A stretch of DNA of 41,557 nt from Gemmatimonadaceae bacterium (GTDB lineage: Bacteria; Gemmatimonadota; Gemmatimonadetes; Gemmatimonadales; Gemmatimonadaceae), in the NCBI GenBank assembly GCA_025358925.1, contig JANYHT010000028.1:1-41557 (forward strand), written 5' to 3'. Every line of letters starts with the position of its first letter. The first letter of the stretch is position 1. Shown one piece after another: positions 1 to 41,557 of this stretch. The notes under the pieces are model-generated. The model made no database searches. It was not told the DNA's origin and saw nothing but the letters and a program-made list of their open reading frames with translations. The position numbers and the translations under genes were made by a program.

Positions 1-84
1 ACACAACGCGGGCACGGGCGTGCCCGCCTCGGCCTGCTTCAGAACCGCGATGATCTGACTGTCGGTACACCGCGATGTGTTCAT
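1..84 (-). CDS. IS3-family transposase OrfA, N-terminal fragment (window edge)
   Basis: The first 28 codons of an IS3-family OrfA are visible. The ATG is at 84-82 with GGAGG five bases upstream. The encoded start includes SQIIAVLKQAEAGTPVPALC, which matches the helix-turn-helix opening of OrfA proteins (typically S-x-x-Q-I-x-A-I-L-K-x-A-E-x-G-x-P-V). OrfA binds the terminal repeats and normally yields the full transposase OrfAB by programmed -1 frameshifting into a DDE-type orfB. Everything after residue 28 lies outside the window, so neither intactness nor the frameshift site can be judged. Confidence 0.85.
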   Translation of the reverse strand, partial: MNTSRCTDSQIIAVLKQAEAGTPVPALC

Positions 85-170
85 CGGAACCTCCTCGAAA
101 AACGGTACGAGAAAATTCCACTTTTGGCGACGGTGAATTCAACGACGGGGTTTTTAAGGGGGGATTACCA
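1..170 (-). mobile_element. IS3-family insertion sequence, 5' end only (continues past the left edge)
   Basis: The 5' end of an IS3-family element enters from the left edge, reading on the minus strand. The first codons of its orfA are present. Upstream of them (about 85-170) is a non-coding terminal region that reads TGGTAATCCCCCC from position 170 downward. I place the outer end near 170 because cassette DNA starts there and the C-run looks like a terminal repeat, but the other end is outside the window, so the repeat cannot be paired and the boundary is uncertain by tens of bases. Confidence 0.6.
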
Positions 171-435
171 TCAGTCGAAGCCGCCGACTTCTCGCCGATC
201 ACGAAGGCCGGTTCCACAAATGCACGCGTCATGTTGAACGGACAACGAATCTACACTATCAGCTTCGACGGCAGTGACCAAAAGGTGCAGGTACGCAATC
301 TCGCTGTAAATCGCTGCATATTTCACGCTCGTTACCGACTGCGCGCACCGTAGCCGAGGATGTGTCAAGAACCATCGTGGAATAGTGATTGCGAACCGTA
401 GCGATGCCTGCCATTCAGTGGATCATGATTATGCG
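171..435. other. third integron cassette, truncated; coding content unresolved
   Basis: This 265-bp stretch follows attC1 in array order and is cut by the IS3 element. No clear gene is recognisable. On the minus strand a TTG-started frame (368-171, 65 codons) stops right at the IS boundary, and an ATG-started frame of about 50 codons (from about 408) stops near 254. On the plus strand a frame open from inside the IS to 353 gives a polar, protein-like segment (for example NARVMLNGQRIYTISFDG). Its start would lie in the IS, so it could only be the tail of an antisense cassette gene. I cannot choose between these. Confidence 0.35.
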
Positions 436-532
436 GTCTAACGCCTAGAGCTAAGCTGCAAAGGGTGTCCAACAATTGCGAGCGTAGCGAGCATCAGTAG
501 CGAGCCTTTGTCAGCTTCAGCGATCGTTAGAT
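436..532 (-). other. attC1 integron recombination site (97 bp)
   Basis: On the minus strand the site opens with R'' ATCTAAC (532-526) and closes with R' GTTAGAC (442-436). The L arms pair as AAGCTG-A-CAAAGG against CCTTTG-CAGCTT, leaving one unpaired A in the L'' arm. That extra base is the known asymmetry that orients attC sites and marks the recombined strand. The centre carries three GCTCGC units and the segment GCTCGCTACGCTCGCA, nearly identical in attC2. It follows the membrane-protein gene, whose stop codon lies in R''. Confidence 0.9.
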
Positions 533-1012
533 TACCGGCGGCAACGACGCTGGGGGAACACTTCCTAGACGTCGCATCATTGGCAGCCCGGCCGCTCGGC
601 GCGCTAGCGCGAGGGTCGCGATCGACAGGCCGGTGCCGATACAGCCCAAGCCAAGTGTTCCCGCGATCAGCACGCTCAGTGGCAGCACGCCAGGTGCTGC
701 GAGCCCGAGGGCCGCGCCTATCGTCGCGGCACCGAGGAAGCCGGACGTGCCAAGCCGCCCATAGCTCAGCTCCGCCAGACCTCGGCCCTGCTCGCGCCGA
801 GCGACGAGCGATGCGAAGAGACTCCCCGCGACGCCCCCCGCGACGAAGGCTCGGATCGCCACCGCGACCAATTCACGAATGCCGAAGACGGACGCCGGGA
901 TGAGCTGGAGTTCAATACCGGCGACGAGCACGGTCACTGCCAGCGCGGAGAGTCCGACCGCCCAAGTAGCCGCCGTGCGTAGAATGCCGCGAGCTCGGAG
1001 TGCAGAGAACAT
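527..1012 (-). CDS. cassette-encoded small integral membrane protein, function unknown
   Basis: A 161-residue hydrophobic protein with about four predicted membrane segments (roughly residues 13-33, 45-66, 88-108 and 114-136), separated by short basic loops such as VARREQ and ALARRAAG. I recognise no catalytic motif. The ATG at 1012 follows GAGGG with 3 bases between and lies 25 bases after the GTTAGAT box that opens the cassette. The stop codon TAA (529-527) sits inside the R'' box of attC1, a common feature of mobile cassettes. The gene fills its cassette with almost no spare DNA. Cassettes usually lack promoters, so expression probably depends on read-through. The IS1182-type element now lies between it and the integrase side, so upstream read-through may be blocked or supplied by the IS. 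Confidence 0.75.
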   Translation of the reverse strand: MFSALRARGILRTAATWAVGLSALAVTVLVAGIELQLIPASVFGIRELVAVAIRAFVAGGVAGSLFASLVARREQGRGLAELSYGRLGTSGFLGAATIGAALGLAAPGVLPLSVLIAGTLGLGCIGTGLSIATLALARRAAGLPMMRRLGSVPPASLPPVI

Positions 1013-1037
1013 CGGCCCTCTTGTGATAACTGTGGTA

Positions 1038-1044
1038 ATCTAAC
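1038..1044 (-). other. attC2, R' half (cut off by IS insertion)
   Basis: On the minus strand this is GTTAGAT, the R' core box that begins the membrane-protein cassette. It is the missing end of the attC whose body lies at 2850-2940. The IS1182-type element starts at the next base, 1045. Joining 1038-1044 to 2853-2940, which treats the repeated AAC as a target duplication, restores a complete attC of 95 bp. Confidence 0.8.
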
Positions 1045-1063
1045 GAGGCTGTAGGAAAAGCCT
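1045..1063 (+). repeat. left terminal inverted repeat of the IS1182-type element
   Basis: It pairs with 2831-2849 and differs at three of 19 positions (5, 11 and 18). The GGxTGTxxxAAAAG core resembles ends typical of IS1182-type elements. Confidence 0.8.
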
Positions 1064-1161
1064 TGATGAATGTGTAATGTGGAAACGGAACGCACGACCG
1101 ATTGACGGGTGTTGGATGCATCGAATGTGTGGCTGCTGTGACCCGCTGTCGAGGACGCGCT

Positions 1162-2691
1162 TTGGCCCGGTACAAATTCGTCGATACGAATCCGCAGTTC
1201 CTCAGCGTCGACCTCGCGCGCCAGTTGCTGCCCGGGACGTTCGAGTACGCGCTGAATCATCTGCTGGATCACGACGTCGATCTGGCGCACTTCGATGCGC
1301 GGTTTCGGAACGACACGACGGGCGCGCCGGCGTATCCACCGGCCATGCTACTCAAGGTCGTGCTGTTCGCGTACTCGCAAGGGATCGTCCGCAGCCGCGC
1401 GATCGAGCGCGTGTGCCAGGAGCACGTCACGTTCATGGCGCTCTGCGGCATGACCGCGCCGCACTTCACCACCATTGCGCACGTTGTCAGCACGCTCCGC
1501 GACGACATCGCGCAGGTCTTTGCGGCGGTGTTGGCGGTCTGCGACGGGCAAGGGCTGATCGGGCGCGAGATGTTTGCGATCGATGGCGTGAAACTGCCGA
1601 GTAATGCGTCGAAGCACCGGAGCGGGACGCGCGCCGAGTTCACGCAGCGCGCCGAGAAATTGGAGAAGGCCGCGCAGGCAATGCTCGACCGGCACCGGGC
1701 AACCGACGCGCTGGAGCTCGAGCCCGATGTCGCCGCCAAGACCACCGCGCGGATCGCACGGCTCTCCCGCGATGCACAGCAGCTGCGCGCGTGGCTCGCG
1801 ACGCATCCGACGGATCGCCGTGGCCCGACGGGCGGTCTGCGCAAGAGCAATCGCACGGACAACGAGCGCGCGAAGATGGCCACGGACAAAGGCGTGATCC
1901 AAGGGTACACGGGCGTCGCGACGGTCGATGCGAAACACCAGATCATTGTCGATGCGCAAGCGCACGGTACCGGCTCCGAACACGAACTGTTGCTGCCTGT
2001 GGTGACCGCGCTCGCGGCCCTGCGCACAGGCGAAACGGTGCTCACCGCCGATGCGGGCTACCACAGCGAAGCGAATCTCGCCGCGCTCGCGGCGCTGCGT
2101 GTGCCCGCGCTCATTGCCGATCCGGATATGCGGAAGCGCGACGAACGATTTGCCGCGCGTGACCACCACACGAGTGCGCCGAATCCGTTGCACGATAAGT
2201 CGCGCGACGCCACGCGCGCGCTCCCGGTGTTTGCGCCGAGTGATTTCACGTATGACGCCGACGCGCGCACGTGTGTGTGTCCGGCGGGGAAGTCCCTGTA
2301 CCGCAAAGGCGCGAGCAACGTGACGAACGGGTATGTGGGCGAGCACTTTCGCGGGGCGAAACGCGATTGCGCGCCGTGTGCGTTGCGCGCGCAGTGTCTG
2401 CGCACGCCCGAGACGACCGTGGTCCGCAACGTCGCGTTCTTTCGAGGGCGCGCGGACACGGAGCGCGAGACGCACACGATGCGCATGCAGCAGCGCCTCG
2501 ATGCGCCCGAGGGTCGCGCACAGTACGGGCAACGTTTCGCGACGGTCGAGCCGGTGTTTGCGAACGTGCGGTACAACAAACGACTGGATCGCTTCACGCT
2601 GCGCGGACGTGCCAAAGTGAACGGCCAGTGGCTGCTGTTTTGCCTGGTGCACAACATCGAGAAGCTCACCCACGTAGGGTATGCAGCGTAG
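1162..2691 (+). CDS. IS1182-family-like DDE transposase
   Basis: A 509-residue cut-and-paste transposase that appears intact. The preferred start is TTG at 1162, giving MARYKFVDTNPQFL, the usual opening of this family, with GAGGA just upstream. A frame open from 1102 would add 20 poorly matching residues. The N-terminal part (about 1-110) resembles the DUF772/InsH N-terminal domain. Candidate DDE residues are D141 (FAIDGVKL), D297 (LTADAGYHS) and E463 (VEPVFANVRYNK). The tail RFTLRGRAKVNGQWLL...HNIEKL is characteristic of the family. A cysteine cluster (DCAPCALRAQC, about residue 410) could bind metal. The element carries no passenger gene. IS1182 is assigned by recalled similarity; another IS5-superfamily branch is possible. 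Confidence 0.9.
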   Translation: MARYKFVDTNPQFLSVDLARQLLPGTFEYALNHLLDHDVDLAHFDARFRNDTTGAPAYPPAMLLKVVLFAYSQGIVRSRAIERVCQEHVTFMALCGMTAPHFTTIAHVVSTLRDDIAQVFAAVLAVCDGQGLIGREMFAIDGVKLPSNASKHRSGTRAEFTQRAEKLEKAAQAMLDRHRATDALELEPDVAAKTTARIARLSRDAQQLRAWLATHPTDRRGPTGGLRKSNRTDNERAKMATDKGVIQGYTGVATVDAKHQIIVDAQAHGTGSEHELLLPVVTALAALRTGETVLTADAGYHSEANLAALAALRVPALIADPDMRKRDERFAARDHHTSAPNPLHDKSRDATRALPVFAPSDFTYDADARTCVCPAGKSLYRKGASNVTNGYVGEHFRGAKRDCAPCALRAQCLRTPETTVVRNVAFFRGRADTERETHTMRMQQRLDAPEGRAQYGQRFATVEPVFANVRYNKRLDRFTLRGRAKVNGQWLLFCLVHNIEKLTHVGYAA

Positions 2692-2830
2692 ATCACGAGG
2701 GAAACGCAGCGCGCACAGTCGCGAACGGCGCAATGTGGCGGGAAAATGCGTTCAAACAACATCCACCGTTGGTCATTCTTGTCTCCCGTGCATTTTTGCG
2801 TGACGCGACACCTCGGCGCGGAGCGCGGTG

Positions 2831-2849
2831 AAGCTTTTTCTACACCCTC
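2831..2849 (-). repeat. right terminal inverted repeat of the IS1182-type element
   Basis: Read on the minus strand from 2849, it matches the left end at 1045 in 16 of 19 positions. Confidence 0.8.
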
Positions 2850-2940
2850 AACGTGTGCGTTCAGCTGCAAGCGAATGGAACAATGCGAGCGAAGCGAGCA
2901 CGCAATAGCTCGCTTGTCAGACTGCAACGGTTTGTTAGAC
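2850..2940 (-). other. attC2 integron recombination site (body; R' end displaced by the IS)
   Basis: On the minus strand it opens with R'' GTCTAAC (2940-2934). The L'' arm CTGACAAGCGA pairs with the L' arm TCGCTTGCAG, again with one unpaired A in L''. Its central segment GCTCGCTTCGCTCGCA differs from that of attC1 at one base. The site ends in CGCACACGTT at 2850, where the IS interrupts it. The rest of the R' box is at 1038-1044. It terminates the esterase cassette. Confidence 0.85.
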
Positions 2941-3031
2941 CGTCTGCGAATGGACATAGAGGAGTTTGATACGAAGTAAGGAGTACCGGTTGAGCGATAT
3001 GTTGGTGCAGGCGTACCAGGAACATTAATAT

Positions 3032-3820
3032 TTACCGATGCTGACCGGAGAGCCATCGAAACAACTCTGCCTCAGCGTACGCTTTCGGCGGTGCGGTGTC
3101 GTGGTCGGCACCGGGTAGTTCCGTGTATCGTACTGGTGCGCCGAGGCTTCTCAATGAAGTAACGAGTCTGCGCGATTGATCGACAGGTACGTTCGTATCC
3201 GCATCGCCGTGAAAAACCCACATTGGCATTTTCCTTAGTCCTGCTGCAAGCGCCGCGAACGGATCCGCCTTCGCGACAACGGGATTCGAGGCCCGGTCTA
3301 CTGCGATTTCATCAGCCGTGTAGCTCGCGCCGGGCTCCACGCGCCCGGCTACAATGACAACAGCCGCGAATCGCTCAGGGAATTTATACGCGAGGCGATA
3401 GCTACCTGTCCCACCCATCGAGTATCCGTGGAGATACAGTCGTGTCGTATCCACCCGGTATTCAGCAATCGTGCGATCCAACTCTGCCATTACCAACTGT
3501 TGCATTTGCGGATAGAACCATCGCGTGCCAAGACGCGCTTGCGGGAAGACTACTATGAAAGGAAAGGGCGCGCGGTTTTCTCTGATGCGAATCGCGAAGT
3601 CCGTGCCCGTCTGCAGCATACCGTCTGATCCCTGTCGTCCATTCCCATGAAGCGACACGATCACCGGCCAACTCATGCCAGGCCTATAGTCTGACGGGAC
3701 GTACACCTGATACTGGAAGGACGCGCCGGAGATTGTGATCGTGCGGTCGAGAAATCCCGTTTGAGCATGACCAGGGATCGTGACGGCGGTGGCGAGTGTG
3801 AATAGAATGACGTTTCGGAT
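3032..3820 (-). CDS. secreted alpha/beta-hydrolase (PHB depolymerase/phospholipase-carboxylesterase type), cassette gene
   Basis: A serine esterase of the alpha/beta-hydrolase fold. Motifs include the oxyanion-side segment VIVSLHGNGRQG, the nucleophile elbow GYSMGG, an aspartate in FHGDADTNVP and a C-terminal histidine in GADHDTAP. This resembles PHB-depolymerase-like or prolyl-oligopeptidase-like esterases; the substrate is unknown. The frame runs upstream through a good signal peptide (RNVILFTLATAVTIPGHAQ) and the first beta-strand. However, no ATG, GTG, TTG or CTG lies in it between an in-frame TAG (3841-3839) and GTG at 3706. GGGGAGG sits four bases before an ATC codon at 3820, so I provisionally start there (262 residues). 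Starting at 3706 would remove the signal and a core strand. Alternatively the start codon was lost by mutation. It is the first cassette after the candidate attI. Confidence 0.75.
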   Translation of the reverse strand: MRNVILFTLATAVTIPGHAQTGFLDRTITISGASFQYQVYVPSDYRPGMSWPVIVSLHGNGRQGSDGMLQTGTDFAIRIRENRAPFPFIVVFPQARLGTRWFYPQMQQLVMAELDRTIAEYRVDTTRLYLHGYSMGGTGSYRLAYKFPERFAAVVIVAGRVEPGASYTADEIAVDRASNPVVAKADPFAALAAGLRKMPMWVFHGDADTNVPVDQSRRLVTSLRSLGAPVRYTELPGADHDTAPPKAYAEAELFRWLSGQHR

Positions 3821-3855
3821 AGGACCTCCCCGGGTACTCTAACATGACTTGGCCG

Positions 3856-3873
3856 GTCTAACGCGTATTAGAC
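3856..3873 (-). other. candidate attI core / first cassette junction
   Basis: The sequence is an 18-bp near-palindrome, GTCTAA-N6-TTAGAC. On the minus strand it contains GTTAGAC (3862-3856), the core box expected where the first cassette joins attI. It lies about 40 bp before the esterase gene and about 210 bp beyond the integrase remnant's stop codon. No full attC fold surrounds it, which fits attI rather than attC. The upstream binding sites of attI are not recognisable by eye. Confidence 0.55.
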
Positions 3874-4084
3874 TGCGAGAGAAAGCAGCGTGGCGCGGCT
3901 CATATAGCGCGTTTCTGCAGTATAACCAAGAACACCCCCCGCGCCGCAAATCTCTGCAACTAGTTGGGAATATTGATCTTGCACGCACTCCCTGACAATC
4001 ACCGTCGCCGATTTATATAGCAGATATTGCGATGTAACGTGGTCGCGCGCATAGAGGCGCCCGCGCCTACTACCATCGCCGCAC
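3874..4084 (-). other. intI-attI spacer, possible short ORF
   Basis: This lies between the integrase remnant and the candidate attI core and is less G+C-rich than the flanks. A minus-strand frame is open through most of it and stops with TAA at 3870-3868, inside the GTCTAA half of the core. A GTG start near 3999 would give a peptide of about 43 residues, but I see no convincing ribosome-binding site and no known family. A promoter for the cassettes could lie here; none is clear. Confidence 0.3.
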
Positions 4085-4847
4085 CTACCGAACGTCAACG
4101 TCCAATGGACTTCGCACGCAGAGACCGCCGCGATTCAGCATGTGCGTGTAGAGCATGGTCGTCGACACGTCGCGGTGCCCCATCAACTCCTGCACGGTGC
4201 GAATGTCATAGCCTGCGGCAAGTAGATGCGTCGCAAAAGAATGTCGAAATGTATGACAGCTTACGCGCTGCGACAGGTTCGCCTTTGCGGCCGCTTCCGT
4301 TACCGCGCGCTGTAGCACCGTCTGATGAATGTGATGCGTTCGTCGTTCTCCGCTTTCTATATCCACGTATTCGCGATATTTGAGCGGCAACTTCATCGCG
4401 GATCTGCAGCGGCACCATCGTGACGCGATCACGATCACCCTTGCCACGCCGCACACGAAGCTCACCGCGCTCAAGATCAATATCCTTAATGCGCAACTGA
4501 CAGCATTCCGACACGCGCAACCCCGCACCGTAAAGCAACATCGCCATCAAGCGCGGTGTGCCTCGCATTTCTGTTAGCACGCGTTGCGCGTCCTCGCGCG
4601 ACAACACATTCGGCAGGTGGTGCGGTCGTCGCGCAGCAGCGACGCCCTTCAGCGGGTCGAGCGGTTGCTCCAACACAGTCGCGTAGAGAAACTGCAGCGC
4701 AGCCAACGCCTGATTTTGTGTGGAGATCGCCACGCGTCGCGACTGCGCCACGTGCGTCAGAACTTCGCGATTGGCCGTAGCGCCGAGTTCGCGTGGATGT
4801 TTTCGGCTGTGAAATTTCACGTAGGCAATAATCCATAGCTCTTCAAT
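4085..4847 (-). pseudogene. intI: integron integrase IntI (tyrosine recombinase), truncated and frameshifted
   Basis: Integron integrases recombine attC and attI sites. The upper frame (down to about 4385) encodes the core-binding domain (FHSRKHPRELG, STQNQALAALQFLY) and the first catalytic box ([26 protein letters not shown]). The next part is in the neighbouring frame: [11 protein letters not shown], then [36 protein letters not shown] and the IntI-typical ending [13 protein letters not shown]. All catalytic residue positions (R, K, HxxR, H, Y) survive, but split between frames. About 45 residues normally present between the two boxes, the IntI-specific insert, are missing at the shift point (about 4375-4390). 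The N-terminus is also gone: recognisable sequence begins near 4847 (IEELWIIAYVKF), directly against the neighbouring MBL gene's stop. It is transcribed toward the array, in the same direction as the cassettes. Confidence 0.9.
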
Positions 4848-4854
4848 CCCGCAC

Positions 4855-5736
4855 TCACACCACCAACGCCATCCCCTCCCACGCCGCCGTCACACGCAGT
4901 TCCCCTCCACACTCCACGACAACCTCCCGACACCGCGACACCATCTCGTCAACCTCATCATCCGCCCGATCCGGATGATGATGAAACAACACCAATTGCT
5001 CCGCTCCACACTGCAACGCAAATCGCGTCGCCTCCTCCGCCGACGAATGCCCCCACCCCACATGCGCCGCCAACTCCGCATCGCGATACGTCGCATCATG
5101 CACCAACACCTTCACCCCCCGCAGTCGCTCCGCCAACGCATCACGCCACGCCATCACGTCAGCGTCATCACTCGCATACGACAACTCATTGTCCGGCGCA
5201 TACGCAATCGCCAACCCCTGCGCGTCATGCACCACCACAATCGATGCGCCGCCGGGATGCTGCGCCGCCACACGACTCACGCGCACCGATTCCCCAACAG
5301 GCACACCGAGCGCGTCATCCCAATCCACGGCGCACAGTCCACGCGCGACACCATCCAACAACGGAAACAACGGCGGCGATAACAACATCTCCACGAACGT
5401 ACGCAACACGCCCGCCTCTGCATTGCCGCACGCCATGTGCACGCGATAATCGGCACGAATCAACGGCGCAAAATGCGCCAAGCCCTGCACATGATCACCA
5501 TGACGATGCGACAAAAAAATGTGCACCGGAGGACGCGCCGCGTCAGCATCCAGCACCATCCCCAACGCACGAATGCCCGTACCCGCATCCAAAACAATCA
5601 CATGGCCATCACTCGTGCGCACTTCCATGCACGGCGTGTTCCCACCATATCGCACCGTGCGAACACCAGGACTCGGACACGTACCACGCGCGCCCCAGCA
5701 GCGCAAATGCATTCGTACTGGGGACGCCACTGGCAT
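4855..5736 (-). CDS. metallo-beta-lactamase-fold hydrolase
   Basis: A 293-residue cytoplasmic MBL-fold protein. The opening HLRCWGARGTCPSPG...RYGGNTPCMEV matches a family often annotated as MBL-fold phosphodiesterase-like hydrolases. The metal site is visible as SHRHGDH, with further ligands likely in HPGG, YAPDNE (a D), HDATY and FHHHPD. The substrate cannot be told from sequence; a nuclease- or cyclic-nucleotide-phosphodiesterase-like role is possible. Its ATG at 5736 shares a base with the stop of the Crp-type regulator upstream (TGATG), so translation is probably coupled. An alternative start is ATG at 5712. The 3' end abuts the truncated intI, so the integron's right boundary lies at this gene's stop codon. 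Confidence 0.85.
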   Translation of the reverse strand: MPVASPVRMHLRCWGARGTCPSPGVRTVRYGGNTPCMEVRTSDGHVIVLDAGTGIRALGMVLDADAARPPVHIFLSHRHGDHVQGLAHFAPLIRADYRVHMACGNAEAGVLRTFVEMLLSPPLFPLLDGVARGLCAVDWDDALGVPVGESVRVSRVAAQHPGGASIVVVHDAQGLAIAYAPDNELSYASDDADVMAWRDALAERLRGVKVLVHDATYRDAELAAHVGWGHSSAEEATRFALQCGAEQLVLFHHHPDRADDEVDEMVSRCREVVVECGGELRVTAAWEGMALVV

Positions 5737-6470
5737 CAAAGGCGCGGCCGAGACCGAGCTTCAAGCGCGGCACGATCAACAATCGTTACCAATCGTCGCG
5801 CCACCGAGATCAACCCCTTCTCCTGAAACTCTGCCATCGCCCGCGACACAGTCTCCCGACTCGCGCCAATCATCTGCGCCATCGTCTGGTGTGTAATGTG
5901 CTTGACCAACACCGCCGGCTGACCAGGTGCCGCATGCTCCAACAACACCTTCGCCACACGACCCGGTACATCCAGCAACACCAAACTACCAATCGTACCA
6001 TCAGCCTGACGCAGTCGACGCGACAACTCCACCATCAACCCCCATGCCACGGCCGGCGACTCCTCCACCTGGCGACGGAAATCGGCTCGACGCAACACCA
6101 GCAATCCCGACGCTTGCGTCGCCACCACATGCGCCGAACGCGGACGTCCATCAATCAACGAAAGTTCGCCAAAGTGATCACCCACACCCAACACGTTCAG
6201 AATCACCTCGCGCCCATCCTCGCCAATCAGTAACACCTTGACTTCACCGGCCCGCACGACAAACAACGCGTCTCCCGGATCGCCCTCACTCACAATCACC
6301 GAGCCCTTCGCAAACTTCTGCTCACGCGTGAGCTCCGCAAAACCACGGACAGCAGTGCGATCCAGCTCACGAAAGAGCGGGACCGTGGCAAGAAAATCGC
6401 TGATACGTTCGAGCGACGCACTGACAGCAGGCGGCGTAAAGCGCAACGGCGTAGTTCCGAAAGTCACCAT
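5736..6470 (-). CDS. Crp/Fnr-family transcriptional regulator
   Basis: A 244-residue regulator. An N-terminal cyclic-nucleotide-binding beta-roll (about residues 25-140) contains GELSLIDGRPRSA, matching the phosphate-binding cassette of cAMP-binding members with its Glu and Arg-Ser. A C-terminal winged helix follows, with recognition segment HQTMAQMIGASRETVSR. There are no Fnr-type cysteines near the N-terminus. The start is ATG at 6470 preceded by GGAGC; the longer open frame upstream has no family support. It forms a two-gene unit with the MBL-fold hydrolase, so if that enzyme degrades a nucleotide signal the pair could be a small signalling module (inference). A symmetric site resembling a CRP operator lies in the divergent promoter region at 6663-6678. 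Confidence 0.92.
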   Translation of the reverse strand: MVTFGTTPLRFTPPAVSASLERISDFLATVPLFRELDRTAVRGFAELTREQKFAKGSVIVSEGDPGDALFVVRAGEVKVLLIGEDGREVILNVLGVGDHFGELSLIDGRPRSAHVVATQASGLLVLRRADFRRQVEESPAVAWGLMVELSRRLRQADGTIGSLVLLDVPGRVAKVLLEHAAPGQPAVLVKHITHQTMAQMIGASRETVSRAMAEFQEKGLISVARRLVTIVDRAALEARSRPRL

Positions 6471-6662
6471 GATTTGCTCCCCAGGACGATTGACTCTGTG
6501 AAGGTACGCCCAAAAGACAGTTGAGCAAGGCACACCTGTCGCGACCTCTGCACGGGCGAGATTGGTTATCTTTTGGTGATACCCGTAACTCATCAGCAAG
6601 TGCGATGCCGCGCCGACCCGCGCCGTCAAAACGCACGCTAAGCCCCGCATCACCAAATTGGC

Positions 6663-6678
6663 CGTGACTAGGATCACA
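6663..6678. promoter_or_regulatory. CRP-like palindromic operator, crp/prfA intergenic region
   Basis: CGTGA-N6-TCACA matches the CRP consensus TGTGA-N6-TCACA at nine of ten defined positions. It lies about 33 bp before the prfA start and about 190 bp before the Crp-type regulator's start, in the 240-bp divergent region. It may be the target of the adjacent regulator. No clear -35/-10 pair was identified. Confidence 0.45.
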
Positions 6679-6710
6679 CGTACTATCACAAATTCGTCAC
6701 TCTCTCCCGC

Positions 6711-7781
6711 GTGCTGACGCATCTGCGCGATCGCATCGACGACGCGCTCCGACGCGCCACTGAAGTCGAACAGCTGCTCGCCGATCCCGAAACGGTCAAA
6801 GATTCACCACGCCTCGCCGCACTCGGACGCGAACACCACCGGCTGGCCGAGGTAGTGATCAAAGCCAACCGCTTGGCGAAAGCCGAGCTGGAATTGGCCG
6901 ACGCACGCGAGATGGCACAGGGCAATGACGCCGAATTCGCGGCCGAAGCAAAGGCGGAAGTTGACCGCCTGGAATTGGAGGGCGACGCACTCCAAAAGGC
7001 CTTGTTGCCACTCCTTATTCCGCGCGATCCACTCAACGACCGTCCCGCGATTTTCGAAATTCGCGCCGGCACGGGTGGCGACGAAGCCGCACTCTTCGCA
7101 GCCGACCTCCTCCGCATGTACACGCGATTCATCGAACGCCGCGGTTGGCGCATCGAAGGCATCTCGCACTCCGATGGCGCACTCGGCGGCATCAAAGAAT
7201 CGGTCTTCAAAGTGATCGGCGACGGCGCCTTCGGCATTCTGCGATGGGAGTCGGGCGTGCATCGCGTACAACGCGTTCCCGCCACGGAAAGTCAGGGACG
7301 CATTCACACGTCGGCCGCCACTGTGGCGGTACTTCCCGAAGCGGAAGAAGTCGACGTACGCATCGAAGACAAAGATCTGCGTATCGACGTGTTTCGCTCG
7401 TCCGGACCCGGTGGGCAAAGCGTCAACACCACCGACTCGGCGGTGCGCATCACGCACATTCCGACAGGGCTCGTGGTGTCGCAACAAGACCAAAAATCGC
7501 AGCTACAAAACAAAGCAAAAGGCATGATGGTGCTGCGTTCGCGCTTGCTTGACTTGCGTCTTTCCGAACAAGAAGCCGAACGGTCGCGCATGCGTCGCAG
7601 CCAAGTGTCCACGGGCGATCGATCGGCAAAAATTCGCACGTACAATTATCCGCAAGGACGGGTCACTGATCATCGCGTCGGTGTCACGCTGTACGACATT
7701 GCTCGCGTGATGGACGGCGAACTTTCCGCATTCCTCGACGCCATCGCGTTGGCGAACGCCGAAGAGAGTTTGAGTAGTTAA
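6711..7781 (+). CDS. prfA: peptide chain release factor 1
   Basis: RF1 reads UAA and UAG stop codons in the ribosomal A site and triggers peptide release. The 356-residue protein has the usual length. The catalytic GGQ is at residues 234-236 in RSSGPGGQSVNTTDS, and the stop-codon recognition region contains the PAT tripeptide (RVQRVPATESQGRIHTS), which assigns RF1 rather than RF2 (SPF). The N-terminal helical domain is complete. The start is GTG at 6711 (VLTHLRDRIDDAL). prmC follows after three bases, the classic pairing of release factor with its glutamine methyltransferase. Confidence 0.97.
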   Translation: MLTHLRDRIDDALRRATEVEQLLADPETVKDSPRLAALGREHHRLAEVVIKANRLAKAELELADAREMAQGNDAEFAAEAKAEVDRLELEGDALQKALLPLLIPRDPLNDRPAIFEIRAGTGGDEAALFAADLLRMYTRFIERRGWRIEGISHSDGALGGIKESVFKVIGDGAFGILRWESGVHRVQRVPATESQGRIHTSAATVAVLPEAEEVDVRIEDKDLRIDVFRSSGPGGQSVNTTDSAVRITHIPTGLVVSQQDQKSQLQNKAKGMMVLRSRLLDLRLSEQEAERSRMRRSQVSTGDRSAKIRTYNYPQGRVTDHRVGVTLYDIARVMDGELSAFLDAIALANAEESLSS

Positions 7782-7784
7782 CAC

Positions 7785-8669
7785 ATGCCGGACGACGCGC
7801 ACACCAACCTGCGTGCGGCACTCATCTCCATCGCAGCGTTGTTGGCCGACTCGTCGCGTATTGATGCAGAATCACGGGGAGATGCGCATCGTGAAGCGCG
7901 ACTGCTCGCCGCCGCGGTGCTCGCCGTTTCTCCCGGTGCACTCGCGCGCACGCTCGACGACCCACTCACGCGCGAATACCACGAGCGCCTCCTGCACGCC
8001 GCGCAACGACGCGCCAACGGCGAGCCACTCGCGTATGCCGTAGGTACGGCGGCGTTTCGTCATTTGGTGCTCCAGGTCGACGCACGCGTTCTCATTCCAC
8101 GGCCGGAAACCGAGATTGTCGTCGATGCAGCGCTGGCCGTCACGGCGCAGCGCTCGGGCGGCATTGCGGTGGACATTGGCACCGGATCGGGTGCCATTGC
8201 GCTTTCCTTGGCCACCGAAGGGCATTTCGACCACGTTTGGGCCACGGACATCTCGCGCGACGCCCTTGAGGTCGCGATCGCCAATTATGCCCGTCAACCC
8301 GCGGGCACTACGCCCGCTACATTTGCCTCCGGAGCCGATTTTGCGCCGCTCGCGGGCGTCAAGGCCCGTGTCATTGTGTCGAATCCACCGTACATTGCAT
8401 ATAGCGAAGCGGCCGCCCTTCCGGCCAGCGTCCGCGACTGGGAGCCCAGCATGGCGCTCTTTGCGGCTGACAATGGCATGGCGCGCTACGATGTGCTCCT
8501 CGCGGGCGCAGCAGACCATCTCGAATCGGAAGGATGGCTTGTGCTCGAGGTCGATGCGCGGCGGGCAACCGACACCATGGCACGCGCAGTGCACCATGGG
8601 TTTGTAAACGTGCGACTCATTCGCGATCTCAGCGATCGCGACCGCGTCCTCGTGGCGCAGTCCGCGTAA
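7785..8669 (+). CDS. prmC: release factor glutamine N5-methyltransferase
   Basis: PrmC methylates the glutamine of the GGQ motif in release factors using S-adenosylmethionine. The 294-residue protein has an N-terminal helical release-factor-binding domain (about 1-95). A Rossmann methyltransferase domain follows, with LIPRPETE, the SAM-binding DIGTGSGAIALSLA, the acidic ATDIS and the catalytic NPPY at 200-203. The ATG at 7785 lies three bases after the prfA stop, so the genes are almost certainly co-transcribed. Confidence 0.96.
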   Translation: MPDDAHTNLRAALISIAALLADSSRIDAESRGDAHREARLLAAAVLAVSPGALARTLDDPLTREYHERLLHAAQRRANGEPLAYAVGTAAFRHLVLQVDARVLIPRPETEIVVDAALAVTAQRSGGIAVDIGTGSGAIALSLATEGHFDHVWATDISRDALEVAIANYARQPAGTTPATFASGADFAPLAGVKARVIVSNPPYIAYSEAAALPASVRDWEPSMALFAADNGMARYDVLLAGAADHLESEGWLVLEVDARRATDTMARAVHHGFVNVRLIRDLSDRDRVLVAQSA

Positions 8670-8709
8670 TCCGACTCAACTTTTGTATCCGGACCAGAGG
8701 CCCGGCACC

Positions 8710-9060
8710 ATGCTCGAGGACAAAGCAAAAGATCTCGGCCGCACGATCGGTCAGAGCGACGAATACAAAGCCGTGAAGCGCTCCAGCGAAGGCCTCAATG
8801 CCGATCGCGATGCGACCACGATTCTGCGTCAGATGGAGCAAATTCGCACGGACGCACAAGCGATGATCGACAAAGGGCAGGAGCCGACGCCCGAGATGGA
8901 GCAGCAGCTCGACGCGTTTTTGCAACAAGTGCAAACCAACTCATCGTATCAAAAAGCAATTTCGGCGCAGGAAAATTTTGACAAGCTGATGCTGCGTGTG
9001 AATTCGTGGATTGCTGACGGCATTCGCGCCGGCGCTACGAGCCAAATCATCCTCGGCTAG
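8710..9060 (+). CDS. YlbF/YmcA-family protein
   Basis: A 116-residue, mostly helical, charged protein of the YlbF/YmcA (com_ylbF) type: alpha-helical segments rich in E, Q and K, with DEYKAVKRSSEGLNAD near the start and SSYQKAISAQENFDKLMLRV toward the end. In Bacillus subtilis such proteins partner with YaaT in a complex affecting RNase Y. Whether that role holds here is unknown. I start at ATG 8710 (MLEDKAKDLG); a TTG at 8683 would add nine residues with no better ribosome-binding site. It sits between prmC and tmk in a co-directional cluster. Confidence 0.75.
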   Translation: MLEDKAKDLGRTIGQSDEYKAVKRSSEGLNADRDATTILRQMEQIRTDAQAMIDKGQEPTPEMEQQLDAFLQQVQTNSSYQKAISAQENFDKLMLRVNSWIADGIRAGATSQIILG

Positions 9061-9090
9061 TAGCTTGTGTTTGAGCACAACGGCGCAGCG

Positions 9091-9768
9091 ATGAAACCGG
9101 GATTGTTCCTCGTGCTCGAGGGCGGCGAAGGCGTTGGGAAAACCACGCAATGGCAGCGCCTCGCCTTGCAACTCGAAGCCGGTGGTCACGACGTGGTCGC
9201 GTTGCGCGAGCCCGGAGGTAGTGCCGCGGGTGACCGCATCCGCAACGTGTTACTCGATCCCGACGGCACGTTGTTAAGCGAAACGGAAGCGTTGTTATTC
9301 GCGGCCTCGCGCGCCGAGTTGGTGGGGCAGGTCCTGCGTCCTGCGTTGGCGCGTGGTGCGGTGGTGTTGGTGGATCGATTTTTACTTTCGACGTACGCGT
9401 ATCAAGGCGCGGGGCGTGGCCTTGCGGTCGATGCATTGCAGAGCATCAATCATTTTGCGACGGACGGACTCGCGCCCACCCTGACTTTGCTACTTACGAT
9501 GTCGCTCGATGAGGCGTTAGCGCGCATGCAGCAACGAGGTACAACAGATCGGATGGAACGAGAGACGCACGCGTTTCACACGCGCGTGCATGGCGCGTTT
9601 GCCGAAGCCACTGACACGGCGTGGCAGCTACGTCATCCGGAAATTGGACCGGTCGTAACGGTGGATGCGAGCGGCGCGGCAGACGTGGTCACAACGCGCT
9701 GCATGGCGCAACTCGAACTACGGTGGCCTGAGCGATTTCATGTGCGTGCCGGAGTGATGCATGGCTGA
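9091..9768 (+). CDS. tmk: thymidylate kinase
   Basis: It phosphorylates dTMP to dTDP. The 225-residue protein has the P-loop LEGGEGVGKTTQ at about residues 9-20, the dTMP-binding DR in VLVDRFLLSTYAYQG, and LREPGGSAAGDRIR. The LID-region arginines appear in RGTTDRMERE. ATG 9091 (MKPGLFLVLEGG) fits family alignments; a GTG at 9067 in the same frame would add eight residues. The last codons overlap the following protease gene by eight bases. Confidence 0.95.
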   Translation: MKPGLFLVLEGGEGVGKTTQWQRLALQLEAGGHDVVALREPGGSAAGDRIRNVLLDPDGTLLSETEALLFAASRAELVGQVLRPALARGAVVLVDRFLLSTYAYQGAGRGLAVDALQSINHFATDGLAPTLTLLLTMSLDEALARMQQRGTTDRMERETHAFHTRVHGAFAEATDTAWQLRHPEIGPVVTVDASGAADVVTTRCMAQLELRWPERFHVRAGVMHG

Positions 9769-11413
9769 ACAATTGCCTGACGCACCGCGCTCAACACGGC
9801 GTCGATCACGCGCCATTATTGCGGCGGCTCTCTTTATCGGCGTGTTGTCCATGGGCGGATGGTGGGCAGGGCGTGATCTCGCCGCGTCAAAGAAACCGGC
9901 ACGTCCCACTGTTGCGGGCGCGCACTTGTTTGATCAGGTGATCTCCGCCGTTGCGTTGCAATACGTCGATTCGTTGGACCCAACATTGATTTACAACAAA
10001 GCGGTGAACGGCTTGTTGCACGAGCTGAAAGACCCGTATACCGCGTTTTTAGGCGAAGACCGCTTGCGTCGCCTGAATGAACAGATCAGCGGCACGTATG
10101 CGGGCGTTGGACTACGTATGGATGTGCGCGACGGATGGCCGGTGGTGATCGAACCAATTCGCGGCGGACCGGCGCATCATGTCGGCATGCAAGTTGGTGA
10201 TCGCGTGGTGCTCGTGGACAAGGAGTCCACGAAGGGTTGGACGATGGAAGAAGTCTCGAAGTCGTTTCGTGGCCCGGCGGGCTCGCGTGTGGTGCTGACG
10301 GTTGAACGCGCCGATCAACGCATTCCATTTACGGTGCAACGCGAAGCGGTACGTTTGCTGGCCGTGCCACGTGTAGCCATGTTGCCGGGCAATGTCGGCT
10401 ATGCCGACGTGAAAATATTTAGCGCACAGACAGCCACCGAATTACAAGCGGCGGTTGATTCACTCGTCCACGCTGGCGCACATGCGTTGGTGCTTGACTT
10501 GCGCGGCAATCCGGGCGGGTTGCTCGAGCAGGGAGTTGCTGTTTCGGAAATGTTTCTCGATCCCGGACAGAGCATTGTGCAGCTCCGTGCGCGGCCCGGT
10601 ACTCCTGCGCAAACCTACACCGATCGAGACGCGCAACGCTGGCCGACATTGCCAATCACAGTGCTCGTCGATCGCGGTAGTGCGAGTGCGTCAGAAATTG
10701 TCGCCGGTGCGCTGCAAGATCATGATCGAGCGCTGGTGCTCGGCGTTACGTCCTTCGGAAAGGGCAGTGCGCAGAATGTGTATCCGCTGGTGTCGGGCGG
10801 CGCATTACGGCTGACCACCGCTCGATGGTATACGCCTGCTGGTCGCAGTATCAGTCATCCATCGCAGCGAGACCGCGACGACGACGTCCCAATCGACGCA
10901 CGTGGCGCGCCTATTCTCCCGGACACTGCACGTCCACGCTTTCGCACGGACGCTGGTCGCATCGTGCTGGGTGGTGGCGGTATTACCCCTGATGTGATTG
11001 CCGGTGACTCTACCACGCCCGTGCCTGTGCAAATGCTTGCACGCGCGATGGGGAAAAACCTCGGCGCATACCGCGATGCGATCGCGAAGTTAGCGACGTC
11101 CCTGAAGTCGTCGATGCACGTGGCGAGCGAGCCAGTGACGCGAGCAATGCTTGACGCACTGTACGCTGAGTTGGTGGCGCGTAAGGTGGCGCCTGACCGC
11201 AAAATATTTGATGCGGCATCGCCGTGGATCGCACGCTCACTCGGCTACGAGATGGCGCGCGTCGCGTTTGGTGCTGACGCAGAATTTTTGCGACGCGCGC
11301 AAGACGACGCGGCACTGCAGCGAGCGTTACATCTCATGCAGGCGTCGCGTACTCCGCGCGACGTGTTTGCGCGCATTGAATTAAAAACTATTGACCTGCC
11401 CGCGCCGCCATGA
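9761..11413 (+). CDS. S41-family carboxyl-terminal processing protease (CtpA-like)
   Basis: A 550-residue membrane-anchored serine protease. An N-terminal anchor (about residues 18-37, RAIIAAALFIGVLSMGGWWAG) precedes a helical region, a PDZ domain (about 110-190, AGVGLRMDVRDGWPVV) and the peptidase core. The Ser-Lys pair is in GSASASE (S309 by spacing) and FGKGSAQ (K334, with Q338). A C-terminal extension of about 130 residues follows the core. Such enzymes trim C-termini of periplasmic proteins. It overlaps tmk by eight bases and ends three bases from the convergent lolA stop, leaving no room for an intergenic terminator. Confidence 0.93.
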   Translation: MAEQLPDAPRSTRRRSRAIIAAALFIGVLSMGGWWAGRDLAASKKPARPTVAGAHLFDQVISAVALQYVDSLDPTLIYNKAVNGLLHELKDPYTAFLGEDRLRRLNEQISGTYAGVGLRMDVRDGWPVVIEPIRGGPAHHVGMQVGDRVVLVDKESTKGWTMEEVSKSFRGPAGSRVVLTVERADQRIPFTVQREAVRLLAVPRVAMLPGNVGYADVKIFSAQTATELQAAVDSLVHAGAHALVLDLRGNPGGLLEQGVAVSEMFLDPGQSIVQLRARPGTPAQTYTDRDAQRWPTLPITVLVDRGSASASEIVAGALQDHDRALVLGVTSFGKGSAQNVYPLVSGGALRLTTARWYTPAGRSISHPSQRDRDDDVPIDARGAPILPDTARPRFRTDAGRIVLGGGGITPDVIAGDSTTPVPVQMLARAMGKNLGAYRDAIAKLATSLKSSMHVASEPVTRAMLDALYAELVARKVAPDRKIFDAASPWIARSLGYEMARVAFGADAEFLRRAQDDAALQRALHLMQASRTPRDVFARIELKTIDLPAPP

Positions 11414-11416
11414 GCG

Positions 11417-12136
11417 CTAGTCCATTCCGGGCAGCTTGGTCACGACTTTCACGCCCTTGGGCGGTGAAAACGTAAAGGCATTGGCTGGCAACACCACATC
11501 CGGCGTCCACGACGTGAGCACAATTGTGCGGTCAACGCCCTGACCATCTAACACCTGCACCCGAACGGGTCGTGGCGCTTTGTCATCAAGCCACAGTGTT
11601 GCCTTTTGAAACGGCGTACTGCCAGCCACGCGAGGAACCAACACCACTCGATGCGTCGCGCGACCGTCAATGACAACAGCGTCACCGCCGGAGATGATAA
11701 ATGTCTTGCTTGGCGCGTCGAGCAAGGCACCTAGCAAATCCGCGACCATTGCACCGTCGGCATCGGCTGGCAGTTTGAGCACCTGGCCCGGCGTGCTGCT
11801 GGGGAGATACACCCACAACCACTTACCATCGCCAACAATACGGTCGCCCGTTGGATCACTAAACGTGATCGACACACGACCGGGTCGCTGCTGCAAAAAC
11901 GTACCGCGCGACGTGAGCGTGCGACCGAGCAACGGGTTGGTGATTCGCTGCTCAAATTTCGCTTCGAGTGTTTTTTGCAACGACCACGCCTTTGCCGAAC
12001 GATTGTACGCGGCGTCGGCAGTTGACGTCTGCGCGGGAATCGTACCTGCCACGGCGATAGTGGCGAATGCTGCGACCGTGATGCGCATCACGCGGCGCTG
12101 TGTGGATGCGGCCCTTGCATGAGTCTTCATCACCAT
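11417..12136 (-). CDS. lolA: outer-membrane lipoprotein carrier protein LolA
   Basis: A 239-residue periplasmic chaperone that would ferry lipoproteins from the LolCDE transporter to the outer membrane. A signal peptide (VMRITVAAFATIAVAGTIPAQT) precedes a LolA fold: KTLEAKFEQRITNPLLGRT, GTFLQQRPGRVSITFSDP, GDGKWLWVYLPSS and the C-terminal NAFTFSPPKGVKVV. ATG 12136 is taken as the start, with ATG 12130 as an alternative. It is the last gene of the long leftward run. Its stop lies three bases from the stop of the convergent protease gene. Confidence 0.9.
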   Translation of the reverse strand: MVMKTHARAASTQRRVMRITVAAFATIAVAGTIPAQTSTADAAYNRSAKAWSLQKTLEAKFEQRITNPLLGRTLTSRGTFLQQRPGRVSITFSDPTGDRIVGDGKWLWVYLPSSTPGQVLKLPADADGAMVADLLGALLDAPSKTFIISGGDAVVIDGRATHRVVLVPRVAGSTPFQKATLWLDDKAPRPVRVQVLDGQGVDRTIVLTSWTPDVVLPANAFTFSPPKGVKVVTKLPGMD

Positions 12137-12166
12137 GCATACCCCGGAACGCGCGCCACGGCTCTG

Positions 12167-13219
12167 CTAGGTCGCGCTCACGGGCGCTTTCACCGGCGGC
12201 GGTGCGATAGACCGCTCGATGGCGCTCGCAATGGCTTTTAACTCGCGCACTAACTGCACGAACTGCTCGGGATACAACGACTGCGCACCATCAGAGAGCG
12301 CTTTATCCGGTGTCGGATGTACTTCCACCAGAATGCCGTCCGCGCCGCACGCAACCGCCGCACGCGCCATGGGAATGACCTTGTCACGCAACCCCGTGCC
12401 GTGACTTGGATCCGCCACAATGGGCAAATGTGACAACTTGTGTACAACGGGTATCGCGGTAAGATCAAAGAGATTTCGCGTAGCCGAATCAAACGTGCGC
12501 ACGCCGCGCTCACACAGAATCACGTTAGGATTGCCCTCCGACAACACATATTCGGCGCTCAACAACAAATCATTGATGGTGGCCGCCATGCCGCGTTTCA
12601 GTAGCACGGGCTTCCCCATTTTTCCGACGTGACGCAGCAGCGAATAATTTTGCATGTTGCGCGCGCCAATCTGAATACAGTCTGCGTATTCGGCGACGAG
12701 ATCTGCTCCATGTTCATCCATCGCTTCGGTGACAATGGCGAGTCCCGTTTCTGCACGCGCAAGCGCCAGCAGTTGGAGTCCGCGAAGCCCAAGTCCCTGA
12801 AAAGCGTACGGCGACGAGCGAGGTTTAAATGCACCGCCGCGCAACGCCGTCGCACCACCCGCTAAAACCGCACGCGCCGACGCGATGATCTGTTCTTCGC
12901 TTTCGACAGAGCAGGGGCCAGCAAACACAACGACTTCATTGCCCCCAACGCGTACGCCCGGCGCGATCTCGACAATCGTTGACTCTGTCTTCCACTCACG
13001 CGCCGCTTGCCGATACGGCTTTTGGACAATGAGCACGCTGGCAACAGACGGCAATCCCTCGATGTGCGACCAGTCGATTTTCGAATCGTCGCCGAGCAAG
13101 CCGATTGCCGTGCGCGTTTCGCCGGGCATGGGAAGCGGCTTGAAACCTTGACGCACGATTTCGTCGCAGACACGTTCGATGTCGGCGGCGCTCGCGTTCG
13201 GCTGCATCACAACCAGCAT
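12167..13219 (-). CDS. aroF: 3-deoxy-7-phosphoheptulonate synthase (DAHP synthase)
   Basis: It condenses phosphoenolpyruvate and erythrose 4-phosphate in the first step of the shikimate pathway. The 350-residue protein has an N-terminal ferredoxin-like domain (1-75, [18 protein letters not shown]), typical of the Thermotoga/Bacillus type and linked there to feedback control by aromatic amino acids. The TIM barrel follows: [10 protein letters not shown] with its metal-binding Cys, [29 protein letters not shown], and metal ligands in ADPSHGTG and [14 protein letters not shown]. The gene belongs to the smc-containing leftward run, nine bases after the RNase Z-like gene. Confidence 0.96.
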
Positions 13220-13228
13220 GGCACGTCC

Positions 13229-13987
13229 TCAGAATTCGATGAACCAGCCGTCGGTCGCCACGACCACCGGCCCGGTATAGCGTTCCGCCACTTCCGCAGC
13301 GATGTCTACGGATTCAACCGGCGGATAAAAATGTGTGAGCACCAGACGCTTCGCGTGGGCCAACGTGGCTAACGAACCAACCTGACGAGGCGTGAGATGG
13401 GTTGGCATAGCCATCGCATCAGGCAACGAACACTCGGCGAGCAACACATCACATCCCCGAGCCCACGTCGACAATCCTTCGTCATACCCGGTATCACCGG
13501 TATAAACGAGGCGTTGGCTTCCTGCTCGAATGGAATATGCCACGCTCTCCAACGTGTGCGGCACTGGGCACACGCTCAACTCAATATCCTCAGCGAGGCG
13601 TACCACTTCGTCGACCGCGATTTCGCGCACGGTAAACGGAAATCCCGGTGCCAACATCCATGCGCCATAAATCACGGAGAGCCGCTCCATCAACTCGCCG
13701 GTGCCCGTCGGTCCATACAGCGTGACAGGTTCGGCGCGCGGCGGCAACTGACCCCAACGCCATCCCATCAGCAGGATGACGAGATCCGCAATGTGATCGG
13801 CATGAAAATGTGTGATGGCGACATGTGTGATGTCTGGCCAGCGAACGCCGAGCGATGCCATGCGATGCACCGCGCCGCTGCCGCAGTCGAGCAGCAGGGA
13901 AACGGCGCCCACCTCGACGAGATGTGCCGCCGCAACACGCGTGGGATGCGGTGCCGCCGTTCCAGTGCCAATCGTTGTGAGTTTCAT
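13229..13987 (-). CDS. MBL-fold hydrolase, ribonuclease Z-like
   Basis: A 252-residue protein of the RNase Z/ElaC-like MBL group. The opening KLTTIGTGTAAPHPTRVAAA, metal site THFHADH, PHTLESVAYSI, YTGDTGYD and THFYPP are all family signatures. It is shorter than true RNase Z (about 305 residues) and I do not see the exosite arm needed for tRNA 3' processing. It may therefore be an arylsulfatase- or phosphodiesterase-like relative. The start is ATG 13987; GTG 14026 would overlap the preceding gene by 23 bases. Confidence 0.85.
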   Translation of the reverse strand: MKLTTIGTGTAAPHPTRVAAAHLVEVGAVSLLLDCGSGAVHRMASLGVRWPDITHVAITHFHADHIADLVILLMGWRWGQLPPRAEPVTLYGPTGTGELMERLSVIYGAWMLAPGFPFTVREIAVDEVVRLAEDIELSVCPVPHTLESVAYSIRAGSQRLVYTGDTGYDEGLSTWARGCDVLLAECSLPDAMAMPTHLTPRQVGSLATLAHAKRLVLTHFYPPVESVDIAAEVAERYTGPVVVATDGWFIEF

Positions 13988-14003
13988 CAGTTTGTGATCG
14001 CCA

Positions 14004-15047
14004 CTACCGACCAAGAAAAAAGACACGACGAATATTCGGCGGAGCGGAACCGAGTTGAAATTTCACGAGATAGATGCCCTTCGCGACCGTGCGTCCATCG
14101 TTGGCGGTGGCATCCCACACGAATCGATTGTCGCAGTTACTGCCGACGCCAGGCGAGCCGCGACCGTAGCGTCCTGCGGCAAACGTACTCTGTCCATCAG
14201 GACCGGGAATGAGCGTGCGAACCAAATTGCCGCGCAAGTCGAGTACGTCAAGCGAGACGCGGCCACCGGGTTCACCAATATCAAACCAGAAGCACGTGCT
14301 GAACGCTGTCGTCGATGGAAACGGGTTTGGAAAATTTTGATAGAAAATTGTGGTGGTTGGTAACGGCGGATCAATTACCAGGAACGACGCGAGACTCGCG
14401 ACACGTATGGATTCACCGCCGCGCAAATAGGCGCGTACATTCCACCGGTACGACGTGTTGGCTTGCAGTTCGGCCGGCGGACGAAACGTGGTGTCAGTGA
14501 GGCCGGCAGCGCCGCCTTGCGGACGACCACCGGATGTGATCTCAATGTCGTACAGCCAAGGGCCGGCCAGTCTGGTAATCGGCGCACTACGCCAAATAAA
14601 CAGGGGCAGTCGCGTGTTGAAAATGTCGCCCGATGGTGAGTTGGGAGTGATCAGCGTGAGCCAACGTGGCACGAAGTGCGGTGCGCTGATCGCCGTTTCA
14701 AACACAGGGCCGGCCAGCGCGCGCACGCGAGCACGCCAGTACACTTGCGCCTCGCTGGGCAGCGGGCGGGTAACCTGTATCGCGACGACAGAATCCGGCG
14801 ATGTAAATGTTGAATCGAGTGCAAGCGCGCCATTAAAGTCCACATTCGTGGCAATTTGCAGCGTGATGAGAAACGGACGCGCGGGGCCGAACCCTGTTGA
14901 ACGCAGTGTGAATGCCGGCGTGACACTGGGCAACGTTGCTGCGGTTGGTCCGTCCAGCACGACCGTTTGTGCCGCAAGCGCGCCTGGTGAGACCGCAACG
15001 AGCGCGCCGACCACCAACCGCCGCGCGCGCGCAACTACGGAATTCAC
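14004..15047 (-). CDS. secreted protein with FlgD-like/sorting-type C-terminal domain
   Basis: A 347-residue exported protein with a signal peptide ending near LAAQT (residue 27). The body reads as tandem immunoglobulin/fibronectin-like beta-domains: WRARVRALAGPVFETA, YRWNVRAYLRGGESIRVASL. The C-terminal 100 residues match the FlgD-Ig/type-IX-sorting-like pattern: YQNFPNPFPSTTAFS, VSLDVLDLRGNLVRTL, FVWDATANDGRTVAKGIYLV. In Bacteroidetes and some other phyla this domain ends secreted surface proteins. No T9SS genes are seen here, so export by that route is only a possibility. GTG 15047 overlaps the smc stop (GTGA), so it is translationally coupled to smc. The function is unknown. Confidence 0.75.
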   Translation of the reverse strand: MNSVVARARRLVVGALVAVSPGALAAQTVVLDGPTAATLPSVTPAFTLRSTGFGPARPFLITLQIATNVDFNGALALDSTFTSPDSVVAIQVTRPLPSEAQVYWRARVRALAGPVFETAISAPHFVPRWLTLITPNSPSGDIFNTRLPLFIWRSAPITRLAGPWLYDIEITSGGRPQGGAAGLTDTTFRPPAELQANTSYRWNVRAYLRGGESIRVASLASFLVIDPPLPTTTIFYQNFPNPFPSTTAFSTCFWFDIGEPGGRVSLDVLDLRGNLVRTLIPGPDGQSTFAAGRYGRGSPGVGSNCDNRFVWDATANDGRTVAKGIYLVKFQLGSAPPNIRRVFFLGR

Positions 15048-18000
15048 GCCGACGTCGGCGCTTCTTCGAACGCCGGGTCGGAAATGGCCCGCGCCTGTGC
15101 AGAATCTGGTGCACCTGTATCGATGACTGGTCCGCCACGGAGACGCACGCTGACGATGGACGACACGCCGGGCTCTTGCATCGTCACACCGTACACAGCG
15201 TCGGCCGCTTCGGTCGTCGTACGCGGATTGTGCGTGATCACCAGAAATTGTGTACGCGACTTAAACTGGTTGAGCATCTTTACGAAGCGCCCAATGTTTT
15301 GATCGTCGAGCGGGGCGTCCACTTCGTCGAGTAAGCAAAATGGACTCGGCTTGGTCAGAAAAATGCCAAACAACAGTGACAACGCGACCAACGCCCGTTC
15401 GCCACTCGATAAAAGGTGAATACGCTGCGTCTTCTTGCCGCGCGGCGAGGCGTGAATTTCGATATCGCAATCCAGAGGCAAGTCGGGATTCTCCAGTCGC
15501 AAGTCGCACTCACCACCGTCAAACAGCGTGAGGAAAATCTGACGGAAGTTTTCGCGCACCTGCGCAAACGTGACGAGAAATAATTCACGCGCCGTACTGT
15601 CGATCTCACGAATAGCCTGATGCAGCGATTGTTTCGCCGAGACCAGATCGTTGCGCTGCGATGTGAGAAACTCCAAGCGACGCTGCTCTTCTTCATGCTC
15701 TTCAATGGCCAATGGATTCACCGGCCCAAGCTCATCGAGCGCATCACGCAATTGCTGCGCCTCCGCACGCAACGCGTCGGTCTCTAAATCGAGCTCCACA
15801 AAACCGGTCATCAAATCCGCCACCGAACGACGCCATTCGTTTTCGAGTCGTTGACGAATGGCTTCGCGACGCCCTGACAGCTCGGCATGACGCAGCTGCG
15901 CACCATGCAACTGTTCGGCGAGCGCACTGGCACGGCGACGTGCTTCATCGAGCGTTGTTTCTGCGGCATCTAACGCAAACGTGGATGCAGCAACCGCACG
16001 CTCTGCATCCGCGAGTCGTGCATCGGCGTCAGACAACGATTTCTGTTGCGTGTCGAGTTCTGTGCGCCACGCGGCTAATTGCTCCGCGAGTTGATGATCG
16101 GCGCTGGACAACGTCGACAGTTCCAGAGCCAATGACTCCATGCGCGCTGCCGCCGTCGAGTCTTCTTCAAGCAATCGCTTCTCGCGATCAATCGCCACCG
16201 ACAACCGCGCTTGTGCCTGCGCTTGCGCCACTTGCCACGTCGCACGTGCTTCGCGCGCCTGCTCCTGATCACGATCGGCCGTTGTCAGCGCTTCGCGCGC
16301 TTCCGCGATGGCACTGTCCGCCTCACCCGCACGCACATTTAACGCCGCGGTTTGCGCGACAAGTTGGCTCGCGCGTGCATCAAGCTCCTGCAAGCGCGTC
16401 AACAACCGCTCAGCCAGTGCGGTGGATTGCTGCAGCTCACGCTCAGCGCGTTCTCGACGACGCTCCACTTCTTTCTGCACCTCATCGGCACGACGCGCTT
16501 CTTGCTGCGTACGATTGGACACTTCCGTCGTATGTTGCTGCGCCCGTTCCGCTTCGCCCAGTGCAAGACGCGCCGCCTCGGCTTCCATCGTGGCATCGGC
16601 GCGCCGCTGATCCGCGGCTTGCAAATCCGCGTGCAAACGCGTCAGTTCCGCGCGACGCTGCAATGGGCCAGGGCCGCTTGCCGTACCAGGCAAAAACACC
16701 GCACCACGTTCATCGATAAACGCTTCGCCTGCATCAATCGCGCGCACTTTGCCGAGCAACGCGCGGACCCAAGAGACGGCGGGGCCGCTGGCTTGCACAC
16801 TGTTGGCAAGTGTGCCGGTGTCGGCGCCAAGTTCGAGCACGACATCCAATGGCAGCAGCAGCAGCGGTCCTGGCTGCGTGTCTGTATGCCAACGACGTAC
16901 TGCGACGGCCGCTGCGGCGTCACGCACGACGATCGCGTGCATGGTGGCACCGAGATACCGCTCCACGAGCTTCGCGGCGTCACCATCGGCGGTGACAAAG
17001 TCAGTGAGCGGGCCAAGAATAGCGCCCTCGCCAAAACGTTCGCGCTCCTTCAATAACTTTGCCGCGGACGGCGCGAGTCCGACACGTTCGCGCTCAAGCG
17101 CCTCGAGCGCGTTCATGCGGCCTTCCAACGCAGTGCGTTGTTCGACCGCCATGGCGAGGCCGCTCCGCGCTTCTGCATCGGCAATGCGGGCTGTTGCGGC
17201 CATCAGTCGGGCGCCTTCCAACGAGTCGTGCGCTTCACGTGCGTTGCCATGCGTGATCATGACCTGTTCACGCGCCGTGGCAAGCTCACGCTCCGTCGTT
17301 TCAAAAACATCCGACAATCGTTCGCGTTCCATATCGAGCGCGTCGCGACGTTGCTGCGTTTCGGCATGCTCGCGACCCGCACCCTCGCGGTCGAGCTCCA
17401 ACCGGCGCGCTTGATCGCGGTGTTCGCGCACTTGTCGTTCAAGTTGGTCGAGCGCCGCGCGCGCACGCAACACGGCCTCACGCGTGGTTTGCTCAACCGC
17501 GAGCCGTTGCGTGAGTGCCTCGCCCGCCTCAGCAAGCTCGGTCTCAAGCGTGGACCGATCGGTGACCGCACGTTCGCGATCTTCTGCTAACCGACGACCA
17601 AACGCTTCATTCTCACGACGTTCTTCTTCCGCGCGTTGCTTCCGCTGCATCGTACTACGCTGGCGCTCTTCGGAAACGGCCAGCTCGCGCTCCAAGCGCT
17701 GCGTTTTGTCACGCTGTTCACCAGCCAATCGTGCGAGTTCAATACGGCTCGCTTCCGATGCAGCGCGCGCCCCGTGCGCCGTTTCACGCGTAGCTTCCGC
17801 CACCTGAATGTGTTCATCCGCTGCTGGCGCATTGGCCTTCAATTCTTCGAGACGCGCGTCGAGCGCCGCCAGTTCGTCGTGCCATGCGGCCATCTCACGC
17901 GTGGCAAGCGAAATCTCCACCTGAAACCGCCGCGACGTGAGCTCGGCATGACGTTCGGCGCGGCGCCGTTGACGTGAGAGCGAACGCACTTGACTCTGCA

Positions 18001-18592
18001 CTTCGCTGATCAAATCGTCGAGCCGCGCGAGGTCAATCGTGGTTTCATCAAGGCGCCGCTCGGCACTGCGACGACGGTCACGATAAAGGCCAACACCCGC
18101 CGCTTCTTCAAACAACTCACGACGCTCGTCGGGTCGATCGGAGAGCAATGCATCGATCATGCGACTTTCGATGACGACGCCGGAGTCGGCACCGAGTCCA
18201 GTGCCACGCACCAAATCCTGAATGTCGCGGAGACGGCACGGTGTGCGATTCAACAAATATTCGCTTTCGCCCGAGCGTAGCAGGCGACGCGTCAACACCA
18301 CCTCCTTAAACGGAATCGGCAATTCGCCGTCGTTGTTCTCGAAGTGCAGTGAGACTTCTGCCATGTTCACTTGTCGACGCGCGGACGATCCATGAAAGAT
18401 GACGTCTTCCATTTTCGCGCCACGTAACGCGCGCGCGCGCTGCTCGCCGAGTACCCAACGCACGGCGTCGGAGACGTTGGATTTCCCGCTACCGTTTGGT
18501 CCCACAATGGCTGTAACGCCGCGCTCAAACACAAATTCTGTGTGATCGGCGAACGCCTTAAAGCCATGAATCTCGAGCTTCGTCAACCGCAC
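15044..18592 (-). CDS. smc: chromosome segregation protein SMC
   Basis: A full-length 1182-residue SMC ATPase, the core of bacterial condensin. The N-terminal head has Walker A in GPNGSGKSNVSDAVRWVLGE (about 32-50). Long coiled coils rich in E, R, A and Q flank a hinge at about 510-640 (ILGPLTDFVTADGDAAKLVE, ALLGKVRAI). The C-terminal head has the signature LLSSGERALVALSLLFGIF and Walker B in FCLLDEVDAPLDDQN. The signature reads LSSGE rather than the common LSGGE. The GTG start shares a base with the upstream TAG. No scpA/scpB lies in the window. Confidence 0.98.
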   Translation of the reverse strand: MRLTKLEIHGFKAFADHTEFVFERGVTAIVGPNGSGKSNVSDAVRWVLGEQRARALRGAKMEDVIFHGSSARRQVNMAEVSLHFENNDGELPIPFKEVVLTRRLLRSGESEYLLNRTPCRLRDIQDLVRGTGLGADSGVVIESRMIDALLSDRPDERRELFEEAAGVGLYRDRRRSAERRLDETTIDLARLDDLISEVQSQVRSLSRQRRRAERHAELTSRRFQVEISLATREMAAWHDELAALDARLEELKANAPAADEHIQVAEATRETAHGARAASEASRIELARLAGEQRDKTQRLERELAVSEERQRSTMQRKQRAEEERRENEAFGRRLAEDRERAVTDRSTLETELAEAGEALTQRLAVEQTTREAVLRARAALDQLERQVREHRDQARRLELDREGAGREHAETQQRRDALDMERERLSDVFETTERELATAREQVMITHGNAREAHDSLEGARLMAATARIADAEARSGLAMAVEQRTALEGRMNALEALERERVGLAPSAAKLLKERERFGEGAILGPLTDFVTADGDAAKLVERYLGATMHAIVVRDAAAAVAVRRWHTDTQPGPLLLLPLDVVLELGADTGTLANSVQASGPAVSWVRALLGKVRAIDAGEAFIDERGAVFLPGTASGPGPLQRRAELTRLHADLQAADQRRADATMEAEAARLALGEAERAQQHTTEVSNRTQQEARRADEVQKEVERRRERAERELQQSTALAERLLTRLQELDARASQLVAQTAALNVRAGEADSAIAEAREALTTADRDQEQAREARATWQVAQAQAQARLSVAIDREKRLLEEDSTAAARMESLALELSTLSSADHQLAEQLAAWRTELDTQQKSLSDADARLADAERAVAASTFALDAAETTLDEARRRASALAEQLHGAQLRHAELSGRREAIRQRLENEWRRSVADLMTGFVELDLETDALRAEAQQLRDALDELGPVNPLAIEEHEEEQRRLEFLTSQRNDLVSAKQSLHQAIREIDSTARELFLVTFAQVRENFRQIFLTLFDGGECDLRLENPDLPLDCDIEIHASPRGKKTQRIHLLSSGERALVALSLLFGIFLTKPSPFCLLDEVDAPLDDQNIGRFVKMLNQFKSRTQFLVITHNPRTTTEAADAVYGVTMQEPGVSSIVSVRLRGGPVIDTGAPDSAQARAISDPAFEEAPTSA

Positions 18593-19998
18593 TAGAACGC
18601 TCTCCCCGTTCGATAGACCAGTACCGGCGTGATGCCGATAACTTTCAATGAATCCGCAAGCGTCGTCGCCTGTTGCGGCGTCTCGAATGCACCCGTGTAC
18701 ATAGTGGCGCTGCCATTGGCCTGTTGAAGCGCGTAGGCCGTTATCCCACGTTTCGTGTATGCGACGGTGCGTGCGCGCACCGTACTGATCACCAAACCAG
18801 AATCAAGCCGAATGGCAAATGGCACGCTTAAAATGCTCCCGGCTCCTACAAGGCGATCGGCGCGCAAGCGGGACAGCAGCGCATCTGCACCCGCGCGCGT
18901 GCTCAGTGCACCCACCGTTACGCGAAACCACTGTTCACCGCTATCCGAAACCGGCGACACCGCCACCGCTTGCAAGGCTCGCACGCGCGCATCAGGCAAT
19001 GCTGCAGCGAGCGTGTTGGCCGTTGCAAAATACACGGCGTAGTGCGATGCGATTGCGGAATCGGCCGGATTGGCAACGGCGAGCGGCGGCGCGATTGGCA
19101 GCGCTGCAGCCCTCGCGCTGTCGGCGCCGATGCCTCGTGTGCTGTCGGGCGTTGCGTGCACGAGCGAGTCGGCGGTGATGCTGTCGTGACGCGCTTTGAG
19201 TTGCACGCTATCGATGCTCGCCGGCACCACAATGCTGGTGGTGTCGCGTGAACGGCCGGTGATGAGCGCGAGAATTGGTGCGGGTAGTCGATCGCGGATT
19301 TGCGGGAGAAGCGCGCCAAGCGCGACTGCAACCCCGCCGAGTGCGAGCAACAGCACGATGAGCTTCCGGTTGCGACTTTCTGCGTTATCGGCCGCTGCTG
19401 CGCGGGCGCGTGCAGCGCTTTCGCGTTGCGGCGGCGGCGGCGGTGATGCGGCTGGCGGCGGTGGCGGTGCGAGAATTGGCACACCGAGCGGTGCGGGAAA
19501 CGCCGTATCGCCTACAGGTAAAAGAGCGCCAAGGTACGTGCACAGTTCCGCGAATCCCGGCGTACCGGGAACGGCGACCACCACAAGCAGCGCGCCGACC
19601 TGTTGAAAGCCCGCAGCCAAACGTCTCCATCGATCGTTCGCATACACCGCCTCGTGCGCAACAGATTCCGTGCCACTGGGCATCAAAAATACGTTGCGTA
19701 CATCGCGCATGGGTCGCGCAATTTTATTCAGCGAGACGCCGTACAAAAAACTGTCCGCGATGCCGTGTGGATCGTCACCGGTAAGGAGCGCTTCAAGCGG
19801 CCCGGATTCTCCCACCAAATCGGCCACGGCGACTCGTCGTGTTTCTCCTTGCACACGCGCAAGTCCGATGGCCACCGATGCTGCGGCGGCTGCGTCAGTG
19901 CCCGCGACGACCACGGCAAAAATGCCGTCGAGTAGTGGCGAGAGCCGCATGCCGTCGTTCTCCCACGCTTCGGATGCTGTCACCGCAAAGCTTGTCAC
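18592..19998 (-). CDS. ParA/MinD-like domain, transmembrane and SPOR domain protein
   Basis: A 468-residue protein. Residues about 20-165 resemble a ParA/MinD-type fold (FAVVVAGTDAAAAASVAIGL, VAVADLVGESGPLEALL, VGALLVVVAVPGTPGF). A canonical P-loop is absent: the GKT position reads AGTDAAAAAS, so ATP binding is doubtful. A proline-rich linker follows, then one membrane segment (about 212-234, RKLIVLLLALGGVAVALGAL), a Ser/Asp-rich periplasmic stretch and a C-terminal SPOR-like repeat (WFRVTVGALSTRAGADALLSRL, ATMYTGAFETPQQATTLADSL). SPOR domains bind denuded peptidoglycan at division sites. GTG 19998 overlaps the previous gene (GTGA), after AAAGGAG. Its stop overlaps the smc start. Confidence 0.7.
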   Translation of the reverse strand: MTSFAVTASEAWENDGMRLSPLLDGIFAVVVAGTDAAAAASVAIGLARVQGETRRVAVADLVGESGPLEALLTGDDPHGIADSFLYGVSLNKIARPMRDVRNVFLMPSGTESVAHEAVYANDRWRRLAAGFQQVGALLVVVAVPGTPGFAELCTYLGALLPVGDTAFPAPLGVPILAPPPPPAASPPPPPQRESAARARAAAADNAESRNRKLIVLLLALGGVAVALGALLPQIRDRLPAPILALITGRSRDTTSIVVPASIDSVQLKARHDSITADSLVHATPDSTRGIGADSARAAALPIAPPLAVANPADSAIASHYAVYFATANTLAAALPDARVRALQAVAVSPVSDSGEQWFRVTVGALSTRAGADALLSRLRADRLVGAGSILSVPFAIRLDSGLVISTVRARTVAYTKRGITAYALQQANGSATMYTGAFETPQQATTLADSLKVIGITPVLVYRTGRAF

Positions 19999-21509
19999 GG
20001 TGCTCCTTTGAAAACCCAGTAACTTTGCCCCGACGATTTGCCGACGCGTTCTGCTTGATCACGAGATGAATACGGCCCGAGTACAACGCGGTACAAGGTC
20101 TGGCCCGCGCGTTCGGACGTGGTAATGCGCGGAGCTTGTCCGTCGACTCGAATGCGTGACGCTAACGATCGCGCCATTTTTTCGTTGAGCACGGCCGCAA
20201 AAGATACCGTGAATTGCGTGTCGTTCGCACTGCTACTGCTGTCAACAGGAAGCAGCAAGACGGATGACGCGGCGGAATCGCGCTTGACGGTAGTGTCTCG
20301 CCCAACGCGTGTCTCGCGTGCGTCCGAACTATCGCGCGGCGCACTCGTGCGAAACTGCACGGGTTGATCGAGTCCGGCGTATCGCGGACGGAAGCCATTC
20401 CATCGAAACGCGTACCAAAAATCGCGCGCACCCTTGGCAATTGTCCGCGCATCGCCGAGTGTGATGGTGTTGGTGAACACCACGTCGTCGCCGCGGGCGA
20501 GGGCAATCGCACCGTCGGCCATCACCATCGGTAAATCGCCACGCCATGCGCTGTGCACCACGCCCTGTACGGCATCGCTACCAAGACTGATCACGTACAC
20601 GGTGTCGCCCGTGCCGTGCGCAAGAAGCAGGCGCCCTAACGGGTCCATCCTCAGTGCATGCACTTCGGCCTGCAACTTGATTTTGCCGGTCACGCCACCG
20701 TCGAAGCGATCAACAATGCGGAGTGCCTTCTGCCCGTTGAGTGCGACAAACAATCGATCGCCACTCGGTGTGGCGGCGATGGCACGAACGGGATCGCCGA
20801 GATCGACATTGAGGGCGGTTTTCATGTCGCGTGAGCGGACGGCCACAACCGATCGGTTGGCGCCGAAATACACGCGATCGCCCACGGTGCCCGATGTTGC
20901 GCTGATGGTGCGTGCAACGTTTGCAGCGTCGCCACCAGCGTCGAACGAGAGACTGTCGGCAACCGCTTGTCCGGGGGGACGGACGCGCCAGACCACCACC
21001 CGTTTTGCATTTGCGCCCGCAACGATAAGCGCACCGTCGGCTTGCGCAAAGAGTGCGGCTGCTGGCAACGGCGCTTTGAACTTCCAATCACCACCGCTGG
21101 TGGTGTAGCGCGTGAGCTCACCACTACTGGTTAATGCGTAGATAGCGGATCCATCTACAGAGGAGACCGTTTGCAATCGATCGCCTCTGTTTGCTGACAC
21201 GGCGCCAAGGCGCAGGTCAAGGCGGATGGGGGCGCCGTCAGCGTCGGCCGCGGCGACATATCCGTCTTCCGCTCCAAACGCGATCACGTGGTCGAGCGAA
21301 GGCGCACGAGCGGACGATCGCCAGAGTGCGCTGTCGAGGCGTGGGTAGGCGTAGGCTACGACAAAACCACCGGTCTGCGGAATGCGCAGAACGACTGGGT
21401 CGGGACCATCAGGAATGCTGGGAGAGGCGCCGACTCCAGAGGGGCGGGACGAGCGATCCGCACAGCCGCACGCAAGGAGCACGAGCGCCGACGCGAGGAG
21501 CGTGCGCAC
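19995..21509 (-). CDS. lipoprotein with beta-propeller-like and SPOR domains
   Basis: A 504-residue predicted lipoprotein. The signal MRTLLASALVLLACGC has a lipobox-like end (LLACGC). The middle (about 50-350) has propeller-style repeats: HVIAFGAEDGYVAAADADG, SAIYALTSSGELTRYTTSGG, RAIAATPSGDRLFVALNGQK. A Ser/Asp-rich linker leads to a C-terminal SPOR domain (QFTVSFAAVLNEKMARSLAS, LYRVVLGPYSSRDQAERVGK). The product is likely periplasmic and peptidoglycan-associated. It opens the leftward run SPOR lipoprotein, ParA-like/SPOR protein, smc, so its promoter, not visible by eye, probably lies in 21510-21568. Confidence 0.72.
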   Translation of the reverse strand: MRTLLASALVLLACGCADRSSRPSGVGASPSIPDGPDPVVLRIPQTGGFVVAYAYPRLDSALWRSSARAPSLDHVIAFGAEDGYVAAADADGAPIRLDLRLGAVSANRGDRLQTVSSVDGSAIYALTSSGELTRYTTSGGDWKFKAPLPAAALFAQADGALIVAGANAKRVVVWRVRPPGQAVADSLSFDAGGDAANVARTISATSGTVGDRVYFGANRSVVAVRSRDMKTALNVDLGDPVRAIAATPSGDRLFVALNGQKALRIVDRFDGGVTGKIKLQAEVHALRMDPLGRLLLAHGTGDTVYVISLGSDAVQGVVHSAWRGDLPMVMADGAIALARGDDVVFTNTITLGDARTIAKGARDFWYAFRWNGFRPRYAGLDQPVQFRTSAPRDSSDARETRVGRDTTVKRDSAASSVLLLPVDSSSSANDTQFTVSFAAVLNEKMARSLASRIRVDGQAPRITTSERAGQTLYRVVLGPYSSRDQAERVGKSSGQSYWVFKGAP

Positions 21510-21568
21510 GATGATAAGGTATCCGGCGCGGGGTAGGGCGGGGAGGGGGACGGAGGACTTCGTGGGGA

Positions 21569-21600
21569 AGTGGCGAAGGCTCTAATGCGCCTTCGCCACT
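21569..21600 (-). terminator. hairpin downstream of the peptidase/barrel gene
   Basis: A 12-bp perfect stem, AGTGGCGAAGGC against GCCTTCGCCACT, with an 8-base loop. It lies 80 bp after the 21681 stop and before the next leftward gene. No T-run follows on the minus strand, so termination efficiency is uncertain. Confidence 0.5.
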
Positions 21601-21680
21601 AAGAAATCCTCGAAATACAGCGGCCCCACACCAAATCGGTACAGGGCCGCACGCCTTACTCCAACCTCACCAACTGTTAT

Positions 21681-24600
21681 TCAATAACTCTGTCCAAAGA
21701 ACCAGGTACCGAAACCCTTCGCGCCCGGGCGACTGACCGGTACCGCCCAATCCCATCGCACAATCGCGATGTTGAACAGATTCAGACGGAAGCCAAAGCC
21801 GTAACTGCGCAGCAACTCCCGCTGCTTCGTGAAATCGTAGTTCTTTGGCGCGGTCGCAGACACCGTTTGCCCCGCCGACCACGCCACACCAGCGTCGTAG
21901 AAAAACAGCCCATCAAGCGGCGGCAACCCAATAAAGCCGGCGTTGATGCGTCGCAGAATGGGGAACCGCAACTCGGCGTTGGCGAACGCGATGCGGCTGC
22001 CAATGAGCTCGACGCTGTTGCACGAAGCGCCGGCGTCGGTGGGCAACCCGGTACACTGCACACCGCTCAGATCTTCGTTGTTGTAACCGCGCACATAGTC
22101 AGGGCGGCCAAGCCACTTCGGAAAGCGCCCCTCATCGCGACCGACGGCCACGCTACCGGAGAAGCGCGTCGCAAACGTGATGTAGTTAAACAAGATCGGG
22201 ATGTACGACCGCGCGTCCACGAGATAGTTCGTGAGATTCCACGTACCGAACGATGGTTCGACTTGTAACCGGATACGCTTGCCTGCTATCGGACCTGTAT
22301 ATCCAAACAACGTATTGTCGGTAACAAAGGCGACGGTGGGCGATACGTTGTTTGCTGACGCGACGTTTTGCGATTTACTGCGCTCGTACCCGCTGGCGTA
22401 TCCAAACGTGTAATCGACCGTACGCGACAACGTGAACATTTGCTGATCGATATTAGTAAATCGCGCGCCGAGTTCGAAACGTGTAAAGCGATTGAGTGGA
22501 TAGAGCGCCGTCCAAAACGCTTCGCGTAAGACGAGTCGAGTGATGGACTGTTGCTGGACGAAGGTGTTGTTCCCAGCCGGAATTTGCTGCGCACCAGACA
22601 ACAGCAGATACGGTTGCTCGGCTACACCCGTCGTGTACTGCAGTCGATTGGCGAGACTGGTATAGCCGATGAATAGCTGCGCATCACTCAATTGTCCGTT
22701 AAGTGCACCAGAGAGCGCGAGCCGGTGATCACCCAGCAAATCGCTGAGCACAATGGTTGTACCGCCGTATGTACCTTGGCCCCCGTAGCCGCCGCCCTGA
22801 TAACCAATACTGGGTTGCGAGATGTACTCGGGCGAGAAGCGCACTTTATAACGCCCATCACGGAACCGCGTCGTGTCGGGCAAATTGAAATCGAAGCTGT
22901 CCATCATGGCGCGAATGCTCACCGTTTCAGAGAGCTTCGCAATGGTGAGTGCTGGCATTTCGGAGGACGTACGCGGCGTCGCGTTCGTTGGGCGATAAAT
23001 CGACTGTCGCGCTGCACTCGTGTCGCGCACCGAACCTTGCGGCAAGTGCGCCGTTGGGTCGACCGGAATTACCGGCACTGGCGGCTGCGCTGCCGTCGCA
23101 CCGCTTGTCGGGGGCGTAGCGCCACGCACAACGCCGCTCACCATACCGGGCGTCGTCGTCAATGTGCCTTGCGCAACAACCGTCGCCGCCACAAACGGCG
23201 CCTTCTTCAGATGACGCGGATCTTTAATCTTCCAGATCGCGTGATCGCTCTTTTCGTAGTACACGTACGCCAAAACGTCGGCACCACGCGCCCACGAAAT
23301 GGCCGGCGAATTTTCAGCAACGGCGGTAACCGCACCCGCAACGTTGGTGAGTTGGTAATGCGACTTTGCGTCGAGATCATACAAGAAGATATTCGCGATC
23401 CCGGTACGATCGGACAGGTACGCGATGGACTTGCCGTCTGGAGCCCACTGCGGATTGATGTTCAATCCACCCTGACCCGGCAGCACGGTGACCTTCTGCG
23501 TTTCCACGTCAAACAGCGAAATGCGCAACTTGCTCACGCGTAAAATGCTGAAATCAGTTTCTTCACCGCGATCACTCGAAAATGCGATGGTTTTTCCATC
23601 AGGCGACCACTGCGGCTGTAAATCACCGTACTGATCTTTCGTCAGCTGCGTCAGCCCTGGAACATCAAGCGACACCATGTACAGGTCGCTGGTGCCGTGT
23701 CGCATGCCGCTAAACGCGATGCGCTTATTGTCCGGCGACCACGTCGGGCTCAACACTTGATCGAGCGCGACATCAAATCGTCTGATGACCTTCCGCGAAT
23801 TCACATCAAGCAGATACAGTACATCACGCCCACCACGTTGCCCGGTAAACGCCAGCAACTTGCCGTCATTGGAAAACGACGGTTGCGAGTAGATAAACCG
23901 CAGCTGCTCAAAATCTGGATTGGTCGATGACTTCACCAATCGCGCAATGCGCTTACCCGTTTCTGCGTTCGCCATGTACAAATCGGGGAACACTTCGCCG
24001 CGTAGTAAACTGCCATACGCGATGTATGTGATGTACTTGCCATCGGGCGATAACGCGGGTGCAACAAACAGATTGGAAATGCTGCCCGAGCGACGCTGCG
24101 ACAACAGCGGGTCGGAGAACGAGCGCGGACGATCAAGTTCAGCAACCAGCGGCAAATACGTGGCTTGCATGGCCTGCTTCCACTCGTCGCTCAACTCATC
24201 GAGCGATACGCCAATCTCGCGACGAAACGCGCGATCGAGCCCAAGGCTCGGTACGGCGTTCATAATCTCGCCGATCACTTCGTCGCCCCACTTCGCACCC
24301 ACAAACTGCCACACGGACAGCCCGTACCGATACGGAAAATATTTGTCGGGGCGTTCGGTCATCATCTGAATGCTTGGGAGCGTGCCGTTGACCACGGCAT
24401 CGCGCACCCACGCATCCGTCCATGGATGCTTATCACCGATCGAAAAATATTCGGCGAGACCTTCCATGAACCACGACGGCGGATTCACCATCGCCAGATT
24501 TTGCAATCCACTTCCCGCGCGACCGCGAGAGAAAATATCGAATTGAAACACGTGTACCATTTCGTGTTGCAAGACGTGTTCAAAGCTGCCCCAATCTCCC

Positions 24601-24989
24601 GTAAAAAACTGCGCCATACGCTGACGCAACGGATCGGTCACACCGCCGGTGCCCTCGCCTAAGTCACCGAAGACATTGCTCTGCGCAAAGTCGCCGGGTG
24701 ACCCGTACAGCAGAATGGGTTTCTTTTCGCGGAATTGATGCGCCATAAGTCGCGACAGGCGCGCGTAGGACCGTTCGGCCATGCGCGCGGCGTCAGGGGC
24801 GACCTCACCAATTTCCGGATAGTAATGCACCAGAAAATGTTCCGTCTCGATCACGCGCCATCGCAGATGATCGTACTGCACTTGATTCTGACCGAAATAT
24901 CCCTGCGCGTGGATGGGCACGGCGAACATGCTCGCGCCCATACCGAGTATCGCAGCCCATCGTGTGAACCGTCCAACTGTCGGCTTCAC
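21681..24989 (-). CDS. exported gluzincin-like peptidase / TolB-type propeller / Omp85-like barrel fusion
   Basis: A 1102-residue exported protein with three parts. After the signal peptide (ending near IHAQG), an N-terminal peptidase-MA-like domain has a zinc motif HEMVHVFQFD and a downstream EGLAEYFS that supplies the third ligand. A beta-propeller of TolB/PD40 repeats follows (YIAYGSLL, SPTWSPDNKRIAFSG, LQPQWSPDGKTIAFSSDRGE, INPQWAPDGKSIAYLSD). The last about 400 residues look like an Omp85/surface-antigen barrel (FVQQQSITRLVLREAFWTAL, YVRGYNNEDLSGVQC, NAELRFPILRRI), ending WFFGQSY with an aromatic C-terminus. The start is GTG 24989 after GGGGGAGC, overlapping the rsfS stop. The substrate is unknown; a surface or outer-membrane protease role is inferred. 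Confidence 0.8.
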   Translation of the reverse strand: MKPTVGRFTRWAAILGMGASMFAVPIHAQGYFGQNQVQYDHLRWRVIETEHFLVHYYPEIGEVAPDAARMAERSYARLSRLMAHQFREKKPILLYGSPGDFAQSNVFGDLGEGTGGVTDPLRQRMAQFFTGDWGSFEHVLQHEMVHVFQFDIFSRGRAGSGLQNLAMVNPPSWFMEGLAEYFSIGDKHPWTDAWVRDAVVNGTLPSIQMMTERPDKYFPYRYGLSVWQFVGAKWGDEVIGEIMNAVPSLGLDRAFRREIGVSLDELSDEWKQAMQATYLPLVAELDRPRSFSDPLLSQRRSGSISNLFVAPALSPDGKYITYIAYGSLLRGEVFPDLYMANAETGKRIARLVKSSTNPDFEQLRFIYSQPSFSNDGKLLAFTGQRGGRDVLYLLDVNSRKVIRRFDVALDQVLSPTWSPDNKRIAFSGMRHGTSDLYMVSLDVPGLTQLTKDQYGDLQPQWSPDGKTIAFSSDRGEETDFSILRVSKLRISLFDVETQKVTVLPGQGGLNINPQWAPDGKSIAYLSDRTGIANIFLYDLDAKSHYQLTNVAGAVTAVAENSPAISWARGADVLAYVYYEKSDHAIWKIKDPRHLKKAPFVAATVVAQGTLTTTPGMVSGVVRGATPPTSGATAAQPPVPVIPVDPTAHLPQGSVRDTSAARQSIYRPTNATPRTSSEMPALTIAKLSETVSIRAMMDSFDFNLPDTTRFRDGRYKVRFSPEYISQPSIGYQGGGYGGQGTYGGTTIVLSDLLGDHRLALSGALNGQLSDAQLFIGYTSLANRLQYTTGVAEQPYLLLSGAQQIPAGNNTFVQQQSITRLVLREAFWTALYPLNRFTRFELGARFTNIDQQMFTLSRTVDYTFGYASGYERSKSQNVASANNVSPTVAFVTDNTLFGYTGPIAGKRIRLQVEPSFGTWNLTNYLVDARSYIPILFNYITFATRFSGSVAVGRDEGRFPKWLGRPDYVRGYNNEDLSGVQCTGLPTDAGASCNSVELIGSRIAFANAELRFPILRRINAGFIGLPPLDGLFFYDAGVAWSAGQTVSATAPKNYDFTKQRELLRSYGFGFRLNLFNIAIVRWDWAVPVSRPGAKGFGTWFFGQSY

Positions 24990-25366
24990 CGTGCTCCCCC
25001 TTTGGCAGCCCCGAGTTTGACCGGCGTCGCGTCGCCCCACAGCCGTTCGAGCTGATAGAACTGACGCATCGTCGGGTGAAACACGTGCACCACGCAGTCG
25101 GTGTAGTCAAGCAATGCCCACCGACCTTGTGAAAGACCTTCCGTCATATTCGTAGACACGCCAGACTCGTGAAGCCCTGCCTGTACATAATTCGCTACGG
25201 CGCGCACGTGCGTGTCAGATGTAGCGGTAGCGATAACAAAGAAGTCGGTCATGTCCGTCACACCGCGCAGGTCCAATACCACAATGTCGGTGGCCTTGAG
25301 GTCGCTCGCCAATTCGGCGGCGAGGCGGGCGATCGGTTCTCCGGGGCTGGTGCGGCGTTCGGCCAT
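24986..25366 (-). CDS. rsfS: ribosome silencing factor RsfS
   Basis: RsfS binds ribosomal protein L14 and blocks subunit joining when nutrients are scarce. The 126-residue protein has the family core DIVVLDLRGVTDMTDFFVIATATSD, AVANYVQAGL, and the C-terminal GRWALLDYTDCVVHVFHPTMRQFYQLERLWGDA pattern (residues vary at the end). ATG 25366 (MAERRTSPGE) is preferred over an upstream in-frame start. Its stop overlaps the GTG of the peptidase/barrel gene (GTGA), an unexpected pairing, since rsfS more often neighbours nadD or rlmH. Confidence 0.94.
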   Translation of the reverse strand: MAERRTSPGEPIARLAAELASDLKATDIVVLDLRGVTDMTDFFVIATATSDTHVRAVANYVQAGLHESGVSTNMTEGLSQGRWALLDYTDCVVHVFHPTMRQFYQLERLWGDATPVKLGAAKGGAR

Positions 25367-25520
25367 TGCCTGAGGTTGAACGGACGGGATCGAAACGGAC
25401 GTGAACAGTGGTGCTACACGCCAGAACTGCCGGATGTTCACACAAAACTATCTCGTGCAAGTATGTGGCCTGCTTCGCCACGCACAACACCAATTCGCGT
25501 CCACCTGTCACAGAAAACGA

Positions 25521-25553
25521 CACGAGGCCGTCGCAAATGGCGACGGCCTCGTG
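25521..25553 (-). terminator. strong hairpin after rplI
   Basis: A 14-bp perfect stem, CACGAGGCCGTCGC against GCGACGGCCTCGTG, with a 5-base loop. It starts 31 bp after the rplI stop in the direction of transcription. On the minus strand it is followed by TCGTTTTCT, a short T-rich tail. It probably ends the rpsF-rplI operon. Confidence 0.8.
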
Positions 25554-25583
25554 GAACTGCAGTCCGGACTTCCGCCGAGACAC

Positions 25584-26027
25584 TTACTGCTTGATCACCC
25601 ACACCTTGATCTCGGGTTTCACATCGGCGTGCAACCGAACGCCAACGCGATAGACGCCGAGCGCCTTAATGGGTTCGTTGAGCTCGATCTGACGTTTCTC
25701 GACCTTGAAGCCCTGTGCTTCCAGCTGGTGCGCGATGTCAGCCGTGGTGACAGACCCAAACAACTTGCCTTCCTCACCCACTCGCGCCGCAAAGGTCACA
25801 GAGACTTCGCCAAGCTTTTCAGCAATTGACGACGCCGCCTCACGACGCTCGGACTCCAGCGCTTCAAGACGGTTTTTCTCGGCCGCGATGCGCTTGCGGT
25901 TGCCCGGCGTTGCTTCATAAGCAAAACCGCGCGGGAGAAGGAAATTACGAGCGTAGCCCGGCGACACGGCGACGATGTCACCCGGATGTCCCAGCTTGTC
26001 GATGGCGTTGCGCAGAATGACTTCCAT
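25584..26027 (-). CDS. rplI: 50S ribosomal protein L9
   Basis: L9 binds 23S rRNA and protrudes from the L1-stalk side of the large subunit. The 147-residue protein has the classic N-terminal rRNA-binding domain (MEVILRNAIDKLGHPGDIVAVSPGYARNF pattern, with FLLPRGFAYEAT), a long connecting helix (about 45-80) and a C-terminal domain (KLFGSVTTADIAHQL). The start is ATG 26027 with GGAG upstream. It is the last gene of the rpsF operon and is followed by the hairpin at 25521-25553. Confidence 0.97.
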   Translation of the reverse strand: MEVILRNAIDKLGHPGDIVAVSPGYARNFLLPRGFAYEATPGNRKRIAAEKNRLEALESERREAASSIAEKLGEVSVTFAARVGEEGKLFGSVTTADIAHQLEAQGFKVEKRQIELNEPIKALGVYRVGVRLHADVKPEIKVWVIKQ

Positions 26028-26049
26028 AAGAAACTCCGGGTCGAACCTG

Positions 26050-27198
26050 TTAGGGAAGCGACGTCGGTCGGCGTGTGCCGACACGGAAATCGCGCCATGT
26101 ATCGCCCAAGCCGAGCCCAAACGTTGTCGTCAAGACAATCGCCAGCACCCAGACCGGGCCGAGGAGCGGAATCAGAACCACTAATACGAGCAACGCGACC
26201 ATCGCGAATCGATCAGGGATCCACCACGTCAGCACACCGGCGCCCCGAAGAGCATACAGCGTACCGAAAAAACACACGAAATTGATGCCCGCCGCACGCC
26301 ACTCGGCGAATGTCGGCAGTACCAGCAGCGTGGCACCAACAATCAGGCCCCACACTAACTGATCGCTGAACCGAAGCTCGCGCAACGCCGCAATAGGAGG
26401 TCCGATTCGTACTCGCGAGAGCCGATGGTACGCGGCCCAACCCAACGCCAGCGCGAGCAATGACTCCAGCCCAAGTAACGCAGGCGCCAGCACGAGTAGC
26501 GCACCTTCACCTGATGAACGAAAGACTCTCGACGCACGGGAGGGTTCGGCGAGCGAAGTAATGAGCGACATCGCTCGATCCGCGCGACCTGCCGCCTCCG
26601 GCGCTGCCGTGGCGAACCGCTGCCACACCGCAGATTCGGTGCGACGATGCCAAGCGCCCATCGATCCATCGAGCCGATGTTGATACTCCGCACTGATCAT
26701 GCGCGCCGCGTCGTCGAACGTACCACCAGCCGATGGAGACCGCAGTGCGATGCCAGCAACCGTGACCACCACTGCCAACGCAACTGCCGCAAGTGCGCGC
26801 CCGAGAAACGGTCGCGCGTGCGTGGCCAAACAGACCAGACCAAACGACGCACTGAACACCAGCACCCAGCCACGAACGAATGCGCCATACCCTAAGGTCT
26901 CAAAGTGCGTGCCCCACACGGTCCAGCCGGACGCAGCAACCCACAAAAGCGCCAGCCAGACCTGGCCACCAACCCACCAGCCCACGACGGCGCAAGAGGC
27001 GATGGCGACAAACACGAGCAACGCAAATTGCTCGATCGGAAACAGCAATCGCAACAGCGCGGCGACTGGTGCAAACGTTGGCGGCCAGACCGGTGTCGCA
27101 GTGATCGCAAACATCAACACAAGCGCGAACACAAACCATCGCCAACCGCGCTCCCGCGGAGCAGTCGCGACGGAACCCGGCGCGACTGCCCCTGTCAT
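26050..27198 (-). CDS. DUF2232/YybS-like polytopic membrane protein
   Basis: A 382-residue protein with about eight membrane segments (for example WFVFALVLMFAITATPVW, FALLVFVAIASCAVVGWW, QLVWGLIVGATLLVLPTF, MVALLVLVVLIPLLGPVW) and a soluble segment at about 155-225. Its position between rpsR and rplI matches the YybS (DUF2232) family in Bacillus and other phyla, whose role is unknown; a transporter component is one suggestion. ATG 27198 starts one base after the rpsR stop, so expression is tied to the ribosomal genes. Confidence 0.75.
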   Translation of the reverse strand: MTGAVAPGSVATAPRERGWRWFVFALVLMFAITATPVWPPTFAPVAALLRLLFPIEQFALLVFVAIASCAVVGWWVGGQVWLALLWVAASGWTVWGTHFETLGYGAFVRGWVLVFSASFGLVCLATHARPFLGRALAAVALAVVVTVAGIALRSPSAGGTFDDAARMISAEYQHRLDGSMGAWHRRTESAVWQRFATAAPEAAGRADRAMSLITSLAEPSRASRVFRSSGEGALLVLAPALLGLESLLALALGWAAYHRLSRVRIGPPIAALRELRFSDQLVWGLIVGATLLVLPTFAEWRAAGINFVCFFGTLYALRGAGVLTWWIPDRFAMVALLVLVVLIPLLGPVWVLAIVLTTTFGLGLGDTWRDFRVGTRRPTSLP

Positions 27199-27199
27199 A

Positions 27200-27421
27200 T
27201 CAACCAGTCTGACCCTTGACGTACGGCAGCAACGCGAGGAAGCGCGCTTTCTTTACGGCACGAGACAACTGACGCTGATGACGCGCATCGACGCCGCTCA
27301 ACCGGCTCGGCAAAATCTTGCCGTAGTCCGTGATGAAACGGGCGAGGAGACGATCATCCTTATAATCCACATAGCGGATGCCTGCTTCGGTGATCGGGCA
27401 GGGCTTCTTCTGTCGGCGCAT
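27200..27421 (-). CDS. rpsR: 30S ribosomal protein S18
   Basis: S18 pairs with S6 on the small-subunit platform. The 73-residue protein is of normal length and has the family signatures [40 protein letters not shown] and [19 protein letters not shown] Cys at position 8 is the residue that binds zinc together with others in some lineages, but no four-Cys set is present. It begins two bases after the rpsF stop. There is no ssb between the two, unlike many operons of this type. Confidence 0.97.
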
Positions 27422-27423
27422 CT

Positions 27424-27816
27424 CTATTCCTCGTCGTCGTCGTCGTCATCGCTGCGACCACGGCGCAGCGCCATTTCTTCATCGCTCAACTTGGGCGCAC
27501 CAAGTTCGTGCTCGTGCAGCGTCACCATGTAGCGAATCACGCTACCGTCAAGCTTCAACGCGCGTTCGAACTCCGGCAGCACTTTCGGCTCGCAGGTGAA
27601 GTGCGTAATGATGTAATAACCGTTTTCATGGCGACCAATCTTGTACGCAAGCGCACGACGGCCCCAATGCTCAATTTCGGCGGGCTCTGCAAGGTTCAAG
27701 AGCGCCTGCACCTTCTCGAGCTTTTCTGCAATCGCGGTATCTTCGAGCGCAGTATCGTAGATGTATACCGCTTCGTACCGCCGCGATGTCTGGCGGCGGA
27801 TTTTGAGCTTGGTCAC
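27424..27816 (-). CDS. rpsF: 30S ribosomal protein S6
   Basis: A 130-residue ribosomal protein of the small-subunit platform. The core is [34 protein letters not shown] and [10 protein letters not shown]. An acidic C-terminal tail ends in six consecutive Asp residues, as in proteins whose S6 tail is extended. The start is GTG 27816, chosen because GGGAGG lies eight bases upstream. It opens the rpsF-rpsR-DUF2232-rplI operon. The leader carries hairpins that may serve S6:S18 feedback, though I cannot confirm this. Confidence 0.96.
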
Positions 27817-27881
27817 TCGGCAATCCTCCCTATGGTCTGGTGTGCCCCCCGCAGTGCCGAGCCGCGGGAGGAGGGCTGCAA

Positions 27882-27898
27882 TTGGGGTAAATCCCCAA
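27882..27898 (-). promoter_or_regulatory. small hairpin in the rpsF upstream region
   Basis: TTGGGG and CCCCAA form a perfect 6-bp stem around a 5-base loop, about 65 bp before the rpsF start. A second possible stem, CCCGC with GCGGG, lies between it and rpsF. The 182-bp region between rpsF and the divergent SRAP gene must also hold both promoters, but no convincing -35/-10 pair stands out. Confidence 0.35.
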
Positions 27899-27998
27899 GG
27901 GCAGAGCCTTGAAGCATAGGCAGGCCGGTGAAGGGTGGCAAGTGATCAGGTCAGAGAATGCCCTTGCGGACTGGTCGTCACCTGACCAACTCCCACGT

Positions 27999-28688
27999 AT
28001 GTGTGGACGATACGGGTTTGGAAATCCGGCGCGCTTTGATGCGTTGCCGTTCGGTGTGGCGCTCCCGGCGCTGGCACCACGCTTCAATGTCTCTCCGTCG
28101 CAAACGGTGCCGCTGGTGGCGGAGGACCCGGAGCAGGGGCGCAACGTGCTCATGGCCAAGTGGGGTTTGGTCCCCTCGTGGGAAAACGACTCGCTCGTCG
28201 GCAATGGGCAAGCCAACGCACGCGGTGACACGGTGGCCACCAAGCCAATGTTTCGTGCCGCGTTCAAGGCACGCCGTGCCTTGATGCCGGCCGATCTGTT
28301 TTATGAATGGCAAGTCGTGCCAGGTCATAAAGGCAAGCATCCGTGGTGCATTCGGTTGCCGGATGACGAACCGTTTTCGTTTGGCGCCATTTGGGAGCAG
28401 TTTGATGCGCCGGACGATCCCACCGGCGAAGCGCTCGTGACGTGCGCGATCATTACGACGGAGCCAAATGAAGTCATGGCGACAATTCACCAGCGCATGC
28501 CATTGATCGTACCAACGAGCGCGTACGATGAATGGTTAGATCCGCAAACCAGCGTGCAACGCGCGCAGACGTTGATCAAACCGTACGCCGGCGTAATGCG
28601 TGCGTGGCGCGTGAGCTCATGGTTGAACGTCGCGCGCAATGATGGTCCGCAATGCATCGAGCCGTTGGACATGACCAACGGCGACTGA
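27999..28688 (+). CDS. SRAP-domain protein (YedK/HMCES type abasic-site shield)
   Basis: A 229-residue SOS-response-associated peptidase family protein. Such proteins covalently capture abasic sites in single-stranded DNA through Cys2. The start is ATG 27999, giving MCGRYGF with the catalytic Cys immediately after Met; earlier in-frame starts would bury it. Other active-site residues appear in NARGDTVATKP (Asn), LFYEWQ (Glu) and IHQRMPLIV (His). The sequence WGLVPSW near residue 60 is also typical. It is transcribed divergently from rpsF and ends three bases from the convergent DUF3108 gene. I noted no LexA-type box. Confidence 0.94.
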   Translation: MCGRYGFGNPARFDALPFGVALPALAPRFNVSPSQTVPLVAEDPEQGRNVLMAKWGLVPSWENDSLVGNGQANARGDTVATKPMFRAAFKARRALMPADLFYEWQVVPGHKGKHPWCIRLPDDEPFSFGAIWEQFDAPDDPTGEALVTCAIITTEPNEVMATIHQRMPLIVPTSAYDEWLDPQTSVQRAQTLIKPYAGVMRAWRVSSWLNVARNDGPQCIEPLDMTNGD

Positions 28689-28691
28689 CGC

Positions 28692-29504
28692 TTAGTGTAC
28701 GATTTTTGCGTTGTGCGAGCGGAGATACAAATTGAGCGAACCAAAGGACAGCTTGGATTTAAGCTGCACCATCACGCGCGCATCATCGTCCGTAACCCAA
28801 ATTTCTGCGTTGCCGTTTTCGCTAAATAAACCTTTGCTACGAAAGGTTGGCCTGAGCACCACACACTTAAATGTGCCAGCAGGCGTAGTAACCGTTTCGC
28901 GTCGTGCAACCAGAATTTTGACGGGATTGGCTTCTGGATTAAAGTAGCGCGAGAACGAATACGTTTTGCCGACCTCAAGCGACAATGTACGCACGAAATA
29001 CAGAAACGAACCATCGTCCAGCGGGTCAGCAACAGTAGGCATTTCTGGTTCTTGGTTTTGCTGATACATGCCGCGCTCGGGAAAGATTTCATAGTGACGT
29101 TTGGGCTTGTACCCGCCTTCTTCGATGTCCTGAAAAAAGCGACGCGAGGTTAGCGTCGTCACATCAAACCATGACTCGTAACGATCATTGACGCGGAAAA
29201 ACGGAATGCTGCCCGACACACGAAACATGGTGTGCCACGACGCCTTGCCGCGCACATCCGTGATGTCCACGACTTCCATGCTCCCGCTACCAACCTTGAG
29301 GGAGCTAAACTTCACGTCGTACTCAAGTTTTTCGCCGACGAAAAACGGCACCTTCATTGCGTCAGATGGCAGTACTGCGGACGAAGTGGCCGCCACGTAC
29401 GCACTCGCGGTTTGCGCAACCAACAAGCGGCGCGGCGCAGCTGTGAGCAGCGTCACCGCGATCAAAGCGCCGAATGGCGCACGCGCAAATCGAATAGAAA
29501 GCAT
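28692..29504 (-). CDS. DUF3108 exported protein
   Basis: A 270-residue protein with an N-terminal signal or anchor (FGALIAVTLLTAAPRRLLVAQT). The body matches the DUF3108 pattern: FFVGEKLEYDVKFSSLKVGSG, FRVNDRYESWFDVTTLTS, KRHYEIF, DDGSFLYFVRTL, ETVTTPAGTFKCVVLRP and AEIWVTDDDARVMVQLKSKL. The family is periplasmic, rich in beta-strands and of unknown biochemical role. The start is ATG 29504; an earlier in-frame codon would overlap the ychF stop. It is the last gene of the prs-ychF leftward run. Confidence 0.8.
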   Translation of the reverse strand: MLSIRFARAPFGALIAVTLLTAAPRRLLVAQTASAYVAATSSAVLPSDAMKVPFFVGEKLEYDVKFSSLKVGSGSMEVVDITDVRGKASWHTMFRVSGSIPFFRVNDRYESWFDVTTLTSRRFFQDIEEGGYKPKRHYEIFPERGMYQQNQEPEMPTVADPLDDGSFLYFVRTLSLEVGKTYSFSRYFNPEANPVKILVARRETVTTPAGTFKCVVLRPTFRSKGLFSENGNAEIWVTDDDARVMVQLKSKLSFGSLNLYLRSHNAKIVH

Positions 29505-29539
29505 CACAAAAGCCCGTACCCCGCCACCGCCGAAAAGTG

Positions 29540-30640
29540 TCAAACGTTGAAGCGAAACAGCAGCACGTCGCCGTCGTGCACGACATACTCCTTGCCCTCA
29601 GACCGCACCGCACCCTTTTCGCGAGCCAATTTCCAACCGCGATGGGCGATGAAATCCACAAACGACGCGGTCTCCGCGCGAATAAATCCCTTCTCGAAAT
29701 CGGTATGAATCACACCGGCGGCCATCGGCGCGGTGTCACCGCGATGAATGGTCCACGCGCGTACTTCTTGCTCGCCGGCGGTGAAATATGTCTGCAATCC
29801 GAGCAGGTGGTAGCCCGCCAGAATAAGCCGGTCAAGCCCGGCTGTTTCGATGCCGAGCGAGGCGAGAAATTCCGCACGCTCGTCGGGTGGCAATTCAGAA
29901 AGTTCAGCTTCGATTTTTGCAGAAAACGGTACAACCTCGGCATGCTCACCACTGGCCGCCACGGCCGCACGTAACGCGACGAGATACTTGCCTTCCACGC
30001 CGGACAGTTCGTCTTCCGTGACGTTGGCGGCGTAGAGCACCGGCTTGGCGGTGAGCAACAACATGCCGGCGAGTTGCGCGAGATGGTCTTTGCTCAGGCC
30101 AGCGCGCCACAACGGAGTGCCAGCAGAGAGCGCCGTGTTGGCGGCTTCGAGTGCGGGTAATTCTGCGACGGCTTCTTTGTCGGCAGCACGCGCCGCGCGC
30201 TTCACTTTATCGAGACGTTTTTCGACGGTGGCAAGATCGCTCAACGCGAGTTCGAGTTCGATAATTTCCTTATCGCGGGCGGGGTCGGGTGAACCCATCA
30301 CGTGCGTCACATCGGGATCTTCGAAGCAGCGCACCACATGCACGATAGCATCGGTTTCGCGGATGTTTTGCAAAAACTTGTTGCCGAGTCCTTCGCCTTG
30401 TGATGCGCCCGCGACTAAGCCCGCGATATCGACGAACTGCACAACCGCAGGCACCGTGCGCTTTGGAAGCACCACTTCCGCCAGTTTCGTGAGGCGATCG
30501 TCTGGAACTTCGACCATGCCAACGTTGGGTTCTACGGTACAGAACGGATAATTCGCCGCTTCGGCCTTCGCGGACGTGAGTGCGTTAAAAAGCGTAGACT
30601 TGCCAACGTTAGGAAGACCGACGATACCAAGACGGAGCAT
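29540..30640 (-). CDS. ychF: ribosome-binding ATPase YchF
   Basis: An Obg-family P-loop protein that prefers ATP and associates with ribosomes. The 366-residue length is normal. The G1 motif is GLPNVGKSTLFNALT, followed by FCTVEPNVG, the G3-like DIAGLVAGASQGEGLGN, NVTEDEL, where the usual NKxD is altered as in all YchF, and a C-terminal TGS domain (LQTYFTAGEQEVRAWTI, AAGVIHTDFEKGFIRAE). The ATG 30640 start is unambiguous (MLRLGIVGLPNVG). Confidence 0.97.
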   Translation of the reverse strand: MLRLGIVGLPNVGKSTLFNALTSAKAEAANYPFCTVEPNVGMVEVPDDRLTKLAEVVLPKRTVPAVVQFVDIAGLVAGASQGEGLGNKFLQNIRETDAIVHVVRCFEDPDVTHVMGSPDPARDKEIIELELALSDLATVEKRLDKVKRAARAADKEAVAELPALEAANTALSAGTPLWRAGLSKDHLAQLAGMLLLTAKPVLYAANVTEDELSGVEGKYLVALRAAVAASGEHAEVVPFSAKIEAELSELPPDERAEFLASLGIETAGLDRLILAGYHLLGLQTYFTAGEQEVRAWTIHRGDTAPMAAGVIHTDFEKGFIRAETASFVDFIAHRGWKLAREKGAVRSEGKEYVVHDGDVLLFRFNV

Positions 30641-30702
30641 ATGGCTGTTGAGAGATGGAAAGAATGCAGCAATCTAGCGAGGAGTTCTTACACCTCGTTC
30701 GA

Positions 30703-32421
30703 CTACTGCTGACAAACGCCTTTGGGGTCGGGCTTCGGTTGATCAACCACGATCCGATGATCGAGATTGCTCACCGTTACCACGGCATCGGACACAAACT
30801 TTGCGATGCGCGCCATGTGCGGATAGTCGATATACTGCGGCTCGTCCGTGAGTTGATGATAATCCGAGTGGCCACCGGTTGTGAAAAAGGCAATCGGAAT
30901 TCCGTAGCGGGCGTACTCATAGTGATCGCTCCGGCAATAGATGTTCATCGGATGACCGTTCGCATCAAGCGCGTAATCAAACGTGAAATTGTGCTTGCCG
31001 ACGGTATTCACTTTCTCGATGACGTCGCCGAGTTCGGAGGACAGTCGACGCGAGCCAATGATTTGCAAATAATCAGTCGAGCCGTGCAAGACAGCGCCAT
31101 CCTTCGTTGCGCCTGTGACATCCCATACGTTGCCACGCCCGACCATGTCCATGTTGAGCTGGGCAACAATCGAATCACGCGGTACCGTGGGATGGTCGGT
31201 GAAGTACTCTGAGCCCCACAGTCCCTTCTCTTCACCAACATGCCACACAAACAATGTTGAGCGCTTGGGTTTGATCTTGAGTGACGACAAGTACTGCGCA
31301 ATTTCGAGCACAGATACCGAACCGGAGCCGTCGTCATCGGCGCCGTTAAACGTGGAATCCATGCGTGTGGGATGCGTCTTGCGAAACTCCGTGAGCTCTG
31401 CGTTGATCTGCGTTTGTTGCTCGGCGGTTGCGCGTTTGCCACCGTCTTCCGCACCACCGGGGCGCACGATATGCGTCATGATACGCATCGAATCGTGGTC
31501 GAATGCCTTGGGGCTCATGCCGACGTGATCGTTGTGCGCGCCGACCGCGACGTACTGCGTTTTAAGCTTTGCGTCACTACCTGGCAGCAGTGCAATCACG
31601 TTGCGCGCCGGATACGGAATGGGCGCGGTGGTGATGATCGCGTTGACGGAGGCCTTAGTGCCAGCGTCACCGAGCGCGAGTTCGGCAAGAGGCTTTGTAA
31701 AAAGTTTGTTTACTGCCGCGTCGGAGACAAAGATGCGTGTGGCGCCCGCATTCCCTTCGTCGCGGAACATGGTCGAGCCACGCAAAAAACCGACGAGATT
31801 GGGCATGATTTGCGCTGGCAACAGCAATACCACACCCGCGGCCGTTGCCGGTGCAAGCGGCACTGCGCCCATGGTGCGGTTGATCGCGGCGTTCGTGCGC
31901 GGTACGCCCAGCACGACCAACTTTCCTGCCGCTTGATCGTCGGAAAGTTTCACGGAATCGCCAACGAGGCCGCCATACACCACGTCAAGGTTTTCTTTGT
32001 TGAGTGTGCTCGTGCCGTTCGGGAACCACTCGGTGCCGAACGCGAGCGACATGCCACCAACAATGAATGACGACAGCGGATCTGTCGTGCGCGTTTTGAG
32101 TGGGAGCGTTTGAAAAAACGTACCGTTTTCTCCAGCGGGTTGCAGCCCCATGCGCTTCACTTCAGCGCCGATATAGTCGGTGCCCATCGTGTTGCCCTTC
32201 GTACCGGCGTCGCGCCCCATCATTGAATCGTCGGCAAAGATATAGAGCCGAGTCATCAGGTCTTCGGCGGTGATGGCCGATTTTGTAGACTGTGGTGCGT
32301 GCTTTAGTGGGAGCGTTGTTGCGGGTGCGGCCACAACGGGGACGGCCGCGGGTTTGGGTGCGTCCTGCGCGAACAGTAGCGCGGGTAGAAGCGTTGTCGC
32401 GGTGAAGAGAGCACAGCGCAT
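30703..32421 (-). CDS. secreted M28-family metallopeptidase
   Basis: A 572-residue exported aminopeptidase-type enzyme. The signal peptide is MRCALFTATTLLPALLFAQ. A PA-like insert lies at about 140-265. The di-zinc catalytic domain follows: VAVGAHNDHVG (His), GADDDGSGS (bridging Asp), HVGEEKGLWGS (Glu pair), NMDMVGR (Asp) and YCRSDHYEY (His). The family removes N-terminal amino acids from peptides; substrate preference cannot be told. It sits between pth and ychF, breaking the usual pth-ychF adjacency. Confidence 0.92.
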   Translation of the reverse strand: MRCALFTATTLLPALLFAQDAPKPAAVPVVAAPATTLPLKHAPQSTKSAITAEDLMTRLYIFADDSMMGRDAGTKGNTMGTDYIGAEVKRMGLQPAGENGTFFQTLPLKTRTTDPLSSFIVGGMSLAFGTEWFPNGTSTLNKENLDVVYGGLVGDSVKLSDDQAAGKLVVLGVPRTNAAINRTMGAVPLAPATAAGVVLLLPAQIMPNLVGFLRGSTMFRDEGNAGATRIFVSDAAVNKLFTKPLAELALGDAGTKASVNAIITTAPIPYPARNVIALLPGSDAKLKTQYVAVGAHNDHVGMSPKAFDHDSMRIMTHIVRPGGAEDGGKRATAEQQTQINAELTEFRKTHPTRMDSTFNGADDDGSGSVSVLEIAQYLSSLKIKPKRSTLFVWHVGEEKGLWGSEYFTDHPTVPRDSIVAQLNMDMVGRGNVWDVTGATKDGAVLHGSTDYLQIIGSRRLSSELGDVIEKVNTVGKHNFTFDYALDANGHPMNIYCRSDHYEYARYGIPIAFFTTGGHSDYHQLTDEPQYIDYPHMARIAKFVSDAVVTVSNLDHRIVVDQPKPDPKGVCQQ

Positions 32422-32466
32422 AAGAGGTAGTGATGTTGAGTAAATGATTGGACCCGATCGTGCGAT

Positions 32467-33039
32467 CTACCGACCCATCGTGCTCACGGCTTTTTCGGTG
32501 CCGTCTGTGACCCACAGTGCTGCGGCTTGCTCCAGTCGCGCGTACAAACTTTCTACGGTATCTCGTTCGTCGCGCGGCATCGTGTGCAATACAAAATCGG
32601 CAAGATCGCCAATCTGTCGACGTTCGTCGGTGGGTTTGATACCAATGCGCAAACGCGGATAGGTCGGTGACTTGAGCTGTGCTTCCACGCTCTTGAGGCC
32701 GTTGTGTCCACCGGCGCTGCCAAATGCACGCAGCCGATACTCGCCGACCGGAACGGCAACTTCATCAACGATCACCAACAAATCTTGCGCGGGCACAAAT
32801 CCTTCGCGCTTGAGGAAGGGTCGTAACGCCGCACCGCTCAGGTTCATGAACGTTTGCGGTTTGACGAGCCGCACTTTTTTCATGCCCACCACACCGGTTG
32901 CCGTGAAACTCTCGCCATCTTTGCGCCACGCATCGCAGTGCCATGCGCGTGCGAGATGATCGACGAGCCACCACCCTACGTTGTGCCGGGTGTGTTCGTA
33001 TTCGCGACCGGGATTGCCCAGTCCAACAATGATTTTCAT
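32467..33039 (-). CDS. pth: peptidyl-tRNA hydrolase
   Basis: Pth releases tRNA from prematurely dropped peptidyl-tRNA. The 190-residue protein carries the signatures KIIVGLGNPGREYEHTRHNVGWW (His of the catalytic pair in TRHN), KPQTFMNLSGAAL, VIVDEVAVPVGEYRLRAFGS and GGHNGLKSVEAQL. ATG 33039 is supported by family alignment; the longer frame upstream is not. It follows rplY, its common partner. Confidence 0.96.
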   Translation of the reverse strand: MKIIVGLGNPGREYEHTRHNVGWWLVDHLARAWHCDAWRKDGESFTATGVVGMKKVRLVKPQTFMNLSGAALRPFLKREGFVPAQDLLVIVDEVAVPVGEYRLRAFGSAGGHNGLKSVEAQLKSPTYPRLRIGIKPTDERRQIGDLADFVLHTMPRDERDTVESLYARLEQAAALWVTDGTEKAVSTMGR

Positions 33040-33132
33040 ACGGGGAAGACGAGCGGGGCGCGGAACACGCCAACGTGGAGTGACCATCGTTGATATGCCC
33101 TGCGCCCCGACGTGAACAAGAGGTGAGTGCGC

Positions 33133-33771
33133 TTACTTCTCGTCGTCCGCCTTGACTTTGCGAATGACTTCAGGCTCCGCAATGCTGCTTTCGGCCGTCG
33201 CCGCTTCGATGCTCGCACGGGATTGACCAACTACGCAGATGGTCGAACCCGGATCGTCGAGCACCTTGACGCCCGCAGGCAACACGAGGTCGGCAACGTG
33301 CAACGACTTGCCCACCTTGAGGTGCGAGACGTCCACATCGATGTGGTTCGGAATGCTGGCCGGATCGACGGCGATGTGCAATTGATGCAACACTTGATCG
33401 AGGATGCCGCCTTCCGAGCGCACGCCATCGGGAATACCGACAAACACGATGGGGCAGTACATGCTGATCGTTTCGCCGACTACCAGCTCTTGGAAGTCGA
33501 TGTGCATGATCATCTTTTTGTACGGATGACGCTGAATTTCGCGGATGAGCGTGCGCGACACTTTGCCCGCGATGTCGAGTTCGATGACGGTACTGCCCGT
33601 CGCGATACGCGTGAGCAACTTGTCAGTCTCGCGCGCATTCACCGTGAGCGACATCGGCTCACGACCGTGCCCGTAGATCACACTCGGAATGTTGCCGGCT
33701 TGACGAATTTTACGTGCGGCGCCTTTGCCGTTTTCTTCGCGAATGGTGGCGCTGAGTGATGCGGTGGACAT
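33133..33771 (-). CDS. rplY: 50S ribosomal protein L25/general stress protein Ctc
   Basis: A 212-residue Ctc-type L25 that binds 5S rRNA. The N-terminal L25 domain (about 1-92) has ATIREENGKGAARKIRQAGN, PSVIYGHGREP and HIDFQELVVGE. The C-terminal TL5-like domain has PIVFVGIPDGVRSEGGILDQ, the expected VLHQLHIA, PNHIDVDVSHLKVGKSLHVAD and a charged tail. It lies between prs and pth, a very common arrangement. Confidence 0.95.
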   Translation of the reverse strand: MSTASLSATIREENGKGAARKIRQAGNIPSVIYGHGREPMSLTVNARETDKLLTRIATGSTVIELDIAGKVSRTLIREIQRHPYKKMIMHIDFQELVVGETISMYCPIVFVGIPDGVRSEGGILDQVLHQLHIAVDPASIPNHIDVDVSHLKVGKSLHVADLVLPAGVKVLDDPGSTICVVGQSRASIEAATAESSIAEPEVIRKVKADDEK

Positions 33772-33800
33772 AGGAGAGGGACTAGGGGTAGGGAATAGGG

Positions 33801-33823
33801 AATAGGGAGTGGTAGTCCCTATT
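33801..33823 (-). terminator. hairpin overlapping the prs stop codon, with GGGAATA repeats
   Basis: AATAGGGA and TCCCTATT form an 8-bp perfect stem around a 7-base loop. The stem includes the prs stop codon (TAG, 33821-33819). Extra tandem GGGAATA-type units follow to about 33787, so alternative stems are possible. It lies between prs and rplY and may attenuate transcription between them. There is no T-run. Confidence 0.5.
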
Positions 33824-34769
33824 CAAACAGGACACTCACCGACTGATCCGCGTGTGTGAAGCGAATGGCTTTCGCCAACAGTTCACCAACGGACAGCACT
33901 TTAAGCGAAGCAAAGCGACGCTCTACTGGCAGGTTGATCGAATCGGTTACGACAACTTCGGTGATCGGAGCATCGGTTAAGCGTTCGACGGCTGGACCGC
34001 TAAACAAGGCGTGCGTGGCGCATACATAAATGTCCTTGGCGCCGAGCTTTTTGAGGGCGCGCGCGGCTTCGGACACTGTGCCCGCTGTATCGATCATGTC
34101 GTCAGGAATGAGACAATCACGCCCATCAACTTCACCGACCACGTTCACCACTTCGGCCACATTGGCCTTGGGGCGACGTTTGTCGATGATGGCAAACGTC
34201 GCATCGAGTCGTTTTGCGAACCCGCGCGCCATCTTTGCCGACCCGACGTCGGGTGCAACAACGCAAAGGTCTTTGAGGCCTTTGCGACGGAAGTAATTCG
34301 TGAAGACGGGCGCGGCGTACAAATGGTCAACCGGCACGTCAAAAAAGCCCTGCAACTGATGCGCATGAAAGTCGAGTCCGAGCACGCGATCGGCGCCGGC
34401 CTTTTCAATCATGTTGGCGATGAGCTTCGCGCCAATCGCCACGCGGGGTTGATCTTTGCGGTCTTGCCGCGCGTAGCCTGAATACGGCAACACACAGGTG
34501 ACGCGCGCCGCCGATGCCCGTCGCGCGGCATCGATCAGCAACAGCATTTCGAGCATATTCTCAGCGGGCGGATTAGTGGATTGCACCACGAACACGTCAG
34601 CGCCGCGAATATTTTCGTCGATGCGAACAAAAATCTCACCGTCGGCGAAGCGGCTACAGGTCACTTTGCAGATGTCGGTACCGAGGCTTCGCGCAATCTC
34701 CTCGACCAACGGCTGATTAGACGTGCCCGACAAAATCTTGAACCCGCGCGAGTTGGGCTGGCCGTCCAT
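33819..34769 (-). CDS. prs: ribose-phosphate pyrophosphokinase (PRPP synthetase)
   Basis: It makes PRPP from ribose 5-phosphate and ATP for purine, pyrimidine, His, Trp and NAD synthesis. The 316-residue protein has ILSGTSNQPLVEEIARSLG, the CSRFADGEIFVRIDENIRG segment, YSGYARQDRKDQPRVAIGAK, DFHAHQLQGFFDVPVDHLYA and the PRPP-binding CLIPDDMIDTAGT. The start ATG 34769 (MDGQPNSRGFKIL) fits the family; an open frame 84 codons longer upstream has no family similarity. A three-block hairpin lies in its leader at 34801-34842. Confidence 0.96.
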   Translation of the reverse strand: MDGQPNSRGFKILSGTSNQPLVEEIARSLGTDICKVTCSRFADGEIFVRIDENIRGADVFVVQSTNPPAENMLEMLLLIDAARRASAARVTCVLPYSGYARQDRKDQPRVAIGAKLIANMIEKAGADRVLGLDFHAHQLQGFFDVPVDHLYAAPVFTNYFRRKGLKDLCVVAPDVGSAKMARGFAKRLDATFAIIDKRRPKANVAEVVNVVGEVDGRDCLIPDDMIDTAGTVSEAARALKKLGAKDIYVCATHALFSGPAVERLTDAPITEVVVTDSINLPVERRFASLKVLSVGELLAKAIRFTHADQSVSVLFE

Positions 34770-34800
34770 GCCTGAAAATCCGAGAGTGAGCGGAAAGGGG

Positions 34801-34842
34801 CGGAGTGTCGCCGGTACCCCCTCAGGGGGCGCGGCGGCTCCG
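34801..34842 (-). promoter_or_regulatory. three-block hairpin in the prs leader
   Basis: Three nested perfect 5-bp stems pair across a 3-base loop: CGGAG/CTCCG outermost, CGCCG/CGGCG, then CCCCC/GGGGG, separated by small internal loops. Read on the prs strand, it ends 31 bases before the start codon. No T-run follows, so it looks like a structured leader rather than a simple terminator. It also lies 80 bp before the divergent outer-membrane protein gene. Confidence 0.55.
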
Positions 34843-34921
34843 TCCCAACGTGACGATATTTCGAGCGTTCTACAGACAGCCTTGATAGCTAACGAATTTT
34901 GCTTACTGACGATAGGGGACC

Positions 34922-35752
34922 GTGACGCCTTCTTACACCAGCACATGCGCCAGAATTTTCGCGCGCACCCGAACGCTACTCCTCGCCGCCAGTTTTGGCA
35001 GCAGTTTTGTGATCGCTCCACTCGCTCACGCGCAAGACAACTATGAGATACAGGTGTACGGTTCGGAGCTGGTGCCGGTGCACAAGACCATGCTGGAATT
35101 GCATAGCAACTTCACCGCACGCGGCTCGACACTAGGGGGCCACGGCACGTTCGCCACGAACCACGCGATTCACGAGACGGTGGAGATCACGCACGGATTT
35201 AGCGAATGGTTTGAGATGGGATTTTACCTATTCGTAAGCGAACGCGGTCCAGAAGGCGTCCAATATGTCGGCAATCATATTCGTCCACGCTTCTCCATTC
35301 CGGAGCGTTTTCATTGGCCGGTCGGACTGAGTCTGTCACAGGAGATTGGCTATCAGCGGAAGGAGTTCTCAGAGGACACGTGGTCATGGGAGATTCGGCC
35401 GATCATCGATCAAAAAATTGGTCGCGCGTACTGGTCGCTCAATCCCACACTCGATAAATCGTTGCGCGGTCCGAATGCTTCCGGCGGATTTGTGTTTGCG
35501 CCAAACGCGCAGGTGAACTTTGACGTGACCAAACGGGTGAATGTGGCCCTTGAGTACTACGGCGCATTCGGGCCGTTTGGGCATTTCGATCCGTATGCGC
35601 AGACTTCACAACAAATATTTCCAGCGGTCAACCTCGATTTCGGTGATGATTGGGAATTCAACGCGGGTGTGGGTTTTGGACTGACCACGCCGACGGACCA
35701 TTTACTGGCGAAGGTTATTTTGGGTCGGCGAGTGGGGGGGAAGCGCCCGTAG
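34922..35752 (+). CDS. predicted outer-membrane beta-barrel protein, function unknown
   Basis: A 276-residue exported protein with signal peptide TLLLAASFGSSFVIAPLAHAQ. The mature part has alternating beta-strand pattern and aromatic girdle residues: YEIQVYGSELVP, FSEWFEMGFYLFVSERG, RPRFSIPERFHWPVGLSLSQ, WEIRPIIDQKIGRAYWSL, VALEYYGAFGPFG, WEFNAGVGFGLT and LAKVILGRRV. It resembles small 'transporter-like' barrels annotated in several phyla. The start is GTG 34922, with no obviously better alternative. It is divergent from prs and convergent with the tRNA-Gln gene. Confidence 0.7.
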   Translation: MTPSYTSTCARIFARTRTLLLAASFGSSFVIAPLAHAQDNYEIQVYGSELVPVHKTMLELHSNFTARGSTLGGHGTFATNHAIHETVEITHGFSEWFEMGFYLFVSERGPEGVQYVGNHIRPRFSIPERFHWPVGLSLSQEIGYQRKEFSEDTWSWEIRPIIDQKIGRAYWSLNPTLDKSLRGPNASGGFVFAPNAQVNFDVTKRVNVALEYYGAFGPFGHFDPYAQTSQQIFPAVNLDFGDDWEFNAGVGFGLTTPTDHLLAKVILGRRVGGKRP

Positions 35753-35771
35753 CGCACATTGCACCGCGCGA

Positions 35772-35843
35772 TAGGCCATGATGGAGTCGAACCATCGTCA
35801 TCGGCTTCAAAGGCCGAGGTAATAGCCGTTATACGAATGGCCA
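35772..35843 (-). tRNA. tRNA-Gln (anticodon UUG)
   Basis: A 72-nt cloverleaf folds on the minus strand. The acceptor is TGGCCAT against ATGGCCT with an unpaired U1-U72. The D-stem is GTA/TAC around a loop with GG. The anticodon stem TCGGC/GCCGA encloses loop CTTTGAA, anticodon TTG. The T-arm is GATGG-TTCGACT-CCATC, and the discriminator base is A. CCA is not encoded. U1 and a weak first pair are typical of bacterial glutamine tRNAs. It lies 22 bp after the acyltransferase stop. Confidence 0.9.
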
Positions 35844-35865
35844 CCGGTCGCGTTGCACGTGCAAA

Positions 35866-37263
35866 CTAGGAGCGCTCCGACCGAGCGCCAAGGGGGGGCG
35901 TGCGACTCCGTTGAGTTTCGGCGCGCTCCCAGTCATGCATCGGCAGCGCATCACGCGCACGCACGCCCTCGGCAAACGGACCCAGTAGGTGCACAATGCT
36001 GTTGGCATAATACGTGATAAGCGGCCGACCTTTGGGCAAAATGAGATAACCAGTGCCCGAACGCGCGATCATGCGACGCATCCGCAGCATGCGATAGGCC
36101 CGTTCAAACGTGTCGGTGATATCGCGGTCGGCACGCACCACGCGCCCATTTAACTCCATTAATACGTCACGCATGGCGCCCATGCGCTCCAACAATTGCG
36201 TGCGCGTCACATAGTCGGCGTCGAACGACTGTAAGGCCGCACACGCCAACGGCACCGACGTGACGGGGATGATGGCGCCAATGCGCAACAACACATCGTC
36301 GCAAAATTCTTGCACGCGCGGTAACCGCTCCGCACGCGGTATCTCAAAAAGTGCCGTGCCTTCCTGCTCCAACTTTGAAAGCCACCTGTCAACGCTCACT
36401 GGCATGCCAATCGTCACGGCCGCACGCCCGTAGCGTTTCCATCGCCCAGTGAGAAAACGCGTGACATTCCAAAAGAGAAAGCGACTGACCTCGCGCAACT
36501 GCACACCACGAGACGTCACCGGTCGCTCGGCGCGCGTTTCCAATTCGCGCAGCAATGAGCGGTCTTCCAACACGCGATCGTAGTTGATACCGACCGGCAC
36601 CACATACATGCGCTCGCGCACCGCGGGATCTCGAGCAACACCGAGCGCATAATCGAGCAGTCCAATTTTACCAGGACAGAGCGCACCATCACGCGTCAGT
36701 CCACCTTCGGGAAATACGCCCTGCGTCACGCTATTGCGCGTGATGAGTTGCACGTAGCCTTCCAGCACCGCGTGATAGAGTGGTTCACGGTAACGGCGTC
36801 GAATGAAATACGATCCGAAACTCTTGAACAAATACTCCAACGGGAATGCGCGCGCCCACTCGCCGACAGCGTACGAGATCGAGACATCGCCCATCATGAC
36901 ATACGCGACCAGCACATAGTCGGCATTGGAGCGATGGTTCATTAAATAGATCACCACGGAGTCGCGCGGCAAACCTCGAAACGGATCGGGGTGTTCAAAC
37001 TCGACGGACACTTTATAGAACAAGCCGAGCACGATACGACTGACGTGATAGCCGAGTTGGTAGTAGGCGAGAATATTGAAGAAGGGGACAATTTCGTCGA
37101 GGTAGCGTCGGACACGACGCCACGTGAGGTCTTCAGCTTCGCCATGCTGCATCGCATGTGCGCGAACCGCATCGCGAACCGCAGGATCGACGAGTACTTG
37201 CTCAATCACAAAACGCTTTCGCGTGAGTTTGAAATGATCAGCAATGCGCGGCGCGCGTGTCAC
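35866..37263 (-). CDS. PlsB-like glycerol-3-phosphate/1-acylglycerol-3-phosphate acyltransferase
   Basis: A 465-residue acyltransferase for phospholipid synthesis at the inner membrane. The four PlsC/PlsB boxes are visible: MNHRSNADYVL (catalytic His-Asp), GSYFIRRRYRE, VFPEGGLTRDG and VVPVGINYDRV. A C-terminal helical extension follows, with a region like that of PlsB/GPAT proteins (GYLILPKGRPLITYYANSIVHLL). It is shorter than E. coli PlsB (about 807). Whether it acylates glycerol 3-phosphate or a lysophospholipid is unsettled. GTG 37263 overlaps the ROK kinase stop (GTGA), so the two are coupled. Confidence 0.85.
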   Translation of the reverse strand: MTRAPRIADHFKLTRKRFVIEQVLVDPAVRDAVRAHAMQHGEAEDLTWRRVRRYLDEIVPFFNILAYYQLGYHVSRIVLGLFYKVSVEFEHPDPFRGLPRDSVVIYLMNHRSNADYVLVAYVMMGDVSISYAVGEWARAFPLEYLFKSFGSYFIRRRYREPLYHAVLEGYVQLITRNSVTQGVFPEGGLTRDGALCPGKIGLLDYALGVARDPAVRERMYVVPVGINYDRVLEDRSLLRELETRAERPVTSRGVQLREVSRFLFWNVTRFLTGRWKRYGRAAVTIGMPVSVDRWLSKLEQEGTALFEIPRAERLPRVQEFCDDVLLRIGAIIPVTSVPLACAALQSFDADYVTRTQLLERMGAMRDVLMELNGRVVRADRDITDTFERAYRMLRMRRMIARSGTGYLILPKGRPLITYYANSIVHLLGPFAEGVRARDALPMHDWERAETQRSRTPPLGARSERS

Positions 37264-38177
37264 GGTGTTACGCCTGGCACGCCATCAAGTGACCACAGCC
37301 AGGCGGCCCCGCGAACGCCACTGGAATCGCCGTGCATATTGCGGACGATGCGCGTGCTGATCGTGTCCGAAAATACCCATGGTGCAAGTGCGGCGAATGC
37401 GGCGTCTGCAAGACCGGGCGTGTTGGACATCCCACCGCCCAGTACGATCACGTTTGGATCGAGCACGTTGATGACCGATGCGAGTGCGCGCCCCAATCGT
37501 TCGTGATACCGCGCCAGCGATGCTTGTGCCGCTGCATCACCCTGTGCTGCGTCATCCACGATGGCGCGCGCGTCGCGCCGATTACCCGTGTGCGCGAGGT
37601 GCTCGCGCTCGAAGCTCGGCCCCGACAGCCACGCCTCGATACAACTCTGCTTTCCGCAATAACATAACGGTCCAGGTATTTCTGAAGGCGTCGGCCACGG
37701 AAGCGCATTGTGGCCCCATTCACCGGCGATGAGGTTCGCGCCGGTCAAGCATTTGCCATGCACCACAATGCCTCCACCAACACCTGTTCCCAAAATCACA
37801 CCAAAGACCACGGCCGCATTTGCTGCGGCGCCATCGGTCGCTTCGGAAAGTGCGAAGCAGTTCGCATCGTTCATCACGCGCACGGGGCGTTGCAGCGCGG
37901 ATGCAAGATCGCTCGCAAGCGGTTGTCCATTCAGCCACAATGAATTGGCATTCTTCACCAGCCCCGTGCTCGGCACGACGGCGCCGGGAATGCCAATACC
38001 GACCGAGGCCGACGTCTTCGCGTTCGACTCGAGCTGCGCAACAAGTGCGCTGATTGCTGCCAGCCCGGCCTCGTACGTCCCTGGTGTGTGCACGCGGACA
38101 CGGTCAATGATTTGCCCGTTGTCGGCGAGCGCGATGCCTTCGATTTTTGTGCCGCCGACGTCGATGCCGATGCGCAT
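37260..38177 (-). CDS. ROK-family sugar kinase (fructokinase/N-acetylglucosamine kinase-like)
   Basis: A 305-residue sugar kinase. The ATP-binding N-terminus is MRIGIDVGGTKIEGIAL. The ROK signature region follows: VFGVILGTGVGGGIVVHGK, GEWGHNALPWP and the zinc motif CYCGKQSCIEAWLSGP (Cys at three positions with the usual His nearby). The substrate, fructose, mannose, GlcNAc or glucose, cannot be assigned from sequence. ATG 38177 is the family start. An acyltransferase gene overlaps its stop. The divergent TonB receptor starts 183 bp away. Confidence 0.92.
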   Translation of the reverse strand: MRIGIDVGGTKIEGIALADNGQIIDRVRVHTPGTYEAGLAAISALVAQLESNAKTSASVGIGIPGAVVPSTGLVKNANSLWLNGQPLASDLASALQRPVRVMNDANCFALSEATDGAAANAAVVFGVILGTGVGGGIVVHGKCLTGANLIAGEWGHNALPWPTPSEIPGPLCYCGKQSCIEAWLSGPSFEREHLAHTGNRRDARAIVDDAAQGDAAAQASLARYHERLGRALASVINVLDPNVIVLGGGMSNTPGLADAAFAALAPWVFSDTISTRIVRNMHGDSSGVRGAAWLWSLDGVPGVTP

Positions 38178-38360
38178 ATAACGGTGAGGATCGCTTGCGT
38201 TCACGAGCACAACAAGGGGCGTTCGCGCATTGTTGTGGTCAAACCGTCGCATCTCCGTTACCGCGACGAGACGAAACTGACACGTAAAGTCACCGTGGTT
38301 ACGCGAAGTTACTGCGTGTGTTCCCGCCCGTTCAACGACCGCATACTACGGAGTTCCCCG

Positions 38361-41174
38361 GTGTTTCACCGTTTTCATCAGCGTCGCGCCCTGCTTCGTA
38401 TTGCGCAGGGCATGCTCACCGTCGCGCCACTCGCGTTAAGTGCACAACCCACGTCGTCGTCTATCAACGGCCGCATCACAGATAAATCAGGTCGTCCGCT
38501 TGAAGGAGCGATCGTCACGACGAGTGCGAGTGTACTGACGGCGCAGACGAACCGGGACGGCGCCTTTACAATTGTCGCGCCGAGCGGTCGTGTGGTGGTG
38601 CGTGTGCGGTTGTTAGGATTTACAGCTGATTCAGCGACGCTTGCCGTTGGTGCAGGGCGTGAGGTGCGATTGCAGCTTGCGGCGTCGGCCACATCGCTAT
38701 CGGCGGTGCGTGTTGAAGCGCAGCGTGCCTCTGGTACCGCGTTGTCGCTTGCCATTCAAAAAATCGCCGACAACGTGAAAAATTTGACCGTCGCGGAAGA
38801 GATTCGCGCGCTGCCCAATGCGAACGCGGCCGACGCCGTGAGTCGCTTGCCCGGTGTGTCATTGCAACGTCACGAAGGCGAAGGGTCGTACATTCAGATT
38901 CGTGGCATAGACGGGAATCTGTCAAACATTACGATTAATGGCGCACATATCGCGGGCAACTATGATGACAAGGGAGGCGGTGGCTCGCGCGCTGCGAAGA
39001 TGGATGGCATTCCGGCAGAACTGTTGGCGAAAGCGCAAGTCAGCAAGACGTTGACAGCGGAGCAGGATGCGGATGCGATTGGCGGATCGGTCAATGTCGA
39101 TACGAAGAGCGCGAATGATGCGCCAGGTCTCTCATTGCTCGGCACGTATGGACGAAGTGATTTGCAAAATGCGCCCACGGGGCAAGGTGCGATTTCGTAT
39201 GGGGGACGATTTGGATCGGAACGACAATTCGGTGTGTTTGTTGGCGGCAGCTATGATCGCAACAATCGCATCTACGACGACGTCGAAGCAGCCTATGGTT
39301 ACAAGACGTTGAATGGGCAACCGGTCATTGTGCCGCTCACCACGAGTCGTCGCGAGTATCTGACGCAACGAAAACGCAGCGGACTCGCGTTCTCGACGGA
39401 CTACCGATTTGATGATCGCACCAGTCTGACCGTCAAAGGTTTGTGGGCGCGGTTCGACGACGCCGCGATTCGCTATCGGCAGGATCAAGGGCTTCCGTTG
39501 GCATCCGCGACGCCAACGTCAGACAATGTCGGCACCGCCACTGGTGGTAGCGTCACGAGCAACGTGCAGCAACGCACGCCGATTGATCAGAATTTTATGT
39601 TAGGATTGAACGGAACAGCGGCTCCGGGACGTGTGGCGATGGACTATGCGTTGAGTGTCACGCAAACGGAATTGGTACGAAAGAACGCCGGTGATATCAC
39701 GTTTCGTCAACCGGGATTGGGCATGACGTACGACCGCACTGATCCAACAACGCCGTTGATCAATCCGATTGGAACGTATCCGACGGATGCGAGCAAGTTT
39801 GCGTTTCGGACCTATGTGATTGCGAATCAGATCGCGCGCGGTCGGGACTACAATGGCTCGGTCAATGCGAAGTTGCCGTTTGAGACGATGGGTCACGGAT
39901 CGTCGTTGCAGTTTGGTGCGCGCGTTCGGCAGGAGCGACGGACCTTCGATGATTATTCATCGGGACGTGCGTTACGTGCGGGACAGACGTTCACGCTGGC
40001 CGATGTGTTGGGTGGTTTTACCAATGCCGACCACTATAACGGGAAGTTGCCACTTGGCATTGCGCCGAATGACCGACTCAATGCGTCCTACATTCTCTCG
40101 CATCCGGAAAAGTTCGCGTCGACGGCTTCTGACACACTCGCTTCGCAGCTCAATGTGTATTCAGGCACTGAGCGCATCGCCGCGGGATACGTCGCGTACA
40201 CGCTGGACGTGGGCAACTGGCATTGGGTGACGGGCGTACGCGTTGAACAAACGTCGACCACGTACACGGCGAACAAAGCGGTGACTGATAGAGTCACGAA
40301 GCTCACGACGGTCACGCCGGTTGATGGAACGGGCAGCTATGTCAATGTTTTCCCAAGCGCCCAGCTTCGCTTAGCACTTGACGAGCGTACCAACCTCCGG
40401 GTTGCTGTGACGACGGGAATTGCTCGACCGCTGTATTACGACCTTGCGCCGCACACGAGCGTGACGCCGGGTGCATTGGCAACAGACCTCAATGCGGTAT
40501 CGCTTGGCAATACTGAGCTCAAGCCGACGCGTTCAGTGAACTATGAGGCACTCATCGAACACTTCAGCGCGGATGTTGGAGTGGCGCAGATAGGAGTGTT
40601 TTATAAATCATTGTCGGATTTCATTTACAACCGAAGCTTTACGTATGTTGGTGCGCCATTTGACGGATACAACGCCACGCAACCAACGAACGGACGCGAC
40701 GGCTATATCTACGGTGCGGAAGGCGCGTTCGTGCGTCGACTGGCATTCCTGCCGGGCGTGCTGAACGGATTTGGTGTGGACGCCAACGCTACGTACACGC
40801 AATCGCGCAGCAACATTGCAGGACGGGTTGGCAAAGCGTTTCCCCGACAGGCCAATTGGAACGGCAACGGCGCGCTGACGTATGCGAAGGGCATTGTAAG
40901 TGCTCGCGCGACGATGCAGTACAACGGGCCGTACATCTATACCATTGGCGACGGTACACGTAGCGTCGCGACCGGCGACACGTACATGTTGGCGCACAAG
41001 CAAATTGACGCGTCGCTCAATGCGCAGGTGCAGCGGAACACGCAGCTCGTGCTGCAAGTGCTCAATATCAACAACGCACCATTTGGCTACTACTTCGGTG
41101 GCGATCCCAACGCATACAAGCAACGGGAGTTTTACGGCACCACCACCTCGCTGCAACTCCGCTACACGTACTGA
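38361..41174 (+). CDS. TonB-dependent receptor with carboxypeptidase-regulatory-like N-domain
   Basis: A 937-residue outer-membrane receptor. A signal peptide ends near LALSAQP (residue 29). A CarboxypepD-regulatory-like domain follows at about 33-115 (INGRITDKSGRPLEGAIV, GAFTIVAPSGRVVVRVRLLG). The plug has ALPNANAADAVSRLPGVSLQ, YIQIRGIDGNLSNITING and AEQDADAIGGSVNVDTKSA. The barrel continues to a C-terminal TTSLQLRYTY with a terminal aromatic. The plug/barrel style resembles receptors for glycans or other large substrates. The start is GTG 38361, eight bases after GGAG; upstream in-frame codons overlap the divergent ROK gene. Proximity to a sugar kinase makes a carbohydrate substrate possible (inference). 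Its last 13 bases overlap the convergent tgt end. Confidence 0.92.
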   Translation: MFHRFHQRRALLRIAQGMLTVAPLALSAQPTSSSINGRITDKSGRPLEGAIVTTSASVLTAQTNRDGAFTIVAPSGRVVVRVRLLGFTADSATLAVGAGREVRLQLAASATSLSAVRVEAQRASGTALSLAIQKIADNVKNLTVAEEIRALPNANAADAVSRLPGVSLQRHEGEGSYIQIRGIDGNLSNITINGAHIAGNYDDKGGGGSRAAKMDGIPAELLAKAQVSKTLTAEQDADAIGGSVNVDTKSANDAPGLSLLGTYGRSDLQNAPTGQGAISYGGRFGSERQFGVFVGGSYDRNNRIYDDVEAAYGYKTLNGQPVIVPLTTSRREYLTQRKRSGLAFSTDYRFDDRTSLTVKGLWARFDDAAIRYRQDQGLPLASATPTSDNVGTATGGSVTSNVQQRTPIDQNFMLGLNGTAAPGRVAMDYALSVTQTELVRKNAGDITFRQPGLGMTYDRTDPTTPLINPIGTYPTDASKFAFRTYVIANQIARGRDYNGSVNAKLPFETMGHGSSLQFGARVRQERRTFDDYSSGRALRAGQTFTLADVLGGFTNADHYNGKLPLGIAPNDRLNASYILSHPEKFASTASDTLASQLNVYSGTERIAAGYVAYTLDVGNWHWVTGVRVEQTSTTYTANKAVTDRVTKLTTVTPVDGTGSYVNVFPSAQLRLALDERTNLRVAVTTGIARPLYYDLAPHTSVTPGALATDLNAVSLGNTELKPTRSVNYEALIEHFSADVGVAQIGVFYKSLSDFIYNRSFTYVGAPFDGYNATQPTNGRDGYIYGAEGAFVRRLAFLPGVLNGFGVDANATYTQSRSNIAGRVGKAFPRQANWNGNGALTYAKGIVSARATMQYNGPYIYTIGDGTRSVATGDTYMLAHKQIDASLNAQVQRNTQLVLQVLNINNAPFGYYFGGDPNAYKQREFYGTTTSLQLRYTY

Positions 41175-41557
41175 CCGGCGCGATATCGATCAAGCCACGC
41201 TGCACTCCATGACGTGAAGGTTCCGTTTTGGAGTGCGGTGCGGGCATGGCGCATGAGGGTGACCAAGAATGATACGTTGTGCAGTGCCAAGAGGCGTGGC
41301 CCAAGCATCTCTTCACTGACAAATAAATGACGGAGGTACGCTCGATCGTATCGCGTGCAACAGGCGGAAATGCAATCGTGCACCAGTGGTCGTTGATCTG
41401 TGCGAAAACTACTGCGACGAATTTGCATGGTGCCGTCGTGCGTGAATGCCGTACCGTGTCGCCCCATGCGTGTAGGGGCAACGCAGTCGAACAGATCAAC
41501 GCCGCGGCGAACACCTTCCACCAGGTCATCCGGAAAACCAACGCCCATCATGTAGCG
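41162..41557 (-). CDS. tgt: queuine tRNA-ribosyltransferase, C-terminal part (window edge)
   Basis: The last 131 residues of Tgt, which inserts the queuosine precursor at position 34 of GUN-anticodon tRNAs. The visible part has RYMMGVGFPDDLVEGVRRGVD and FDCVAPTRMGRHG, both close to the family, then the zinc-binding loop and YDRAYLRHLF. In that loop the usual C-x-C-x-x-C reads C-I-S-A-C-C, so the second Cys is replaced and an adjacent one gained. The N-terminal part lies beyond 41557. The stop TAG at 41164-41162 overlaps the end of the TonB receptor gene. Confidence 0.95.
   Translation of the reverse strand, partial: RYMMGVGFPDDLVEGVRRGVDLFDCVAPTRMGRHGTAFTHDGTMQIRRSSFRTDQRPLVHDCISACCTRYDRAYLRHLFVSEEMLGPRLLALHNVSFLVTLMRHARTALQNGTFTSWSAAWLDRYRAGQYV

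What the first reader, a model, noticed from the sequence alone, without database searches (positions are those of the whole stretch)
1038..2940. IS1182-type element inserted at the recombination triplet of an attC
The IS ends lie exactly at the invariant GTT (AAC on plus) of the attC core, which is present on both flanks (1042-1044 and 2850-2852). Removing the IS and one copy restores a 95-bp attC. Insertion at this point could be site preference for a folded hairpin or for the integrase cut site, or chance. IS110-type elements targeting attC are known (IS1111-attC); I do not know of an established IS1182-type case.
Basis: partly seen in the sequence, partly recalled or inferred. Interest (0 to 1): 0.75.

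Follow-up and report, generated by a model that had tools for sequence, protein, structure and literature searches.

The report
IS1182-type element that targets attC sites
A bacterial jumping gene of the IS1182 family, together with its relatives in several bacterial phyla, inserts almost always at the exact DNA letters where integrons cut and join their gene cassettes, so it lives in cassette arrays without breaking cassette genes.

Summary
An intact 1805-bp IS1182-family element (1045-2849) sits at the GTT triplet (AAC on the plus strand, 1042-1044 and 2850-2852) of the R' box of a 95-bp attC, which is the integron integrase crossover point.

There are 83 non-redundant loci of the group with a readable end, the window included; 67 have both ends. 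Of those 67, 60 carry an identical AAC or GTT triplet on both sides. One flank is an attC (46 of 68 sites pass a hairpin test set at 5% false positives). The other flank is a true cassette start (24 of 66 match the R'' box of the next attC, 2.1 expected). Orientation relative to attC is fixed in 28 of 28 members of the window's clade; an older, paraphyletic set uses the opposite orientation. Ordinary IS1182 copies in the same genomes show no such targeting.

I found no published IS1182-type case, but only open-access papers were searched. The phenomenon resembles IS1111-attC, which has an unrelated transposase. It is a new variant of a known kind. Whether the transposase reads duplex sequence or folded attC is unresolved.

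The parts
1045..2849 (+). IS1182-family insertion sequence (attC-targeting group), 1805 bp
   Evidence: transposase above curated IS1182 cut-off; TIRs
1045..1061 (+). left terminal inverted repeat GAGGCTGTAGGAAAAGC
2833..2849 (-). right terminal inverted repeat (GAGGGTGTAGAAAAAGC on minus strand)
1162..2691 (+). transposase, 509 aa, intact (homology starts at the TTG codon at 1162; the ORF itself opens further upstream)
1042..1044 (+). AAC (GTT of R' on minus strand), 3-bp target duplication, outer copy
2850..2852 (+). AAC, 3-bp target duplication, attC-side copy
1038..1044 (-). outer half of split R' box, GTTAGAT; start of the next cassette
   Evidence: its extension GTTAGATTACC equals the reverse complement of the R'' end of the attC at 436-532
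2850..2940 (-). rest of the split attC: R'' GTCTAAC (2940 to 2934), stem, then GTT (2852 to 2850); uninterrupted site is 95 bp
3032..3706 (-). cassette gene (esterase / alpha-beta hydrolase) to which the split attC belongs
527..1012 (-). cassette ORF on the other side of the IS, no Pfam or NCBIfam match
436..532 (-). intact attC of the next cassette
   Evidence: GTTAGAT 526-532 and GTCTAAC 436-442
4085..4820 (-). integron integrase remnant in two overlapping frames (broken)

Best explanation
This is an IS1182-family element belonging to a widespread group whose transposase inserts at the R' core of integron attC sites. Shown by sequence: it enters directly after the GTT triplet at which IntI crosses over, has GTT on both sides, and has an orientation fixed within its clade, so it ends up between one cassette's attC and the first bases of the next cassette. 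The attC hairpin stays whole; its R' box becomes GTT plus the IS end (GTTGAG or GTTGAA). Inferred: the DDE transposase recognises (C)GTTAG plus further attC features, makes a 3-bp staggered cut, and so duplicates GTT. Also inferred: insertion at a cassette boundary damages no gene, leaves the array recombinable, and lets the IS travel with the downstream cassette.
For: Transposase-only searches, made without reference to integrons, gave copies in Gemmatimonadota, Beta- and Gammaproteobacteria and others. Of 67 two-ended copies of the group, 60 have identical AAC or GTT triplets (one search lists 70 pairs, 3 of them from ordinary IS1182 elements). In canonical attC orientation the target is C(94%)GTT, then A(80%)G(71%). 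At 5% false positives, 28 of 42 (type A) and 18 of 26 (type B) sites have the R''/L''/L'/R' hairpin with an extrahelical base, against about 3 expected; at 1%, 32 of 68, against 0.7. The extrahelical base is on the L'' side in 44 and the L' side in 3, which puts the insertion at R', not R''. The outer flank is a real cassette start: its first 8 bases recur as the R'' of the next attC in 24 of 66, null mean 2.1, maximum 7 in 1000 permutations. Type A transposases form one supported clade, 28 of 28 in one orientation. Ordinary IS1182 copies in the same genomes (L067-L070) have other flanks (GGC, GTC). Carriers have integron integrase in 31 of 36 genomes; in the order of G221, all 11 carriers do, against a base rate of 122 of 300. 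IS-GTT-IS tandems (L115, L023) fit repeated use of the same attC.
Against: A minority (for example L010, L011, L016, L017, L064, L132) show no recognisable attC on the expected side, so attC is strongly preferred but not absolutely required, or it was later lost. No strictly empty allele of the same cassette junction was found. The hairpin test is home-made and has false negatives. No experiment was possible. The copies are partly related by descent, although their differing flanks make most of them separate insertions.
Confidence: 0.85

Rival explanations
1. IntI, not the transposase, places the element: the IS forms a circle whose abutted ends carry a GTT spacer, and the integron integrase recombines that GTT with attC, as it would a cassette. 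The GTT triplets would then be crossover points, not target duplications, and orientation would be inherited with the spacer strand.
For: Position is exactly the IntI crossover; the IS ends give GTTGAG/GTTGAA, close to the R box GTTRRRY; carriers nearly always have IntI; fixed orientation within clades would follow from inheritance of the spacer.
Against: Copies with TIR-exact ends and the same triplet lie in non-attC places (for example L132 upstream of a chromosomal gene), which would need a reaction between two non-attC sites; 5 of 36 genomes show no integrase in the searched assemblies; ordinary IS1182 elements here also show short flanking duplications (CGGC in L067, GGTC in L069) away from integrons.
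Confidence: 0.08
2. The transposase recognises only a short duplex sequence, (R)CGTTAG, and attC is hit just because R' contains it.
For: 43 of 64 targets have CGTTA[GT]; exceptions without attC mostly keep CGTTA.
Against: About 1750 CGTTA[GT] sites are expected per 4 Mb from the window's composition, far more than plausible numbers of attCs, yet most insertions are in attC; about a third of targets, many of them in attC, lack CGTTA[GT].
Confidence: 0.1
3. Coincidence: an IS1182 element of no particular preference happened to land in one attC.
For: A single intact copy in the window's own genome.
Against: The same base of attC is used by dozens of independent copies in several phyla.
Confidence: 0.01

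Closest known systems
IS1111-attC group of the IS110 family (ISKpn4, ISPst6; Tetu and Holmes 2008, Post and Hall 2009, as cited in PMC11187229)
   Same: ISs that target one end of attC sites of gene cassettes.
   Different: IS1111 elements use a DEDD transposase guided by a seekRNA (PMC11187229). Here the transposase is an IS1182-family DDE protein with ordinary TIRs at the very ends and a 3-bp GTT duplication.
IS1182 family, including IS1272 (PMC5678879)
   Same: Transposase family; some members are reported to target palindromes or inverted repeats.
   Different: IS1272 replaces its inverted-repeat target and makes no duplication. This group inserts after GTT of attC R', keeps the hairpin and duplicates GTT.
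ISAjo2 / IS1202 family at pdif and dif sites (PMC10132070)
   Same: ISs that sit in fixed orientation at a fixed place beside a tyrosine-recombinase site.
   Different: Different transposase family, XerC/D sites, 5 bp away with 5-bp duplications; here insertion is inside the core box itself.
Group IIC-attC introns (PMC7923331)
   Same: Mobile elements that insert beside attC, using the bottom-strand hairpin.
   Different: Retroelements with a ribozyme and reverse transcriptase; this is a DNA transposon.

Membership tests
IS1182 family | Transposase matches the curated IS1182 model | tested here: met
   NF033551 278.1 bits, cut-off 270; several relatives fall slightly below it
IS1182 family | DDE-type transposase domain | tested here: met
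   PF13751, PF01609 and PF05598
IS1182 family | Terminal inverted repeats at both ends, single transposase gene | tested here: met
IS1111-attC group (IS110 family) | DEDD transposase of the IS110/IS1111 type | tested here: not met
   Pfam and NCBIfam give IS1182/DDE domains and no IS110/IS1111-type match
IS1111-attC group (IS110 family) | Targets an end of attC | tested here: met
   (works like it, but is not a member)
IS1272-type inverted-repeat replacement | Target stem-loop is replaced, no target duplication | tested here: not met
   attC remains whole on one side and the triplet is duplicated in 60 of 67 copies
Integron gene cassette | Element carries its own attC and moves by IntI | tested here: inconclusive
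   No attC was identified inside the IS ends; the attC beside it belongs to the neighbouring cassette; IntI movement not testable
Group IIC-attC intron | Reverse transcriptase and ribozyme | tested here: not met
   The ORF is a transposase

The most novel reading that the evidence does not exclude
The transposase recognises the folded bottom strand of attC, the same single-stranded hairpin that IntI uses, which would make this a DDE insertion sequence with a structure-specific, replication- or conjugation-linked target, evolved in parallel with integrons.
Probability: 0.25. Interest if true: 0.8.

Novelty: new variant of a known kind. Interest (0 to 1): 0.62.

Why it matters
It adds a second IS type, with a DDE transposase from a different family than the RNA-guided IS1111-attC elements, that has converged on the integron recombination site, and it spans several phyla. 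It offers a natural comparison of how unrelated enzymes find attC, a marker for cassette boundaries in unannotated genomes, and a route by which transposases and possible promoters enter cassette arrays without destroying them.

Tried and rejected
A covariance model trained on six class-1 attCs found its training sites but not the longer Gemmatimonas sites, apparently because its allowed hit length was too short; I replaced it with an explicit hairpin score and genomic controls. A test that the R'' box of the split attC should pair with the outer R' box on the other side of the IS was not significant (p 0.2). In integrated arrays the outer box belongs to the next cassette, and the test built on that was strongly positive. 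Folding the window's attC with and without the IS end gave no clear difference. A search for the empty allele of a non-attC copy (L132) found none in 7 genomes. Plasmid records hold only distant relatives. A first idea that type A sits at R'' was dropped when the extrahelical base showed the attC runs the other way. Row L012 in the tree is a wrong-frame translation and is ignored.

Full report
What is there. The element at 1045-2849 is an intact IS of 1805 bp with imperfect terminal inverted repeats (15 of the outer 17 bases match) and one transposase gene (homology from 1162, stop at 2691) that passes the curated IS1182 model and carries DDE domains. AAC lies on both sides (1042-1044 and 2850-2852). 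Joining the flanks with one AAC gives a 95-bp attC. The cassette genes here, an esterase at 3706-3032 and an unknown ORF at 1012-527, are on the minus strand, so the AAC is the GTT of the R' box, where the integron integrase crosses over. The 11 bases that begin the next cassette (GTTAGATTACC, reading leftward from 1044) are the reverse complement of the R'' end of the attC that closes that cassette at 436-532. The junction is therefore a cassette boundary.

Other copies. The window's genome has one intact copy plus decayed pieces. I collected relatives by transposase similarity only, from GTDB genomes, relatives of the host, the genomes behind the first hits, and samples of the order of a betaproteobacterial carrier and the class of a gammaproteobacterial carrier. 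After removal of identical flanks, 83 loci of the group, the window included, had a readable end (53 type A, 30 type B). Among 67 with both ends, 60 show identical AAC or GTT (the list of 70 pairs there includes 3 ordinary IS1182 copies). In canonical attC orientation nearly all share CGTT before the IS and GTTA or GTTG after it.

Is it attC? I scored each site for the attC layout (R'', spacer, L'' with one extrahelical base, L', spacer, R') and calibrated the score on 1099 GTT sites in the non-integron part of the window. At a 5% false-positive rate 46 of 68 sites pass, against 3.4 expected; at 1%, 32 against 0.7. A second scoring gave weaker but still highly significant results. The test is conservative: one of seven known class-1 attCs failed outright and another scored low, and by eye several failing sites (L008, L061, L113, L118) are attCs with a changed R'' box. 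An independent test looked only at the other flank. If it is a cassette start, its first bases should recur, reverse-complemented, as the R'' box of the next attC. For 8 bases this is so in 24 of 66 loci, mostly 400-1200 bp away, against 2.1 in permutations (maximum 7 in 1000 permutations).

Orientation and phylogeny. The extrahelical base lies on the L'' side in 44 and the L' side in 3 of the clear sites, so both types insert at R', not R''. They differ in orientation. In type A (the window's) the right IS end abuts the attC; in type B the left end does. In a maximum-likelihood tree, 28 type A transposases form one supported clade inside a paraphyletic set of type B; L108 shows that orientation has changed more than once. 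Ordinary IS1182 copies found in the same genomes (L067-L070) have unrelated flanks, and the three of them in the tree form a separate branch.

Link with integrons. Of 36 carrier genomes, 31 have an integron integrase. In the order of G221 the rate among 300 genomes is 122, and all 11 carriers found in that order are among the 122. Where IS and integrase share a contig they are mostly within 45 kb, for example 17 kb apart in the single-contig genome G029, with one exception at about 330 kb in G492.

How it probably works. The transposase recognises the R' core together with other attC features, and inserts after GTT with a 3-bp duplication. This leaves the attC hairpin whole with GTT plus the IS end as its R' box, and gives the next cassette an IS in front of it. 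IS-GTT-IS tandems (L115, L023) suggest the remaining attC can be hit again. Recognition of sequence alone is unlikely: CGTTA[GT] is expected about 1750 times per 4 Mb, yet most copies are at attC. Recognition of structure alone is also unlikely, because copies without attC mostly keep the CGTTA core. An IntI-driven capture of IS circles is possible but hard to reconcile with copies at non-attC chromosomal sites such as L132. The GTTGAG hybrid box should not be read as an adaptation, since ordinary IS1182 elements end in GAGG too.

Relation to what is known. ISs of the IS1111 group target attC with a different, RNA-guided transposase (PMC11187229 and references there). IS1182 members are reported to target palindromes, and IS1272 replaces inverted repeats without a duplication (PMC5678879). 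ISAjo2-like ISs sit at dif sites in fixed orientation (PMC10132070), and group IIC introns insert beside attC (PMC7923331). Searches for IS1182 together with attC or integrons found no description of this behaviour; only open-licence PubMed Central papers were searched, and ISfinder was not available. I therefore call it a new variant of a known kind.

Noticed in passing
window 4085-4820 (minus): The integron integrase next to the array is in two overlapping frames with a missing middle part, so it looks broken; a second, intact integrase lies elsewhere in the genome (G000:C23:30352-31296).
   Followed up: partly
window 434-4820: The cassettes lie downstream of the 3' end of intI and are read in the same direction as intI, the reverse of the class 1 layout.
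   Followed up: no
L006, L007, L035, L036, L039, L058, L060, L061 near the right IS end: Many Gemmatimonadota copies have, 30-50 bp inside the right end, an inverted copy of the right terminus plus the target (GCGTTGAAGC against GCTTCAACGC); degenerate in the window copy. It could be a second transposase site or a hairpin that mimics the R box.
   Followed up: no
L115 (G876) and L023: Tandem IS-GTT-IS arrangements, suggesting repeated insertion at one attC.
   Followed up: no
L130 (G876:C1, about 329450-330970): One flank of the IS is a cassette start, the other a chromosomal gene cut at GACGTT with no attC, as if a cassette array had entered a secondary site.
   Followed up: partly
G000:C53:150382-150912, G000:C56:6368-6709, G000:C64:32479-36838: Decayed copies of the same IS elsewhere in the host genome; the C53 and C56 pieces lie beside attC sites, and C64 holds an attC about 4 kb from its piece.
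   Followed up: partly
L010 target site: This non-attC target lies in an imperfect stem-loop (CTCCGGTAATACGTTATCTGGAG), in line with reports that IS1182 members like palindromes.
   Followed up: no
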